Positions 1 through 64,000 of a stretch of DNA of 64,000 nt are shown here, piece after piece. The stretch's first letter is position 1, and every line of letters starts with the position of its first letter. The stretch spans positions 124,001-188,000 of the forward strand of contig NZ_VWNB01000004.1 in the NCBI RefSeq assembly GCF_013387475.1. The letters are read 5' to 3'. The notes under the pieces are model-generated. The model saw only the letters and a list, made by a program, of their open reading frames with translations, ran no database searches and was not told where the DNA came from. Source of the DNA: Mariprofundus sp. KV (lineage in GTDB: Bacteria; Pseudomonadota; Zetaproteobacteria; Mariprofundales; Mariprofundaceae). The translations under genes and the position numbers were made by a program.

Positions 1-1989
1 ATGGTGACACAAGCCAATCAGCACCAGAAATTGCAGGGGTTTGTTGCTGGAGTGTTTAGCCCCGATGCAGTGCTTGCCAAAAGTATCAGTGATTTTGAGC
101 CTGCCGGGCTGGATCTGGATCTCTTTGATATCTCTACAGAAAGTGCACCGAAACATCTGGCAACCTATACCGCCATAACACGAAATGCTCAGAATAGCTC
201 TATGCGCGACCATCAAACGCTGCTTAGTCAGGTATTGAGCTACTCCCGGAAAATTGAAGTGGCTGGTAAAACCTGGGAGGTGATTGCGTCGCCGGCCCCT
301 GCTTTTTTTGAGGGTCAGAAAAACCTCCTGCCCATCTTCATTCTTGGCTTCGGGTTGCTGTTGACTGGTTCCCTCTGTTTGCTGCTCTATTCAACGGTGC
401 AAAATGCGCATCGGCAGAGGCAGTTTGCAAATGCAGCCATCGCTGCAAAAGAGGCGCTTGAGTGTAGCGAAAAGATGCTAAGTGATGCGCAGGCCATGGC
501 TAAACTGGGTAACTGGAACTGGGATATTCAGAGTAATGAGCTGCAATGGTCAGATGAGATCTATCGAATCTTCGGTCTACAGCCACAGCAGTTTGGTGCC
601 TCCTATGAGGCATTTCTCAACAGTGTGCATCCGGATGATCGTGAGATGGTGAATCATGCTACTTCTGCCGCTGTTGAGCATGGTACCCATTACGCAATTG
701 ATCACAGGATTGTGTTGGCCGATGGCAGTGAACGCTTTGTGCATGAAGAGGGGGGGGCGATTTTTGAGGATGGTAAAGCAGTTCGAATGATGGGTACGGT
801 TCAGGATATTACTGAACAGAGAGGTCTCGAAGATCAATTGCGTCATGCCCAGAAGATGGAGGCGATCGGCACCCTGGTTGGCGGTATCGCGCATGACTTT
901 AATAACACGCTGGCGGCCATTCAGGGCAATGTTTATCTGGCCAGAAGGGCTGCTCAGGGTAATGCGGTGGTACTCGATAAGCTTACGGCTGTTGAAAAGA
1001 TGGGTGGCAGAGCAGCGGACATGATCAAGAAGCTGTTGACCTTTGCCCGCAAGGATACGGTCAGTATCGCGACCTTCTCGATGAATGAGCTGGTTGAAGA
1101 GACGGTGATGCTGGCCAGAAGAGGTTTTGCTGAAGATGTTGAGATCAGATGTGAGGTAAGTGATCAGAATCTTCCTGTAGCCGGCGATATTTCACTGCTG
1201 GAACAGGTGATACTGAATCTTCTGAATAATGCCTACGATGCGGTCTCTCAGGTAGAGAGTCCTTTGATAAGCTGTTCGCTGCAGCCATCTCGGGCAGATG
1301 AATTTTTACGCATACGCCATCCCGAGCTTGAGGGTGATGTGTTTGCGCTGTTGGTGATCAGGGATAACGGCTACGGCATTCCGGAGAAGTATCTGAAAAA
1401 TATTTTTGAACCTTTCTTTACCACCAAAGAGGTGGGCAAAGGCACTGGTCTGGGCCTTTCGATGGCTTATGGTGCTATTCACAATCATGGTGGTGTAATT
1501 GAGGTGTCGAGTAAGCAGGGCGAGGGGTGCGAGTTTAAAATCTATCTACCCATCTGCAGTGAGGCCGGAGTGCCGCAAGGCGATGAGCTGATTGATGATG
1601 TGGCGAAAGGAGAGGGTGAGACCATTCTGCTGGTGGATGATCACCATGATATGAGGAGCTCATCGGCAGAGGTTCTGAGTGAACTGGGTTATCAGGTGAT
1701 TGAAGCGGTAGATGGGGAGCAGGCTGTTGAGCTGTTTAATGCCAATCGGGAGCGCCTTGATATTATCATTTCAGATGTTGTGATGCCGAAGATGAGTGGT
1801 ATTGACGCGGTGCGCCATATTCGGGCACTGGGCGGTGATCTTCCCGTTGTTTTTGTATCCGGTTACAGCGAAGAGAAGACCGGACTGGTTGATGGTTCTG
1901 TGGCAAACAGCAGGCTGTTGGCAAAGCCTTACGACGTAGGTGAGTTAAGCCAGTTGCTACGCCGCCTGATCGAGGCCGAAAAAACATGA
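1..1989 (+). CDS. Hybrid sensor histidine kinase/response regulator (5'-truncated by window edge)
   Basis: Membrane-bound hybrid kinase that would sense a periplasmic signal and pass phosphate from a histidine to its own receiver. The first ~105 residues resemble the C-terminal end of a CHASE sensor domain, so the gene very likely begins before the window and the apparent first methionine is internal. A membrane helix at about 109-132 is followed by a PAS domain (about 155-275), the HisKA phospho-acceptor His298 (IAHDFNN), an ATPase domain with [16 protein letters not shown] and GKGTGLGLS boxes, and a receiver with phospho-acceptor Asp592 ([11 protein letters not shown]). All catalytic boxes look intact. 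The kinase and receiver assignment is secure; CHASE is inferred from a fragment. The stop codon sits just before a strong hairpin terminator. No output gene is visible in the window. Confidence 0.93.
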
Positions 1990-1999
1990 TGCAATAAAA

Positions 2000-2029
2000 A
2001 AGGAGCTGCGATCTCTCGCAACTCCTTTT
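2000..2029. terminator. Bidirectional rho-independent terminator (probable ancestral tRNA-Phe terminator)
   Basis: Two 12-nt arms (2000-2011 and 2016-2027) pair with one mismatch around a TCTC loop. A-runs lie before and T-runs after, so it can work on both strands. On the plus strand it ends the sensor kinase. On the minus strand it lies 4 nt beyond the truncated tRNA-Phe copy at 2034-2057, where a tRNA terminator would be expected. This suggests it terminated tRNA-Phe before the Fic insertion. Confidence 0.75.
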
Positions 2030-2033
2030 CATG

Positions 2034-2057
2034 TGGTGGGCAGGGAGGGAATCGAAC
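2034..2057. repeat. attL-like direct repeat: duplicated 3' end of tRNA-Phe
   Basis: These 24 bases are identical to 3747-3770, the 3' end of the intact tRNA-Phe gene including CCA. Identity stops at both edges. It is the typical product of site-specific integration into a tRNA 3' end and marks the far boundary of a 1.7-kb insertion. Confidence 0.85.
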
Positions 2058-2144
2058 TGCGTGATAATTGTTGTATTATATAATAAAAATTACCTATTGT
2101 GGCGATGATGCATGTATTTACACCAACATATATACCAACAGTTT

Positions 2145-3578
2145 TTAGCCCTTCATCCTAAAGTAATCAGTAAAAGCCTCTTTGACTGTCTTCTCAGCGA
2201 AAGCGATGTTGTCGTCAGACAGCTGTTCAAAAAGCTTACGCTTCTTGTTCGACAAGACACCTTCATTCTGAACGCAGAGATTCACCAGCAAGGTCAAATC
2301 CTTGTCTGGCATATCATGAGCATCATCAATGATTCGTTTTGCTTCATCAAACGCACTCAGGTACTCCAGCTCCAGTGGCAAGCGGTGCGTTACAAACTGC
2401 TCAATGCACTTGTATATGAATTCGGCCTGCTCGGTTGCATCTGCATAGCGATATAGCTCTGTCGTATCATTTATCAGCTCGACATTATAATCCGCTGTAA
2501 CTGTCCATTCAGAACGGTCAAGAATCGGCGCTGAAAGCTTCTTCAGTGAAGCGATATAGTCATCAATACTTTCAAGAAGCTCTGATGATACAGGCACCTT
2601 GCCCAGCTGATGTAAAATAAAACGATGAATACGCCCGTTTCCATCCGTAAAGGGGTGGATGATGATGAAGCCGTATGCCAATGCCGTAGCGGCTGCTACA
2701 GGGTGCCTCTCGAACATAAGAGAGTAGGCCTTTAACCACGCATCCATTAGCTCCTTCAGGCTTTCAGGGTGTGCGCTGATATGTTCCGGCAGGGGAGTCG
2801 CATCTGGGAGGCGGTCTCCAATCCAGCCAAAGTCTGCTCGCCAGCCATTGTCGGGATTTGAAACAAGCTGCTTCTGCATCTCAAATAGCTTTGCATCATC
2901 TAGTCGAGAGCCCATGAACGCTCGAACCGTTTTCATCCAGCGAACAGCGCGGTTATCAAACTTTTCTTTCTCTATCTCAAAGCTGCTTTGTGAGTCTTTA
3001 GTCAGCAGGAATGCTTCAGCTCTGCCAATCATAGGGTGAGTGGAATATGCATCTGCCATCTGCTTATGTAGTTGCTTGGCATCAAACGCTTTCATCGCAG
3101 CGGTTTTGCGAACCAGCCAACAGAAAGTAGGGACGCCGGGCATGTTGTTGCGAACTTTATGGCGTGGGGAATTTATTTTATCCGCCGTGTAGTAGGACTT
3201 TTCATCCAGCGCATCGACGTATCTGAACTTTGTGTCCGCATCGGGCAGGTTCAACTCTTTCCCTGTCAGCCACTCATATAAAAACCATGTGCGGCGCGTT
3301 TGCTGGCCTTGAGGATTCTCGGAAATCCACTGTTCGAGCTCTTTCTTATCACAGGCATTGAATAAAGCCTTCAGGATGCCAAGATTCATGTTCTCATGCT
3401 TGAGTGCGAAAAGAAGGTGTCCTGCTAGCGTATCTTCTGGCTGATACTCAGAACGGAATATGCGGCTGTCGGGACTCTTTGCTCCCCCGACCTTTGAAAC
3501 TGGATTAGGTGAATCTAAATCCAGTTTGTAAGCTCTCTTTAGCCACTCATAGCCACAATAATGTACGCTCATACGCAA
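2145..3578 (-). CDS. Fic family protein
   Basis: Fic enzymes transfer AMP or another phosphorylated group from a nucleotide to hydroxyl side chains of target proteins. The 477-residue protein has a full Fic motif at 308-319 (HPFTDGNGRIHR), with the catalytic His308 and the phosphate-binding DGNGR. An upstream stretch at 198-205 (SSFEIEKE) resembles the autoinhibitory [ST]xxxE[GN] helix but has Lys where Gly or Asn is usual. The target is unknown. It is the only gene between two copies of the tRNA-Phe 3' end (2034-2057 and 3747-3770), so it was probably acquired with an integrated element whose integrase is gone. Family assignment is firm; whether it acts as a toxin or regulator is open. Confidence 0.92.
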   Translation of the reverse strand: MRMSVHYCGYEWLKRAYKLDLDSPNPVSKVGGAKSPDSRIFRSEYQPEDTLAGHLLFALKHENMNLGILKALFNACDKKELEQWISENPQGQQTRRTWFLYEWLTGKELNLPDADTKFRYVDALDEKSYYTADKINSPRHKVRNNMPGVPTFCWLVRKTAAMKAFDAKQLHKQMADAYSTHPMIGRAEAFLLTKDSQSSFEIEKEKFDNRAVRWMKTVRAFMGSRLDDAKLFEMQKQLVSNPDNGWRADFGWIGDRLPDATPLPEHISAHPESLKELMDAWLKAYSLMFERHPVAAATALAYGFIIIHPFTDGNGRIHRFILHQLGKVPVSSELLESIDDYIASLKKLSAPILDRSEWTVTADYNVELINDTTELYRYADATEQAEFIYKCIEQFVTHRLPLELEYLSAFDEAKRIIDDAHDMPDKDLTLLVNLCVQNEGVLSNKKRKLFEQLSDDNIAFAEKTVKEAFTDYFRMKG

Positions 3579-3633
3579 AAGTGTATGCTATGAGTTAGCA
3601 AAACACAAAAACTAACGCTCATTCCCGATGGCG

Positions 3634-3652
3634 ATGGCACAATTATGGCACA
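3634..3652. repeat. Direct repeats one helical turn apart (possible integrase arm sites)
   Basis: The octamer ATGGCACA occurs at 3634-3641 and again at 3645-3652, 11 bp apart (TGTGCCAT on the minus strand). It lies between the Fic gene and the tRNA end of the insertion. Such short phased repeats near a tRNA attachment site are reminiscent of tyrosine-integrase arm sites. The assignment is inferential because no integrase gene remains. Confidence 0.3.
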
Positions 3653-3692
3653 CTTGCTATGCTGTTTAGACGAACTAAAGCGAACCTGACAA

Positions 3693-3719
3693 ACAAAAAA
3701 CGGAGCCCTAAGGCTCCGT
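3693..3719 (-). terminator. Terminator of tRNA-Phe
   Basis: A perfect 8-bp hairpin at 3700-3719 (ACGGAGCC, CTAA loop, GGCTCCGT) is followed on the minus strand by a T-run (A-run at 3694-3699). It lies 27 nt beyond the tRNA-Phe 3' end, inside the inserted segment, so the insertion seems to have supplied a replacement terminator. Confidence 0.8.
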
Positions 3720-3746
3720 AAGTTGTAGTTTCACAATGTGAAAGAA

Positions 3747-3822
3747 TGGTGGGCAGGGAGGGAATCGAACCCCCGACACGTGGATTTTCAGTCCACTGCT
3801 CTACCGACTGAGCTACCTGCCC
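3747..3822 (-). tRNA. tRNA-Phe (GAA)
   Basis: 76-nt tRNA on the minus strand with CCA encoded (3747-3749). The acceptor stem is GGGCAGG paired with CCTGCCC, the T arm carries GGTTCGATTCC, the D arm carries AGCTCAGTCGGTAGAGC, and the seven-base anticodon loop CTGAAAA carries GAA (3787-3789). The gene is intact. Its last 24 nt are repeated at 2034-2057, marking it as the integration target of the Fic insertion. Confidence 0.97.
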
Positions 3823-3893
3823 AAGTGCCCCTTTCGGAACGGGGCGGATTATGGTTCAAAGACGCGCGGATGCAAGCATCAATTGCACCTGTT

Positions 3894-4607
3894 TTATTCA
3901 CCGATAGAAAATAGACCCTCAAACGTTTTGCTCACTTCACCTTCGAGCATGATGTTGTCGATAGAGCCTGAAACAGTCACCTCGCCACCGGGCATTTCGA
4001 TCTTCAGCGGGCGTGTTTCACCCTCAGTGGTCCAGATCGCTGCCGCTGTTGCACAGGCGCCGCTGCCGCAAGCCGGTGTGTGACCTGCACCGCGTTCAAT
4101 AATATCGATGTAGACATGGTCGGCGATCTGACCGGTAACAATCTCCACATTTCGATCGTTCGGGAAGGCTTCAATCGCTTCAAAGAAGACGCGATGCTCA
4201 TTGCCGATCTCTATATCAACATGCGCCTCTGTCTGATCGGTAACCGTTGCCGGCCCCATCTCAACGCAAATGCCGTTGGCACCACGTGATGCAGAAACCG
4301 TGCGATCTGCCAGCGCGATAGTGACGCTCGCTTTGCCGGATTCAGACATCAAAAGTTCACCGACACAGCGCAGGCCATTGCCGCAGTTGGCTGCCTCGGA
4401 CCCATCGTTGTTGAAGATGCGAATGGCAGCATCCGCATTTTCACTGGCCTCCAGAACCAGTAGCTGGTCGCAGCCGATACCGTAGCGGCGCTCGGTAATA
4501 CGGCGCACAAACTCCTCGGAGAGCTCAGGGATTTCACAACTCAGGCCATTAAGCACGATGAAATCGTTGCCCTGGGCCTGCATCTTGGTAAATGGAATCT
4601 GTTTCAT
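3894..4607 (-). CDS. dapF: Diaminopimelate epimerase
   Basis: Converts LL- to meso-diaminopimelate in lysine and peptidoglycan synthesis. Both catalytic cysteines are visible: Cys75 in ANCGNGLRC and Cys180 in ERGAGHTPACGSGACA, along with NDRNVE. I start it at MKQIPFTKMQAQGNDF; the longer frame to 4649 would add 14 residues read from a repeat element. At 237 residues it is shorter than the roughly 275 usual for the family, with a compact middle section between the two catalytic halves. It is the last gene of a dapE-queF-dapF cluster and is separated from queF by an inverted-repeat element (4617-4684). The other lysine-pathway gene here is dapE. Confidence 0.94.
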   Translation of the reverse strand: MKQIPFTKMQAQGNDFIVLNGLSCEIPELSEEFVRRITERRYGIGCDQLLVLEASENADAAIRIFNNDGSEAANCGNGLRCVGELLMSESGKASVTIALADRTVSASRGANGICVEMGPATVTDQTEAHVDIEIGNEHRVFFEAIEAFPNDRNVEIVTGQIADHVYIDIIERGAGHTPACGSGACATAAAIWTTEGETRPLKIEMPGGEVTVSGSIDNIMLEGEVSKTFEGLFSIGE

Positions 4608-4616
4608 GTCTGTTTC

Positions 4617-4684
4617 ACCACAGAGACACAAAGACACAAAGGGGTACAATGCATAAATACTTTGTGCCTTCGTGCCTTCGTGGT
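4617..4684. repeat. Inverted-repeat intergenic element, copy 1 (queF/dapF spacer)
   Basis: The ends are about 25-nt imperfect inverted repeats built from short A/G-rich units: the left begins ACCACAGAGACACAAAG and the right, read on the minus strand, begins ACCACGAAGGCACGAAGG. The core is only about 18 bp. It lies between two same-strand genes and has relatives at 26462-26591 and 39870-39989. Not assignable to a named repeat family from sequence alone. Confidence 0.75.
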
Positions 4685-4703
4685 TTATTTTTTTGTAACT
4701 GAG

Positions 4704-5081
4704 TCACGATTTTTTATGTTCGACTTCTACAGTGGTGTAGACGCCACCGCGCACGTTAAATACGGCGGTCACCTTGATCTGACGCGGATCAAGCAGCTTG
4801 ATCAGATCATTGGCGATCATGTTGGTCACCTTCTCGTGGAAGTGCCCCTCATCGCGGAAGCTCCAGTAGTAGAGTTTCAGTGATTTCAGTTCAACACAGC
4901 GTTGATCCGGAATGTAATCGAGTTTGATTTCGGCAAAATCGGGCTGGCCTGTTTTCGGGCAGAGGCAGGTGAACTCCGGTGAATCGATGCGGATATGGTA
5001 GTCACGCTCCGGATTCGGATTCTCGAATGTCTCCAGATAACGGGTTGGCTTGTTGATGACAGCGCCTAGTTTTTCACTCAT
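4704..5081 (-). CDS. queF: NADPH-dependent 7-cyano-7-deazaguanine reductase
   Basis: Reduces preQ0 to preQ1 in queuosine tRNA modification. At 125 residues it is the short, type I single-domain QueF. The signature [12 protein letters not shown] at about 39-50 holds the thioimide-forming Cys41 and the catalytic Asp48, and a second conserved block reads [20 protein letters not shown]. The start follows dapE by 3 nt and has a GAGG ribosome site, so the two are probably translationally coupled. The link to lysine genes looks like genomic convenience rather than a pathway. No other queuosine gene is in the window. Confidence 0.95.
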
Positions 5082-5084
5082 CTC

Positions 5085-6209
5085 TTAAACCTCAAAATTT
5101 TCTATAATATCGGTGTAAATCTCAGTCAGCGTTGCAAGTTCACTGACAGCCACCTGCTCATTGATCTGATGAATCGTACTGTTGGTGGTGCCAAGCTCCA
5201 CGACAGGTACGCCTGCAGCCGCAAGGAAACGGCCATCAGAGGTGCCACCACCGGTATCGCGAACCGTCTCAATGCCGGTCACACTTTTGATGCTGTTGCA
5301 TACCAGATCCAGAAAGGGGCCATCGGCAGTCGAAAATGCAGTGGCTGAATGGTCAAATTCAAAGGTCGCATCACAATCTGCGCAGGCCGTTTCAATGGCA
5401 GCTTTGATGCCATCAAAATTGTTGGCCGGATTATAGCGGATGTCGATCAAGGCTTCGCAGTGCCCCGGAATCACGTTGGTTGCGCCGGTGCCACCGTTCA
5501 CATTGGTGATCTGGCAACTGGTTGGCGGGAAGCCAACAGCCGCTTCTCCCCAATCAATAGCCGCAATGCGTGCCAGAGCCGGAGCGGCATGATGGATGGC
5601 ATTATCAGCATCCTGCGGGTAAGCGGAGTGCCCCTGTTTGCCGTGGAATGTGATTTTGATCTGTACCACGCCACGACGGCCACGACGGATCGTATCGCCC
5701 ACCTTTTGCGAACAAGATGGCTCACCGACAATACATGCATCGGGCAGTAAATCGTTTGCCTGCATATATTCCATCATGCGGATGGTGCCATCGATCGATT
5801 CACCCTCCTCATCGGAGGTGATTAACAGCTGAATGGTTGGCAGAGGGGTGTACTCAGCGCAGAGCTTGCCTACAGCAGCAATCCAGCAGGCCACCGCGCC
5901 CTTCATATCCTGTGCACCACGGCCATGCAGGATACCATCGACAATCTCAGCGGAGAATGGTGCATGCGCCCACTTTTCAACAGGGCCGGTAGGCACCACA
6001 TCGGTATGTCCGGCAAATGCCAGTGTGCCTTTAAGTTCGCCCTGACGGGTGTAGATGCTGTTGGTCACGCCGCCTGCATCCACAGCGGTGCGCACAAAGC
6101 CGAGCGGAGCCAGTAGTGTTTTAATGTAGTTCTGGCAACCGCCATCATCAGGCGTCACCGATTCGCGCTGGATCAGTTTAACGGCAATATTCGTAGCTAT
6201 TTCAGACAT
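5085..6209 (-). CDS. dapE: Succinyl-diaminopimelate desuccinylase
   Basis: M20-family zinc amidohydrolase that removes succinate from N-succinyl-LL-diaminopimelate, the step before DapF. The 374-residue length fits the family. Visible metal and catalytic motifs are FAGHTDVVPTG (first zinc His, catalytic Asp), GRGAQDMKGA (bridging Asp), TSDEEGE (catalytic Glu and zinc Glu), GEPS and a C-terminal TTNSTIHQINE with the last zinc His. It is the first gene of the dapE-queF-dapF cluster. The upstream 270 bp hold no convincing gene. Confidence 0.95.
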   Translation of the reverse strand: MSEIATNIAVKLIQRESVTPDDGGCQNYIKTLLAPLGFVRTAVDAGGVTNSIYTRQGELKGTLAFAGHTDVVPTGPVEKWAHAPFSAEIVDGILHGRGAQDMKGAVACWIAAVGKLCAEYTPLPTIQLLITSDEEGESIDGTIRMMEYMQANDLLPDACIVGEPSCSQKVGDTIRRGRRGVVQIKITFHGKQGHSAYPQDADNAIHHAAPALARIAAIDWGEAAVGFPPTSCQITNVNGGTGATNVIPGHCEALIDIRYNPANNFDGIKAAIETACADCDATFEFDHSATAFSTADGPFLDLVCNSIKSVTGIETVRDTGGGTSDGRFLAAAGVPVVELGTTNSTIHQINEQVAVSELATLTEIYTDIIENFEV

Positions 6210-6323
6210 TCGGGAACCCTAATCAAAAGGTACTGTTGGTGGTACTGCGAATTATTGTGCCTTAATAAGACTGACTATTTGAAGTACGTGTTAATTCGTC
6301 AGCAATCATCTAAATAAGCCAGC

Positions 6324-6392
6324 TCATTTGGCCACGGCGGCTGGATAACTCACCACACATATTACAGCGAAACTGATCAGTCTTCTTTTCAT
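6324..6392 (-). other. 22-codon signal-peptide-like ORF, probably a gene remnant
   Basis: A minus-strand ATG at 6392 opens a 22-residue reading frame that begins MKRRLISFAVICVVSYPAA and then stops. It looks like an intact secretion signal with nothing behind it. The next frame continues for a few codons (NELAYLDDC) before another stop. Either a secreted protein has decayed here or the resemblance is chance. The stretch 6210-6477 otherwise holds nothing I can identify. Confidence 0.25.
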
Positions 6393-6477
6393 GGTTGGAC
6401 AACATAGATTTACTGTATGATAAGGGGGCATGCATTGGCAAATACCACCAATGTCGGTTCTTCAATTATTGAAATAG

Positions 6478-6750
6478 CTAGAGCTTATCTATTCTCAAGA
6501 AGCTTTCGCAGCGGCGGTCGATGCCTTCGAAAAGCGGATGAGCAGCAGCCAGACCTTCGATGGCGATGGTGGTGGCTTCGGAGACATTGGCATAGGTCTC
6601 CATAAATGTGGTTTTGCCGCCCTTGCGACGTACATAGAGTTTACATTTGGCACCGGTCTGCTCTTTTACCAGCGCCAGCCACGCTTTCATCTCAGCCATA
6701 TTGAGATTGTCGGTGTGGTACCAGATAAATGCGGATTGGGTGTCAGGCAT
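6478..6750 (-). CDS. DUF4936-like small protein
   Basis: A 90-residue soluble protein with a ferredoxin-like pattern: YHTDNLNMAEMKAWLALVKEQ followed by strands ending in TTFMETYANV. The arrangement resembles the DUF4936 family of small proteobacterial proteins, whose function is not known to me. Its start overlaps the end of ygfZ by 8 nt, which implies translational coupling. No signal peptide or membrane segment is present. The family call is tentative; the gene itself is well supported by overlap and composition. Confidence 0.75.
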   Translation of the reverse strand: MPDTQSAFIWYHTDNLNMAEMKAWLALVKEQTGAKCKLYVRRKGGKTTFMETYANVSEATTIAIEGLAAAHPLFEGIDRRCESFLRIDKL

Positions 6751-7699
6751 GACAGGCCTCCAGGATTTTCACCACACTACCATCATCAAGAGAAAGTGCC
6801 GAATCTGATTCGGTGATCTCAATCGGCAGTAGTGCGATGCCGACGCAGTTGCCCTCATGGTCAAAGGCTGCAGATTTAAGTTCACCGATCTTTGCGGTGG
6901 TGGAAACAGGGCAGGGCAGTTGAGTCGGCTGACCATCAATAGCAACGCGGTAGAGCTTTTTCCTGATGCCGCCGCGCCAGTTCATGCGGGCGGTAATCTC
7001 CTGGCCAACATAACACCCTTTATCAAAAGATACGCCATCAAACTCGATCAGATTGGCATTAAGTGGATGCGTGCTCTCATCCCACTCTCTACCGAAATCG
7101 GGAAAACCGCGAATAATGCGCATCGCTTCAAACTCATCTTCCCCGGCCTGCGGCTGTTGAGCGAGAACTGCACCGATCTTCTCGGGGCTGGCAATCACCC
7201 AGAAGCCACGCGGCGAGGCAGGCATCACCACGGCTATAGCTTCACCCTCGTAGCTGCGGCTGCTGGCCAGCCAGCTGTTGTCCGGCTCAGTAATATCGAA
7301 ATCCTTGAGCAGTGCTGCGGCATTGGCACCCTGCACAGCACAGATCGCGAGAGAATCCACCACACCGATGCGCAGCTGGTGACCGAGCGCAAAACGGCGC
7401 AGCCGCTCGACTGTGCTCACGGCATGGGAGGCGGGGGTGAGCAATATAATTTCGTTATTAAACCCTTCAAAAATATAGAGCTCACTGACTGCTTTGCCCT
7501 GCGGCGAGAGCAGACAGGCGTGGATGCCGGATTCGGATGTGAGTTTTTTTATATCCTGTGTGATCTGCCCCTGCAGATAGTCGCGCAGGGTGGGGCCGGA
7601 GGCTTTTAACACTGCCCAGCGGCTGCGTGAAGCGGTTACAAAACCCTGCAGCAGCTTGTCGGCAGTGGATGCGGATAAACGGGGTATGTTCATTGTCAT
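6743..7699 (-). CDS. ygfZ: Folate-binding protein YgfZ (GcvT-like)
   Basis: YgfZ is a tetrahydrofolate-binding GcvT relative that supports assembly or repair of certain Fe-S enzymes. The diagnostic motif KGCYVGQEITAR is present with its conserved cysteine, preceded by NLIEFDGVSFD. The 318-residue length is normal. The start could be the first or third codon (MTMNIP) and neither has a clear ribosome site. It is divergent from thiC, itself an Fe-S enzyme, with a 136-bp shared spacer, a pairing that makes physiological sense but is not proof of co-regulation. Confidence 0.94.
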   Translation of the reverse strand: MTMNIPRLSASTADKLLQGFVTASRSRWAVLKASGPTLRDYLQGQITQDIKKLTSESGIHACLLSPQGKAVSELYIFEGFNNEIILLTPASHAVSTVERLRRFALGHQLRIGVVDSLAICAVQGANAAALLKDFDITEPDNSWLASSRSYEGEAIAVVMPASPRGFWVIASPEKIGAVLAQQPQAGEDEFEAMRIIRGFPDFGREWDESTHPLNANLIEFDGVSFDKGCYVGQEITARMNWRGGIRKKLYRVAIDGQPTQLPCPVSTTAKIGELKSAAFDHEGNCVGIALLPIEITESDSALSLDDGSVVKILEACHA

Positions 7700-7712
7700 G
7701 GGGCTATTCTAG

Positions 7713-9701
<1,989 letters not shown>

Positions 9702-9706
9702 TTGCT

Positions 9707-9805
9707 GCTGCACCCCAAATACGCTCATCCAGCGTTGTTCGGCGCTCATTTAGTTGAACTAAACGTCGCTTCTCATGCCTTGGCTGAGCGCATTTGGGAT
9801 GCAGC
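9707..9805. repeat. Long imperfect palindrome directly after thiC
   Basis: Arms of 21 nt (9707-9727 and 9785-9805) are nearly complementary, reading GCTGCACCCCAAATACGC and its partner. The middle contains a second palindrome, TTTAGTTGAACTAAA (about 9749-9764). The whole folds into a roughly 99-nt cruciform starting 5 nt after the thiC stop. It may be a small repeat element or a transcript-stabilising hairpin. No coding potential. Confidence 0.75.
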
Positions 9806-10073
9806 TACAGGTTGTCGTTAATCTTCAGGTTGGTATGCAATCCGCCTGTTTGCAGAACAAGCTGCGCTCACTGCGCCTTGACTGAGAGCACCTGACGCAC
9901 AGCCGTAAGGTGGCGTTTTTTCTCATGCTGATGGAATGATTGCGCTTGTTGTAGCGTGTTTGAATGGGGCAGCTTGCCTGATGCTGATGGAAGGCTATGA
10001 TCGCTTTGTACCATGTATTGCGAGTGTATCATCGCCCCGATCTGGTCTATAATGAAGGTATCAGGAGGATGCT
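9806..10073. other. Non-coding spacer between thiC palindrome and CBS gene
   Basis: Part of a 372-bp gene-free stretch (9702-10073). It holds a weak terminator-like stretch around 9895-9921 (CGCACAGCC, GTAA, GGTGGCG, then T6) and two similar segments sharing ATGCTGATGGAA (about 9928 and 9979). I see no open frame with a ribosome site and no recognisable RNA. Confidence 0.5.
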
Positions 10074-10547
10074 ATGCCTTATTCAAAAGTTCTTGCCCGC
10101 GACATCATGAATGCCAATCCGCCATACTGCCATCTGAGCACCATGGTGGATGAGATTGCCCGCCGTTTTGCTGTTGAGGATCTGAGCGGCATTCTGGTTG
10201 TAGATGATGATCAGCGCCTGCTGGGTGTGATTACCGAAAATGATCTGATTGACCAACAGAAGAACCTGCATGTACCTACCGCCGTTGCCCTGTTTGATAT
10301 GGTGATTCCGATGGGTGAGGCGCAGTTTGAAGAGGAGCTGGCACGTATGCAGGCGATGACGGCTGAGGATCTGGTGAATGAAGATGTAATCACTGTAAAT
10401 GTTGATACTGATCTTAATGAAATCGCTTCGATCATGGGCGATAAGTCAGTAGCGCATCTGCCTGTGCTTGATGGTGAATCAGTGGTTGGCATGATCTGTA
10501 AACATGATGTCATCAAAGCTCTGGTTGCCGTTAAAACAGAGCGTTGA
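10074..10547 (+). CDS. Tandem CBS-domain protein
   Basis: A 157-residue stand-alone CBS pair; such modules bind adenosine nucleotides and regulate partners. CBS1 covers about 8-65 (ARDIMNANPPYCHLST ... GVITENDLI) and CBS2 about 95-155 (AEDLVNEDVITV ... GMICKHDVIKAL). The strands and the [V/I]xxxD end of each repeat are clear. The start follows an AGGAGG site. The 3' end is immediately upstream of tsaE, or overlaps it, depending on the tsaE start. No catalytic domain is fused, so the partner is unknown. Confidence 0.9.
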   Translation: MPYSKVLARDIMNANPPYCHLSTMVDEIARRFAVEDLSGILVVDDDQRLLGVITENDLIDQQKNLHVPTAVALFDMVIPMGEAQFEEELARMQAMTAEDLVNEDVITVNVDTDLNEIASIMGDKSVAHLPVLDGESVVGMICKHDVIKALVAVKTER

Positions 10548-10557
10548 AAACACAGTA

Positions 10558-10992
10558 TTGAAAACTATCTGTCACAACGAGGCGGAAACCACTGCGCTGG
10601 CGCAGCGATTTGCCGCCACCCTTAAACCCGGGGACGTGGTGGCGCTCTACGGTGAACTCGGAGCGGGAAAAAGCTTTTTCTGCCGTGCCGTGATGCGTGC
10701 ACTCGGTGTCACCGATGCTGCACTTCCCAGTCCCACCTTTGCCATCATTCAGGAATATGAGGGCGCGTCTTGTCGGGTGACACATATGGACTGGTACCGG
10801 CTGGATGATCCTGATGAGATTGAGATGCTGGGTGTGCGCGACTATCTGCAGTCACCCTGGATTGCACTGATTGAGTGGCCGGATCGGGCTCCGCATATGA
10901 TTGCTGAGGATGCCATTAAGGTGCATCTGTGGCCGGATGCGCAAAACCCTGACCTCAGAACCATTGAGATTGATCAGATTGGATTGGATTAA
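10558..10992 (+). CDS. tsaE: tRNA threonylcarbamoyladenosine biosynthesis ATPase TsaE
   Basis: Small P-loop ATPase of the TsaBDE complex that makes t6A37 on ANN-reading tRNAs. Walker A is YGELGAGKSFF, followed by SPTFAIIQEY and THMDWYRL, all typical. I place the start at TTG 10558, giving 144 residues beginning MKTICHNEAET, which matches the family N-terminus. An ATG at 10504 would add 18 residues by reading 44 nt into the CBS gene. TsaB and TsaD genes are not in the window. Confidence 0.92.
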   Translation: MKTICHNEAETTALAQRFAATLKPGDVVALYGELGAGKSFFCRAVMRALGVTDAALPSPTFAIIQEYEGASCRVTHMDWYRLDDPDEIEMLGVRDYLQSPWIALIEWPDRAPHMIAEDAIKVHLWPDAQNPDLRTIEIDQIGLD

Positions 10993-11012
10993 AGAGAGAG
11001 GAGAGTCATCAG

Positions 11013-13580
11013 ATGGCTGAAGAGCGTTCAGAAATTTCATCAGAAGCCACAACCGATGGTGTAACAGAAGTTGTATACTCTTCCGGACTGAATTGGAAAA
11101 TTGCTGTTCCGGCAACGTTTGCCGTGTTACTCCTGCTGGTGATTTCACTGCTGCCACTGGCCATCGAATATTCGGCAGAGAAGTGGCTGCAGGAGCATGG
11201 TGTGTCGCAGGCTGAGATAGAGAATGTCGATCTCAATCTCTTCTCCGGCGAGTTTGTGTTGCAGGGGTTGAAGGCCGGTGACGGTCTGAATATCAAGCGT
11301 CTGGCTGTGAATATCGACTGGTTGCCACTGTTCAAGAAGATTGTTCATGTGCGTTCTCTGGAACTCGACAGTGTAAACCTGAATCTGCATCAGGATGCGC
11401 AGCAGCAGTGGCAGTTGGCCGACATTAAACTTGAGCCGGCAGTAGAGCCCGCAAAGGGTGAGGCAGTCGCGGTTGAGCCAGAAGATGAACTATGGCTGGC
11501 GGTGGTGGATGATCTCCGGATCAATCGGCTGCTGGTTGATGTGAATGGTCAGGATATGCAGCTCAAGCTTCCAGTCGATTCCCTGCAACTTAATCTCTCC
11601 AATCTGACGGGCAGTGAACAGACGTTGGAGACATCGCTGAAAGTGGGTGAAACCAGCTTCAGTGGTTTTGGTTACCGGGTGAATAACGAGACTCTGGATT
11701 TGACAGCAAAACTACTCTTTTCCATGGGCGCAGAGGATATTGCCGCTTCACTGAAGAGTGAGGATGCTGTGCTTAAACTGGCCGGTCTCAAGCTTGCTCA
11801 GCCAGATGGTCAGCCGCTGGCTGCCGTGGAGTCACTTGCAGTGAATAACCTGCAGATGGCTGGCATCAACAATCACAAACTTGAATCGGTTAACATCACC
11901 AATGTGAGCGTGCAGCCGCAACTTACCGGTGCAGGTAGTTTGCAGTTTGCCGCCATTGATGTGCAGAAAATTGATGCGGATCTAAAGGGTCAGATCAAGG
12001 TTGCCTCCCTGATTCTCAAAGCCTTGCAGGCTGATGGTATGAGTGGTGGCGATGACCGCATGCGCCTGAATCGCCTTGAACTTGCCGACTTGAAAATGGA
12101 ACCGGGCAAAACAGTGAACCTGCAATCACTGGCCATGCAGGGCTTTGATCTCAAACAGCAGCAGGGCAAGCAACTTCTTGCTGCTATTGATGGGGTATCC
12201 CTGAAGAATTTTGCCATGACAAGTGCTGAGAAGGGGAGCTTTGACTCACTCGCGCTGAACAAGGTTAAACTGCCTGCATCAGGCAAGAAGTCGATGGGTT
12301 CAATCGGTGCGATTGTTGCCAGTAGTGCAACGCTGGATACCAATGGCATCTATCACCTGAAAAAACTGCAGTTTAACGATCTGGATACCACGCTGATTAA
12401 GCAGAAGAGTGGCAAGTTTGTTGTCTTGGATGAACTGGCGAGCAAGCCGAAAGCAGAGGCCGGGAAGCCAAACAAAAAAGAGCCGGTTAAAACGGCAGCA
12501 AAGGCAGAGAAGCCAAAAGATCCGGTTGTGATAGTTGATGAGTTGATTATCAGTGCGGGCAGTAAAATTGCCTATCGCGATGAGTCACTCTCACCACCAC
12601 TTGATACGAAAATGAGCGTCAAAAAGTTCCGCTTTGCGCCACTGGATCTCTCCGGCAAACGTGACGGCATACTTGATATGCAGATGGGCATCGGCAAGTA
12701 CGGAGAGATGAGCGCCAAGGGTAAGATTCGACCGCATGCCAAAAAACTGAAAACTGAGCTCATGGTGACCGTGAAGAACTTCGAGATGCCGGGTTTGAGC
12801 GGATTCATTGAATCGGATTTCGGCAAATCGATTCAGACCGGGCAGTTTAATCTGAACACTGCAGTCAACATTGATAAGAACATCATCAGTGCCAATAACA
12901 AGCTGCTGATCCGTAAGCTGGAGCTGGGTGACTCTGATCAGCCGGGCAAGGCGGAGCAGAGTATCGGCATGCCGGTTGGCATGGCGTTGGATATGTTGCG
13001 CGATGATCGTGGTGATATTGAGATGGAGGTGCCGATCAGCGGTAATCTTGATGACCCGAACATCAATCTTAATGCCATTATTAATAAGGCGCTGATGTCC
13101 TCCTTAAGTGCCGGGGCGATGACCTACGCTACACTGGCATTGCAACCCTACGGCAGCATCATTCTTGCCGCTGATCTGGCCAGTGATCTGATCAGGGAGG
13201 CGGCCAAGCCGAAGCTGACACCGATTGGTTTTACTGAGCTTGGAGTATCACTGAATCCTGAGATGACAGACTATATCTCCAAAATTGCCGGGCTATTGAA
13301 AAAGAGCGAGCAGTTCCGTGTTCAAGTCTGTGGTGTTGCCACACGCATTGAGGGTGAGCCGGTGGCGAAACCGCCAGCAGCTGATGCTGCTGTTAAGGTA
13401 GAACCAGCCACGGCCAGAAGCGATGAGGAGCTGTTGCTGCTTGCAGAGACACGTGCTGATGTGGTGATGGATGCACTTAAAGCACATGGCATAACAACTG
13501 AGCGACTGTTTGGCTGCCGCACCAAAATCGATGATGCCAAGCTAAAATCTATGCCAAGGGTGGATTTGATCCTCGATTAA
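11013..13580 (+). CDS. DUF748 / AsmA-like envelope protein
   Basis: An 855-residue protein with one membrane helix near residues 29-54 and a long periplasmic part rich in beta repeats, like AsmA-superfamily proteins that bridge or modulate the envelope. The C-terminal half fits DUF748 (KFRFAPLDLSGKRDGILDM, MALDMLRDDRGDIEMEVPISG). The end contains a short OmpA-like stretch (DEELLLLAETRADVVMDAL). A Lys/Pro/Ala-rich linker occupies about 480-510. AsmA-type proteins are linked to lipid transport or outer-membrane homeostasis; the exact job here is unknown. It is preceded by a GAGAGGAG site 20 nt after tsaE, so it may be in the same transcript. Confidence 0.85.
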   Translation: MAEERSEISSEATTDGVTEVVYSSGLNWKIAVPATFAVLLLLVISLLPLAIEYSAEKWLQEHGVSQAEIENVDLNLFSGEFVLQGLKAGDGLNIKRLAVNIDWLPLFKKIVHVRSLELDSVNLNLHQDAQQQWQLADIKLEPAVEPAKGEAVAVEPEDELWLAVVDDLRINRLLVDVNGQDMQLKLPVDSLQLNLSNLTGSEQTLETSLKVGETSFSGFGYRVNNETLDLTAKLLFSMGAEDIAASLKSEDAVLKLAGLKLAQPDGQPLAAVESLAVNNLQMAGINNHKLESVNITNVSVQPQLTGAGSLQFAAIDVQKIDADLKGQIKVASLILKALQADGMSGGDDRMRLNRLELADLKMEPGKTVNLQSLAMQGFDLKQQQGKQLLAAIDGVSLKNFAMTSAEKGSFDSLALNKVKLPASGKKSMGSIGAIVASSATLDTNGIYHLKKLQFNDLDTTLIKQKSGKFVVLDELASKPKAEAGKPNKKEPVKTAAKAEKPKDPVVIVDELIISAGSKIAYRDESLSPPLDTKMSVKKFRFAPLDLSGKRDGILDMQMGIGKYGEMSAKGKIRPHAKKLKTELMVTVKNFEMPGLSGFIESDFGKSIQTGQFNLNTAVNIDKNIISANNKLLIRKLELGDSDQPGKAEQSIGMPVGMALDMLRDDRGDIEMEVPISGNLDDPNINLNAIINKALMSSLSAGAMTYATLALQPYGSIILAADLASDLIREAAKPKLTPIGFTELGVSLNPEMTDYISKIAGLLKKSEQFRVQVCGVATRIEGEPVAKPPAADAAVKVEPATARSDEELLLLAETRADVVMDALKAHGITTERLFGCRTKIDDAKLKSMPRVDLILD

Positions 13581-13640
13581 GTCTAATTTCTCTCACTGGG
13601 TGACGGGTGGCCGAAGGGTAGCTCTGTTTTGGGAGGTGTT

Positions 13641-14183
13641 GTGGTAAACAGGGTTGTGAAAGTAGTGGTGACCGGGCCGGTGAATGCGGGAAAAACAACG
13701 CTGATCCGCACGCTCAGTGATGTGCCGGTGGTCTGCACCAATGAGAGTGCAACTGATGATGTCGCAGGCATGAAAGATCTGACCACCGTAGCGATGGATC
13801 ATGGCATCTGTTATCCCTCAGAAGGTATGGAGTTGCATCTCTACGGCACGCCCGGCCAGCGCCGTTTTGATTTCATGTGGGAGATTCTTGCTGTGGGTGC
13901 GCATGCGATCCTGTTTCTGGTTGATGGCTCCGACCCTGAATCAATCGAAGAGGTCAGCTATATCTACGACCACTTCGGAGAGCGTATCAATATCCCGGAG
14001 CTTATTTTAGTCACCAAATCTGATCTGGAAGGTGCGCTTTCTCCTGCCGATGTTGCGGCGAGAATGGGAATCGATCCCAGCCATGTGGTGGCCTGTGATC
14101 CGAGGAGTACAAATGCTGCGAAAGCTACGCTGCTTTCATTTATAGAGAGCCAGAAGCTGGAAGTTTGCGAGCCGATCATCTGA
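13641..14183 (+). CDS. Small Ras-like GTPase (COG2229 type)
   Basis: A 180-residue bacterial small GTPase. Walker A/G1 is GPVNAGKTTLI, G3 is LYGTPGQRRF, and G4 is the variant TKSD, with an FLVDGSDPES strand before it. Relatives act in polarity or motility signalling, often beside roadblock proteins, but no roadblock/LC7 partner is next to it here. I choose GTG at 13641, 4 nt after GGGAGG; a TTG at 13629 would add four residues. The neighbours are a DUF748 protein and a diguanylate cyclase, so a motility or surface role is possible but unproven. Confidence 0.85.
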   Translation: MVNRVVKVVVTGPVNAGKTTLIRTLSDVPVVCTNESATDDVAGMKDLTTVAMDHGICYPSEGMELHLYGTPGQRRFDFMWEILAVGAHAILFLVDGSDPESIEEVSYIYDHFGERINIPELILVTKSDLEGALSPADVAARMGIDPSHVVACDPRSTNAAKATLLSFIESQKLEVCEPII

Positions 14184-14316
14184 TTATTCCGACGCCCTTT
14201 TGTCGGATACATGCAGAGAAAAAACAAAATAAACCATTTATTGGCATAGAATATGTTAGATTCCTATTAATGCAGGTGGCTGAGTAGAGATACGGGCAAG
14301 CTGCACAGGAGGGTTT

Positions 14317-16170
14317 ATGAAACTTCGCCATAAGAGTCAGCTTCTCATTATCATCAGTAGTCTTCTTGTTGTAGCCGTGTTTGCTGCCACCTCCATCATC
14401 TCCTATCACCGCTATAGCCTTAATGCCTTGCAGCGTCAGGCGCAGATGGGGGCAGAGATGATCCGGCTTACGGTTACGCATGAGATGACAGAGGGCCAGG
14501 CCGAACACAAAAACCCCTACATTGAAAATCTGAAGAATATTCCCGGTCTGGTGGGTGGTGTTGTTGTGCCAGCCAAAAGTGTGATCGATCAATACGAGAT
14601 TGATATGAGTGTGCGCACCCAGGTCACCGAGATGGAGAAAAGGGTGCTTGCTACCGGTGAGGAGCAGTCTGAATTGATCTCCGGAGATCGCGTGCGATAC
14701 ACCTACTCTATCCCCTATATTGCTATCAATGAAAACAATATGAACTGTATGGCATGCCATGTTGGCAACGAGGGTGATGTGATTGGTGTGGTTAGTCTGG
14801 AGATGGATGTTACCCAGCAATTCTATGAGGCGATCAGGGATACGGTTGGTATTTCACTGTTGTTCCTGCTCTTTGCCGGTGGTCTTGCCTTTGCTCTCAG
14901 GCGTTTCCTCAATCCGATCGAGCATGCAACTGAAGAGTTGAATCATACGGTGTCACTGGCTGAGGAGGGTGATTTCTCAGGCCGCATGATCAAACGCAGC
15001 AGTGATGAGATTGGCGAAATTGCCGAGCGTACCAACCACTTTATGGGGGTGCTGGATAACAGTATCGGTTCGATCACCAAAGATCTCGATACGCTTACCG
15101 GCCACCGCCAGATCGCTGAGCGTGAGAATCTGTTGCATACCACGGTGTCGGTAGTGCACACCATGGCGATGGTTTCACAGTTTAAGCAGATCATTGAGAA
15201 TGATCGCACCCTTGAAGATGTCTACTCCCGATTCCAGCAGCTATTGGAGCAGCAGCTACACTTCAGTCGCTACTCATTTTATGAGGTATCTAACTCCAAC
15301 AACCGCCTCAATGCAGTGTTTACCGGTGGGTTGCCTGAAGATATGGATCTGTGGTGTAAAAAGGATGTGATTCTAAACTGTGATTTTTGTCGGGCTAAAC
15401 GGACAGCGATGATCACCAATTCACATGATGCCGAAAATATATGCCCATCGTTTGCAGGGAGAGATACTGAGAATGGCTTATATCATCTCTGTCTGCCTAT
15501 GATGCTCTCCGGATCGGTTGGTGGTGTGCTGCAGGTGGTCTATTCTGAAGAAGAGAAAGCTATGGTGATGTCTGAGCTGCCAGTGCTGCAATCGTTTATG
15601 GATGAAGCTGCGCCTGTGATTGAAACCAAACGGCTTATGAAGTCGCTGCGGGAATCATCTCTGCGTGATCCGATGACCAATCTCTATAACAGGCGTTTTC
15701 TGGAAGAGCACCTTGAGACCGTCACCTCCGGCGTACTGCGTCGAAACAGTACGATTGGTATCCTGATGTGCGATCTGGACCACTTTAAACATGTGAATGA
15801 TACATATGGCCATGATGTGGGTGATGATGTGTTGAAAGGCGCATGCGAAATCATGAGAAAAACGCTTCGCGAAGCCGACCTGTTGATTCGATTCGGTGGT
15901 GAAGAGTTTCTTGCATTGCTGATTGATGCGGATGAGGAGGGCGGCATGATCTCCGGTGAACGTATTCGCAAGGCGATGGAGGAGCACTCATTCAAGACGC
16001 CGAAAGGGCCGCTGACCAAAACCATGTCACTGGGTTATGCCATCTACCCGAATGATAACGATGACTTCTGGGAGTGCGCGAAACTGGCTGATATCGCCCT
16101 TTACCAGGCCAAAGATACCGGACGAAATCAGGTGGTTCGTTATCAGAAGGGCATGGCTTCAGAGGAGTAA
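14317..16170 (+). CDS. Membrane diguanylate cyclase with periplasmic c-type heme motif
   Basis: Makes c-di-GMP in response to a periplasmic signal. Residues 1-25 form a membrane helix and a periplasmic domain follows, with a CxxCH heme-attachment motif at 144-148 (CMACH). A second helix lies near 178-195, then a HAMP-like linker and a GAF-like region with several cysteines (LNCDFC). A C-terminal GGDEF domain carries the active motif GGEEF at 527-531. An I-site RxxD (READ) precedes it by five residues, so product inhibition is likely. The heme suggests redox, O2 or NO sensing; this is inferred from family knowledge. The gene appears monocistronic, starting after an AGGAGG site. Confidence 0.9.
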   Translation: MKLRHKSQLLIIISSLLVVAVFAATSIISYHRYSLNALQRQAQMGAEMIRLTVTHEMTEGQAEHKNPYIENLKNIPGLVGGVVVPAKSVIDQYEIDMSVRTQVTEMEKRVLATGEEQSELISGDRVRYTYSIPYIAINENNMNCMACHVGNEGDVIGVVSLEMDVTQQFYEAIRDTVGISLLFLLFAGGLAFALRRFLNPIEHATEELNHTVSLAEEGDFSGRMIKRSSDEIGEIAERTNHFMGVLDNSIGSITKDLDTLTGHRQIAERENLLHTTVSVVHTMAMVSQFKQIIENDRTLEDVYSRFQQLLEQQLHFSRYSFYEVSNSNNRLNAVFTGGLPEDMDLWCKKDVILNCDFCRAKRTAMITNSHDAENICPSFAGRDTENGLYHLCLPMMLSGSVGGVLQVVYSEEEKAMVMSELPVLQSFMDEAAPVIETKRLMKSLRESSLRDPMTNLYNRRFLEEHLETVTSGVLRRNSTIGILMCDLDHFKHVNDTYGHDVGDDVLKGACEIMRKTLREADLLIRFGGEEFLALLIDADEEGGMISGERIRKAMEEHSFKTPKGPLTKTMSLGYAIYPNDNDDFWECAKLADIALYQAKDTGRNQVVRYQKGMASEE

Positions 16171-16336
16171 GAGAGTTCGTGACTATTTAGCACTGCTAAA
16201 AAACAGAAAATCGAACCACGAATGCACACGAATAAGCGTGGTTTTGTCTTTGCTTACAATATCAAGCATTTGCCATGCATGATATTGGCAGGCCGTCCGT
16301 AGCCTGAACGGATGCTTTGACTTTTTCAGAGAATCC

Positions 16337-17500
16337 TTAGATCGACAACTCGATACCATCATCGTCATCTGAGCGGTTCTGCAAAATCTCATCGACACCT
16401 GATTTACCATTACCATCGTTGGCGTCATCAATGCTCTGCATCTTCATCTTCAGGCGCAGGTTGTTGGCTGAATCGGCATTTCTCAGTGCTTCAACCTCGG
16501 TGATTTTTTCATCTTTCCAGAGCTGGAAGAGGGCCTGATCGAAGGTGCGCATGCCGTGCTGCTCACCACTCTCCATCGCCTCTTTAATGGTACTGATATC
16601 ACCTTTGAGAATCAGATCGGCAATGCGCGGGGTGTTAATCAGAATCTCAATGGCGGCTACCCGGCCACCATCCACAGTTTTAACCAGCCGCTGGGAGAGA
16701 ATGGCGCGCAGGTTCATAGCCAGATTCATATACACTTGCTGATGCTGCTCTTCAGGGAAGAAGTTGATAATGCGTTCCAGCGCCTGATTGGAGTTGTTGG
16801 CGTGCAGCGTGGCCATAGCCAGATGGCCGGTTTCGGCAAAGGCGATGGCATGCTCCATGGTGTCACGTTCACGAATCTCACCAAGTAGAATAACGTCGGG
16901 TGCCTGACGTAGTGTATTCTTCAGTGCAGCCTGAAATGAGACGGTATCAGAACCCACTTCACGCTGGGTAACGAAACATTTTTTGTGGGGATGCATGAAC
17001 TCCACCGGATCTTCGATGGTGATGATATGTCCAGCCTGATTGGTATTGCGCCAATCCACCATCGCAGCGAGCGAGGTTGATTTACCCGAACCTGTCGCAC
17101 CAACCATCAGCACCAGTCCGCGTTTGGTCATCGAGATATCCTTGAATACTTCGGGAAGCTTGAGGTCGCCAAGACTGGGGATATCGGTGGTAATCTGACG
17201 AATCACCATGCCAACTGAGCCACGCTGGCGATAGATGTTGACGCGGAAACGACCTAAACCCGCATGTGCAGAGGAGAGGTTCATCTCCATGCTGGAGGCG
17301 AAATCGGCCTTCTGCTTTTCAGTCATCAGCTCACTTGCCAGTCGCTCAACCGTAACAGGATTCATCTCGGCATCACCAAGTCTGAGGATGGTGCCATTGA
17401 TGCGGTAACCCGGAGGGGCACCGGCCATCAGGTAGAGGTCGGAGGCATCTTTATCCACCATGACCTTCAGCAGTTGGCGAAGGGAAATTTCATCGGCCAT
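16337..17500 (-). CDS. pilU: Type IV pilus retraction ATPase PilU
   Basis: Hexameric secretion-type ATPase that helps retract type IV pili. The 387-residue protein has Walker A GATGSGKSTS, an Asp box ITIEDPVEFMHPHKKC, Walker B VILLGEIRERDT and the His box MATLHANNS. GEIRERDTMEHAIAFAETGH and FVTQREVG match PilU rather than PilT. A short acidic tail (RSDDDDGIEL) ends the protein. I start at ATG 17500, seven nt after a GAGGAG site, not at 17521. PilT, usually adjacent, is absent from the window. Three PilZ genes further on are consistent with pilus control by c-di-GMP. Confidence 0.93.
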   Translation of the reverse strand: MADEISLRQLLKVMVDKDASDLYLMAGAPPGYRINGTILRLGDAEMNPVTVERLASELMTEKQKADFASSMEMNLSSAHAGLGRFRVNIYRQRGSVGMVIRQITTDIPSLGDLKLPEVFKDISMTKRGLVLMVGATGSGKSTSLAAMVDWRNTNQAGHIITIEDPVEFMHPHKKCFVTQREVGSDTVSFQAALKNTLRQAPDVILLGEIRERDTMEHAIAFAETGHLAMATLHANNSNQALERIINFFPEEQHQQVYMNLAMNLRAILSQRLVKTVDGGRVAAIEILINTPRIADLILKGDISTIKEAMESGEQHGMRTFDQALFQLWKDEKITEVEALRNADSANNLRLKMKMQSIDDANDGNGKSGVDEILQNRSDDDDGIELSI

Positions 17501-17665
17501 GTCGTTACTCCTCTGTTGCATCTCTATCTCACCGACAGAAGCAATTCACGTACCATAAACTGGATCATTTTATCTGTTTGTGATGCCTGATACGATTGCA
17601 CTCGCACTGTCGGCTTTTATTCTGGCATGATAGCAGCATAAAGATCAGTGGCGAAAGGAATGGAA

Positions 17666-18238
17666 ATGGTTGATTCGGTTAAAATACAGTCAGATGTATA
17701 TCCGGTCCTTATAGGACTGATGGGGTGTGGCAAAAGCAGTATCGGAAAGCTGCTCTCTAAAGAGCTTGGTCTGAAACTGATTGATCTGGATCACTATATC
17801 GTTGAGAAGGCGGGTAAAACGATTCCCGAAATCTTTGCTGAGCAGGGTGAGGAGGGGTTTCGTGATCTGGAGAGTGAAGCGTTGGCCGAGGTGATCGGTA
17901 AGCCTGTGGTTCTCTCAACCGGAGGTGGTGCTGTGATGCGTGCTGAGAACAGGGCTCTGCTGGAGGCGCATGCGCCGGTGATCTGGTTGAAGTCCTCACT
18001 TGAATTTCTCGCCAACCGAATTCAAGGCGATAACAACCGGCCACTGATTGCCGGACGTGATGCTTTAACCACGCTGCAGCAGCTGGCAGAGGTTCGTTAT
18101 CCCTATTATACCCAGTGTGCCGATTATATTTTACATCGCGGCAAGATGAATAAAGCCGCCTCCCTTAAGGCTGTTCTGGAGTATCTAAGATCGTGGCAGT
18201 ATGAGCATAGTGATGAGCTCACTGCCTCTGACAAGTAA
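17666..18238 (+). CDS. aroK: Shikimate kinase
   Basis: Phosphorylates shikimate in aromatic amino-acid synthesis. The 190-residue protein has Walker A GLMGCGKSSIG, the substrate DLDHYIVE motif, RDLE, STGGGAV and a lid region NRPLIAGRD. Start choice: ATG 17666 lies six nt after AAAGGA; upstream GTG 17648 and ATG 17660 are in frame but badly spaced. aroB, often the next gene, is not present; instead the following genes run on the opposite strand. Confidence 0.95.
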   Translation: MVDSVKIQSDVYPVLIGLMGCGKSSIGKLLSKELGLKLIDLDHYIVEKAGKTIPEIFAEQGEEGFRDLESEALAEVIGKPVVLSTGGGAVMRAENRALLEAHAPVIWLKSSLEFLANRIQGDNNRPLIAGRDALTTLQQLAEVRYPYYTQCADYILHRGKMNKAASLKAVLEYLRSWQYEHSDELTASDK

Positions 18239-18263
18239 ACCGGATTATTTATCAGCCGGGATA

Positions 18264-18527
18264 TTATAAGACCATTTTGACTTGCGGGTGGCTGTTTATC
18301 TCCCGGTAAAGATTATCCAGTTGAGCCTTACTTTCAGCGGTAAAGGTGACGGTAACAGAGAGATATTTTCCTGTCTTGCTCGGCTTTGATCTGACTGCTG
18401 CTTCGCCAAGTTGAGTCACATGCTTGCGAACAATCATGACAATCTCATTTTCAAAGTCGGCACTATTATCCCCCATCACCTTGATCGGGAACCGGCAGGG
18501 GAACTCCAGCAGTGTCTCTTCACTCAT
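18264..18527 (-). CDS. ybeD: YbeD-family protein (DUF493)
   Basis: An 87-residue protein of the YbeD/UPF0250 family, with a ferredoxin-like ACT-type fold. It shows the family pattern LLEFPCRFPIKVMG near the start and SKTGKYLSVTVTFTAESKAQLDNLYREI toward the end. In other proteobacteria it neighbours lipoate genes, but not here. Its function is not established. It lies 14 nt after a DUF3616 gene on the same strand, so they may share a transcript. Confidence 0.92.
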   Translation of the reverse strand: MSEETLLEFPCRFPIKVMGDNSADFENEIVMIVRKHVTQLGEAAVRSKPSKTGKYLSVTVTFTAESKAQLDNLYREINSHPQVKMVL

Positions 18528-18541
18528 GTCGTTTGATGCTC

Positions 18542-19555
18542 CTACTCTGCTTTTGTGCGGCCGGACTCTAACCCGCCTCCGGAGATTGTGTAGCGGCGGG
18601 GCTCCCCGCCTTTGATGCCATCAAAGAGGATGATGATGTTGTAGCTTGAATCTGTGATGCGTTCAACGGCGACAGCCTCTGCCTTGCCACCGGCAGGTGG
18701 CCTGATTTCGCTCAACAGTTTCAACGCTCCGTTGTTGCTGTCGGTCAGGGTGTCCAGGCCATTCCAGTGGTAGAGACGGTACTCATTCGGCAACTCGGCA
18801 ACAGGGCCGGCAAGAAGCAGGAAACCGTCAGCAACACTCACCATATCCCGGATGCCGAGTCCACCAAGGTTGAGGTAGAGCAGCCGATAGCTCTTTTCAG
18901 GAGCGTCGAAATCCAGTTGCATCACCGGCACAAATCCGCCACGTAGTACAGGCCCACGAAATCCGAGATAAAGCGCTCCTTTTTTTGCCGCAACAGCTTC
19001 GATATCGATGCCGTTCTCTTTGGAGGGGATCGCGGCAAAAGGAGCAAGAACGGGATCGTTACGAATGATTTTTTCGAGTGAGATCTGTTCGCGTTTGATC
19101 ACGCTGTTGTTGCTTCCCAGGGTGAGCCGAAAGAGCTGTTTTCGCCCCGGCTCCTGCTTGATTGTGGCCTGTCGTTGCAGGTTTTTCTTGTGGCTGGCTT
19201 CAGGTTTAAGCCGCTTTCTGGCCAGTGCGTGTGAGCCGACCACGTAGATCTTCTCTCCTTCGACGGCGACGCCCTCGATATCGAGTTCACGGCCAGACTT
19301 TTTGTCACCTTTGTAAACGAGCATGTCACTGCTGAGGCGGTAGTTTTCACCTTCGGGCTTAAGCAGCTGGATGTAATTCTCATTTCTATCTTTACCGACA
19401 GCCTCATCAGCGCCGATCACCAGAAGCTCGCCGAGAAAAGCGGCTGCACTGATATCGTGCGCTGCATGGATTTTTCCGTGCAGCCTGAAATCATCAGCGG
19501 CTATGGCCGGGCAGGCAGATAGCAGAAGGGGAATCAGGTAAGTAGTGAGTCTCAT
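18542..19555 (-). CDS. Secreted DUF3616 protein
   Basis: A 337-residue exported protein. A signal peptide (about 1-19, ending CPAIAADD) is followed by a beta-propeller-like domain of the DUF3616 type, with the recurring blocks DIEGVAVEGEKIYVVGSHA, IDIEAVAAKKGALYLGFRGP and KAEAVAVERITDSSYNIIILF. The family's molecular role is unknown to me; the fold suggests a ligand- or polymer-binding periplasmic protein. Downstream lies ybeD. Confidence 0.8.
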   Translation of the reverse strand: MRLTTYLIPLLLSACPAIAADDFRLHGKIHAAHDISAAAFLGELLVIGADEAVGKDRNENYIQLLKPEGENYRLSSDMLVYKGDKKSGRELDIEGVAVEGEKIYVVGSHALARKRLKPEASHKKNLQRQATIKQEPGRKQLFRLTLGSNNSVIKREQISLEKIIRNDPVLAPFAAIPSKENGIDIEAVAAKKGALYLGFRGPVLRGGFVPVMQLDFDAPEKSYRLLYLNLGGLGIRDMVSVADGFLLLAGPVAELPNEYRLYHWNGLDTLTDSNNGALKLLSEIRPPAGGKAEAVAVERITDSSYNIIILFDGIKGGEPRRYTISGGGLESGRTKAE

Positions 19556-19591
19556 TGCTAAGAACCTAAATAAGTTGTTCGGAGAGGCAAG

Positions 19592-19623
19592 AAAAAGGCC
19601 GCCGACCCATAGGGTCGACGGCC
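19592..19623 (-). terminator. Terminator of the EF-hand gene
   Basis: A hairpin at 19597-19623 has two GC-rich arms (GGCCGCCGACCC against its complement with one mismatch) and is followed on the minus strand by five Ts (A-run at 19592-19596). It separates the EF-hand gene from the DUF3616 gene. Confidence 0.8.
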
Positions 19624-19642
19624 ATGATGTTAATCTGGGTGC

Positions 19643-20134
19643 TTACTTTTTGTCGGAGAATTTGCACTCTTTCTTTTTACCATAACGGGCTTGTTTCGCA
19701 GCTGCATATTCAGCCTTGCTTAGGGCGCCATCTTTGTTGGTATCTGCAGCAGCAAAGAACGCATCGATATGTTTGGCATGACGGGCCTCTTTGTCAGCTT
19801 CAGTCAGGAAACCATCGCCATTGGCATCAAGCTGTTTAAACTTCTCCTGCATGCGTGAATCGTGGGCAGCAGAGAACTCTTTGAGTGATACCTTGCCATC
19901 TTTGTCGCTGTCCATGGTGGTGGCTTTACCACAATCATGTTTACCAAGCGGGCAATCCTTATGGTTATCGCAATCTTTATGACCGAGCGGACAGGCCGCT
20001 TTACTGTCGCATTTATGGGCACCAAGCGGGCAGTCAGCCTGATTGCCGCCACCGTGGTGACCGTGACCGGCCAGTGCGGCAGTGGGTAGTGAGAGGGCTG
20101 CTGCGGCAAAGATAGAGATCAGAAAACGCTTCAT
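19643..20134 (-). CDS. Secreted EF-hand protein with tandem CPLG cysteine repeats
   Basis: A 163-residue exported protein, signal peptide about 1-22. The mature N-terminus is His/Gly-rich (GHGHHGGG), followed by three 13-residue repeats with CPLGxxxC cores at 35-42, 48-55 and 61-68. Three canonical EF-hand calcium loops lie at 75-86, 103-114 and 131-142 (DSDKDGKVSLKE, DANGDGFLTEAD, DTNKDGALSKAE). The EF-hands indicate Ca2+ binding. The Cys/His repeats suggest a second metal site or disulfide ladder; that is inference. It is expressed alone, with a terminator behind it. I know no named family with this combination. Confidence 0.88.
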   Translation of the reverse strand: MKRFLISIFAAAALSLPTAALAGHGHHGGGNQADCPLGAHKCDSKAACPLGHKDCDNHKDCPLGKHDCGKATTMDSDKDGKVSLKEFSAAHDSRMQEKFKQLDANGDGFLTEADKEARHAKHIDAFFAAADTNKDGALSKAEYAAAKQARYGKKKECKFSDKK

Positions 20135-20352
20135 TGTGGATCCTCCAGAATCATGTGGTGATAATAATCAGACGCGACGATAGAAGCAGCAGGATGAATA
20201 TTCAATGAATGCTTTCCAGCTGAGGATGCATGCTTTGAGACGGTGGTGGCTACCAGATCAGCCAAAATCAGGGTCTGAATGCACGAAAACAGGTAAAAGT
20301 GTGGGTTTTATGCGGTGTACGCAGCAGGTTCATCACCCTATACTCCCGCGCC

Positions 20353-20934
20353 ATGACTGAAATCGCGCTGATCCTGCTCTCTGCTGTACTGGTGAATAAC
20401 TATGTACTGACCAAGTTTCTTGGTATCTGCCCGTTTCTTGGCACCTCAGGCAAGGTGGAGACGGCTGTGGGTATGTCCTTTGCTGTGATGTTTGTCATGA
20501 CACTGGCCTCCACCGCCTCATGGCTGGTGCAGGAGTATCTGCTGGTGCCGCTGGATCTTGAATATCTGCAGACCATATTCTTTATCCTGATTATCGCCTC
20601 ATTGGTACAGTTTATCGAGATGATGATTCATAAGACCAGCCCTGTGCTCTATCAGGGGCTGGGTATTTTCCTGCCGCTGATCACCACCAACTGTGCCGTG
20701 CTTGGCGTGGCCATTCTTAATGTGCAGCAGGAGCAGACATTTCTCACCTCTGCTCTCTACGGTTTTGGTGCAGCGCTCGGTTTTGCGCTGGTGCTGATTC
20801 TCTTCTCCGGTATTCGTGAACGCATTGAGATCGCACCGGTTCCTGAGCTGTTCAAGGGTTCACCGCTGGCGCTGATTACTGCAGGTATGATGAGTCTGGC
20901 ATTTATGGGCTTCTCCGGCCTCGTGAAGATTTAA
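20353..20934 (+). CDS. rnfA: Rnf electron transport complex subunit A
   Basis: Membrane subunit of the Rnf complex, which moves electrons between ferredoxin and NAD+ coupled to ion transport. The 193-residue protein has about six membrane helices and the conserved [17 protein letters not shown] and [13 protein letters not shown] regions, whose cysteines hold the RnfA/RnfE Fe centre. I start at ATG 20353 ([19 protein letters not shown]), the family start; the frame extends upstream but with unrelated sequence. First gene of a dense operon rnfABCDGE. Confidence 0.96.
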
Positions 20935-20945
20935 GGCTCTATTCG

Positions 20946-21530
20946 ATGACTCAGCTGTTATATGCGCTGCTCTCACTTGGCGCCTTTGCACTTGTTGCCG
21001 GCATTGTGCTGGCTGTGGCGCAGAAGGTGTTTCATGTTGAGGGCGACCCGATGGTGGAGAAGATTGATAATCTTCTGCCGCAGACCCAGTGCGGCCAGTG
21101 CGGCTACCCCGGCTGCAAACCCTATGCTGAAGCGGTATCAGGTGGCGTGGCGGATGTGAATCACTGTGTCCCCGGCGGTGAGCGCACCATGCTGGCGATT
21201 GCCGATCTGATGGGCGTGGAACCCAAGGATCTTGAGGCCGAAGCGACAGCTCCGATGATCGCTTTTGTGCGCGAGGATGAGTGCATCGGCTGTACACTCT
21301 GTATCAAGGCTTGCCCTGTGGATGCAATAATCGGGGCGCCGAAGCAGTACCATACCGTGATCAGCGATCACTGTACCGGCTGCACGCTCTGCATTGAGCC
21401 CTGCCCGGTGGATTGCATTGATATGCTGATGAAACCTGAACTGATTGAACACTGGTCCTGGCCGCTGCCGGATACCCAGCGAGCCCGGTTGGGACATGAT
21501 CGAAGGGAGACCCATGCCGGCCATGCTTAG
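20946..21530 (+). CDS. rnfB: Rnf complex subunit B (Fe-S)
   Basis: Iron-sulfur subunit thought to accept electrons from ferredoxin. An N-terminal membrane helix (about 4-25) is followed by an Fe-S motif CGQCGYPGCKPYAEA and two 4Fe-4S ferredoxin motifs, CIGCTLCIKACPVDA and CTGCTLCIEPCPVDC. Its 194 residues match the gammaproteobacterial form. The gene starts 11 nt after rnfA, and its last 17 nt overlap the rnfC start. Confidence 0.96.
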   Translation: MTQLLYALLSLGAFALVAGIVLAVAQKVFHVEGDPMVEKIDNLLPQTQCGQCGYPGCKPYAEAVSGGVADVNHCVPGGERTMLAIADLMGVEPKDLEAEATAPMIAFVREDECIGCTLCIKACPVDAIIGAPKQYHTVISDHCTGCTLCIEPCPVDCIDMLMKPELIEHWSWPLPDTQRARLGHDRRETHAGHA

Positions 21531-23061
21531 AAAACTCGCCCAGCGATTGGGTATCTTGCAACACAGCTTTGCCGGTGGTGTGCATCCTGAGATGTATAAA
21601 GTTACAGCTGCACGTCCTGTTGAGGTTGCTGCCATAGCACCGATCCATATTCTGCCGATGAAACAGCATATCGGTGAGGCCTGCAGCCCCCTGGTGAAGG
21701 TGGGGGATCGGGTGCTGCGTGGGCAGAAGATTGCTAAATCTGAAGGCTACCTCTCCGTACCTGTACACGCGCCAACCTCGGGTCGCGTGGTGAGAATAGA
21801 GGAGCATGCCATTCCGCACCCTTCAGGGATGGGATTGCCATGTATCTTTATTGAGTCTGACGGTGATGACGAATCAGACACAACGCTTGAACCACTAACC
21901 AACTGGCGCGAACTTAATCCGGCAATATTGCGGGAGCGGGCACGCATGTGCGGTTTGGCTGGCCTTGGTGGTGCTGTTTTCCCCACCTTTATCAAGCTGG
22001 TTCAGGATAAGCGTTTTCCGATTGAGACGGTGATTCTTAACGGTATCGAGTGTGAACCGTGGTTGACCAATGATCATCGCCTGATGCTTGAGAAACCGCA
22101 CGATATTTTGACCGGCATGGCCATTGTTATGCATATGGTCGGTGCTAAATCGGGCATTATCGCTATTGAAGACAATAAACCCGATGCCGCCGAGTCGATG
22201 CGTAGAGCGCTGGCTGAGGCAAGCGAGATGCAGGGTGTGCATGTTGTTGTTCTGCCTACCCGCTATCCACAGGGCAGCGAAAAACAGCTGATCTACTCGC
22301 TGACCGGTAAAGAGGTGGAAGCAGGGCGGTTGCCGATGCATATCGGGGTATTGTGTCAGAACGTCGGTACCAGCAAAGCGCTGTTTGAAGCGGTTGTACA
22401 GGCCCGGCCATTGACTGAGCGACTGGTGACGGTGAGCGGAGATGCCGTTGAAAATCCGGCCACCCTCTCAGTGCGGCTCGGTACGCCGGTGCGCAGCCTG
22501 TTTGCCAGTCGGGGTCTGGATGATCTTACCGGTTTGCATCTGCTGCACGGTGGCCCGATGATGGGTGAACGGCTGAAGAGTGTTGATGTGCCGGTGGTTA
22601 AATCGACAACCGGACTGTTAGCTATGCGCACTGAGACGATGATGCTGGCCCACACTGAAGAGCAGCCCTGCATCCGCTGTGGTCACTGCAGTGAGGCGTG
22701 TCCGGTGCATCTGGTACCCAACCTTCTGGCCGATGCCTGCCGTAGTGATCAGTTTGACAGGGCAGAGAACTATCAGCTTTTCGACTGCATTGAGTGCGGT
22801 AGCTGCTCCTATGTCTGCCCGGCCAATATTCCTCTGGTTCACTACTTCCGTTACGGCAAAGGACAGATTGCTCAGACCCGCCGCGAACAGGTCTTTGCCG
22901 AGGCTTCGCGTAAACGCTCAGAAGCACGGGAAAGGCGCATTGAAGCCGAGAAGACTGAGAAAGCAGCGCGTCGCTCACGTGTGCGCCGCGACCACGCTCC
23001 GGCCAAACCGGTTGAGTCTGCTGAACCGGAAAATAACGATGCAACCCAGGAGAAGAGCTGA
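21514..23061 (+). CDS. rnfC: Rnf complex subunit C (NADH/FMN and Fe-S)
   Basis: Peripheral subunit with the NADH and FMN sites, related to NuoF. The 515-residue protein has the RnfC barrel-sandwich N-terminus (FAGGVHPEMYK, PMKQHIGEACSP), the GLGGAVFPTFIKL flavin region, and two 4Fe-4S motifs, CIRCGHCSEACPVHL and CIECGSCSYVCPANI. A charged, Arg/Lys/Glu-rich tail follows, shorter than the long repeats of enterobacterial RnfC. ATG 21514 follows GAAGGGAG and overlaps rnfB. Confidence 0.96.
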   Translation: MPAMLRKLAQRLGILQHSFAGGVHPEMYKVTAARPVEVAAIAPIHILPMKQHIGEACSPLVKVGDRVLRGQKIAKSEGYLSVPVHAPTSGRVVRIEEHAIPHPSGMGLPCIFIESDGDDESDTTLEPLTNWRELNPAILRERARMCGLAGLGGAVFPTFIKLVQDKRFPIETVILNGIECEPWLTNDHRLMLEKPHDILTGMAIVMHMVGAKSGIIAIEDNKPDAAESMRRALAEASEMQGVHVVVLPTRYPQGSEKQLIYSLTGKEVEAGRLPMHIGVLCQNVGTSKALFEAVVQARPLTERLVTVSGDAVENPATLSVRLGTPVRSLFASRGLDDLTGLHLLHGGPMMGERLKSVDVPVVKSTTGLLAMRTETMMLAHTEEQPCIRCGHCSEACPVHLVPNLLADACRSDQFDRAENYQLFDCIECGSCSYVCPANIPLVHYFRYGKGQIAQTRREQVFAEASRKRSEARERRIEAEKTEKAARRSRVRRDHAPAKPVESAEPENNDATQEKS

Positions 23062-24128
23062 TGCCGGTGATGCTTAGTCCGCCGCATGCCCATGGCGGTG
23101 ATTCGATTCGCATGGTGATGCTGACTGTGATACTGGCGCTGCTGCCTGCCACGATGGTCAGCGTCTACCTCTTCGGCTGGCTGGCGGTACTGCTGATTGT
23201 CACCTGTATGGTGACGGCACTGGTTACTGAAGCGCTCTGTCTGAAATGGATGCAGCGTCCGCTCACTGCGCTGCTAGATAATTCTGCTGCACTGACCGGG
23301 CTGTTTCTGGCGCTCACCCTGCCTGCGGCGGTGCCGTGGTGGATGGCGGTACTCGCCTCGGTATTTGCTATTGTACTGGGTAAACAGATCTATGGCGGAC
23401 TGGGTTACAATATTTTCAATCCGGCGCTCTCAGCCCGCATTATCCTGCTGATCTCATTCCCGCTGCATATGACCACATGGATTGTACCAATGTCTGCAGC
23501 AGAGCCGGCGCTGAATCTCTATGACTTCTCACTCTGCCTGAACTTCTTCCTTGCAGGGCCTGATGCCTTGAAGGTTGGTTTTGATGCGATCTCCATGGCC
23601 AGTCCACTGGGGTATGTGAAAACAGAAGCAACCCTGGGCGTGCCGGTGCTTGAAGCGCTGAAGGCCTATGACTACAGCTATCTCAACGCTTTCCTCGGTT
23701 TTGAGGCGGGAAGTATAGGCGAGACCAGTGCGCTGGCACTGCTGATCGGCGGTATCTTCCTGCTCGCACGCCACACCATCACCTGGCATATCCCATTCTC
23801 TTATATCGCTACGGTAATGCTGCTGTCTGGATTGTTTAATGCGATTTATCCCGAGCAGTTTACACCGCCACTGTTTCATCTCTTTGCCGGCGGCCTGATT
23901 CTCTGCGCCTTTTTCATGGCAACCGATCCGGTCTCCTCACCGGTTACACCGATGGGGCAGATTGTCTTCGGCGTAGGTTGCGGCGTGCTGACCTGGAGTA
24001 TTCGCAGCTTTGGCGGTTATCCGGAAGGTGCGATGTTTGCTGTGCTGCTGATGAACTGTGCAGTGCCGTTGATTGATCACTACTTCAGACCGCGTGTGTA
24101 TGGGCACGGCATCAAGGATGAGTCATGA
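23061..24128 (+). CDS. rnfD: Rnf complex subunit D
   Basis: Integral membrane subunit that carries covalent FMN and forms part of the ion path. The 355-residue protein has multiple helices and the signature [19 protein letters not shown]. At the usual FMN-threonine position it reads DAISMASPL, with Ser181 where the family normally has Thr (DGISQATPL type). ApbE transferase may accept serine, but this is not shown here, and no apbE gene is in the window. It overlaps rnfC by one base and rnfG by four. Confidence 0.95.
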
Positions 24129-24766
24129 TCTTTGATCGTGATCAGATGCGTATGGTGCTGGCTATTGTTGTTGTTGCAGTGCTGGCTGCCGGAATCCTCG
24201 GGGTGACCAATATTTTGACCCGTGAGCCGATTGCCAGAGCGCAGAAAGAGGCGTTGCACAAAGCGCTGGCGCAGGTGCTTCCTCAACATGCCAACGATGC
24301 TCAGGCCGATAGCTTCAATGTTGATGCGGTGGCTATCTATCCGGCCAAGGACGGGTTGGGTAATGTGCGCGGTTTTGCCTGGGAGGTGGTTGCACCGGAC
24401 GGGTATTCCGGTTCAATTCGTATTCTCGTTGGTTTGGAGCCTGAAGGTGCTATCCATGCGATTCGGGTGACTGATCATAGAGAGACGCCGGGACTTGGCG
24501 ATGGCATTGTCAAAAACAGTGACTGGTTACAGAACTTCAGTGGTCGCGTGCTGGAGGGTAGCAACTGGAAGGTGAAAAAAGATGGTGGTGATTTCGATCA
24601 GTTTACCGGTGCTACAATCACCCCGCGTGCGGTGGTGAAAGCGGTGAAGGGGGCGCTGGCATTTTACAACAGCCAGCGGCAGGTTATTCTCAATGCTGTA
24701 GAGCAGCAGAACAGAGGTAAACACGCCTCGGAGCATGAGATGAAGCTGGAGATGAAGATTGACTAA
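24125..24766 (+). CDS. rnfG: Rnf complex subunit G
   Basis: Membrane-anchored flavoprotein subunit. One N-terminal helix (about 8-30) precedes a periplasmic FMN-binding domain. The FMN attachment motif FTGATITP is intact with Thr164, preceded by [12 protein letters not shown]. The 213-residue length is normal. ATG overlaps the rnfD stop (ATGA), implying coupling. Confidence 0.95.
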
Positions 24767-25403
24767 ATCGGAAGTTTTTTACGACGGGTTCTGGCATAAC
24801 AATACCATTTTTGCCCAGCTGCTCGGTATGTGTCCGCTGCTGGGTGTAACCACCTCTGCAGAGAACGGCTTCTGGATGGGAGTGGCAACCATGCTGGTGC
24901 TGCTGGGCTCGAATCTGGTTGTCTCTCTTGTCCGTGATGTGATCCCGAAGAATGTGCGAATCCCGGCCTATATCACAATTATTGCTGCCTTTGTGACCGT
25001 GGTCGGTATGGCGATGAATGCATGGATGCATGAGATGTATCTGGTGCTCGGCCTGTTTATTCCACTGATCGTGGTGAACTGTGCCATCCTTGGCCGTGCT
25101 GAGGCATTTGCCAGCAAGAATTCGGTCTCTGATTCTGTGGTGGATGCACTGGCAGTGAGTGCCGGTTTCACCTTTGCACTGATTCTGCTTGGCGGTGTGC
25201 GTGAGTTGTTGGGGCAGGGGGAGCTGTTCGGTTTTTCTCTGTTTGGAGAATCCTATCCCGATGTCTTGATGTTTATTCTGCCACCGGGCGCTTTTATTGC
25301 CCTGGGCTTTATTCTTGCGGGTGTGAATCTGATAAATCGTAAACTGAAACAGCGGGCCGATGCGGCAGCGCAAGCGGTTGCAGCAGTGGAGGCGGGATCG
25401 TGA
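24759..25403 (+). CDS. rnfE: Rnf complex subunit E
   Basis: Membrane subunit paralogous to RnfA. The 214-residue protein has about six helices, with the [19 protein letters not shown] and [18 protein letters not shown] blocks that mirror RnfA. The start is TTG 24759, overlapping the rnfG stop by eight nt and preceded by GGAG. It ends in an Ala-rich tail and overlaps the next small gene by four nt. Confidence 0.95.
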
Positions 25404-25585
25404 GTAGTCTGGAGTTCTGGTTAATTGTTGCGGTCGTTGGTGCCTTTCTCTGGTGGCTGGCCTATGTCGCCACTGCACGAATGCGCCACGGCAAAAACCA
25501 GGAGCGCGAAGAGCAGGCAAGACGGAATCTGGAGTGGCTGGCGCAACAACAGGCCGAAGAGGCCACTAAAAAGGAGGAGGGCTGA
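25400..25585 (+). CDS. Small single-helix membrane protein in the rnf operon
   Basis: A 61-residue protein with one hydrophobic helix (about 5-27, LEFWLIVAVVGAFLWWLAYVA) and a highly charged Lys/Glu/Gln tail, probably cytoplasmic. GTG start overlaps the rnfE stop (GTGA) and its own last base overlaps the next gene, so it is translated as part of the rnf operon. It is not RnfH, which is a larger ubiquitin-like soluble protein. An assembly or accessory role for Rnf is inferred from position only. Confidence 0.75.
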   Translation: MSSLEFWLIVAVVGAFLWWLAYVATARMRHGKNQEREEQARRNLEWLAQQQAEEATKKEEG

Positions 25586-25923
25586 TGCCTTACCTGCATG
25601 TACACACCAACGTTGCAGTAGAGAATCATGCCGACTTTCTGACCCGCTGTTCTCGCGCTACAGCACTGGCTCTGGAAAAGCCTGAATCCTATGTGATGGT
25701 TGAACTCTCTGATCAACGTTCGATGCTGTTTGCCGGTTCAGATCAACCGCTGGCTTTTGTGGAGCTGAAAAGTCTGGGGCTCTCACCGGCCGATACAGCG
25801 CACGTCTCACACAAAATATCCACATTGATTCATCATGAACTGGAGATTGATATCTCTCGCATCTACATCGAATTTGAGGCCCCTCAGCGTGATATGTTCG
25901 GCTGGAATGGAGGTACGTTTTGA
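25585..25923 (+). CDS. MIF/phenylpyruvate tautomerase-like protein
   Basis: A 112-residue member of the tautomerase superfamily related to macrophage migration inhibitory factor. The N-terminus MPYLHV leaves the catalytic Pro1 after Met removal; the later pattern KPESYVMVELSDQ and SRIYIEFEAPQRDMFGWNGGTF matches MIF. The substrate in bacteria is unclear. The gene sits between the small Rnf-linked membrane gene (1-nt overlap) and def (4-nt overlap), so it is translationally coupled to both. Confidence 0.9.
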   Translation: MPYLHVHTNVAVENHADFLTRCSRATALALEKPESYVMVELSDQRSMLFAGSDQPLAFVELKSLGLSPADTAHVSHKISTLIHHELEIDISRIYIEFEAPQRDMFGWNGGTF

Positions 25924-26462
25924 CTGTTCGCGAAATTCTCATTCACCCCGATGATCGCCTGCGTGAGATCGCCAAACCTGTTGCCTTCCCACTCTCTGAT
26001 GAGGTGAAGCAGATCATTCAGGATATGGCAGATACGATGTACGATGCGCCTGGTGTTGGTCTGGCTGCTACCCAGATCGGTGTGGCGTTGCAGATTGCTG
26101 TGACTGATACCGTCTGGCGCAAGGAAGAGGTGCGTCATGATGGTGATGAGCCGGGTGGCAGGCGGGATCTGAAGGTGTGGATCAACCCGGAATTTACCTG
26201 GAAGTCCGATGAGATGGAGAGCTGGGAGGAGGGGTGTCTCTCTGTGCCGGAGGTCTATGGCGATGTCTCACGTCCGGCCGCAGTGCGATTGCGCTGGCAG
26301 GATATGGAGGGTGATACCCATGAGAAGGATTTTGACGGCTTTGAAGCTGTTGCCCTGCAGCACGAGTTCGATCACCTGATCGGCAAACTCTTCATCGATT
26401 ACCTCAGCCCGCTCAAACGTGCCATGATCACCAAGAAGATGAAGAAGTTATACAAATCTTAA
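25920..26462 (+). CDS. def: Peptide deformylase
   Basis: Removes the formyl group from nascent N-terminal methionine. All three motifs are present: GVGLAATQIG, EEGCLSVP (metal Cys) and QHEFDHLIG (metal His, catalytic Glu). The 180-residue length is normal, with an insert after VTDTVWRKEE. Start is TTG 25920, six nt after GGAGGT inside the previous gene. It is followed by fmt, its usual operon partner, but a 130-bp inverted-repeat element separates them. Confidence 0.96.
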   Translation: MTVREILIHPDDRLREIAKPVAFPLSDEVKQIIQDMADTMYDAPGVGLAATQIGVALQIAVTDTVWRKEEVRHDGDEPGGRRDLKVWINPEFTWKSDEMESWEEGCLSVPEVYGDVSRPAAVRLRWQDMEGDTHEKDFDGFEAVALQHEFDHLIGKLFIDYLSPLKRAMITKKMKKLYKS

Positions 26463-26591
26463 CCGCAGAGGACGCAAAGTTTCGCAGAGGAAAAACAGAA
26501 GATAACGGTTCAATTTCCACATCATGGCAGGCAAACGTGGCTCCCCTCCACCTGCATGCCTTACTTTGCGTAACTTTGCGTCCTTTGCGGT
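26462..26591. repeat. Inverted-repeat intergenic element, copy 2 (def/fmt spacer)
   Basis: The left end starts ACCGCAGAGGACGCAAAG and the right end, on the minus strand, starts ACCGCAAAGGACGCAAAG. The arms are roughly 28 nt and imperfect, built of short GCAAAG-like units around a unique core. It begins at the last base of the def stop and ends 17 nt before fmt, leaving just enough room for the fmt ribosome site. Confidence 0.78.
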
Positions 26592-26608
26592 GAATAACTG
26601 GAGTTGAG

Positions 26609-27541
26609 ATGCGCGTAGTTTTTGCCGGAACCCCCGGTTTTTCTGTTCCCTGTCTGCAGGCGCTAATCGATAGCGACGGTATTGAGGTGGTCGGCGTGGT
26701 TTCCCAGCCTGATCGCAAGTCCGGCCGCGGCATGAAGTTGACCCCTTCAGCGGTCAAACAGGCGGCTATCGATGCCGGTATTGATGTCATTACCCCTGAA
26801 AAACTACGCGACAATGAAGAGGCTCTGGCATGGCTTGAGGGCAGAGAGTGCGATGTGCTGGTGGTAGTTGCCTTCGGTATGATTCTGCCCAAAGCGTGGC
26901 TTGAGGCACCGGCTATTGCTCCGGTTAATGTGCATGCCTCCCTGTTGCCTCGCTGGCGTGGTGCAGCCCCGATAGAGCGTTCGCTGCTGGCTGGTGATAC
27001 CCAGACCGGTGTCTGCATTATGCAGATGGAGGAGGGGCTGGATACCGGTGGCATCTATGCCTGCAAAACGCTGCCGATTACTCAGAGTACAACCGGCTCA
27101 GAGCTCTGGTTTGCACTATCCCCAATGGGTGCAGAGCTGCTTGTTGAGACACTGCCGAAAATTGCAGCTGGATTGCAGCCTGAACCCCAACCTGAAGAGG
27201 GCATTACCTACGCTCAGAAGATCACTAATGAGGAGCGCATCATCGACTGGTCATTCAGTGCAGACGCCATTGACCGTCTGGTGCGCTGTTTTTCACCGCG
27301 TCCCGGTGTTCGTACACAGCTCAATGGCAAATGGCTGAAGCTGATTTCAGGCGAGGTTGTATCGGGAACTCATAAGCTTTCAAACGGTCAGATTGTTGCT
27401 GTGGATGCGGGGCTCGATATTGCCTGCGGTGATGGTTCGATCTACCGCGTTATTGAGCTGCAGCCCGAAGGGAAAAAGGCGATGTCAGCTGTCGACTTTT
27501 TAAGAGGAGCGCAGTTAAAAGAGGCCGACAAGCTCAGCTGA
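26609..27541 (+). CDS. fmt: Methionyl-tRNA formyltransferase
   Basis: Formylates initiator Met-tRNA. The 310-residue protein has the family start RVVFAGTPGFSVP, the formyl-folate motif NVHASLLPRWRGAAPIERSL with the catalytic Asn and His, and the C-terminal OB domain (VRCFSPRPGVRTQLNGKWLKLI). The start has a TGGAG site just after the repeat element. It pairs functionally with def. The convergent P-type ATPase gene ends 30 nt downstream. Confidence 0.96.
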   Translation: MRVVFAGTPGFSVPCLQALIDSDGIEVVGVVSQPDRKSGRGMKLTPSAVKQAAIDAGIDVITPEKLRDNEEALAWLEGRECDVLVVVAFGMILPKAWLEAPAIAPVNVHASLLPRWRGAAPIERSLLAGDTQTGVCIMQMEEGLDTGGIYACKTLPITQSTTGSELWFALSPMGAELLVETLPKIAAGLQPEPQPEEGITYAQKITNEERIIDWSFSADAIDRLVRCFSPRPGVRTQLNGKWLKLISGEVVSGTHKLSNGQIVAVDAGLDIACGDGSIYRVIELQPEGKKAMSAVDFLRGAQLKEADKLS

Positions 27542-27571
27542 TTCTTGTGGTTGTTGCTTGAATTGGTTTTT

Positions 27572-30283
27572 CTATGGATTGTCAGAATTGTGTTTTCTGC
27601 GCAGCAACCACTTTTCGATCTCCACCAGAAACAGTACAGAACTGGCAACAGTCACCACCCGCAGCCATGCGGCACCACTCATATCGGCTGTGCCGAACAT
27701 CAGTTGCATCGGTGGCGCGTAGGTGAGAAGAAGTTGAAAGATGATCAGCAGGCCGATGGCATAGAGCACATAGCGATTACCGAAAATACCCTCCCGTGTG
27801 AGTGAGGCCGCCAGCAGATAGCGGGCACTGAAGAGGTAGAAAATTTCAAACATCACCAGCGTATTGACCGCTACACTGCGCGCCACCTCAAGGCTTGATC
27901 CCTGCGCCTGCTCCCAGAGAAACAGACCGAATGTGCCAATGACAATAATCAGCGAGACAAAGGTGATGCGCCAGATGAGAAAGCCGGAGAGAATCGGTTC
28001 AGCAGGGTCACGCGGGGGGCGCTGCATGACATTCTGTTCCGGTGGTTCAAAGGCCAGTGTCAGCGCCAGTGTGACGGCAGTAATCATGTTTACCCAGAGG
28101 ATCTGGGCTGGCGTAATCGGCAGGACAGTACCCATGACAATGGCCGCAATAATGATGAACGCCTCGCCACCATTGGTAGGCAGGATAAACATAATCGACT
28201 TCTTGAGGTTATCGTAAACCGTGCGTCCCTCTTCAACAGCACGGGCGATAGAGGCGAAGTTGTCATCGGTGAGCACCATCTCAGCCGCCTCCTTGGCCAC
28301 CTCGGTGCCGTTGATGCCCATGGCAACACCCACATCAGCACGTTTAAGTGCCGGTGCATCATTGACACCGTCGCCGGTCATGGCGACCACTTCGCCATTG
28401 GCCTGCAGGGCTGTAACCAGCTGTAGCTTCTGCTCCGGAGAGACGCGGGCAAAGACGCTGGTGCTCTGGGCTACCTGTTGCAGTTCATCGCTACTGTAGC
28501 GACTCATGTCAGCACCGGTGACCACCGAAGAGCCATCGCCAATGCCCATCTGCGCGGCGATAGCACGGGCTGTGATGGCGTGATCACCGGTAATCATTTT
28601 AACCCGGATACCGGCATCCTGACAGGTTTTGACTGCCGCTGTGGCCTCATCACGCGGCGGATCGATGATGCCGACCATGCCGAGCAGGGTAAGCTCGGCA
28701 TTCACATCACTGAAGGAGAGACTCCCCTGTTCAGCCGACGTGGTGCGAAAGGCGATAGCCAGCAAGCGCTGGCCGCGACCGGCAACAGAGTTCATGCAGG
28801 CTTCCCAGTGTGCCCGGTTTAGCGGTCGATCTTCGCCGTCCTGCCGTTGCAGGTGGCACATATCCAGTACCCGTTCCGGGGCTCCCTTGATATAGATAAA
28901 GCCATGGCCACTGTGATCATGATGCAGGGTGGCCATAAAGCGGTGTTCTGATTCAAACGGGATGGTATCGATGCGCGGGAACTGCGCCTGCAGCTGCTGC
29001 TGCGGCAGGCCTGCTTTCAGCGCCAGTGTGACCAGTGCACCTTCGGTGGGATCCCCCTGCATCTTCCATACGCCTGCGCTTTCACTGATGCTGGCATCAT
29101 TGCAGAGCAGGGCTGCCTGAGCCATTTCGCGCAGTTGTGGATGATGCTCAAGCGTGATCTGCTCGCTATCCTTGATGAATACGCCGTGCGGGTCGTATCC
29201 GGTGCCAGTCACCTCGACGATGCCAGTGGCGGTGGTGACGGTGGTGACCGTCATCTCATTGCGGGTCAGGGTGCCGGTTTTGTCCGAGCAGATCACTGTG
29301 ACTGAGCCGAGTGTTTCGACTGCCGGAAGACGTCGAATAATGGCGTTTTTTCGCGCCATGCGCTGCACGCCAATGGCTAGCGTGATGGTCATAATGGCTG
29401 GCAGTCCTTCCGGTATGCCTGCTACGGCAAGTCCAACGGCAGCAAGAAACATCTCGGCAGCCGTGAAGCCTTGAAACAGTACCCCATAGCCGAAGGTGAG
29501 GGCTGCAATGACAGTGATACCGATGGTTAACCACTGACCGAACACGGCCATCTGCTTCAGCAGTGGCGTAGTCAGGGTCTGCACATGGCGAAGCATGCCG
29601 CTAATGCGGCCAATCTCGGTGGCATCGCCGGTTGCCACAACAATGCCCTGCCCCTGTCCATAGGTGACCAGCGTGCCGGAGTAGGCGAGGTTTTTACGAT
29701 CACCGATACTGGCATTGGCGATTACGGCCTGGGTGCTCTTTTCAGCAGGCAGGGATTCGCCGGTGAGCATCGCCTCTTCGATGCGCAGATCGCGCAGTTT
29801 AAACAGGCGCAGGTCGGCAGGCACCTTGTCACCGGATTGCAGGGATACGATATCACCGGGAACCAGCTCCTCTGCACTGAGGCTGATAAAACGGCCATCG
29901 CGTTTTACCATCGCCTTTTGCGAGAGCATGTTACGGATCGCATCCAGTGCCTTCTCCGCTTTGCCCTCCTGAATAAAACCGATGATGGCATTGATGACGA
30001 CTACGCCGAAAATGACACCGCTATCCACCCAGTGGCCAAGCAGTGAGGTGATGAAACCTGCGCCGATCAGTACATAGATCAGAACGTTATGAAACTGCAG
30101 CAGGAAGCGTGTAAGAGGGCTCTGCTTCTCCTGCGGTTTGAGACGATTGGGTCCATACTGACCAAGTCGCTGCTCAACCTGCGAACTGCTTAAACCCTCT
30201 TCGCTGCTCTCCAGTTGATTGAAGACCGTGTCACACGCCTGATGATGCCAGAGTGGGGTTATGTCGTTGTTCTCTTCATGCAT
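27572..30283 (-). CDS. P-type cation-transporting ATPase (Ca2+-ATPase-like, P2A)
   Basis: A 903-residue ion pump. It has the N-terminal cation-ATPase domain (PLWHHQACDTVFNQL), the actuator TGES loop (LTGESLPAEKS), the phosphorylation site DKTGTLT with Asp334, KGAPERV in the nucleotide domain, MITGDHAITARAIA, and the TGDGVNDAPALKRADVGVAMG hinge. About ten helices fit the P2 type; the PEGLPA motif in M4 is typical of Ca2+-ATPase and SPCA-like pumps. Ca2+ or Mn2+ is the likely substrate, but Na+/K+ forms cannot be excluded. I start at 30283, eight nt after AAGGAG, not at 30304. Confidence 0.93.
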   Translation of the reverse strand: MHEENNDITPLWHHQACDTVFNQLESSEEGLSSSQVEQRLGQYGPNRLKPQEKQSPLTRFLLQFHNVLIYVLIGAGFITSLLGHWVDSGVIFGVVVINAIIGFIQEGKAEKALDAIRNMLSQKAMVKRDGRFISLSAEELVPGDIVSLQSGDKVPADLRLFKLRDLRIEEAMLTGESLPAEKSTQAVIANASIGDRKNLAYSGTLVTYGQGQGIVVATGDATEIGRISGMLRHVQTLTTPLLKQMAVFGQWLTIGITVIAALTFGYGVLFQGFTAAEMFLAAVGLAVAGIPEGLPAIMTITLAIGVQRMARKNAIIRRLPAVETLGSVTVICSDKTGTLTRNEMTVTTVTTATGIVEVTGTGYDPHGVFIKDSEQITLEHHPQLREMAQAALLCNDASISESAGVWKMQGDPTEGALVTLALKAGLPQQQLQAQFPRIDTIPFESEHRFMATLHHDHSGHGFIYIKGAPERVLDMCHLQRQDGEDRPLNRAHWEACMNSVAGRGQRLLAIAFRTTSAEQGSLSFSDVNAELTLLGMVGIIDPPRDEATAAVKTCQDAGIRVKMITGDHAITARAIAAQMGIGDGSSVVTGADMSRYSSDELQQVAQSTSVFARVSPEQKLQLVTALQANGEVVAMTGDGVNDAPALKRADVGVAMGINGTEVAKEAAEMVLTDDNFASIARAVEEGRTVYDNLKKSIMFILPTNGGEAFIIIAAIVMGTVLPITPAQILWVNMITAVTLALTLAFEPPEQNVMQRPPRDPAEPILSGFLIWRITFVSLIIVIGTFGLFLWEQAQGSSLEVARSVAVNTLVMFEIFYLFSARYLLAASLTREGIFGNRYVLYAIGLLIIFQLLLTYAPPMQLMFGTADMSGAAWLRVVTVASSVLFLVEIEKWLLRRKHNSDNP

Positions 30284-30436
30284 CCGGATTCTCCTTTCAT
30301 GCATTTGCCATCAACAATAAAATGGTGCAGAGCCATATTTATAGTGTCGCATGAGAAGGGGGTGTTGTCTATCTGCCTGTTTGCCGGAAGATAAGTATGC
30401 AGCTGTAACCGAAGAGGTTGTAAAAGCCAGAAATCG

Positions 30437-31726
30437 CTATTCCGTTCTATTGACGTGGCGCAGGGTCGAGCCGGTGTAGAGCTGACGGGGGCGATCGATA
30501 CCGTGGGTTGTATCGTTTTTCAGTTCCAGCCAGTGGCTGACCCAGCCGGAGGTGCGGGCGACTGCGAAGAGGGCGGTAAACATGCGGCGCGGGAAACCCA
30601 TGGCACTGAGCAGAATGCCGGAATAGAAATCGACATTGGGGTAGAGCTTCTTCTCAATAAAGTAGTCGTCACTCAGGGCAACACGTTCCAGCTCCAGTGC
30701 GATGGCCAGCAGTGGCTCATCTTCCATGTTCAGATGTTTGAGAACCGATCGGGTCATATCACGGATAATGGCGGAGCGAGGGTCATAGTTTTTATAAACC
30801 CGGTGACCAAAACCCATCAGGCGGAAGGGATCATTGCGATCCTTGGCGCGTTTGATGGCGTTGGGGATGTTCTCAATTGATCCGATCTCCTCAAGCATGT
30901 TCAGTACCGCCTCGTTGGCGCCGCCATGTGCAGGGCCCCAGAGGGTGGCAATACCTGATGCGATGCAGGCGAAGGGGTTGGCGCCGGATGAGGCGGCCAT
31001 GCGAACGGTGGAGGTTGAGGCATTCTGCTCGTGATCAGCATGCAGAATGAGGATCAGATCAAGCGCTTTGGCAATCACCGGATCCACTTCATAGGGTTCA
31101 TTGGGTTTGCCGAACATCATCTGCAGCAGGTTGCCCGCATAATCGAGACGATTATCCGGATAGCGGGCCGGACGACCGATGCTGTAGGTGTAGGAGGCGG
31201 CAGCTATGGTCGGCATTTTGGCAAACAGGCGGATAGCCGCCTTCATCTGCTGTTCGGGTTTGCTGTAGTCCTGCAGATCCTGATAGAAGGCTGAGAGCGC
31301 ACCGACCACGCCGACCATCACCGCCATAGGATGCGCATCACGGCGAAAGCCGCGATAAAAGCTGATCACCTGCTCATGCAGCAGGTTATGAGCATGAATG
31401 GTATCGTTGAAGGCTGCCAGCTGGGTGTTGTCCGGAATCTCACCATGCATCAATAGATGGGTGACTTCGGTAAAGCTGCATGATTGGGCCAGCTCTTCGA
31501 TAGGGTAGCCGCGGTAGCGCAAAATACCCTGATCACCATCGATGTAGGTGATCGCACTTTTACACGACGCTGTGGATTTAAAGCCGGGATCGAATGTCAG
31601 CAGACCGTGCTGCTGATAGAGCGAACGAATATCAATGGCTGCAGGCCCCTCGCTTCCCTGCAGAAGCGGCAGCTGGCCAGAGGCAGGTTTACCATCAATA
31701 GTGAATGTAACGTCGTGTTCAGGCAT
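30437..31726 (-). CDS. gltA: Citrate synthase
   Basis: Condenses oxaloacetate and acetyl-CoA at the entry of the TCA cycle. The 429-residue protein is of the hexameric, NADH-responsive bacterial size, with the catalytic blocks [16 protein letters not shown] and [14 protein letters not shown] (active-site His residues) and [12 protein letters not shown] near the end (catalytic Asp). Start is uncertain: ATG 31726 (MPEHDVTF) or ATG 31741, neither with a ribosome site. A strong hairpin plus T-run ends only three bases before 31741, so its expression depends on what that hairpin does. Confidence 0.95.
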
Positions 31727-31743
31727 GCTTGATCGTAACATGT

Positions 31744-31820
31744 TGAAAAAAAGATGGAAGCTGCCGAATTTTCCAAATTTCGAGAGGCGTTATCTCTTTC
31801 AATATCCGGCAGCTTCCATC
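31744..31820 (-). terminator. Hairpin with T-run immediately upstream of gltA
   Basis: Perfect 14-bp arms (31753-31766 and 31807-31820, GATGGAAGCTGCCG) enclose a 40-nt loop. On the minus strand the hairpin is followed at once by a run of Ts and, after CAAC, by the first possible gltA ATG. It may be the terminator of the upstream acidic-protein gene or a conditional terminator in a shared leader. There is almost no room for a separate gltA promoter after it. Confidence 0.7.
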
Positions 31821-31836
31821 AACGAAGATTTTCACC

Positions 31837-32055
31837 TTAGTTTGGCTGGTTCTCTTCGTAACTCTCCTGATCGGCAGAAGACTCTTCTTCGCCACTATCT
31901 TCAACAGCCTCTTCGCTTTGACCTGCGTCAGTAGCGGGCTCTTCGATATATGTCTCTTCTGCATATTCGTAGGCCTCTTCAGCATTCGCCATCAGCGGCT
32001 GAACTGCCAGTGCCATCGCTGCAACCATTAGTGTGGTTAGCGCTATTTTTTTCAT
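31837..32055 (-). CDS. Small secreted highly acidic protein
   Basis: A 72-residue exported protein. The first 24 or so residues form a signal peptide (MKKIALTTLMVAAMALA ... MANA), and the mature part is almost entirely Glu, Asp, Ser, Ala and Tyr with no predicted fold. The AAGGAG site is ideal. No family recognised; a metal- or cation-binding or surface role is conceivable from charge alone. It lies upstream of gltA on the same strand, separated by the 14-bp hairpin. Confidence 0.7.
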   Translation of the reverse strand: MKKIALTTLMVAAMALAVQPLMANAEEAYEYAEETYIEEPATDAGQSEEAVEDSGEEESSADQESYEENQPN

Positions 32056-32094
32056 GGGGTCTCCTTATACTATTGATAGCTGTAAAGCTGATTT

Positions 32095-32268
32095 TTATCT
32101 GTCGATCGACTGTGAGAAGTGCTCTGTAATGTCACTGAAGTCATCACTATCCCAGCTCTCCCAGCTATCGAACTCATCACTCTCACTGCCTGTTTTTCTC
32201 GGTTTGATCTCTTTGTGCTGGATCTGCATATCTTTTCTGTTGTCTACACGCTGTTTTTTAGTTCTCAT
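32095..32268 (-). CDS. Small charged protein of unknown function
   Basis: A 57-residue cytoplasmic-type protein with a basic first half (MRTKKQRVDNRKDM) and an acidic, Ser/Asp/Trp-rich second half (DEFDSWESWDSDDFSD). I start at 32268, which has a very strong GAGGAGGT site; the frame to 32310 is less likely. No family recognised. It is divergent from the LysR gene (starts 133 bp apart) and may be its target or simply a neighbour. Confidence 0.6.
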   Translation of the reverse strand: MRTKKQRVDNRKDMQIQHKEIKPRKTGSESDEFDSWESWDSDDFSDITEHFSQSIDR

Positions 32269-32370
32269 GTGACCTCCTCTGTTCGTGTTACCCAGGATAT
32301 CTCTCATCATATGAGGTTTGTTGCGGGGGAGATGATCTTCAGTTGCAGGGGTGGTAGTAAATCAAATAAT

Positions 32371-32389
32371 CTTGATCACCGTGATCAAG
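32371..32389. promoter_or_regulatory. Palindromic operator-like site before the LysR gene
   Basis: CTTGATCAC and GTGATCAAG form a perfect 9-bp inverted repeat around one base, 11 bp before the LysR start codon. The position fits autoregulation by LysR or another dimeric regulator. It is not an FNR box: the TTGAT and ATCAA halves are seven, not four, bases apart. Confidence 0.5.
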
Positions 32390-32400
32390 GACAGGTGCTT

Positions 32401-33258
32401 ATGGATGTCGATCTGATTCGAACATTTCTCCAGGTAGCGAAAACCCGCCACTTCCGTAAGGCGGCCGAGCAACTTTTTCTGACCCAGTCAGCAGTGAGTG
32501 CGCGCATCAAGCTTCTTGAGGAGCGGCTAGGGGCAAAGCTCTTTGAGCGCAGTAAGCATCAGGTCTCTCTTACCACGGCCGGTGTGCGCTTTCTCTCCCA
32601 TGCCGAAAATCTTATGGCCTCATGGGTGGTTGCCTGTCAGGAGGTAAGGCTGCCGGAGCATACCAGTGCATCCATCGTGGCTGGCGCGACCGATACCCTC
32701 TGGAATATTTTTCTGACCGACTGGATGATCGAAGCCAGTCTGCTCGATCCGACCATGATGATTCGGGCTGAACTGCACACGGCTGACTCGCTGATGCCTT
32801 CACTGCTGGATGGTTCTATTGATGTGGCGGTGATGTTTGATGCACCCGCCCTGCCACGGCTGCATGTTGAGGAGCTGGGCTCTGTTCCGCTGATGATGGT
32901 TTGCAACAGAGAAGATACAAGCGCGGATGAGGCGCTGTCGACGCGATTCATCGATGTGGATTGGGGAGAGTCCTTTGCTGTTGCCATGCAGCAGCATCTG
33001 GGCACTGCGGTGCCGGTGTTTCTGCATACCACTGTTGGAAAGGTGGCCCTTGAGATGATCCTGAAATCCGGAGGTGCTGCCTATCTTCCTGAGCCGATGG
33101 TGGCAGGCCACATTGCCAGCCGGAATCTTTTTCCGGTAGCTGGCACACCTGTTATTGTCAGGCCTGCCTATGCTGCGCTGCTTGCAGGCAGGGAGGGGGA
33201 TGCCTTGCTGAGTCAGATGGTTACGCTGATGAAAGGTTGTCTGGAGAGGCGGCTTTAG
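32401..33258 (+). CDS. LysR-family transcriptional regulator (HdfR-like)
   Basis: A 285-residue LysR regulator with the N-terminal winged HTH (MDVDLIRTFLQVAKTRHFRKAAEQLFLTQSAVSARIKLLEERLG is covered by residues 1-45) and a substrate-binding domain from about 90. The HTH resembles HdfR, a regulator of flagellar genes in enterobacteria, but the effector domain gives no target. ATG 32401 is the family start; the frame extends upstream through non-homologous sequence. A perfect palindrome lies just before the gene, and small acidic-protein genes are divergent to it. Confidence 0.9.
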   Translation: MDVDLIRTFLQVAKTRHFRKAAEQLFLTQSAVSARIKLLEERLGAKLFERSKHQVSLTTAGVRFLSHAENLMASWVVACQEVRLPEHTSASIVAGATDTLWNIFLTDWMIEASLLDPTMMIRAELHTADSLMPSLLDGSIDVAVMFDAPALPRLHVEELGSVPLMMVCNREDTSADEALSTRFIDVDWGESFAVAMQQHLGTAVPVFLHTTVGKVALEMILKSGGAAYLPEPMVAGHIASRNLFPVAGTPVIVRPAYAALLAGREGDALLSQMVTLMKGCLERRL

Positions 33259-33263
33259 CGGGC

Positions 33264-33298
33264 AAAAAAAACGGCCCGTGTTTTCACACAGGCCGTCT
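33264..33298 (-). terminator. Terminator of the cytochrome c gene
   Basis: A hairpin at about 33271-33296 (ACGGCC with GGCCGT, plus GTGT/ACAC) is followed on the minus strand by eight Ts. The LysR gene ends just on the other side, so it may serve both. Confidence 0.8.
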
Positions 33299-33312
33299 CT
33301 TAGCTGTTTTGA

Positions 33313-33675
33313 TTACAGTGCTTTCAGCTCTGCAACTGCTGCTTTAGCTTTATCGCCACATACCTTCTGGTTAGGCATTTTAGACTTGCCGCCTGCTGCT
33401 TTGGCTACGTCTTTAGAGGCGCAGATCCATGCTTCCAGAGATGCATCATCCCAAACTGCGCCAGCAGCTTTCTGAGCTTCAAGGTATGAACCATATTTGA
33501 AACCATCAGAGCCACCTTGTGGGCCGCCAGCTACGCCTTTCAGGCCAGGACCGACTTTGCTGGATCCATCGAAGTTATGACATGCCTTGCATTTACCCAG
33601 CGCGCTGGCTTCGGCAGTCATGACACCACCCATTACAAATGCAGCCGCGGCTGCAACAAACAGTGCTTTTTTCAT
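33313..33675 (-). CDS. Periplasmic class I cytochrome c
   Basis: A 120-residue exported monoheme cytochrome. Signal peptide about 1-23 (MKKALFVAAAAAFVMGG ... AEA), heme motif CKACH near 29-33 and the axial-Met region SKMPNQKV near the C-terminus; KVGPGLKGVAG is typical of class I. Two further cysteines (WICASK, KVCGDK) are unusual and could form a disulfide. The start follows AAGGAG. It would shuttle electrons in the periplasm; the donor and acceptor are unknown. It is monocistronic with strong signals at both ends, suggesting high expression. Confidence 0.9.
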   Translation of the reverse strand: MKKALFVAAAAAFVMGGVMTAEASALGKCKACHNFDGSSKVGPGLKGVAGGPQGGSDGFKYGSYLEAQKAAGAVWDDASLEAWICASKDVAKAAGGKSKMPNQKVCGDKAKAAVAELKAL

Positions 33676-33810
33676 GTTGATCTCCTTAGATAATATGACG
33701 GAGGGCCTCCCCGCCGACGCGTCAGGATACTCCCTGCCAATATCGGCTAGGAAGGTGGAATAAATGCACCTATTTTTGATCGGGGGGATGGTTTGAAAGG
33801 GGCTTCTGCA

Positions 33811-33846
33811 CAAAAAAGAAGCCCCGGAGTTCTCCGAGGCTTCTTT
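33811..33846. terminator. Terminator downstream of the YebC-family gene
   Basis: Hairpin AAGAAGCCCCGGAG / CTCCGAGGCTTCTT with a TT loop, A-run on one side and T-run on the other, so it can act in both directions. It sits just after the minus-strand YebC-family gene and before the cytochrome promoter region. Confidence 0.85.
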
Positions 33847-33869
33847 GTAAACATTATCTGTCGGATGCG

Positions 33870-34592
33870 TTACTCTTCCAGTTCAGCGTTGTGGTAGACC
33901 TTTTGCACATCATCACAGTCGTTCAATGCATCGATAAACTTCTCAAATATCGCAACATCATCACCGCTTACGCTGCACATTGTCTGTGGCTCGTAAGAGA
34001 TATCATCCACTTCAAACTCAATCTCAGGCATCGCTTCAGTCAGCGCGGTTTTGACCTTGAAAAACTCTGTGTTGGGGGCCAGTACAGTGATCATGCCATC
34101 CTCAGATTCGATGTCGGTAACATCAACATCGGCCATCATCAGGATCTCTAGAATTGCATCCTCATCATCACCCTTGAAAACAAACACAGCCTGATGATCA
34201 AACATATGGGCCACTGAACCAGGACCACCAAGTTTGGAACCACTTTTGGTGAAGCAGAGACGCACATCATTAAAGGTGCGGGTGGAGTTGTCAGTCAGAC
34301 AGTCGACAATCACCATGCAGCCACCGGGGCCGAAACCTTCATAACGAGCAGTTGCATAATCTTCACCGCCGCCACCACGCGCCTTCTCAAGTGCGCGCTC
34401 AATGACATGGCTTGGAACCTGATCCTTTTTGGCGTTATCCATCAGGCGACGCAGTGAGAGATTGCCATTGGGATCATCGCCACCACTTTTGGCGCAGACA
34501 TAGATCTCTCTGCCATATTTGGAGTAGACCTTGGTTTTGGCACCTGCGGTCTTGGCCATGGACTCCTTACGGTTCTGATACGCTCTTCCCAT
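33870..34592 (-). CDS. YebC/PmpR-family protein (YeeN type)
   Basis: A 240-residue member of the YebC family, implicated in transcription control and in relieving ribosome stalling. The start [17 protein letters not shown], rather than the YebC MAGHSKW, and the end [14 protein letters not shown] match the YeeN subgroup. Conserved blocks include [20 protein letters not shown] and [20 protein letters not shown] start at 34592; the longer frame to 34658 reads unrelated sequence. Flanked by a strong terminator. Confidence 0.92.
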
Positions 34593-34836
34593 ATTTTTGC
34601 TCTCTCTTATATAACTAGATAATTTGTCGTGGAGGGGCACGTCTGCCCGCCTCAACAAATGACGGCCGCTATGATAATCGGGAATGGCATGAGATGGTAC
34701 CGGAGGATTTCAGTTGCGCTCTCTTTTATCGTGGCGATGGTTTGCGCCTGCAGGGAATCAGCCGTTCAACCTTTTGACATTTCATGTTACTTTATCGAAG
34801 GTAGGAGACTTACTGCATGGGAGGGATGGTTTTAGT

Positions 34837-35685
34837 ATGGATGGGCATCGTAATTCTCAATCAAACGCCAGAGGTATCCGGCTAAAGCTGGAGGCATACC
34901 TCAACGACGTGGATTCAAGGGTCGCAAAATATGTGAACCTGACACTGATATCACTGATTATTATTTCAGTGGTCTGCTCCATGATGATTACAGTCAAGGC
35001 GCTGCCTGATGAGTACCGCGATATCATCAAAACTGCAGAGTATATGTTCGCTTCAATATTTCTCGTTGAGTATCTGATACGAATATTTTCCGCACCAAAT
35101 CGGCTTAAATATATATTCAGTTTTTACGGACTTATCGATCTGGCTGCGATACTTCCGATGTTCCTCTTTGGCTCCAACGAAACCTTCGCACTGCGTCTTG
35201 TCAGAACCATCTCACTTTTCCGTATGCTGAAACTGATTCGCTACACCAGAGATGTGCAGGTGCTGCTCAACTCGCTGAGTAAAAGTCTGATGATTATCGT
35301 GATGCTCATTTCGGGCATTGTTCTGCTGACCCTGATCGGTGGTAATGTGATCTATCTGGTTGAGCCGGAGAATTTTGATTCCGCCTTTGATGGTGTCTGG
35401 TGGTCGCTGGTGACCATGTCGACGGTCGGTTATGGCGATTATGTAACCCATACGCTGGCCGGTCGCATTGTTGCCGGAGCAGCGATGATTGTCGGTATAG
35501 TACTGTTTGCCATCGTTACCGGTTTGATCTCTTCCCGCATCTTTGAAGCCACACGTATTTATGAGCGTGTTCACTGCCGTAGTTGCCATGCATCCATTGA
35601 GCGGGAGAGTAACTACTGCTCATTCTGCGGTATTGAGAAGCCTGATGGCAGCTTCAAACAGAAGGCGGTCTCAGATCTGGAGTGA
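34837..35685 (+). CDS. Voltage-gated-type potassium channel with C-terminal zinc ribbon
   Basis: A 282-residue ion channel. Six membrane segments are visible, including an S4-like helix with regularly spaced arginines (LRLVRTISLFRMLKLIRYTR, about 119-138) and a pore with the K+ selectivity filter TVGYGD at 196-201. The cytoplasmic tail ends in a zinc ribbon with cysteines 247, 250, 261 and 264. Kv-like architecture is clear; gating by voltage is inferred. The zinc ribbon is an uncommon addition and may sense redox or metal. I start at ATG 34837 after GGGAGGG; the frame upstream lacks homology. Confidence 0.88.
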   Translation: MDGHRNSQSNARGIRLKLEAYLNDVDSRVAKYVNLTLISLIIISVVCSMMITVKALPDEYRDIIKTAEYMFASIFLVEYLIRIFSAPNRLKYIFSFYGLIDLAAILPMFLFGSNETFALRLVRTISLFRMLKLIRYTRDVQVLLNSLSKSLMIIVMLISGIVLLTLIGGNVIYLVEPENFDSAFDGVWWSLVTMSTVGYGDYVTHTLAGRIVAGAAMIVGIVLFAIVTGLISSRIFEATRIYERVHCRSCHASIERESNYCSFCGIEKPDGSFKQKAVSDLE

Positions 35686-35794
35686 TGAGTTTCCGTAGCT
35701 TTTGCCACTTTGATGCAGATTGTGTTACAGTGAAGAATCAATAAACTAATCGAGCAGTGAGGCGTTCTCCGCCTCTTCTGGAGGGTCTCAACAG

Positions 35795-36862
35795 GTGACG
35801 CGTCCGGTAAGTCTGAAGAAACGAATTCTAATTCCTCTGTTTATTGTGGGCTGGGTTATTTTTGCTATCGGCGGCTATTTTCTCAACAATATTGAGACCC
35901 GTCAGCGCCATGAAACTGTGCAGCAGCAGGCAGTAGCGATGCAGAATCATCTGCAGGCGGCTCTGAAGAGCAAGTCTGAGGCGATGGCTTCCAGCCTCGA
36001 TTTTATTGCGCGTGATAGTCAGTTGCTCTCAGCCCTGAAAGCCGGGGATCGGCAACGTTTGCTGGAGCTGGCTGCTCCTGTTTATGAGCGGTTGAATATT
36101 CAGAACAACATCACCCACTTCTATTTTCATGACACAAAACGGGTCAACCTGCTGCGAGTGCATAAACCCGAGAAGCATGACGACAGCATCAACCGTTTTA
36201 CTGCGCTTGGGGCAGAGGAAACTGGTGAGCTCTTCTCCGGCTTAGAGCTTGGGCCACTGGGAACCTTTACGTTGCGTTCCGTGTTTCCTGTTGTCGAACA
36301 GGGGCAACTGATCGGTTACATCGAGCTGGGACAAGAGATTGATGCCATCATTGATCAGGCTCACAGCATGTTCAGTGTCGAGCTGTTGCTACTGATTCAT
36401 AAGCAGTATCTGGTGCAGCGCGATTGGGAAGAGGGGATGCGCATGCTGGCCCGTCCATTTGACTGGCAGCAGCTCTCTGCATCGGTACTGGTATCCAGGA
36501 GCCTGCATGATCTCCCCACTGACCTGCTTAATGCTGTTGATCGTGAGTACTCGGATGCAGAGATTCGAGTCCGGGATGGTGTCGGTCTGGATGGACTCAA
36601 CTACTGGTCAGCGACCATTCCTGTAAATGATGCCGGCGGGCGTAGTGTCGCCTCGCTGGTAATGTTGCATGATATGACAGCCATTATGGAGAGCTCAAAA
36701 AAAGAGACGCTCTTGTTCTTTGCGCTTTCGACAGCCATCAGCTGGTCCCTGTTTGCCCTTTTCTGGGTGGTTCTGGGCAGGGCTGAAGAGGAGTTGGCCA
36801 GGCCAGAAAGCAGCTATTGGCAGAGAGTGAGGCGCGTACCAGAGCGGTTGAACAGTCACTGA
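35795..36862 (+). CDS. Diguanylate cyclase, N-terminal sensor part (frameshifted)
   Basis: First part of what should be one protein with the next ORF. GTG start after GGAGGG. A membrane helix (about 10-30), a periplasmic dCache-like sensor domain (YFHDTKRVNLLRVHKPEK, GLELGPLGTFTLRSVFPV) and a second helix (about 308-328) are visible. After AEEELA the frame runs into 20 unrelated residues and stops. Removing one copy of the 5-bp tandem repeat at 36796-36805 restores the frame exactly into the following GAF-GGDEF part. As written, it would be a sensor without output. Confidence 0.8.
   Translation: MTRPVSLKKRILIPLFIVGWVIFAIGGYFLNNIETRQRHETVQQQAVAMQNHLQAALKSKSEAMASSLDFIARDSQLLSALKAGDRQRLLELAAPVYERLNIQNNITHFYFHDTKRVNLLRVHKPEKHDDSINRFTALGAEETGELFSGLELGPLGTFTLRSVFPVVEQGQLIGYIELGQEIDAIIDQAHSMFSVELLLLIHKQYLVQRDWEEGMRMLARPFDWQQLSASVLVSRSLHDLPTDLLNAVDREYSDAEIRVRDGVGLDGLNYWSATIPVNDAGGRSVASLVMLHDMTAIMESSKKETLLFFALSTAISWSLFALFWVVLGRAEEELARPESSYWQRVRRVPERLNSH
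36796..36805 (+). repeat. 5-bp tandem duplication causing the frameshift
   Basis: GGCCA occurs twice in a row (36796-36800, 36801-36805). With one copy the reading frame continues as EELARKQLLAESEARTRAVE, a smooth coiled-coil linker between membrane helix and GAF domain. With two copies the frame breaks. It may be a real mutation, reversible slippage or an assembly error. Confidence 0.85.
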
Positions 36863-37872
36863 ATATTCAGCGAGTGCTTGATGAGATGCTCAACATCTCA
36901 TTACCACCATTGACCATGAAGGAGGTGCTGCTCAAATCACTTGATGCCGTGCTCTCTATTCCGCTTTTTGCACTGCAGAGCAAGGGTTCTATATTTCTGG
37001 CCGTTGATGGAGAGCAGAAACTGGAGATGGTTGCCCAGCGCAATCTCCCTGATTCATTGCTGCAATCCTGTGCCCTGTTGCCGTTTGGCAAATGCCTCTG
37101 CGGCAAAGCTGCTGCCACACGAGAAATAATATTTTTCAACCACCTCGATGAACTACATGAGATCAGGTATGATGGTATTCAGCCACATGGCCACTACTGC
37201 ATTCCGATTATCTCAGGGGATCGGCTGCTCGGCGTGCTTAATGCCTATGTTGAAGCAGGTCATGAGAGAGATGAGACCGAGGAGGGGTTTCTGAAGAATG
37301 TGGCAGCCACTCTGGCCGTAGTGATTGAGCGCAAGCTGGCTGAGGAGCAGCTCGAGCAGATGGCTCACAATGATAGTCTGACCGGCCTTCCCAACCGCTC
37401 TCTCTTCTCCGACCGTTTAAACCAGACCCTGGCGCTGGCTGAGCGCCATAAGAAGCCATTTGCCGTATTCTTTCTCGATCTCGATCATTTCAAGGAGATT
37501 AACGACACCCTTGGCCATGATATGGGTGACCTGCTGCTGCGGCAGGCTGCGAACCGGCTACAGAGCTGTGTACGCAAATCAGACACAGTCGCACGTATGG
37601 GTGGTGATGAGTTTACCGTGATTCTTAATGAGACGAAGGAGTCGGGAAGCATAGAGCAGGTGGCAAAAAATATTCTCAAGTCACTGCTCGATCCCTTTGA
37701 GCTGAACGGCACCTCATGCAACGTCGGTTGCAGTATAGGTATTGCACTCTACCCCGAGCATGGTCTGGATAGTGAAACGCTTCTAAAACACGCTGATAGT
37801 GCGATGTACCATGCCAAAAGAGAGCGCAACAGTTACTGCCTCTTCAATAGCAAGCTGAAGTTTGATTCATAA
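36817..37872 (+). CDS. Diguanylate cyclase, GAF-GGDEF part (frameshifted)
   Basis: Output half of the same broken gene. From the coiled coil (ESEARTRAVEQSLNIQ) it runs through a GAF domain (about 30-180, GKCLCGKAAATREIIFFNHLD) into a GGDEF domain with active motif RMGGDEF and an RKSD I-site five residues ahead. The apparent TTG start at 36817 has no ribosome site, so it is probably a continuation of the upstream ORF rather than a separate gene. If expressed alone it would be a soluble cyclase. Confidence 0.82.
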   Translation: MAESEARTRAVEQSLNIQRVLDEMLNISLPPLTMKEVLLKSLDAVLSIPLFALQSKGSIFLAVDGEQKLEMVAQRNLPDSLLQSCALLPFGKCLCGKAAATREIIFFNHLDELHEIRYDGIQPHGHYCIPIISGDRLLGVLNAYVEAGHERDETEEGFLKNVAATLAVVIERKLAEEQLEQMAHNDSLTGLPNRSLFSDRLNQTLALAERHKKPFAVFFLDLDHFKEINDTLGHDMGDLLLRQAANRLQSCVRKSDTVARMGGDEFTVILNETKESGSIEQVAKNILKSLLDPFELNGTSCNVGCSIGIALYPEHGLDSETLLKHADSAMYHAKRERNSYCLFNSKLKFDS

Positions 37873-37890
37873 AACTGTCTGAATAGTTTT

Positions 37891-38388
37891 TTACAGGAGA
37901 GTACGCCCCTGGCGTGATTCAGCTTTTCGCCAATTTGAAGGGGTTAGGTTGCTGCACAGCATTGTTGAGAATGATGTCGCGGCATCAAGATTGACTGATG
38001 CCTCTTTACTCAGGGATTCACCTAGTTCGAACCGGTAGCCGCGAATGCGCAGCAGGAAGGCTGGCGGAGCATCTATGCCAAACACCTGTTTGTAAGCATG
38101 CAGAACGGCATGCGGGGTCATGGCATGAGAGGTGTAGCTATCATCCTTTTCTGCTCTGATTTCAGAGAAGTGGAAGGGGGCCTCGCACGATGCATCGGCA
38201 TCGACAAAGAGGATCAACTCACGATTCTCAAGATCGGTGACATACTCCACCTGTAGCTGCATATCATGCTGGCACTCGATATCGGGTAATCCAAGCGCCC
38301 GGACAGAGTCAACCAGATCCGGGCCGAGTGCATCATCGCCACGGCCGGGATTGCCGTAACCCAGTATAAGAATAGGTGGCGTGCTCAA
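37891..38388 (-). CDS. hoxW: Hydrogenase maturation endopeptidase
   Basis: Protease that trims the C-terminus of the [NiFe] large subunit after nickel insertion. The signature GYGNPGRGDDALGP is present, with DADASCE in the second metal-binding region, in 165 residues. Its ATG overlaps the hoxH stop (ATGA), so it is the last gene of the hox operon and most likely processes HoxH. The symbol follows this context. The hyp genes needed for cofactor assembly are not in the window. Confidence 0.88.
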   Translation of the reverse strand: MSTPPILILGYGNPGRGDDALGPDLVDSVRALGLPDIECQHDMQLQVEYVTDLENRELILFVDADASCEAPFHFSEIRAEKDDSYTSHAMTPHAVLHAYKQVFGIDAPPAFLLRIRGYRFELGESLSKEASVNLDAATSFSTMLCSNLTPSNWRKAESRQGRTLL

Positions 38389-39851
38389 AGGGTGCGGGTG
38401 ATGCTGCCGTTGGAACCTTTTTCGATGCGGTCTACAGCCATTCCACTACTGTCGAGCAGCTCAATCTCCAGCGGCATCTTGCCCAGCGCGTGCGTCGCAC
38501 AGGAGAGGCATGGATCATAAGCGCGGATGGCCACTTCCAGGTGATTCAACAGCCCTTCGGTGATCTCGTTACCATCAAGATACTCATTGGCAACCGAACG
38601 TACCGACTCGTTCATCGCCTGATTGTTGCTGGTGGTGGAGACGATGAGGTTGGCCTTTTTGATCGTGCCATCCTCATTGACCTTATAGTGGTGGAAGAGG
38701 GTGCCACGCGGTGCTTCAATCACGCCAATGCCCTCCTCGCGTTTTTCACCTTTAACAACCAGATCAGTGCCGAGAATTTCAGGGTCGAGCAGCAGGTCAC
38801 GGATCGATTCAGCCGAGTGCAGTACCTCGATCATACGAGCCCAGTGGTAGGCAAGTGTATCGTGTACATATCCACCATTGCCAAACGCTTTGAAGCTTTT
38901 GCGTGCAGCCTCTGCCAGTGGTGTGGCGATGAAATCACAGTTGTTGACACGTGCCAGCGGGCCAACGCGGTACCAGCCGTCATCGCGCCCCAGTTCGGTG
39001 AGGTAGGGGAACTTCATGTAACTCCATGAGCGCACCTCTTCGCGGATGATGTTGTAGTAACCGCGATAGTCGAACTGGTCGAAAATGTTGCTGCCGTCGG
39101 GGCGGCTTGCGCGTAGTCCACCGTGGTAGAGCTCCAGCTCGCCCTTGCCGCCAACCATACTCAGGTAGTTGCTGTTGAGGCGGCCAAAGCCGTGGTTCTC
39201 GGGATGTTCGGTATGAATCTTCTCATTCAGGGCCACCGCATCCTGCGCCCAGATCAGGACATCGTTAATATCACCCAGCAGGCGATCACGCTCTTCAATG
39301 GTCAAACCCTTGTTGACGCCACCAGGGACTGTGGCTGCGCCATGCACACGTTTGCCGGAGATCACCTCAATTACCTGCTGCCCATATTTACGCAGCCGTA
39401 CCCCTTTAAGTGCCAGATCCGGATAATCCTCAATCACGCCGACAATATTGCGGTGCGCAAGATTACTGCCGAAGCCGAATAGCAGATCGGGTGAGGAGAG
39501 GTGGAAGAAGTGCAGAGCATGGCTCTGCAGAGTCTGACCAAAATGGAGCAGTCTGCGCAGCTTGGTCGCTGTTGGTGTCAGCTCATCCACACCAACCAGC
39601 TGGTCAACTGCTTTGGCTGCTGCCAGATGGTGGGATACCGGGCAGATACCGCAGAGGCGCTGCACAAAGTAGGGCACTTCCCAGTAAGGGCGTCCCTGAA
39701 TAAACTTTTCAAAGCCACGGAACTCTACGATATGAAAACGTGCTTCACGCACATGATTCGCATCATCCAACAGCAGGGTGATTTTTCCATGTCCTTCAAC
39801 ACGGGTAACCGGATCAACTGCAATGCGGCGCAGGTTACTTTTATCGCTCAT
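38385..39851 (-). CDS. hoxH: NAD-reducing hydrogenase large subunit HoxH
   Basis: Catalytic [NiFe] subunit of a bidirectional hydrogenase. The 488-residue protein has both nickel-binding CxxC pairs: RLCGICPVSHHLAAAKA near 60 and DPCLSCATHALGKMPLEI near the end, followed by a C-terminal tail for the protease to remove. RVEGHG near the start is typical. I start at ATG 39851, after GGAGATGTC. It is separated from hoxY by an inverted-repeat element (39870-39989) but otherwise sits in hoxFUYH order. The closest type is group 3d. Confidence 0.95.
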   Translation of the reverse strand: MSDKSNLRRIAVDPVTRVEGHGKITLLLDDANHVREARFHIVEFRGFEKFIQGRPYWEVPYFVQRLCGICPVSHHLAAAKAVDQLVGVDELTPTATKLRRLLHFGQTLQSHALHFFHLSSPDLLFGFGSNLAHRNIVGVIEDYPDLALKGVRLRKYGQQVIEVISGKRVHGAATVPGGVNKGLTIEERDRLLGDINDVLIWAQDAVALNEKIHTEHPENHGFGRLNSNYLSMVGGKGELELYHGGLRASRPDGSNIFDQFDYRGYYNIIREEVRSWSYMKFPYLTELGRDDGWYRVGPLARVNNCDFIATPLAEAARKSFKAFGNGGYVHDTLAYHWARMIEVLHSAESIRDLLLDPEILGTDLVVKGEKREEGIGVIEAPRGTLFHHYKVNEDGTIKKANLIVSTTSNNQAMNESVRSVANEYLDGNEITEGLLNHLEVAIRAYDPCLSCATHALGKMPLEIELLDSSGMAVDRIEKGSNGSITRTL

Positions 39852-39869
39852 GACATCTCCAGGGGCTGA

Positions 39870-39989
39870 ACCACAAAGGCACGAAGGCACAAAGGAAAAG
39901 CAGACATAAGATCAGTAGGAAGCTTCATTGTGGCTATCAGGCCTGGATTTCTATTTTGATTTAACTTTGTGTCTCTGTGTCTTTGTGGT
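39870..39989. repeat. Inverted-repeat intergenic element, copy 3 (hoxY/hoxH spacer)
   Basis: The ends are 25-nt imperfect inverted repeats: left starts ACCACAAAGGCACGAAGG and right, on the minus strand, starts ACCACAAAGACACAGAGAC. The core is about 70 bp. Same family as 4617-4684. It stops 18 bp before the hoxH start codon and leaves its ribosome site intact, yet splits the hydrogenase operon. Confidence 0.78.
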
Positions 39990-39998
39990 GGGTTATTT

Positions 39999-40547
39999 TC
40001 AATCATAGTGCAGCATCTCTTTGGGCAGGCTTGGTTCTCTGCCTTCCAGCAGATCGGTCAAAATTTTCACAAAGGCATCAGCCGGAGGCGGGCAGCCGGG
40101 CAGATAGTAATCCACCTTCACCACCTCATGAATCGGATGTACCTTGTTCAGCAGCAGGGGGATCTCAACATCGTTGGGAATATGCGGATTATCCACGCCG
40201 ATCTCATCAAGGAATGCCTCTTCAAGGCACTCTTTGAGGGTAAAGTGGTTGCGCATGGCAGGTACACCGCCATTGATGGCGCAGGCGCCTACGGCGATAA
40301 TGATCTTGCAGTTGTCACGGAACTCTTTGAGCACATGCACATTATCGGCATTACAGAGTGCCCCCTCAATCAGGCCGATATCACATGGTTCGCAATGTTT
40401 GATATCGTTGATGGGGGAACGGCTGAACTCTACATGCTCCAGCAGTCCGACAATACGCTCATCCATATCGAGAAATGACATATGACAGCCGAAACAGCCG
40501 GCCAGTGAGGTTGTTGCTACGCGTACCTTTGGTGATGACTCAGACAC
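39999..40547 (-). CDS. hoxY: NAD-reducing hydrogenase small subunit HoxY
   Basis: Fe-S small subunit that relays electrons from the NiFe site to the diaphorase. The 182-residue protein has the proximal-cluster motif GCFGCHMSFLDMDE, with further cysteines in VGACAINGG and LPGCPPPADAF. GTG 40547 follows GGGAGG at eight nt and gives the expected size; ATG 40580 would extend into hoxU. It overlaps hoxU by eight nt. Confidence 0.94.
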   Translation of the reverse strand: MSESSPKVRVATTSLAGCFGCHMSFLDMDERIVGLLEHVEFSRSPINDIKHCEPCDIGLIEGALCNADNVHVLKEFRDNCKIIIAVGACAINGGVPAMRNHFTLKECLEEAFLDEIGVDNPHIPNDVEIPLLLNKVHPIHEVVKVDYYLPGCPPPADAFVKILTDLLEGREPSLPKEMLHYD

Positions 40548-41325
40548 CGTAAACACCTCCCTCTTTTTCAGCTGTTTCATGCTCTTGATCGTGATGTTTC
40601 GTCTTTTTCAGGATCACCTCATCCAGATCGGTTTCTGAAACCGAGTGCAGATCAAAGGTGCGTCGGCCGATCGGCACCTCATAACCGTGATCCTTGATCA
40701 GAATGGCACCGACCGGGCAGATGTGGGCGGCCATATCATCGAGTTCAATATCGGAGTCGACCAGTCTTCCCGTCGGTGAATTTACAACCAGCTGGCGCTT
40801 GGTGCCGCGTCCTGAGATGGCAAAAACATCCTTGCCATCACACTCGCGGCTGGCGCGTACGCACAGCTCACACATGATGCAGCGATCACGATCAAGTACC
40901 AGTGAACCGTGTGAAGCATCCACCTCACGACGCGGATAGAACTGTGGGAAGTGGCCATCAAGCATACCCAGGTGGTAGCCGATCGCCTGCAGTGTACAGT
41001 CGCCGGTCTTCTCACATGACGGGCAGAGATGATTGCCTTCAATAAACAGCATCTGGGTGATGGTTTTGCGCGCCTCATTCAGGGATGCTGTATTGTTGGC
41101 AATCTCCTGTCCCGCTTCTGCCGGCATGGTGCAGGATGAGACAGCTCGGCCATTCACATCCACCGTGCAGAGTTTGCAGCTGCCGTGCGGAGAGAGACCG
41201 GGTTTGTGGCAGAGGTGGGGGATATAGATGTCAGCGGCAAGGGCTGCATCCATGATCGTCTGCCCCTCTTCAAAAGGAATTTCTACGCCATCAATGATAA
41301 TTGTTTTCTTCATGGGATCACTCAT
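40540..41325 (-). CDS. hoxU: NAD-reducing hydrogenase diaphorase subunit HoxU
   Basis: Fe-S subunit linking HoxF to HoxY, homologous to the N-terminal part of NuoG. The 261-residue protein has a 2Fe-2S site (CHKPGLSPHGSCKLCTV), an unusual His/Cys cluster (HLCPSCEKTGDC) and a 4Fe-4S site (CIMCELCVRASREC). ATG overlaps the hoxF stop by four nt and is preceded by GGAGG. The acidic C-terminal tail (KHHDQEHETAEKEG) is a little longer than usual. Confidence 0.95.
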   Translation of the reverse strand: MSDPMKKTIIIDGVEIPFEEGQTIMDAALAADIYIPHLCHKPGLSPHGSCKLCTVDVNGRAVSSCTMPAEAGQEIANNTASLNEARKTITQMLFIEGNHLCPSCEKTGDCTLQAIGYHLGMLDGHFPQFYPRREVDASHGSLVLDRDRCIMCELCVRASRECDGKDVFAISGRGTKRQLVVNSPTGRLVDSDIELDDMAAHICPVGAILIKDHGYEVPIGRRTFDLHSVSETDLDEVILKKTKHHDQEHETAEKEGGVYGV

Positions 41326-43046
41326 AGATGCGCCTCCGCATCATCACGGTTGGTGAGGGATCTGGCCTCTTCCAGTGACGCATCGAGATTGAATTCAGGC
41401 TCCATCTCCTGATGCAGCAGACGCGCCTCAAACAGTTGCGGGAATACCTTCAGCCCGTCACGGATCGGATTGGGTGCGGTCATGCCCAGACCACAGTGTG
41501 AGCGGCGTGATACCAGAGCTGCGGTGCGCTGCAGCTCATCAATATCATGGGCGGTACCATGACCGCTGCAAACTTTATCCAGACCGTTCTTCAGCAGTGT
41601 GGTACCAACCCGGCAGGGGGTACAGAAACCGCAGCTCTCATGGTCAAAGAAGTGGGTAAAATTACCAATCACCGCTAACAGGTCACGAGAGGTGTCAAAG
41701 ATCATAAATGAGCCGCCGGTTGCGATATCCTCAAAGGCGATATGATTAGTGAAACTCTCAGCACCGATCAGGCGACCAGCCGGGCCACCGATCTGTACGG
41801 CCTGCACATCTTCTGCACCTGCATCCTCAAGAATCTGAGCAACGGTAACGCCAAACGGATATTCGTAGATACCGGCGCGCGCGCAGTCACCTGAAACCGA
41901 GAGCAGTTTACTGCCTTTGGATTGCCAAGTGCCGCTGGTTTCAAACCAGTGGTGCCCATGCAGTACAATTCCGGCAGCAGCGACCAGTGTCTCGACATTG
42001 TTGACGACGGTTGGTTTGCCCCAAAGCCCACTGGTGACCGGGAACGGTGGCCGGATACGGGGAATGCCGGGTTTCTCTTCAATCGATTCAATCAGCGCGG
42101 ACTCTTCACCACAGATATAGGCACCGGCTCCTACCACAACGGCGATGTCAAAATCGAAGCCAGAGCCAAGGACATTGTTGCCCAAAAGGCCTGCTTCACG
42201 CCTGTTCTGCAGGGTTGTTAACAGTGCATCCAACATATAACGGTATTCACCACGCAGGTAGAGATAACCCTGAGATGCTCCGATAACCTTTCCGCATACG
42301 GTCATGCCTTCAAAGAGGGTGTCGGCATGGCTGTTAAGCAGGATACGATCCTTGAATGTACCGGGCTCACCCTCATCGGCATTACAGACGACATAGCGAC
42401 TATCGCTGGCTGCATCACGACATAGCTTCCATTTCAGGCCGGTGGAGAAGCCTGCACCGCCACGTCCTTTCAGACCAGAGGCGGTAATTTCATTGAGAAT
42501 CTCATCACTGCTGCGCCCGGCAATAGCTTTCAGGGCCGCTCCGGGTTCGAGAGCCTCTGTTAGCAGTAACCCCTCTTTACGGATGTTGTTGCCGATCTGA
42601 AACCAGCTGGTCGGCCAGGCTGAAACAGGTGTCTCTGATTCAATCAGGTTGCCCATCTCTTCAATGATCTGTTCAGAGAGCGATGTGACGGTAAGGCCAT
42701 TGATCAGTGCTGATGCGCCATGGTCACACATGCCGATACAGGAGGTCTGAGAGATGGAGATCAGGCCATCACTGCTGGTCTGATCCATGCAGACATTCAG
42801 TCTGTCGCAGAGCTGCTGCATCAGAGTCAGATTACCACAGCTGGTACAGTTGCTGAACAGGATATCAAAACGCCCGCGCGGGCTGCGGTGGAAGAAGGCA
42901 TAAAACTCAGTGACGGCTTCAACCTGTGCTCGTGGCAGATGCAGACGGGTTGCAATCTCACAGATCGCCTGATCAGAGATATAGTGGAACCGTTGCTGAT
43001 GCGCGTGCAGGACGTGCAGTAGGTGTTCGGATGAGTAAGGGGTCAT
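41322..43046 (-). CDS. hoxF: NAD-reducing hydrogenase diaphorase subunit HoxF
   Basis: NAD(H)- and FMN-binding subunit. A NuoE-like N-terminus (SNCTSCGNLTLM and SCIGMCDHGAS, a 2Fe-2S site) is fused to a NuoF-like part with the NADH/FMN motif GRGGAGFSTGLKWKLC, GAGAYICGEESALIESIE and the 4Fe-4S site ESCGFCTPCRVGTT. The 574-residue length from MTPYSS suits HoxF; ATG 43061 is an in-frame alternative and neither has a clear ribosome site. First gene of hoxFUYHW, starting 144 bp after hrpA. No HoxE or HoxI subunit is present. Confidence 0.94.
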   Translation of the reverse strand: MTPYSSEHLLHVLHAHQQRFHYISDQAICEIATRLHLPRAQVEAVTEFYAFFHRSPRGRFDILFSNCTSCGNLTLMQQLCDRLNVCMDQTSSDGLISISQTSCIGMCDHGASALINGLTVTSLSEQIIEEMGNLIESETPVSAWPTSWFQIGNNIRKEGLLLTEALEPGAALKAIAGRSSDEILNEITASGLKGRGGAGFSTGLKWKLCRDAASDSRYVVCNADEGEPGTFKDRILLNSHADTLFEGMTVCGKVIGASQGYLYLRGEYRYMLDALLTTLQNRREAGLLGNNVLGSGFDFDIAVVVGAGAYICGEESALIESIEEKPGIPRIRPPFPVTSGLWGKPTVVNNVETLVAAAGIVLHGHHWFETSGTWQSKGSKLLSVSGDCARAGIYEYPFGVTVAQILEDAGAEDVQAVQIGGPAGRLIGAESFTNHIAFEDIATGGSFMIFDTSRDLLAVIGNFTHFFDHESCGFCTPCRVGTTLLKNGLDKVCSGHGTAHDIDELQRTAALVSRRSHCGLGMTAPNPIRDGLKVFPQLFEARLLHQEMEPEFNLDASLEEARSLTNRDDAEAHL

Positions 43047-43189
43047 TATAAGTCTTCGCATAAGTTTTGACGTGACATGTTGGGAGCAAGTGCATTGTAC
43101 GATCTTTCAATGCTGCTGGGAAGTAGAAGCTTACCTGGCGTAGCACTTTGAGTCAGATACAGGAGACCAACTGAATCGCGTGGTTTTTT

Positions 43190-46100
43190 CTATTTTAAAG
43201 CCTGCCAGAGTGACTCCATTTTTTTTAACGAAACAGGGGTGGATGTCTTGAGTTCCTGGGCAAAGAGTGAGACGCGCAGCTCTTCGATCAGCCAGCGAAA
43301 CGCTTCGATGGATTCACTATCACCCTTCATCTTTTGTGTGGATTCAAGGCGCGCAGCATATCTCTCCCAGAGCCGCTCAACCGCTTCGGCATGCTGGCCA
43401 TCCTGTTTGAGGTTGCGGCCAGCTTTAGCGATGCGAATGCGAGCTGCTTCAATAAAACGAGGAAGGTGGGGCAGCCATTGAGCCGGTGTGGCTGCAATAA
43501 AACCGGGATAGATGAGTCTCTCCATCTGACGGGTGATATCGTTGGCAACCAGCTTTAACTGCGGCGAACGCACGGCAGTCAGGGCTGCAACCAGATCGGT
43601 GTGGGCAATGAGTGCTGCAGTGACATTGTCGGCCAACCTGCTCGCCTCTGTAACAATTTTCGGGCGCCCTCTGTCCAGCCGATCCTGAAACGCAGATGTG
43701 GTACGCGGTAGAGGATCGGTCATAAATATCTTATCAAAGGCGGCCTGGATCAGTTCATCCTTGAGTGTGGCCGGATCACCGATCAGGGCATAGCGAAGGG
43801 TGAGTTTCTGTAGTTGCGGGGTGTTCTTTTTGAGTAGCTCCACCTGTTGGTGCAGGTGCAGCATGAACAGTCTTCTCAAGCCTTTGCGCATCACCTGCTC
43901 AGCTTCATGGCGACTCTCAAAGATCCGGATGGCAACGCTCTGTCCATGGTCCTGCAGGGCTGGAAAAAACTGCAGTTGCAGCTTTTGCCGAGTGGTCGAT
44001 AGCGACTCCGGAAGATCGCCGAAATCCCATCGGGTAATGCCTTCACGCTCCAGCATCTGCACCGTATCAATCGCCTGTAGGCTCTGACGACTGTTTTCTG
44101 CATATTTGGTCTGCAGCGCCCTCAGATCGTTGCCGATCTCGATCATTTTTCCACTCTCGCCTGTGACCTTGAATTTCATCTTCAGGTGAGATGGTATGGC
44201 TTCCGGGTTCCACTCTTCACGATCCGGATTGACTCCGGTCATGCGTGCAAGCTGTTGCGCGAAACGCTCTAGTAACTCGCCCTTGCCAAACACCATGCTC
44301 TCCATGGCCGCCTGGGCAAACTGCGGTGCGGGCACGAAGTTGCGCCGGGTCGCTTTGGGCAGGCTTTTGATCAAAAGGGTCAGCTTCTCCTCCAGCATAC
44401 CCGGCACCAGCCACTCAAACCGGCTGGCATCCAGCTGGCCGAGCACCGGCAGTGGCACGATCAGTGTGACACCATCGGCTTTGTGGGTCGGATCAAAGTG
44501 ATAATTCAGTTTCAGCTGCAGCTTTCCGTCCCGGAAATAGTCGGGGAAAGCGTTGCTGCTGATCGCTTTGGCATCACTGTGCAGCAGATCTTTTTTATCG
44601 AGATAGAGGAGCTTCGGTCTCTTCTGTTCGACCTGTTTACGCCACTGCTCAAAGAGTTTACCGCTATAGATACCATCAGGAATGATGGCATCGAAGAAGT
44701 CGAAGCTGACCTGCTCCTCAGCCAGCAGGTCACGCCGTCGCGATTTGGCTTCCAGCTTCTCAAGCTCCTTGATCAGCCGCTGGTTATGGGCAAAAAACTT
44801 GCCCGGGGTGCGATACTCAAACTGCACCAGTGCATGGCGGATAAACATCTCACGACTAACCACCGGATCAACCGGTCCATAGTCGATAAGGCGCCTGCCT
44901 ATGATCGGCAGACCATAGAGACTCACCTTCTCATAGGCGGCAACCTGAGCACGTTTACTCGACCAGTGTGGTTCGCTGTAGCTCTTTTTGATCAGGTGGG
45001 GTGCAAGCTCCTCCAGCCATGCCGGATTGATCGCGGCAGCCGAGCGGCCATAGAGGCGGGTGGTTTCAACCAGTTCGCCACAAAGCACCCATTTCGGTGG
45101 TTTCTTAAACAGAGCAGAGCCGGGAAAGATAGAGAAACGGAGATTGCGTGCCCCCATATAGTTGCGCTTCTCATCATCATAGAGGCCGACGTGGCTCAAT
45201 AGTCCGGCAAGCAGAGCGCGATGAATTGCATCGGGTTTGGCCGCTTCACTGTTGGGCTTCATCTTCATCTCGCGTACGATGGCCAGAAGCTGCCCGTGCA
45301 GATCGTGCCATTCACGCAGTCTGATATAGGAGAGGAAACGATCATGGCAGAGCTTGCGCAGCTTGGATCGGGAGAGGTGACGCGCCTGCTCATGGTACCA
45401 GTTCCATAGCTTCAGCCAGCTAAGCAGATCGGATGTCGGGTCGGCAAACAGCCTGTGTTTCTCATCGGCCTGCTGCTGCAGATCCATCGGCCTTGTGCGC
45501 GGATCCTGCACCGAGAGGGCCGAGGCGATAATCAGCAGCTCATGCAGTGAGCGCTCGCTATCAGCCTGCAGCAGCATGCGGCCGATACGCGGGTCGACCG
45601 GCAGGCGCACAAGCTTTCTGCCAATCGGGGTCAGTTTTTTATTGTTATCAACCGCCTGCAGCTCCTCCAGCAGCAGGTAACCATCAGCAATCGCCTTCTT
45701 CTCCGGCGCATCCATAAACGGATAACTGCTCAGTTCTCCAAGGTTAAGATTGCTCATCTGCAGGATCACGCTGGCCAGATTGGTGCGACGAATCTCCGGA
45801 TCGGTCTGGGCGGGACGATTGTTAAAACTCTCTTCGGAGTAGAGACGGAAACAGATGCCTGCGGCAATACGGCCACAGCGGCCTGAACGCTGATTGGCGG
45901 AAGCTTGTGAGATCGGTTCGATCGGCAGTCGTTGCACTTTGGTGCGGGCGCTATAGCGGCTGATGCGAGCAAGACCGGAATCGATCACAAAACGGATGCC
46001 GGGCACGGTCAGCGAGGTCTCGGCGACATTGGTTGCCAGTACGATTCGACGCCCTCTGTGGCTTTGAAAGACCTTGTCCTGTTCGGCAGGTGAGAGACGG

Positions 46101-47077
46101 GAGAGCAGGGGAATCACCTCGGTGTTGCTCATGGCATGCTGATGCAGCGCCTCCGTGGCCTCGCGGATCTCTCGCTCACCTGGCAGGAAAACAAGAATAT
46201 CACCAAACGGATCGACCGTGGCTGCCTCATCGACCGCCTCAACTATCGCCTGTGGCAGGTCACGATCCCGGTCATCCTCGTCTCCTTCAATGGGGCGATA
46301 GTGAATATCAACAGGATAACTGCGTCCGGAAACCTCAATGATCGGTGCCTTGTTAAAGAATTCGGAGAAGCGCTCTGTATTGATCGTGGCCGAGGTGATT
46401 ATCACCTTCAGATCGCGGCGTTTGGCCAACAGCTGCTGCAGAAATCCGAGCAGGAAATCGATATTCAGGCTGCGCTCATGCGCTTCATCGATGATGATGG
46501 TGTCATAAGCCAATAGCAGCGGGTCACTCTGAATTTCGGCCAGCAGGATGCCGTCGGTCATCAGTTTGATGTAACCCTCTTTTTTGGTCTGATCGGAGAA
46601 ACGCACCTTGTAACCGACATACTCACCGACTTTGCTGCCCAGCTCCTGGGCGATGCGGGTGGCAACCGAGCGGGCAGCGATGCGGCGCGGCTGGGTATGA
46701 CCGATCTGGCCTGCGATACCGCGCCCCAGCTCCAGACATATTTTCGGAATCTGGGTGGTTTTTCCCGAACCGGTCTCACCGGCAATGATCACCACCTGAT
46801 GTGCCCGGATCGCTTCTGCTATCTCATGGCGTTTGCCTGAGACAGGAAGCTCTTCAGGATAAGAGGGTTGTGGGCGGTTGCTTTGGCGCTGCTGATAACA
46901 GTGCGTAGAGCGCTCAATCTCTTTGGCCAGTTTGGCTAGTGAGAGATCAATCGGTTTTTTCTGCTTCAGCCGGTGGGAGAGTCCATGCAGCTTTTTGGTG
47001 AGGCCGCGCCGATCCACAAGCATGCAACACTCCAGCTTTCCGAACAGCTCATTTATCGTTTGAGAATCACCAGTCAT
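43190..47077 (-). CDS. hrpA: ATP-dependent RNA helicase HrpA
   Basis: DEAH-box helicase linked to mRNA processing and rescue of stalled ribosomes. At 1295 residues it has the full HrpA length, with Walker A GETGSGKTTQIPK, DEAHERSLN, SATIN and the QRSGRCGRI motif VI, then the HA2, OB and long DUF3418 regions. I start at MTGDSQTINEL (47077); the frame could extend to 47116. The hox operon follows 143 bp downstream on the same strand. Confidence 0.96.
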   Translation of the reverse strand: MTGDSQTINELFGKLECCMLVDRRGLTKKLHGLSHRLKQKKPIDLSLAKLAKEIERSTHCYQQRQSNRPQPSYPEELPVSGKRHEIAEAIRAHQVVIIAGETGSGKTTQIPKICLELGRGIAGQIGHTQPRRIAARSVATRIAQELGSKVGEYVGYKVRFSDQTKKEGYIKLMTDGILLAEIQSDPLLLAYDTIIIDEAHERSLNIDFLLGFLQQLLAKRRDLKVIITSATINTERFSEFFNKAPIIEVSGRSYPVDIHYRPIEGDEDDRDRDLPQAIVEAVDEAATVDPFGDILVFLPGEREIREATEALHQHAMSNTEVIPLLSRLSPAEQDKVFQSHRGRRIVLATNVAETSLTVPGIRFVIDSGLARISRYSARTKVQRLPIEPISQASANQRSGRCGRIAAGICFRLYSEESFNNRPAQTDPEIRRTNLASVILQMSNLNLGELSSYPFMDAPEKKAIADGYLLLEELQAVDNNKKLTPIGRKLVRLPVDPRIGRMLLQADSERSLHELLIIASALSVQDPRTRPMDLQQQADEKHRLFADPTSDLLSWLKLWNWYHEQARHLSRSKLRKLCHDRFLSYIRLREWHDLHGQLLAIVREMKMKPNSEAAKPDAIHRALLAGLLSHVGLYDDEKRNYMGARNLRFSIFPGSALFKKPPKWVLCGELVETTRLYGRSAAAINPAWLEELAPHLIKKSYSEPHWSSKRAQVAAYEKVSLYGLPIIGRRLIDYGPVDPVVSREMFIRHALVQFEYRTPGKFFAHNQRLIKELEKLEAKSRRRDLLAEEQVSFDFFDAIIPDGIYSGKLFEQWRKQVEQKRPKLLYLDKKDLLHSDAKAISSNAFPDYFRDGKLQLKLNYHFDPTHKADGVTLIVPLPVLGQLDASRFEWLVPGMLEEKLTLLIKSLPKATRRNFVPAPQFAQAAMESMVFGKGELLERFAQQLARMTGVNPDREEWNPEAIPSHLKMKFKVTGESGKMIEIGNDLRALQTKYAENSRQSLQAIDTVQMLEREGITRWDFGDLPESLSTTRQKLQLQFFPALQDHGQSVAIRIFESRHEAEQVMRKGLRRLFMLHLHQQVELLKKNTPQLQKLTLRYALIGDPATLKDELIQAAFDKIFMTDPLPRTTSAFQDRLDRGRPKIVTEASRLADNVTAALIAHTDLVAALTAVRSPQLKLVANDITRQMERLIYPGFIAATPAQWLPHLPRFIEAARIRIAKAGRNLKQDGQHAEAVERLWERYAARLESTQKMKGDSESIEAFRWLIEELRVSLFAQELKTSTPVSLKKMESLWQALK

Positions 47078-47137
47078 AAGAGCGGGGCAGTATATCTGAT
47101 TGCGACTCTGGTGCACCCTGCTGTTGGAATTTCACAT

Positions 47138-47205
47138 TTTTTTTGAATCTTTGCTATACTCACCGCAGTCGCCTGTCTGAAACGTTCAATGGGCAGGCAG
47201 GCGAC
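47138..47205 (+). promoter_or_regulatory. Promoter and leader hairpin upstream of yqiA
   Basis: An extended -10 box (TGCTATACT, 47152-47160) is followed by a hairpin with 8-bp outer arms, GTCGCCTG at 47168-47175 and CAGGCGAC at 47198-47205, and more pairing inside. The hairpin lies in the likely 5' leader about 100 nt before yqiA. Function unknown. Confidence 0.45.
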
Positions 47206-47308
47206 TTCCTTCTATCTCCCTGATACCTTATGCATCCGCCTTCTCTGTGAGTGCCTCTTTTGATCTGCTCATCAGAGTGTTCAGCCGGAAAGATGAAGAG
47301 GAGATGAT

Positions 47309-47872
47309 ATGAAGGTGATCTATCTGCATGGGTTTGCCAGCTCTGGAAATAGCAGTAAAAGCGACTGGCTGCGTGAGCAGTTCGCCGACAGTGAATTTGA
47401 GTTTGTCTCGCCCGATCTGCCGAATAATCCCGCTCAGGCGATCTCTTTTCTGGATGACTACCTTGGCAGACTTGCAGATCACAAGGTCTGCCTGATCGGT
47501 ACCTCTCTGGGCGGTTTTTATGCTGCTTTTTATGGCGCCAAACATGGCTGGCCAGCTGTGCTGATTAATCCGCTGGCTGATGTGTATGATCTGATCAACT
47601 CGGCTATGGGTGAGAATGTGAATTTCGCGACGGGTGAATCCTTTGTGATGCATCGCGCTGATGCCGATGCACTCACTGGCATGAGTGAAGCGATGGGAAA
47701 ACCAGCGGCAGCTTCGCTACTGCTTCTTGATCAGGGGGATGAGTTGCTCGACTACAGCAAGGCTATCGCCCGTTTTGGCAGTGAATCACGGACACATCTT
47801 TTTGATGGTGGTTCACATCGCTTTGATCATCTGCCGGAGGCAATGCCGGAGATTCTGTCTCTCATAACTTAA
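47309..47872 (+). CDS. yqiA: YqiA-like alpha/beta-hydrolase (esterase)
   Basis: A 187-residue serine hydrolase. The start MKVIYLHGFASSGNSSKSDWL and the nucleophile motif IGTSLGGFYA (GxSxG) match YqiA, and the catalytic His is in DGGSHRFDHL. YqiA acts on short acyl esters in vitro; the natural substrate is not known. The start has an ideal GAGGAG site. In enterobacteria it neighbours parE; here it precedes PilZ genes. Confidence 0.9.
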   Translation: MKVIYLHGFASSGNSSKSDWLREQFADSEFEFVSPDLPNNPAQAISFLDDYLGRLADHKVCLIGTSLGGFYAAFYGAKHGWPAVLINPLADVYDLINSAMGENVNFATGESFVMHRADADALTGMSEAMGKPAAASLLLLDQGDELLDYSKAIARFGSESRTHLFDGGSHRFDHLPEAMPEILSLIT

Positions 47873-47910
47873 GAACAACTGCAATTGCGAGCAGAATGGA
47901 AAACATCTGT

Positions 47911-47916
47911 TATAAT
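47911..47916 (+). promoter_or_regulatory. Sigma70-type -10 box for the first PilZ gene
   Basis: TATAAT preceded by TGT, an extended -10, 74 nt before the PilZ start. A possible -35 (TTGCGA at 47885) is 20 nt upstream, longer than ideal. Confidence 0.5.
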
Positions 47917-47984
47917 CAGTACACAGCATGGAGTCTGTTACACCTGACTCTGTATGAGTAACGCTGCAGTAAAGGAGGTACGAT

Positions 47985-48323
47985 TTGAGTAGTGAACGCC
48001 GCAGCAGTGGTCGCCGCGCCCTGGAGTTGCCTGCCGGATCCGGACTCGCGCTCTATAGCAATAATCAACCGATAAATGTTCTGGAAGTGCTGGATCTCTC
48101 ACCATTTGGCATAGGCCTTGAAGTCGATAGCAGGATTGAAACTGGCTGCCGGGTGAGCTTGAGCTATCACTACACAACAACGGACATAGAGGTTCATGGT
48201 ACAGTGGTTTGGAGTTCAGGCAGAAGTGAAGATGGACCTGCTGTTTTTAGGGTGGGTATCTATCTTCAGGAGGATGAATCAGCGCTGAATGTGGAACTGT
48301 TTAACGCTATGACTGCCCGATAA
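47985..48323 (+). CDS. PilZ-domain c-di-GMP-binding protein 1
   Basis: A 112-residue single PilZ domain. The c-di-GMP site is present: RxxxR in RRSSGRR near the start and DLSPFGIGLE (DxSxxG). TTG start, nine nt after a perfect AAAGGAGGT. Such proteins bind c-di-GMP and switch partners in motility, pilus or polysaccharide control. It differs more from the other two PilZ proteins here than those do from each other. Confidence 0.88.
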   Translation: MSSERRSSGRRALELPAGSGLALYSNNQPINVLEVLDLSPFGIGLEVDSRIETGCRVSLSYHYTTTDIEVHGTVVWSSGRSEDGPAVFRVGIYLQEDESALNVELFNAMTAR

Positions 48324-48377
48324 GAGAGCTTTTCAATATTAAGAAAACAAGTCTGCACATTTTTTCATTTTTTGTTC

Positions 48378-48383
48378 TATAAT
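48378..48383 (+). promoter_or_regulatory. -10 box for PilZ gene 2
   Basis: TATAAT in a T-rich context, about 40 nt before the start codon. The layout is nearly the same as at 51526-51531 before PilZ gene 3, which suggests the promoter was duplicated with the gene. Confidence 0.5.
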
Positions 48384-48423
48384 AGATTCAAGCAAGGGTA
48401 TTTCATGAATCAGGAGAATGATT

Positions 48424-48720
48424 GTGTCAGTCGAACAGCGAAAGGATGAGCGGTTTGCAGCCAGAGAGCTGTCTAAAGGGGAGCTCTACCATCCCAATTC
48501 CGGACAGTACCTGAGAGTCAAAAGCGTACGTGATGTCTCTATTGATGGTATCGGTCTGATGGTGGATGCCTTTCTGGAGCAGGGCGAGAAAATCCGTCTC
48601 GGCTTTAAATATGGCAGAAGCCATATTCAGATGTATGGCCGGGTGATCTGGTGTTCCCCTGCACCCTCCGAACTCTCTGAAGGCGATTCTACTTTATTCA
48701 TGCTGGGTGTAAGCCTGTAA
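48424..48720 (+). CDS. PilZ-domain protein 2
   Basis: A 98-residue PilZ domain with RKDER (RxxxR) and DVSIDGIG (DxSxxG), ending in YGRVIWCSP. GTG 48424 is six nt after AGGAGA; the ATG at 48418 overlaps that site and is unlikely. Very similar to the gene at 51567, with shared ELSKGEL, HPxSGQYL and YGRVxWCSP; the two flank pepN. Probable c-di-GMP receptor with unknown partner. Confidence 0.87.
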   Translation: MSVEQRKDERFAARELSKGELYHPNSGQYLRVKSVRDVSIDGIGLMVDAFLEQGEKIRLGFKYGRSHIQMYGRVIWCSPAPSELSEGDSTLFMLGVSL

Positions 48721-48840
48721 CAAGAAGCTGCATCTTTTCTGATTACTGTTCGCGCCACTTCAAACAGTAGTAGTGCGCTTCATTTGGGTTTTACCTCAGC
48801 AGCCTCTAGTCTGCCCCGAACTTTTTCCGGGATGGTATTC

Positions 48841-51453
48841 ATGACGCAGCCACAAACCGTATATCTGAAAGATTATCAATCGCCGCCATTTCTGGTTGAT
48901 CATGTGGCGCTCGATTTTACGCTGCACCCCTCTGCTACCGAAGTGTTGAGCAGGGTGAAGTATCGTAGAAATCCTCTGGCAGCGGCAGGCGCAGCACTTG
49001 AACTGGACGGCCATGATCTTGAGCTGCTTAGCCTCAAAGTCGATGGGCAGAGCCTGGATGCAGCTGGGTACCAACTGCACAGGGAGGGCCTGAGCATCGA
49101 CAACCTGTCAGAGGAATTTGAGCTGGAGATTATCACCCGCATCAATCCCGAGGCCAACAGCGCTCTTGAGGGGCTCTACCGCTCAGGCGGCAACTACTGC
49201 ACCCAGTGTGAGGCTGAGGGTTTTCGCCGTATCACCTATTATCAGGATCGACCCGATGTGATGGCGCCCTTTGATGTGCGTATTGTAGCTGATAAACAGG
49301 CAAATCCCGTGCTGCTTAGCAATGGTAATCCAACAGGAGCAGGCGAGCTTGAGGGAGGTTTGCACTGGGCTGAATGGTCTGATCCGTTTGCCAAACCCTG
49401 CTATCTGTTTGCACTGGTGGCGGGTGATCTGGCCTGTGTGCAGGGCTGTTATCAAACGGCTTCAGGGCGTGATGTGATCTTGCGGATTTATACTGAAGCC
49501 CATCATATCGATCACTGTGACCACGCTATGGCATCCCTGAAACGGGCTATGGCGTGGGATGAGCAGCGCTTTGCTCTGGAGTATGACCTTGATCTGTTCA
49601 TGATTGTTGCTGTCGATGATTTCAATATGGGGGCGATGGAGAACAAGGGGTTGAATATCTTCAACTCACGACTGGTCTTTGCCAGCCCGGAGACGGCCAC
49701 CGATGATGATTATATTGCCATTGAAGCGGTGATTGGGCATGAGTATTTCCATAACTGGACCGGTAACCGGGTGACCTGCCGCGACTGGTTCCAGCTCAGT
49801 CTGAAAGAGGGGCTGACGGTATTCCGGGATCAGGAGTTTACTGCCGATTGTCATTCGCGGGCGGTAAAACGCATTGAGGATGTGCGTCTTCTGCGCAGCC
49901 ATCAGTTTGCTGAGGATGCAAGCCCGATGGCGCATCCGATTCGTCCTTCCTCCTATATGGAGATCAATAATTTTTATACGGTGACTGTCTATGAGAAGGG
50001 GGCTGAGGTGGTGCGCCTCTACCAGAGTCTTCTCGGTGTGGACGGTTTTCGGCGCGGTATGGATCTCTATTTTAAGCGCCATGACGGGCAGGCTGTCACT
50101 ACCGAGGATTTTCTTGCCGCCATGGCCGATGCCAACAATAGAGATCTTTCGCAGATGCAGCACTGGTATGAGCAGGCGGGCACACCAAGGCTGAAGGTCT
50201 CTATGGATTATGATGAAGAGAGACAGCGCTGCACGTTGCACGTTTCACAATCCTGTCCGGCCACACCGGAAGCGGTTGAGAAAAAACCGTTCCTTATTCC
50301 GCTCACACTGGGTCTGCTGCTGCCTGATGGCAGACCACTGCCGCTGCAGCTAGAGGGAGAGAGTCAGCCGAAGGGAGAAGAGCGAACCCTGCTGATCACT
50401 GAACAGCGTCAGGCCTTTACATTTATCCATGTGGCGGAGAGGCCTCTGCCATCACTGTTGCGCGGTTTCTCAGCACCTGTTGATCTCGATTACCCCTATT
50501 CGGCTGAGGAAAATGCTTTTTTAATGGCGCATGACAGCGATGCCTTCAACCGCTGGGCTGCAGCGCAAAGGCTGGCGATGCAGACATTGCTGGCCATGCT
50601 TGCCGGGCAAAAGCCGGAAGCGGCTGTTGCAACTGCTTTCGGCCAGCTGCTTCAAGATCCCGGTGTTGATGCTGCACTGAAGGCTGAGGCGCTGACACTG
50701 CCTTCAGAGTCTGATATTGCTGAGGCCACTGCTCCTGCTGATCCCGGATGCATTCATACCGTGCGCGAGCAGTTGCGCCTGTTTATTGCTTCAGCCCTGC
50801 GTGATGATCTTGAGGCCATTTACCACCAACTGTCGGCTGTTTCAGGATTGGATGACCAGGCGATGCAGCAGCGTAAGCTGAAAAATGTCTGTCTGGGTTA
50901 CCTGATGGCGCTTCATAGTGAGGCTGCAATCGAACTGGCCTGGTGTCAGTTTAATGCGGCGGAGAATATGACAGATCAGTATGCCGCTCTCTCTCTGCTA
51001 GCCCGTTGTGATTGTGATCAGCGCATGCAGGCACTGGCACTGTTTGAGCAGCAGTGGCGTGATGATGCCAATGTGATGGATAAGTGGTTTGCAGTGCAGG
51101 CATCCTCGTCACTTCCGGAGACGCTGACAGCAGTAGAGGGGCTGATGAGACACCCCAAATTTGATCTTCGTAATCCGAACAAGGTTCGCGCTGTGATTGG
51201 CAGCTTTGCCATGCGTAACCCTGTGATCTTCCATGCGCTGGATGGTAGTGGTTATCGCTTTGTGGCTGATCAGGTGTTGACGCTTGATCGACTCAATCCG
51301 CAGATTGCCTCACGTATGGTGCGTGCGCTGATGAACTGGAAACGGTTGGAACCAAAGCGCAGTGACTTAATGCGTGGCCAACTGCAGCGCATTGCCGATG
51401 CCGATGGTATCTCTGCTGATGTCTATGAGATAGTCAGTAAAAGCCTCTGCTGA
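48841..51453 (+). CDS. pepN: Aminopeptidase N
   Basis: M1 zinc aminopeptidase that removes N-terminal residues from peptides in the cytoplasm. The 870-residue protein has the exopeptidase motif GAMENKGLNIF, the zinc site HEYFHNWTGNR with the distal Glu in KEGLTVFRDQEF, and the long C-terminal domain of the bacterial PepN type. I start at MTQPQTVYLKDYQSP (48841); the frame extends 19 codons upstream without homology. It sits between two near-identical PilZ genes. Confidence 0.96.
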   Translation: MTQPQTVYLKDYQSPPFLVDHVALDFTLHPSATEVLSRVKYRRNPLAAAGAALELDGHDLELLSLKVDGQSLDAAGYQLHREGLSIDNLSEEFELEIITRINPEANSALEGLYRSGGNYCTQCEAEGFRRITYYQDRPDVMAPFDVRIVADKQANPVLLSNGNPTGAGELEGGLHWAEWSDPFAKPCYLFALVAGDLACVQGCYQTASGRDVILRIYTEAHHIDHCDHAMASLKRAMAWDEQRFALEYDLDLFMIVAVDDFNMGAMENKGLNIFNSRLVFASPETATDDDYIAIEAVIGHEYFHNWTGNRVTCRDWFQLSLKEGLTVFRDQEFTADCHSRAVKRIEDVRLLRSHQFAEDASPMAHPIRPSSYMEINNFYTVTVYEKGAEVVRLYQSLLGVDGFRRGMDLYFKRHDGQAVTTEDFLAAMADANNRDLSQMQHWYEQAGTPRLKVSMDYDEERQRCTLHVSQSCPATPEAVEKKPFLIPLTLGLLLPDGRPLPLQLEGESQPKGEERTLLITEQRQAFTFIHVAERPLPSLLRGFSAPVDLDYPYSAEENAFLMAHDSDAFNRWAAAQRLAMQTLLAMLAGQKPEAAVATAFGQLLQDPGVDAALKAEALTLPSESDIAEATAPADPGCIHTVREQLRLFIASALRDDLEAIYHQLSAVSGLDDQAMQQRKLKNVCLGYLMALHSEAAIELAWCQFNAAENMTDQYAALSLLARCDCDQRMQALALFEQQWRDDANVMDKWFAVQASSSLPETLTAVEGLMRHPKFDLRNPNKVRAVIGSFAMRNPVIFHALDGSGYRFVADQVLTLDRLNPQIASRMVRALMNWKRLEPKRSDLMRGQLQRIADADGISADVYEIVSKSLC

Positions 51454-51490
51454 TCTGACAACAAGAAGAGCTAAACCCGTATTTTGAATA

Positions 51491-51520
51491 GGGACGGAAG
51501 CGTCCCCGGAGCGTTTTTTT
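51491..51520 (+). terminator. pepN terminator
   Basis: GGGACG and CGTCCC form a six-bp stem around GAAG (51491-51506), followed by GC-rich bases and a T-run at 51514-51521. The next promoter's -10 box begins within ten nt. Confidence 0.6.
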
Positions 51521-51525
51521 TCTCC

Positions 51526-51531
51526 TATAAT
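51526..51531 (+). promoter_or_regulatory. -10 box for PilZ gene 3
   Basis: TATAAT preceded by TTTTTTTTCTCC, closely resembling the region before PilZ gene 2. It lies 36 nt before the start codon. Confidence 0.5.
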
Positions 51532-51566
51532 CAATTAGAAGCATCTTTGATTGTAGGGGGACAGTT

Positions 51567-51869
51567 ATGGGCGTTGAACAACGTAAAGAAGAGCGCAGCT
51601 CTGCCCCTGAACTCTCGAAAGGCGAGCTGTTCCACCCCGGTTCAGGCCAATACCTGCATGTGGAGAGTGTGCGTGATCTCTCATTTACAGGCATAGGATT
51701 AAAAGTGGAGGCTCCTCTGGATGAGGGTGAGGAGATTCAGTTGGGCTTTAAACATTTCGGTAGAGCCGGGTTTCAAATCTATGGCCGTGTGGTCTGGTGT
51801 TCTCCTGTTACAGATGAGGTGTCTGGTGATCAATCCACAGTATCCTTTATGATGGGGATCAGTATATAG
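51567..51869 (+). CDS. PilZ-domain protein 3 (paralogue of PilZ 2)
   Basis: A 100-residue PilZ domain with RKEER (RxxxR) and DLSFTGIG (DxSxxG). It matches the protein at 48424 across nearly its whole length, for example VEQRKxER, ELSKGEL, HPxSGQYL and YGRVVWCSP. ATG after GGGGGA. It looks like a duplication that now brackets pepN. The c-di-GMP site is intact in all three PilZ proteins. Confidence 0.87.
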   Translation: MGVEQRKEERSSAPELSKGELFHPGSGQYLHVESVRDLSFTGIGLKVEAPLDEGEEIQLGFKHFGRAGFQIYGRVVWCSPVTDEVSGDQSTVSFMMGISI

Positions 51870-51912
51870 CGTTGCTGGACTCCGCCTGGAATGCATGCAG
51901 CTTAAGCCAGCC

Positions 51913-52398
51913 ATGATGAATATAGATAAATCTGAAATCCTCTCTCTGATCATGGAGCAGTTGCGTCTTGATCTTACCTCACTTGAGCAGGCTGTTGCGA
52001 TTGCCCGTGATACAGCAACACATAGCGATTGTCTGGGATCCAGTAAATATGAAACGATGGGTCTGGAAGCCTCGTATCTTGCACAGGGGCAGGGTCGACG
52101 CCTGCTGGAGATCGAACGCGCTCTGGAATATTTCAGGCGTTTATCCCTTGCCGGGCCGTCGCCGGTGGCACTCCTCTCCTCACTGGTGCTGCTGGATGAT
52201 GAGCAGGGGAATCGGCAGCTGTTATGGCTGGCCGCAGAGGCAGGTGGATTGAAGGTTCAATATCGCGATACGATGGTCACAGTGATCACACCCAGGTCGC
52301 CACTTGGTAAGGTTCTGACCGGCAGGTCTGTAGGGGATGAGTTTGAGATCAATATCGCCGGAAAAGTCCGTAGCTATGAGCTCTCAGCGATCTATTAA
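51913..52398 (+). CDS. GreA/GreB-family transcription factor-like protein
   Basis: A 161-residue protein with an N-terminal coiled-coil region (LRLDLTSLEQAVAIARD, KYETMGLEASYLAQGQGRR) and a C-terminal GreA/B domain (ITPRSPLGKVLTGRSVGDEFEI). Gre factors bind RNA polymerase and stimulate cleavage of backtracked RNA. The N-terminus departs from classical GreA, so it may be one of the Gre-like homologues that act differently. Start uncertain among three nearby ATGs. It meets the next gene tail to tail with a 4-bp overlap. Confidence 0.82.
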   Translation: MMNIDKSEILSLIMEQLRLDLTSLEQAVAIARDTATHSDCLGSSKYETMGLEASYLAQGQGRRLLEIERALEYFRRLSLAGPSPVALLSSLVLLDDEQGNRQLLWLAAEAGGLKVQYRDTMVTVITPRSPLGKVLTGRSVGDEFEINIAGKVRSYELSAIY

Positions 52399-53558
52399 GG
52401 TCTTACGCTTTCAAATCCCGGATCAGCCAAAATGTGATGGGTACTAAAGCCATTCCATAGCGAGTCATCTGTTGTGTAGTTCTGTTCACTTTGGAATGAT
52501 GGCTTAAGAGGGGGGATCATCTGATTGGCTTGTGCAAGCTTGTTATTATCCGGTTGAGCCTGTGGTTGATGAACCGGCTCTTCACTGCCCGGCACAAAAA
52601 TAGAGTGATGCGCCCAGGCGCTGGAGCCGTCCTGCAGGCGAACGAAATACCAGTCGCCCTGTTTTTGCATGCGGGTCACCACATCACCCTTTTGCAGCTG
52701 TTGAATCACTTCGCTATCACTGTCAGGGGCGGTTCTGATTTCAGCACTGTTGAGATCAACGGTCATCTCACCATTGACGGCCATCTGAATCTGGGCGTTT
52801 GATCGTGCATAGGTCTCTGCGATGAACTTTGTCTCCCCATTCAGCCCTTTAGCCAAATGGCGAGCCGCCGCCTGCACCGTCTGAAACAGGGCATCCCGAC
52901 TCTGCTCAGGGTTATCAATAAGTTTCGAAAAGGTTTTATAGGATTCAGCGTTACCCGCATATGGCACCATATTGATATCACCAAACAGATATTTCATCAC
53001 CTGCAGTGAGGTGACATCAATCCCTATGGTGAATCGGTCACTGTAGAGAACCTTCCTGGTCGTTGGTTCTATCAGTTCAGCCAGTACAAAGATGGATGGT
53101 TTGTAAGGCTCCAGAGGACTCCGGGACCAAAATCCGACATTTCTCAGTTCAACCTTGAGGATGGCATCCATCTGTTTGGTCAGCTGCTTCTGCTTGCCCC
53201 GGTAGTAGTCCCAGTAAGCTCTGTTTGAGCTGCTCGTACTGATCCCCTTCTGCGCCAGTGCATTGAGCAGTGACTCTTCAAAGAGAGTGTTGCAGATCCT
53301 GTTTATCGAGCCTGCGTGTTGTGTATACCGATTAGCCCGATGAATGAGCAGGGCTGTGTCGATCAGTATACCGGAGCTCCCCATGGCGAGAATGACCGGA
53401 TTGACCTGTTGAATCATCAACATTTTGGTTTTTTCTATTTTGGCGATTTCAATGTTTACGATCCTGGTTTCCAGAAGCGGCTGCAGCGGTTTTTTTGCCA
53501 AACCACATGAGCAGAGCAGAAGAAGCAACATGCATATAGAAATATGTTTTACTGTCAT
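52395..53558 (-). CDS. SH3-domain lipoprotein, paralogue A
   Basis: A 387-residue lipoprotein: signal ending LLLLLCSC with the lipobox Cys, then a conserved domain of unknown type (QQVNPVILAMGSSG, YWDYYRGKQKQ, VLYSDRFTIGIDVTSLQVMKYLFGDIN) and a bacterial SH3 domain at about 270-335 (IRTAPDSDSEV ... WYFVRLQDGSSAW). A Gln/Pro-rich tail follows. Paralogous to the gene at 53700, which lacks that long tail. SH3 domains of this kind usually bind cell-wall peptides. Function unknown. Confidence 0.82.
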   Translation of the reverse strand: MTVKHISICMLLLLLCSCGLAKKPLQPLLETRIVNIEIAKIEKTKMLMIQQVNPVILAMGSSGILIDTALLIHRANRYTQHAGSINRICNTLFEESLLNALAQKGISTSSSNRAYWDYYRGKQKQLTKQMDAILKVELRNVGFWSRSPLEPYKPSIFVLAELIEPTTRKVLYSDRFTIGIDVTSLQVMKYLFGDINMVPYAGNAESYKTFSKLIDNPEQSRDALFQTVQAAARHLAKGLNGETKFIAETYARSNAQIQMAVNGEMTVDLNSAEIRTAPDSDSEVIQQLQKGDVVTRMQKQGDWYFVRLQDGSSAWAHHSIFVPGSEEPVHQPQAQPDNNKLAQANQMIPPLKPSFQSEQNYTTDDSLWNGFSTHHILADPGFESVRP

Positions 53559-53699
53559 GAACTACACCGGCGCCTTGGTCGTATAAGGGTTTTGCGGCGC
53601 GAACCATACGCATGAAGGTGGCTATAACAAGCTTAGTTATACCGGAAAGGATCGTGAGTCTTATGTCAGCTAGGCCATGCAGCCTTGCATAAGTAGACT

Positions 53700-54698
53700 T
53701 TAGTTCGTGGTTACAACCTCTTGGCCCTTCAAGAATATTGAGTGATGCACCCAGGCGCTGGAGCCGTTGTCTTGCAACCGAACGTAGAGCCATTCACCCT
53801 GTTGTTGCATTTTGGTTGCGATAGTGCCTTTTTTTAATTTACGCAGAATTTTGCTTTTGGTGCTAGGGCCACTTCTGGCTCGTGCTCCCTTCACATCAAC
53901 GATCAGGTCATCTGATGTTGCGACTTGTACCTGAGCAGCAGATTTAGCGTAGGTTTTCATGATCGTTTTACTCTCGCCATTAAGCCCTTTTGCCATGTGG
54001 CGGGCTGCTGCAGCCACAGTTCTTAGAAGAGCTTTGCGGCTCTGTTCAGGGTTTTTCAGCAGTTTGTCAAAGCTGTCGTAGGATGGGGTTTTACGCAGAT
54101 TTGGTACAATATTGATGTCGCCATAGAGGAATTTCATCACCTGTAGAGAGGTGATGTCGATACCCATGGTAAAGCGGTCACTATACAGTACCTCCCGAGT
54201 CGCCGGATCTATCAATTCGGCCAGCACAAAAACCGAGGGCATATAAGGATCCAAAATGCTCTTGGACCAGAAGCCTAGATTTTTTAACTCAACCCTGAGG
54301 ATGGCATCGATTTTTTTGGTTGCCTCTTTTTGCTCGCCTTTATAATAATCCCAGTAATATTTTTTTTGAGACTTTGCCTTAATACCCTTTTTCGACAGAT
54401 TTTTTAGTAGCGATTCCTCAAATACGCTGGTGGCCATCTGGTTTACTTCACCGGCAGACTGTTTATATTCATTCGCCCGTTGAGCAACAATCGCTGTGTC
54501 GAGCAGCAGACCGGAAGAGCCCATGGCGAGGATGACCGGATTAACCTGTTGAATCATCAGTACTTTTCCTGTTTCCACCTTGGCGATTTCAATATGGTTC
54601 ACCCTGCTTTCCAGTACCGGCTGCAGTGGTTTTTTAACTGCGGCGCACGAGCAGAGGGCCAGAATCACAAGACATAAAGATAGCTGTTTAACAGACAT
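53700..54698 (-). CDS. SH3-domain lipoprotein, paralogue B
   Basis: A 332-residue lipoprotein with lipobox LALCSC and the same layout as paralogue A: central domain (QQVNPVILAMGSSG, YWDYYKGEQKE, VLYSDRFTMGIDITSLQVMKFLYGDIN) and SH3 domain (ARSGPSTKSKI ... WLYVRLQDNGSSAW). The two are tandem on the minus strand with 141 bp between them, probably a duplication. Paralogue B is more lysine-rich. A perfect 9-bp palindrome lies 28 nt before its start. Confidence 0.82.
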   Translation of the reverse strand: MSVKQLSLCLVILALCSCAAVKKPLQPVLESRVNHIEIAKVETGKVLMIQQVNPVILAMGSSGLLLDTAIVAQRANEYKQSAGEVNQMATSVFEESLLKNLSKKGIKAKSQKKYYWDYYKGEQKEATKKIDAILRVELKNLGFWSKSILDPYMPSVFVLAELIDPATREVLYSDRFTMGIDITSLQVMKFLYGDINIVPNLRKTPSYDSFDKLLKNPEQSRKALLRTVAAAARHMAKGLNGESKTIMKTYAKSAAQVQVATSDDLIVDVKGARARSGPSTKSKILRKLKKGTIATKMQQQGEWLYVRLQDNGSSAWVHHSIFLKGQEVVTTN

Positions 54699-54726
54699 GG
54701 AAAGTACCGGAACCTTAAAATTGGGT

Positions 54727-54749
54727 TTTACGCACGAATAGTGCGTAAA
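54727..54749. promoter_or_regulatory. Palindrome upstream of SH3 lipoprotein B
   Basis: TTTACGCAC and GTGCGTAAA are perfect inverted arms around a 5-nt loop. It lies 28 nt upstream of the minus-strand lipoprotein start with no T-run after it, so an operator or leader hairpin is more likely than a terminator. Confidence 0.4.
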
Positions 54750-54845
54750 CTCGCATCAGATACAAGTTAAGATGTGCTGGAGATCACAGTCGGAGTCAGG
54801 TGGTTATACCTTGGTGAGGATAGTGACTCCGGTTCAAGTTGCCAG

Positions 54846-55367
54846 CTACTTTTTGTACGAGTAACCGTCGGTTTTAACGGTACCAAGCTCTTTTTTGTTG
54901 GGATCTTTGTTCTCTTTGGCTTTGATGCCGTTGGGGTCAGCCGATTTGACGCTGCTGACAACCCCCTGTTCGTTCATAAATACATATTGCGATTTAGCCG
55001 AACCTCTGTGGTAGATCATCAAATCACTTTTACCCTTTTCGCTGAGAGTGGAGTCGATCTCATCGGGTTTACCCCATGAGCGAACAACATCCTTCCGGCT
55101 CATGCCAATCGCCACCTTCTTCAGGCGGATCAGTTTTTCAGCTTTTTCTGCAGTCAGGTCACCATGCTCTTTCACTGTCGGTTTCTTACTGCGGGGGTAC
55201 TCCTTCAGGTTCTTTGTTTCGAGAATATCGGACTTGTTCTGACAAGGGGTATTTGTCCAGACAGGGGTATCAAACACACCGGGGCCTTTGCATTTATACA
55301 GTCCTGCGGCATCTGCACTGCCGACAACAACAAAAATCAGCGAAAGCGCGGTTACTACTCTCTTCAT
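54846..55367 (-). CDS. Small secreted protein with SmpA/OmlA-like repeat
   Basis: A 173-residue exported protein: signal peptide about 1-20 (ending SADA), a short N-terminal Cys motif (LYKCKGPGVFDTPVWTNTPC) reminiscent of DUF4124, and a block IGMSRKDVVRSWGKPDEI that fits the SmpA/OmlA or DUF2845 fold seen in outer-membrane assembly lipoproteins. It ends with a Lys-rich tail. The function is not established. Last clearly chromosomal-type gene before the accessory region. Confidence 0.75.
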   Translation of the reverse strand: MKRVVTALSLIFVVVGSADAAGLYKCKGPGVFDTPVWTNTPCQNKSDILETKNLKEYPRSKKPTVKEHGDLTAEKAEKLIRLKKVAIGMSRKDVVRSWGKPDEIDSTLSEKGKSDLMIYHRGSAKSQYVFMNEQGVVSSVKSADPNGIKAKENKDPNKKELGTVKTDGYSYKK

Positions 55368-55628
55368 GCTCTTATCCTCTCTGCCAAGCGTCGCTTAGCA
55401 AGCAGTGTAGCCGATAAACAGATCACTGCCAGCCTGAGAGAGGCATGGAGAAGATTTGTTGCAAGTATAGCGTGTCCTGATCAGTTGGTTATAGGAGTGA
55501 TGTGCTTTATTAAGGGCTATTTGCATTCTAGGGTTGAAAGCTAGCTTTTACACATCAAATTATAGCCTCATCAAAAATCACAGTCTGGTTGAAATGAACG
55601 CCAATACTTCGCCAGCGTTTCTGGTCAG

Positions 55629-56375
55629 TCAGGTTGAACTTTGGCTAATCATCTCTAATACATTGTTAGCCGCTGTCCCGGCCAAAGCCTTTAGTCGCAT
55701 AGCCGAAGATGTAATTTTTTCTGTATCTACAATAAGGGTCTTCAGTTTAGAAAGAAACCCTTTGTCATTCGTTGACTGAGAGACATCGGGGCTCAGCATG
55801 AAGTCTCCAATGGTTGTAGCTACAGATTCCCTCAAGCCACTCGCTCCTTTGAGGCGATAGTCAAATATACCACGGCGGATCACTTCGAGTTCTTTCAGGA
55901 TAAAGTTCTTTATCGGCTCATCAAGATCAGATGCAATTACTTCTTCTGACAGGTTTTCTACCTTGTCTTTTATCTCAACGATTGATTCTGAGATATCATC
56001 TTCTGAAAATGCGCTTGAGAGTAATTCAGAGCAATGTTCCAAGCTATCCATAGTTGCTTCACTTAATTGACTTTCTGAAGTGCTCCAAGCAGCTCCAAGT
56101 TGGTCTATCCGGGTTGCGTTTTCGATTTTTTCGAAATGCTTCAAATACAGGGATTGTCTAACATCCATCCCTGATATCTTTTCTCGAACTTCATGAATAA
56201 GGGCCTTGAGGTTGGCCAGCTGTCCGATCAGCCTCAGAGGGCCATCTGGTTCCTCTAAATTGATTTCAAACACATCTGCCCACATTTGCATTACGCTCTT
56301 TTGGCGATGCTGCCCATCCTTTGATTCTTCGAGAATTGAATGCAACCTGCTTGCTGGATTGTTCCTTTCACTCAT
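55629..56375 (-). CDS. Alpha-helical protein of unknown function (last gene of the restriction operon)
   Basis: A 248-residue protein with no signal peptide or membrane segment, predicted almost all helical and acidic (SESIVEIKDKVENLSEEVIAS, DEPIKNFILKELEVIRRGIFDY). No family recognised. It starts 32 nt after the transposase-like gene, with its own AGGTGG site, and is the last gene in the same direction as the restriction operon. Composition is AT-richer than the core genes. A partner or regulator role is guessed from position only. Confidence 0.7.
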   Translation of the reverse strand: MSERNNPASRLHSILEESKDGQHRQKSVMQMWADVFEINLEEPDGPLRLIGQLANLKALIHEVREKISGMDVRQSLYLKHFEKIENATRIDQLGAAWSTSESQLSEATMDSLEHCSELLSSAFSEDDISESIVEIKDKVENLSEEVIASDLDEPIKNFILKELEVIRRGIFDYRLKGASGLRESVATTIGDFMLSPDVSQSTNDKGFLSKLKTLIVDTEKITSSAMRLKALAGTAANNVLEMISQSST

Positions 56376-56407
56376 TTAAGCCACCTGTTGTATTTAATGC
56401 GACCACA

Positions 56408-57703
56408 TTAATCATCTCCGAAGTTAGAGATGTATCGTCCATAGTCAGACACCTTAGCATTACCCCATGCAGAAACTGGATCTGTGATGCTTTTAGGGGT
56501 GCCTGTATGGGTGATTACTCTACCTGCCTGTGAGCTCACCTTGGCATAAAGTAATCGGGCACGAATAATCTCATAACTGTATCCACGTCCCATCCTGTTA
56601 TTGAGCTTTGTGATCCCGTTCTTAGCCTCGGTGTAGGCATTTGTAATCGGAAAATCGAAGTAGTTGAAGATGTTCTGGTGATGTCGATTAACCATTGCGC
56701 CGACTTCACCGAAGTATGGCATAAACTCAGGAGGGATTGAGTTCAACCATCTGCTGAATTCCGCCTCTGCATTTGCACGGCCATCTATTTCGTAAATGCT
56801 GTGGAACTCCTCAGCCAGGTCATACGCCAAAGCTAACTTAGGATAATCCTGTCGGATGAGTTCAAGTTTCTCATCGTCGGCTTCAGTACGCTTCTCATTC
56901 CGCCTCAAGAGCCCCCAGCGAAGTCCTTTCTTCAAGCGTATTCTATCACTTTTCTCGAGTTGGCTTTGGATATTAATGCGCAATTGGTCCAGCGCCCGAC
57001 TTGCTTTTTCGATAACATGGTATCGGTCAATTACTAGCCGAGCATTGGGAAGTTCTTGCTCCAGTACAATCTTGAATGGCCCCCACATATCCAAGGCAAC
57101 CCATTCCACTCGCTCCTTATCCTTCAGGTTTTTGAAGAACTCAATCATGTGTTGTTTAGTTCTTCTTTCATACATCTCGAAGACGGTTCTCATTTCGAGA
57201 TTAGTCACAACTGCCCGGTAACTACCCCCAACCTTCACCTCATCCAACCCCATGATTCGAGGTGTTTCACGCTCATGGTTTTCATCAAGCCATTCGAGAT
57301 AATCGAGAGCAATTGATTTAACTGTATTCACTACGAGGCCTGTTTCTTCAGATAGCGCTGTGAACGTATATTTGAAGCACCTGCTCTGAATCAGGCCAAT
57401 GAGTCGCTTTGTCGCTACCCGCTTATCATCAAGCGAAGGAATATTGGGGGTCTCCACCTTGCCGCACACTTTGCAGCGATAACGCTGCCGTTCAATTTCG
57501 ACTCTAACTGGCTTTCCATACAATGGGGTGTCTGCATAGCTATAGACCCGAGAACCGTGCTTATATAGCGGTTTGCAGCCACAAGATGGGCAATTCTCTG
57601 GCGGCATAATATTTGCAGTGGCGACTATAGTAACGCCATCGTTTTCCACTCTCTGACCGAGATGAGAAACACCCTCCAGCAGTAAGAGATCAGGCGTCAT
57701 TGT
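56408..57703 (-). CDS. ISL3-family transposase-like protein
   Basis: A 431-residue DDE transposase of the ISL3 type. It has an N-terminal zinc finger (CPSCGCKPLYKHG ... CKVCGKVETP), an HTH region and DDE residues in GLDEVKVGG, ALDMWGPF / VIDRYHVIEKA and NAYTEAKNGITK. I start at ATG 57703, five nt after GAGG, so it overlaps the end of hsdR by 14 nt; ATG 57721 is an alternative. No terminal inverted repeats or target duplication could be found around it, and it keeps operon-like spacing on both sides. It may be a recent IS or a gene co-opted into the operon. Confidence 0.85.
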   Translation of the reverse strand, partial: TMTPDLLLLEGVSHLGQRVENDGVTIVATANIMPPENCPSCGCKPLYKHGSRVYSYADTPLYGKPVRVEIERQRYRCKVCGKVETPNIPSLDDKRVATKRLIGLIQSRCFKYTFTALSEETGLVVNTVKSIALDYLEWLDENHERETPRIMGLDEVKVGGSYRAVVTNLEMRTVFEMYERRTKQHMIEFFKNLKDKERVEWVALDMWGPFKIVLEQELPNARLVIDRYHVIEKASRALDQLRINIQSQLEKSDRIRLKKGLRWGLLRRNEKRTEADDEKLELIRQDYPKLALAYDLAEEFHSIYEIDGRANAEAEFSRWLNSIPPEFMPYFGEVGAMVNRHHQNIFNYFDFPITNAYTEAKNGITKLNNRMGRGYSYEIIRARLLYAKVSSQAGRVITHTGTPKSITDPVSAWGNAKVSDYGRYISNFGDD

Positions 57704-60700
57704 CACCTCTAGCTTGTTCAATCATTCCTGCAGCAACGTCCTTGCTCAGCATTTCATACACGACAGTCAGGAACAGATTGCGCGTAACCTCATCACCAAG
57801 CAGGCGCTTGGCCATGCTCTGGTGTGATCCCATCGCTTCTACAATTGCCTTGGTAGCTGCCGATGGAAGATCAGCCTTCATGGCTTGGTCAACCGGGTTA
57901 TTACGAACCTGATCCATGACCTTTTCGTTGCCTCTCAGCTTCTCACTGATATGGACTGCAAAGGCTACCTTGTCCTTGTCAGTAACATCCTTGCCAAAGG
58001 CCTCGTTCAGCCTCTGGATCAGTTCTGCAAGGTATGCCCGTTCACGGTCTTTCGGGTCGCGTCCGCCGGTTCCTGATGTTGGCTTCAGTTTGTCAGGATC
58101 ACCATCCCCAAGTCCTGAACCAAGTTCACCTTTATGCAGCAGTTTGAAGTGGGTCAGTGCAAGCCCAGTGATATCGACTTCCTCCGGTGTTGCACCCTTC
58201 AACCGCTTCTTGAGTAGCTTGGCAAAGGCTGCAAACGCTTCCATTTCAGCATCGCCAAACTCGATCAACTGGGCACAGTATTCGTATGCCCGAACAAACT
58301 TGGCCAACCCTTCACTGAAGATCAGGAGTTCATCGCGTGCCTTAGTGTGCTCAGAGCGCCGTGCATCTGCCTTGGCCATCTTGTCCTTGTCGCCACTTCG
58401 CTCTGCAATCTGGTACTCACGCTCGCACACATCAATCGCATCATTAAGCATCTTCATGCGACCATTGAATCGATCTGTAGCAGGCTGAGTGACTGAGTAG
58501 AGCTTGGCATGTGACGGGTTGGGGGCTGTGATTGCCAGGCCAAACTGACGCACTTCCTCAGCCTCATATACCTGCATATCATCAAGGCGCATTTTCATGT
58601 CGTACACGATATGTGGGTTCTGGATATCAGATATCTGCGCCGCCTTATAGTAGAGCTTGAATGCAGCCAGAATTTCTTCCGGATCATTGGCGAAGTCGAT
58701 GACGTATGTGGTGTCCTTGCCCTTATGCGTCCGATTCAGCCGTGAGAGCGTCTGTACGGCTTCTACGCCGGAGATTTTCTTATCCAGATACATCGCCACC
58801 AGTTTGGGTTGGTCAAAGCCTGTCTGGAACTTATTCGCGACCAGCATAACCTGATACTCAGGCGTATCGAATGCCTTGCGGAGATCACGGCCCTTGGCGC
58901 CAGGATTCATATTGTCTTCTGTGAACACTTCGTCTTCCGGATATCGGAAATCGATATCATCATTGATCTGTTTGCCGAGGATTTTGCCGGAGAAAGCGAC
59001 CATGGACTGAATACCACGGTATCCCTGCTTCTCAACATACCGGTCAAAAGCCAACTTGTATTTGACGGCAGCAGCACGGGAGTTCGTAACCACCATCGCC
59101 TTGGCCTGCCCGCCCAGCAGGTGAACCACGTTGGAGTGGAAGTGCTCAATGATCAGATGCACTTTCTGCGTTACATTGGTCGGGTGTAGGGTCAACCACT
59201 TCGCTAGGGCTCTACCAGCGTACTTGGTATCAACCCGCTTTTTGTCTGCATACTCGCTGCCCAGTTTGAACGCCATTTTGTAGCTGGTGTAGTTCTGCAA
59301 CACATCAAGGATGAACCCTTCCTCAATGGCCTGCTGCATGGTGTAGGTGTGGAATGCCACGGGTGGATTGTCTGACGACACATCCTCTGCCGGATTCTGG
59401 GGGCGACCAAACAGCATCAACGTCGAGTGCTTTGGTGTAGCCGTAAATGCGAAGTGGCTTACGTTGTCAGGCAATCCACGCACGCTTTGTAGCTTCTCCA
59501 GAATCTCATCCGGTGTCATAGCTGCCAGATCTTCTGATGAATCCAGTGCGAGTACCTGCCGAAGCTTGCTGGCCACACTACCGGTCTGTGAGTTGTGGGC
59601 TTCATCAATAATAACGGCAAATTTCCGGTCACGAAGGCTCTGCTCAGTCAGGATGGCCTCCATGGCATACGGAAAAGTCTGGAGGGTCACCACGATGATC
59701 GGGGTGCCATCCAGAAGCGCCTGAGCAAGCTGCTGGCTTTTGGGCAGGCTGGATGTTTCACGGTCTACCGCTTTGACCACACCGGTCTGGTGTTCGATCT
59801 GGCTAATGGCTTCCTGCAACTGAGCATCCAGCACGGTCCGGTCGGTCACCACGATGACCGAGTTGAAGTAAGGCGTGCCGTCATCATGGCGGAGCCGGAT
59901 CAGTTCATGCGAAGTCCATGAGATCGTGTTCGTCTTGCCTGAACCGGCGCTGTGCTGGTTCAGGTATTGATGGCCGGGACCTTCTTTCCTGACCGTATCG
60001 ATCATCTGGGTGACTGCTTCCCACTGGTGATAGCGCGGGAATATCTGAGTTTCCTTGTACTGGAGGGTGCCCTGGGCAGTCTCTTCCTCCTTCTTCTCAG
60101 TGAACACGAACCTGTGAAAGATGCGAAGCCAGTTATCCCTCTGCATCAAATCTTCCCACATGTATTTGACCGGGTATGGATCAGCAGCCGGATTGCCAGC
60201 AGCCCCATCATTTCCCTTGTTGAACGGTAGGAAATAGGTCGAATCGCCGGCCAGTTTGGTGGTCATGTAAACTTCCGAATCTGACATGGCGAAGTGAACG
60301 ACTGCACCACGTTTGAACGTCAGTAGCGGCTCCATACGCCCGGTGTATGTGCTCTTCGGGTTGCGGTCGGAGCGATACTGGTGTTTGGCTGCTTCAACTG
60401 ACTGCGTGAAGTCGGTCTTGAGCTCGAATGTCGCAACAGGGATGCCGTTGATAAAAGCGACCAGATCAATCGCATTTTCATTATCGAGTGAGTACCGAAC
60501 CTGACGGACAATCCTGACCCGGTTGGCAGCATAGCGTTTCTGCACGGTTTCATTGCGAGCATCTTCCGGCATCGACTGGCTCATCTGGACAGTGCCGCCT
60601 CCGGCTACACCAAATCCACGACGTAGCACTTTCACAGTGCCTCCGGTTTTCGCATCCAGCGTAGCTGCAAGCCTCTCCAGCACGACTTTCTCAGCATCGC

Positions 60701-60887
60701 CCTTATGGATGCGCGAAAGCTTTTCCCATGTCTCTGGCTGGCTTTCCTGAATCCATCCGATCACATCCTCCGGGTAGAGGGCCAGTTTCCGGTCATGCTT
60801 AGACGGATCGCCTTCAATCCAACCGTTTCCGGTAAGGTGATCAACGATGAATTTCTCGAAATGAATCTCGTGGTGTGCTGCTGACAT
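57690..60887 (-). CDS. hsdR: Type I restriction enzyme, R subunit HsdR
   Basis: Motor and nuclease subunit of a type I restriction system. The 1065-residue protein has an N-terminal PD-ExK nuclease domain (NAIDLVAFINGIPVATFELKT), then a superfamily 2 helicase with Walker A NQHSAGSGKTNT, the DEAH box VIIDEAHNSQTG, FTATPK and motif VI SRLNRTHKGK. It would cut unmethylated DNA after translocation. The start has a GAGGGG site, 27 nt after the Zn-ribbon gene. Length is normal for the family. Confidence 0.95.
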   Translation of the reverse strand: MSAAHHEIHFEKFIVDHLTGNGWIEGDPSKHDRKLALYPEDVIGWIQESQPETWEKLSRIHKGDAEKVVLERLAATLDAKTGGTVKVLRRGFGVAGGGTVQMSQSMPEDARNETVQKRYAANRVRIVRQVRYSLDNENAIDLVAFINGIPVATFELKTDFTQSVEAAKHQYRSDRNPKSTYTGRMEPLLTFKRGAVVHFAMSDSEVYMTTKLAGDSTYFLPFNKGNDGAAGNPAADPYPVKYMWEDLMQRDNWLRIFHRFVFTEKKEEETAQGTLQYKETQIFPRYHQWEAVTQMIDTVRKEGPGHQYLNQHSAGSGKTNTISWTSHELIRLRHDDGTPYFNSVIVVTDRTVLDAQLQEAISQIEHQTGVVKAVDRETSSLPKSQQLAQALLDGTPIIVVTLQTFPYAMEAILTEQSLRDRKFAVIIDEAHNSQTGSVASKLRQVLALDSSEDLAAMTPDEILEKLQSVRGLPDNVSHFAFTATPKHSTLMLFGRPQNPAEDVSSDNPPVAFHTYTMQQAIEEGFILDVLQNYTSYKMAFKLGSEYADKKRVDTKYAGRALAKWLTLHPTNVTQKVHLIIEHFHSNVVHLLGGQAKAMVVTNSRAAAVKYKLAFDRYVEKQGYRGIQSMVAFSGKILGKQINDDIDFRYPEDEVFTEDNMNPGAKGRDLRKAFDTPEYQVMLVANKFQTGFDQPKLVAMYLDKKISGVEAVQTLSRLNRTHKGKDTTYVIDFANDPEEILAAFKLYYKAAQISDIQNPHIVYDMKMRLDDMQVYEAEEVRQFGLAITAPNPSHAKLYSVTQPATDRFNGRMKMLNDAIDVCEREYQIAERSGDKDKMAKADARRSEHTKARDELLIFSEGLAKFVRAYEYCAQLIEFGDAEMEAFAAFAKLLKKRLKGATPEEVDITGLALTHFKLLHKGELGSGLGDGDPDKLKPTSGTGGRDPKDRERAYLAELIQRLNEAFGKDVTDKDKVAFAVHISEKLRGNEKVMDQVRNNPVDQAMKADLPSAATKAIVEAMGSHQSMAKRLLGDEVTRNLFLTVVYEMLSKDVAAGMIEQARGDNDA

Positions 60888-60914
60888 TTTATCCCCTCGG
60901 GCTGAAGTGCTGGC

Positions 60915-61367
60915 TCAATCCCAACATATCATCTCCTGTCCTTTAATCAGTGTTTTCTGGCCACACTTACTGCAATTGTACCGGGCTATTTCTTCTTCGG
61001 TTGGTTCTTCGACAAAACCAAATTCATTCAGCTTCCCAACTGGCCCAATCAGCTCGCGCCGGCACTTGTGGCAGTTGCATCTCGTTTCGAATGTCTCGCC
61101 TTCGCCGTGCTTGAATTTAGCATAAAAGCGTCGGGAAAGAGTGTTGCACTTAGGGCAAGCATAGAGTCTGTATTCAAACGCGCCGCCTTCCTCAATGTGA
61201 TAGCCCTCGTCGTAATGTTTTCGCACCAATATATTGATCTCTTTCCGAGCCTTGCCGCGAACATTCATCGCCTCAAACCCAACATCGCCACGCATCATTC
61301 CTGATCCAAGGAAGTAGCCCTGTTCATCACCGCAAGATGTGCAGATGGTAGAGATGCCGGAGCCCAT
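60915..61367 (-). CDS. Multi-zinc-ribbon protein in the restriction operon
   Basis: A 150-residue protein with four CxxC pairs: CTSC near the N-terminus, CPKC in the middle, CNCHKC and CSKC toward the end. It therefore probably carries two zinc ribbons. No enzymatic motif. It lies between the KAP NTPase (14 nt) and hsdR (27 nt). Zinc ribbons often bind nucleic acid or proteins, so an adaptor role is possible. No family recognised. Confidence 0.75.
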   Translation of the reverse strand: MGSGISTICTSCGDEQGYFLGSGMMRGDVGFEAMNVRGKARKEINILVRKHYDEGYHIEEGGAFEYRLYACPKCNTLSRRFYAKFKHGEGETFETRCNCHKCRRELIGPVGKLNEFGFVEEPTEEEIARYNCSKCGQKTLIKGQEMICWD

Positions 61368-61381
61368 TATTTTATTTTCAC

Positions 61382-62731
61382 CTAGCGTTCCATCGGAAGA
61401 TCAATTCTTTCTGCCAGGAATGGCAGCAGACGCTCGACTTCTAGCCCGTAGTTCCACAACCCTTGGTTAAGTTGTTTTAATTCTTCAGAACCATTGGTGA
61501 ATCCACTTATATGCCCCTCATGCAACGCACGTATGCTGTTCAACAGTGGCCAATTCCTATCTCTTCCACCATCAAACTTTTGTTGCATAACATCGACAAT
61601 TTTCTGGGCCTCTCCATGAGCTACTTTATCGCCTTTAATTAGGCGGTTAAATAAATTCGGATTAGATACCTTGAGAGCTATCACGTAAGCCAAAAAATGA
61701 TTTGCCACATTAACCGGCTGGGCGAATGCATATAACGCGACCCCTCGTTCAATGTCTCGAAGAGATAAATTCAGGAGTGAAGCCATCATCCCAAACACTT
61801 CAGAAAAGCCGCCAACCTGTCTGCCTTCTGAAAAGCTATATCGGTCGAACACATGGTTCACATATTGTTTCACATGATCATTTGCCTGAGTTTCAACTGA
61901 TGTTTGCTTTGGTAAAAGGAAGAAGAAGTTGACGAATTTGCTAAGGTAAGCAGATGCATCCGTATCTGCACCATAAACGCCTTTTACTGCCTTCTCTAGC
62001 TGATCTCGATTGAGCAGCAGAATGAATACAAGGTTTGGCACATCAAAGAAGTGCTTCAGTCGCTCAATTAGCTGTACTGCAAATGTAGGACGACACCTAT
62101 CCAGCTCATCGATAAAGATAACCACAGGCTTGTCTTGCCTTCCAGAAAACTCAGCTAATGAGTCCCGAAACTGTTGAACAGAGACCTTTTCTTGGGCGTG
62201 TTCTTCCAGTCTCTTTTCCACCCATTGCCCAGCCATATCTGAACCGCCTGCACTGGCTGCTTCGACTGCCCCCCTGAATTCTTCCGACAGATCGGCAGAA
62301 CCCAAGGCCAAACGACCAGCAAGGTTCAGCATGACCTTGGTTCCCATTGGCAAGATTGCCTTCGCTACACTTGCAGCTTTCTGCCTGAGAGGTCTGGCGC
62401 CTTCTTCACCGCTATCCAACACTTCAGAAATTTCAGCGGCAATGAGTAAGAATGGATCCTCGCTATAGTCCTGTTCGAACGCATCAATGAATACCACTTT
62501 GTGCTCTTGCTCATCGAGATGTTTTGCCCAATTTCGACCAAACCACGATTTCCCTTCCCCCCACGGAGCGTCAATGGCAAGAACAGCACCTTCACGCAAG
62601 CGATCCATGTAACTGGTTAATCTTTCTGCCAATTGCCTCCTATCAAGTAGGTCGCCTTCGAAGGCATGCTCACCTACAAAAGGTTTTCTCGGTAAGCTTA
62701 ACGACGGCAATGGCTTTTCTTGTTGAGTCAT
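61382..62731 (-). CDS. KAP-family P-loop NTPase in the restriction operon
   Basis: A 449-residue KAP-type STAND-like NTPase. Walker A is APWGEGKSWF, Walker B is VVIFIDELDRCRP, and the helical KAP region follows (LIERLKHFFDVPNLVFILLLNRDQ). The family often carries membrane helices in the NTPase region; here no convincing helix is seen, so it may be soluble. KAP NTPases occur in several anti-phage systems. Its ATG overlaps the hsdS stop by four nt (ATGA), so it is translated with the specificity subunit. A role in restriction or a second defence layer is inferred. Confidence 0.88.
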   Translation of the reverse strand: MTQQEKPLPSLSLPRKPFVGEHAFEGDLLDRRQLAERLTSYMDRLREGAVLAIDAPWGEGKSWFGRNWAKHLDEQEHKVVFIDAFEQDYSEDPFLLIAAEISEVLDSGEEGARPLRQKAASVAKAILPMGTKVMLNLAGRLALGSADLSEEFRGAVEAASAGGSDMAGQWVEKRLEEHAQEKVSVQQFRDSLAEFSGRQDKPVVIFIDELDRCRPTFAVQLIERLKHFFDVPNLVFILLLNRDQLEKAVKGVYGADTDASAYLSKFVNFFFLLPKQTSVETQANDHVKQYVNHVFDRYSFSEGRQVGGFSEVFGMMASLLNLSLRDIERGVALYAFAQPVNVANHFLAYVIALKVSNPNLFNRLIKGDKVAHGEAQKIVDVMQQKFDGGRDRNWPLLNSIRALHEGHISGFTNGSEELKQLNQGLWNYGLEVERLLPFLAERIDLPMER

Positions 62732-64000
62732 GCTGCATCCCTCACATCAATCTTCCCCGTCACAACCGCTGTAATCAACGCAGAGCGCCTTTCCTTGAGG
62801 AGTTCGATGCTCTTCTCGGTCTTCTCCATCAAAGAGTCGATGCGGGTGGTTTCGCCGTCGAGAAAGGTTACTATTGCAGTCTGCTCGCGCACAGAGGGGA
62901 CTATCAGTGGCAGGCGCTTTAAATCATCAAACTTCATAGACTGCCTCATTCCTCCGCCCATTGAATAAAACACCTTCATAACGTCGTATGAGCGCATCAA
63001 ATAGTTGAGGTAGTCCGCATCAAATCCTGAAGTCCTTACGGCAAGGTATGCGGAAGTAATGATCCCTTTCTCTTTGCAGATTGCTGATCGAAGGCTGCGC
63101 TTGTCGTTCTGTAAATCTGTTAGTCGGAATACGATGTCATTAGGATGAATTAACTGATAAGTCTCAAATGATGCTGGCAACAAGCCTTCATCAGTATTGA
63201 TGTCCTTGGGTACAATTCTCCCATAGCTCAATGACAAAAGATTGGTTTCAATCATCCCTTTGTTTGGCTCTTTACGTTCCATTGTCTGGGCAAAGAAAGG
63301 CTTTATACCCCAACATTCCGGCACATCCCCCAGCCACTCCACGCCTGATGGTTTATATGCCGGATATGGCTTTCCTGTGCTTACATCGAACTTACCTGTC
63401 ACTGCATCGGTTATGAGCGCCTGGCGCTTTTCTTTCAGTAACTCGATGAATCGCTGTTTCTTCTCTACCAAAGAGTCGATGCGGGTGGTTTCGCGGTCGA
63501 GGAAGGTGGCGATGGCGGATTGTTCGTTAGAATCAATTGGCGCAGACACGAGGAGGGTTTTGATCTTATCGCCACTAATGTTCGGTTGCCCAGCTCCAGT
63601 TGCTAAGGTGATCAACTCATCTCGGAATCCTTGAAACCAATATTCGAGCAAATCCAAAGAAATGAGGTCGTTTGGATGGATGGCAAAGCAAGCTTGATTA
63701 AGCGTAGCGGGAATACCAAGCCGTCCAATACGACCGACTGTGGCACCATACATTGCAATCACCAGCGAATCAGCGGGATGAACTTTTAGTGCTGAATAAG
63801 AAGCGATGGCTTTTTGGGTGACACGTTTATCTGTAGAGAAAATGGTGTTCTCTCGAAGCTCTCCTGTAGTGACCCAAGGAGTGCCAGAATCAGAATAATC
63901 AGCCTCATTGGGTGGAGTTGTTCCACTTCCATAGGCATCAAACCAATGTGAAAGCTTCTTTGTCTCCCATCCCTCCGGCACATCCCCCAGCCACTCCACG
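62728..64000 (-). CDS. hsdS: Type I restriction specificity subunit HsdS (5' end beyond window)
   Basis: DNA-recognition subunit of the type I system. 423 residues are seen; the sequence opens inside the usual GVEWLGDVPEGW start block, so only a few N-terminal codons are missing. Two target-recognition domains (about 1-165 and 225-370) alternate with two conserved helical spacers, TTRIDSLVEKKQRFIELLKE and TTRIDSLMEKTEKSIELLKE. The block CATCCCCCAGCCACTCCACG-type sequence occurs at 63325-63344 and again at the window end, and the spacers are nearly identical in DNA too. hsdM should lie just outside the window. Confidence 0.93.
   Translation of the reverse strand, partial: VEWLGDVPEGWETKKLSHWFDAYGSGTTPPNEADYSDSGTPWVTTGELRENTIFSTDKRVTQKAIASYSALKVHPADSLVIAMYGATVGRIGRLGIPATLNQACFAIHPNDLISLDLLEYWFQGFRDELITLATGAGQPNISGDKIKTLLVSAPIDSNEQSAIATFLDRETTRIDSLVEKKQRFIELLKEKRQALITDAVTGKFDVSTGKPYPAYKPSGVEWLGDVPECWGIKPFFAQTMERKEPNKGMIETNLLSLSYGRIVPKDINTDEGLLPASFETYQLIHPNDIVFRLTDLQNDKRSLRSAICKEKGIITSAYLAVRTSGFDADYLNYLMRSYDVMKVFYSMGGGMRQSMKFDDLKRLPLIVPSVREQTAIVTFLDGETTRIDSLMEKTEKSIELLKERRSALITAVVTGKIDVRDAA

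What the first reader, a model, noticed from the sequence alone, without database searches (positions are those of the whole stretch)
55629..64000. Type I restriction operon with embedded KAP NTPase, Zn-ribbon, transposase-like and helical genes
hsdS overlaps a KAP NTPase by 4 nt; a Zn-ribbon protein follows after 14 nt, hsdR after 27 nt, a transposase-like gene overlaps hsdR by 14 nt, and a helical protein follows after 32 nt. All six are on one strand with their own ribosome sites. A KAP NTPase coupled to the specificity subunit would fit an extended defence system in which restriction and a second NTPase-driven response act together. This is the best candidate here for an undescribed system.
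Basis: partly seen in the sequence, partly recalled or inferred. Interest (0 to 1): 0.75.

Follow-up and report, generated by a model that had tools for sequence, protein, structure and literature searches.

The report
Jumping gene carrying restriction-modification and extras
The six genes are part of one 10.7-kb transposon of a known type (an ISL3-family element whose cargo is a complete type I restriction-modification system), here with three extra genes slotted in; it matters because the same layout, with different defence genes and the jumping enzyme's own binding motif laid over the operon promoter, recurs across dozens of bacteria.

Summary
The gene list is right; the 'undescribed defence system' is not. 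The operon (hsdM, just outside the window, then hsdS, KAP NTPase, Zn-ribbon, hsdR, ISL3 transposase, helical gene) is one 10,729-bp ISL3-family transposon. It has 24-bp terminal inverted repeats (21/24) and a perfect 8-bp target duplication, TTATTAAG. Its nearest described kin is ISKpn25 (8,154 bp, hsdM-hsdS-hsdR-tnp), published with hsdM as a passenger gene and as having jumped into mgrB. I found about 60 relatives. In 56 of 58, hsdR and tnp lie -26 to +12 nt apart; 17 other elements have perfect 8-bp duplications; tnp, hsdM and hsdR diverged together (Mantel r 0.97-0.98), whereas hsdS and accessory genes turn over. The KAP/Zn-ribbon pair occupies a variable cargo slot that elsewhere holds AbiD, RhuM, YhcG-type nuclease, GmrSD or PIN genes. 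KAP and helical homologues occur as orphans; the Zn-ribbon recurs in unrelated RM operons. Most novel: in 27 of 27 elements the inverted-repeat motif is repeated three times at the promoter end, one copy overlapping the -35 box, one the predicted start and Shine-Dalgarno of hsdM. That predicts that the transposase represses its own restriction operon (untested). Verdict: new variant of a known kind.

The parts
55507..55514 (.). 8-bp target-site duplication TTATTAAG, copy at the transposase end (the second copy is outside the window, C23:190244-190251)
   Evidence: Identical to the 8 bp outside the other inverted repeat
55515..55538 (+). 24-bp terminal inverted repeat GGCTATTTGCATTCTAGGGTTGAA (3' end of the operon); its partner GGCTATTTGCATTTGAAGGTTGAA is outside the window at C23:190220-190243, minus strand
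   Evidence: 21/24 identical to the other end
55629..56375 (-). helical protein of unknown function, 248 aa; cargo after tnp, inside the transposon
   Evidence: No Pfam or NCBIfam hit; orphan homologues on plasmids and in 5 other genomes of a phylum sample
56408..57700 (-). ISL3-family DDE transposase (ATG start 57700, overlaps hsdR by 11 nt; GTG start 57706 possible)
   Evidence: PF01610 E 2.5e-51; NF033550 269 bits against cut-off 180; D154, D226, E359 invariant
57690..60887 (-). hsdR, type I restriction subunit, 1065 aa; Walker A GSGKT, DEAH and D-(x)n-ELK nuclease motif present
60915..61367 (-). double Zn-ribbon protein (four CxxC), 150 aa; RM-associated family
   Evidence: Alignment A3; homologues in other RM operons
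61382..62731 (-). KAP P-loop NTPase, 449 aa, PDC-S20 candidate defence family
   Evidence: PF07693 E 1.9e-37; PDLC04959 E 2.9e-82
62728..64000 (-). hsdS, 437 aa, two target-recognition halves; its first 41 nt lie beyond the window. Upstream of it, outside the window, the element continues with hsdM (C23:188189-190108), TIR-like copy 3 (C23:190117-190133), predicted promoter TTGACA-16-TATTCT (C23:190140-190167) whose -35 box begins within TIR-like copy 2 (C23:190163-190179), and the promoter-end TIR

Best explanation
The locus is a 10,729-bp ISL3-family transposon of the ISKpn25 kind. Its fixed core is hsdM, hsdR and the transposase; hsdS (the specificity) and accessory genes are swappable cargo. 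Here the cargo is a KAP NTPase plus a double Zn-ribbon protein between hsdS and hsdR, and a helical protein after tnp. Mechanism: the transposase (DDE catalytic domain, N-terminal Zn-ribbon and HTH) binds the 24-bp ends and inserts the whole block into AT-rich targets with an 8-bp duplication (shown here by ends and duplications; transposition of ISKpn25 itself is reported in the literature). One promoter at the hsdM end is predicted to drive all genes; tnp is late in the operon and probably translationally coupled to hsdR (inferred from the 11-nt overlap and the single predicted promoter). The RM genes protect the host replicon from foreign DNA, and may also penalise loss of the element (inferred). 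KAP and Zn-ribbon are most likely an extra anti-phage module or modules riding in the operon, not subunits of the restriction enzyme (inferred). Because the end motif is repeated over the -35 box and over the start/Shine-Dalgarno of hsdM, the transposase probably represses the operon, holding restriction and transposition low once established and releasing both on entry into a new cell (inferred, untested; about 0.5 likely). The confidence given is for the transposon-with-cargo reading.
For: TIR 21/24 and TSD 8/8 at both ends of the block. 17 further elements with perfect 8-bp TSD, 7.9-10.9 kb. ISL3 transposase over curated cut-off, catalytic residues intact. hsdR within -26 to +12 nt of tnp in 56/58 loci. 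tnp-hsdM-hsdR distances correlate at r 0.97-0.98; with hsdS only 0.50-0.54. 26 of 45 loci with all four core genes carry accessory ORFs between hsdM and hsdR, with AbiD, YhcG/PDC-S02, RhuM/PDC-S05, GmrSD, PIN among them. ISKpn25 is listed with 8,154 bp and four ORFs including RM genes, and identical copies occur on pKpQIL plasmids and in mgrB (PMC8796155); hsdM is called a passenger gene of ISKpn25 (PMC5142620). Transposase in only 2 of 78 genomes of the class, which suggests horizontal acquisition. Leader motif in at least three direct copies in 27/27 elements; a single copy at the other end in all but L033 and L064.
Against: No transposition of this copy was observed, and no sibling genome gave a clean empty site: the tRNA-Val/thrS side is conserved but the other flank is not. 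Defence function of KAP, Zn-ribbon and helical genes rests on homology or context only. The autoregulation step rests on sequence layout alone; related elements are not independent tests of the motif.
Confidence: 0.9

Rival explanations
1. One extended type I defence system: KAP NTPase and Zn-ribbon act together with HsdMSR as a functional complex, with the transposase a bystander.
For: 4-nt hsdS/KAP overlap, same operon; Zn-ribbon homologues sit in other RM operons directly before or near hsdR (L090, L092) or beside a type IIG enzyme (L091); a KAP-like C-terminus precedes hsdR in L053.
Against: The pair was not found elsewhere; the same slot holds unrelated genes in relatives, and 19 of 45 relatives have no accessory gene there; the KAP homologue regions opened have no hsd genes; the block has transposon ends.
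Confidence: 0.1
2. Domesticated transposase: the ISL3 gene no longer moves DNA and has become a regulator or partner of the RM operon.
For: Tight coupling to hsdR; co-divergence with hsdM and hsdR; motif over the promoter; single copy in this genome.
Against: Intact ends and perfect 8-bp duplications in 18 elements including this one; catalytic triad conserved; published jumping of ISKpn25.
Confidence: 0.04
3. The three TIR-like copies at the promoter end serve only as extra transposase-binding sites for assembling the transposition complex, not as operators (a rival to the regulatory step only).
For: An ISL3-family element without RM genes (L066) also has a second copy near its left end.
Against: The extra copies lie at the promoter end only, in all but one of 27 elements; one overlaps the -35 box and one the predicted start and Shine-Dalgarno of hsdM.
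Confidence: 0.4

Closest known systems
ISKpn25 (ISL3 family, 8,154 bp; PMC8796155, PMC5142620)
   Same: hsdM-hsdS-hsdR-transposase in one operon inside ISL3-type ends, 8-bp duplication; same leader motif layout (L010, about 97% identical over its tnp end to plasmid copies named ISKpn25)
   Different: Here 10.7 kb, tnp about 47%, hsdM about 52%, hsdR about 55% identical to complete relatives (ISKpn25 itself was not one of the sequences compared), and extra KAP, Zn-ribbon and helical genes
ISSm4-type elements (Serratia, Citrobacter, Aeromonas plasmids)
   Same: hsdM-[nuclease]-hsdS-hsdR-tnp with matching ends
   Different: Cargo is a YhcG-type PD-(D/E)XK nuclease between hsdM and hsdS; the Serratia copy inspected has no target duplication
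ISPst2-type ISL3 elements with two passenger genes (PMC6305408)
   Same: ISL3 ends beginning GG, 8-bp duplication, passenger genes
   Different: Cargo is ArsR regulator and permease, not RM
[quoted passage not shown] cholerae VPI-2 (PMC12409362)
   Same: Defence genes embedded between the subunits of a type I RM operon
   Different: Different genes, on a genomic island; no transposase is mentioned for that cluster in the passages read
PDC-S20 (PADLOC candidate) and QatA KAP NTPases
   Same: KAP P-loop protein of the same family (PDC-S20)
   Different: QatA only partial and far below cut-off (35.8 against 600 bits); no Qat partners in the operon

Membership tests
ISL3-family transposon | ISL3 transposase with DDE domain | tested here: met
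   NF033550 269 bits against cut-off 180; PF01610
ISL3-family transposon | terminal inverted repeats of about 24 bp beginning GG | tested here: met
   GGCTATTTGCAT..., 21/24; pattern as in PMC6305408 Table 3
ISL3-family transposon | 8-bp target duplication | tested here: met
   TTATTAAG on both sides
ISL3-family transposon | transposition activity | not testable with these tools
   Reported for the relative ISKpn25 (PMC8796155)
ISKpn25 group (ISL3 with type I RM passengers) | hsdM, hsdS, hsdR upstream of tnp in one orientation inside the ends | tested here: met
ISKpn25 group (ISL3 with type I RM passengers) | only RM passengers (true of ISKpn25 itself; not of many relatives) | tested here: not met
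   KAP, Zn-ribbon and helical genes added; accessory cargo is shared with 25 other relatives, so this marks a variant, not exclusion
Type I restriction-modification | HsdM, HsdS, HsdR with catalytic motifs | tested here: met
   (NPPF, GSGKT, DEAH, ELK); HsdM and HsdR score below the NCBIfam cut-offs of the hsdM and hsdR models
Type I restriction-modification | methylation and restriction activity | not testable with these tools
   needs methylome and phage plating
PDC-S20 KAP candidate defence family | match to family model | tested here: met
   PDLC04959 E 2.9e-82
Qat system | QatA over cut-off plus QatB, QatC, QatD | tested here: not met
   QatA 35.8 of 600 bits; no Qat partners in the operon

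The most novel reading that the evidence does not exclude
ISKpn25-type elements are modular mobile defence platforms (fixed hsdM-hsdR-tnp core, three cargo slots) in which the transposase is also the repressor of the whole defence operon through TIR-like operators over its promoter, so that restriction, embedded defence genes and jumping are controlled as one unit.
Probability: 0.45. Interest if true: 0.7.

Novelty: new variant of a known kind. Interest (0 to 1): 0.5.

Why it matters
Some recurrent defence-gene combinations around type I RM can be explained as cargo of one transposon family rather than as joint systems. If the transposase represses the operon, a selfish element has tied its mobility to a defence system it carries, and this could be tested in E. 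coli. The Zn-ribbon family, seen next to three other RM systems and matched by no family model convincingly, is a separate candidate RM accessory gene.

Tried and rejected
Extended KAP-HsdS system: rejected as main reading after the cargo survey and the orphan KAP neighbourhoods. Insertion of a lone ISL3 IS downstream of hsdR: rejected, no suitable inverted repeats around tnp alone and ends enclose the whole operon. Qat system: rejected by score. Clean empty site in siblings: not recovered; right flank conserved, left flank only partly conserved in G054 with about 2.4 kb of sequence between. Zn-ribbon structure: model of medium confidence (pLDDT 76), no PDB match, no strong sequence relative with a solved structure. 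Zn-ribbon in viral contigs and plasmids: none. Literature on ISL3 autoregulation and on RM passengers under those search terms: no hits.

Full report
Observation. The six genes, their order, strand and spacing are as described, except that the hsdR/transposase overlap is 11 nt from the ATG (or 17 from a GTG), not 14. Domain assignments are confirmed by Pfam and PADLOC models. The window cuts the operon: the contig continues (window = C23:124001-188000), hsdS is completed 41 nt beyond the window and hsdM (639 aa, C23:188189-190108) follows, 147 nt upstream of hsdS. Beyond hsdM lie a tRNA-Val and thrS.

What it is. Searching the regions outside hsdM and outside the helical gene for inverted repeats gave a 24-bp pair, GGCTATTTGCATTCTAGGGTTGAA (window 55515-55538) and GGCTATTTGCATTTGAAGGTTGAA (C23:190220-190243), 21 of 24 identical, flanked on both sides by the same 8 bp, TTATTAAG. 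The enclosed element is 10,729 bp and holds every gene of the finding plus hsdM. Ends beginning GG and 8-bp duplications are what ISL3-family elements show (examples in PMC6305408), and the transposase passes the curated ISL3 cut-off with invariant D154, D226 and E359. No fitting inverted-repeat pair surrounds the transposase gene alone.

Relatives. The closest plasmid matches to the transposase lie against type I hsdR genes. A genome-wide scan plus plasmid regions gave about 60 loci, in Alpha-, Beta-, Gamma- and Zetaproteobacteria, Acidithiobacillus and others. In nearly every locus with a long transposase match at 43% identity or more and enough flanking sequence, hsdR precedes it; the distance is -26 to +12 nt in 56 of 58, most often an 8-nt overlap. 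Automatic end detection found perfect 8-bp duplications in 18 elements including this one. Within 38 complete loci, transposase, HsdM and HsdR distances are almost proportional (Mantel r 0.97-0.98), while HsdS follows weakly (0.50-0.54), so the core travels as a unit and specificity is exchanged. The window's element is a deep branch (tnp 47%, hsdM 52%, hsdR 56% to the nearest complete elements); one Zetaproteobacteria MAG contig has a 67% transposase (L015). In the class, 2 of 78 genomes carry the transposase and none of the 22 other genomes of the genus does.

Cargo. 26 of 45 loci with all four core genes carry at least one accessory ORF of 90 aa or more between hsdM and hsdR, in either or both gaps; in L027 and here genes also follow tnp inside the ends. 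Families include YhcG-type PD-(D/E)XK nuclease (PDC-S02), AbiD/Abi_2, GmrSD, RhuM (PDC-S05), PIN, Schlafen-AlbA, RlaP nucleotidyltransferase, and a TIR plus caspase pair. The window's KAP (PDC-S20) and Zn-ribbon therefore occupy a variable slot. KAP homologues on five plasmids were inspected: none lies with annotated hsd genes or a Zn-ribbon gene. One other element, L053, has a KAP-like C-terminus directly before hsdR (33% over 93 aa); the contig ends before the rest. The Zn-ribbon family (four CxxC) is rare (four genomes with strong matches, this one included, in samples of about 400), but all three other genomes with strong matches put it beside RM genes: hsdS-TIR-coiled coil-AbiD-ZnR-GmrSD-hsdR (L090), hsdS-ZnR-ZnR-hsdR (L092), and next to a type IIG enzyme (L091). 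The helical protein has orphan homologues in unrelated settings.

Regulation. The promoter-side end holds three direct copies of the inner repeat motif (TGCAttctaaGGTTGga; four in L051) in all 27 elements examined, copy 2 usually 56-57 nt and copy 3 about 102-103 nt after the end, with diverged sequence between; shuffled leaders give 0.016 hits per 160 nt. The other end has one copy in 25 of 27; L033 has a second, and L064's terminal copy departs from the strict pattern. In the window's element the -35 box TTGACA begins within copy 2 (C23:190163-190179), TATTCT follows after 16 nt, and copy 3 (C23:190117-190133) runs into the hsdM Shine-Dalgarno; this is the only promoter-like site on that strand in the 400 nt scanned, and none was found on that strand across 55350-64000. 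The -10 match across elements is above shuffles but modest (67% against 30% with at least 4 of 6). A transposase that binds its ends should therefore also sit on this promoter. That is inference; an ISL3-family element without RM genes (L066) also has a second copy near its left end, so part of the layout may be older than the RM cargo.

Comparison with what is known. ISKpn25 is listed with 8,154 bp and four ORFs including RM subunits (PMC8796155; the ORF functions in that table look shifted); a copy identical to that on pKpQIL plasmids sits in mgrB in colistin-resistant isolates (same paper, citing Giordano et al. 2018); and hsdM is named as one of its passenger genes (PMC5142620). L010 and Klebsiella plasmids carry that element or a close relative. 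Defence genes embedded in type I RM operons are published for TgvAB (PMC12409362). From memory, not tested: a 2024 preprint by Payne and colleagues on defences embedded within immune systems, which may be the source of the PDC names. So the kind is known; the new points are this deep, cargo-bearing member, the breadth of the family with its cargo slots, the promoter layout and the RM-associated Zn-ribbon. I found no paper describing the last three in the held library, which is only part of the literature.

Verdict. Not a new defence system but a well-supported transposon carrying one, with extra cargo. Interest 0.5, mainly for the modular cargo and the predicted transposase control of a restriction operon.

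Noticed in passing
L090:6344-6760, L092:1751-2620, L091:6793-7185: Zn-ribbon relatives of the window gene lie inside two other type I RM operons and beside a type IIG enzyme; the window protein matches no Pfam, NCBIfam or PADLOC model convincingly.
   Followed up: partly
L073:86-1669: A 1,584-bp internally deleted derivative of an ISKpn25-like element: start of hsdM joined to the end of tnp, both inverted repeats kept (TIR 21/24, no clear duplication).
   Followed up: partly
L027:11302-12659: A TIR-domain gene and a caspase-like gene follow the transposase inside an element with 24/24 ends and a perfect duplication (Methylophaga).
   Followed up: partly
window 57690-60887 (hsdR residues 968-1051): The C-terminus of HsdR matches the C-terminus of the candidate family PDC-S15 (E 1.6e-10).
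   Followed up: no
L080:5804-8996: In a Klebsiella pIncFIBpQil plasmid the hsdR of the ISKpn25-like element is annotated as several short ORFs, so it may be broken or the sequence may hold errors; of 1,637 plasmids matching the L010 tnp end only 552 hold most of it.
   Followed up: no
window 52395-54698: Two tandem paralogous genes with signal-peptide-like N-termini and bacterial SH3 domains on the minus strand.
   Followed up: no
window 48418-48720 and 51567-51869: Two closely similar short genes (about 100 aa) flanking an aminopeptidase-like gene; they look like PilZ-type paralogues.
   Followed up: no
L066:8952-11251: An ISL3-family element without RM genes also has a second inner-repeat copy about 54 nt from its left end that contains TTGAC, so promoter-end repeats may be wider in ISL3.
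   Followed up: partly
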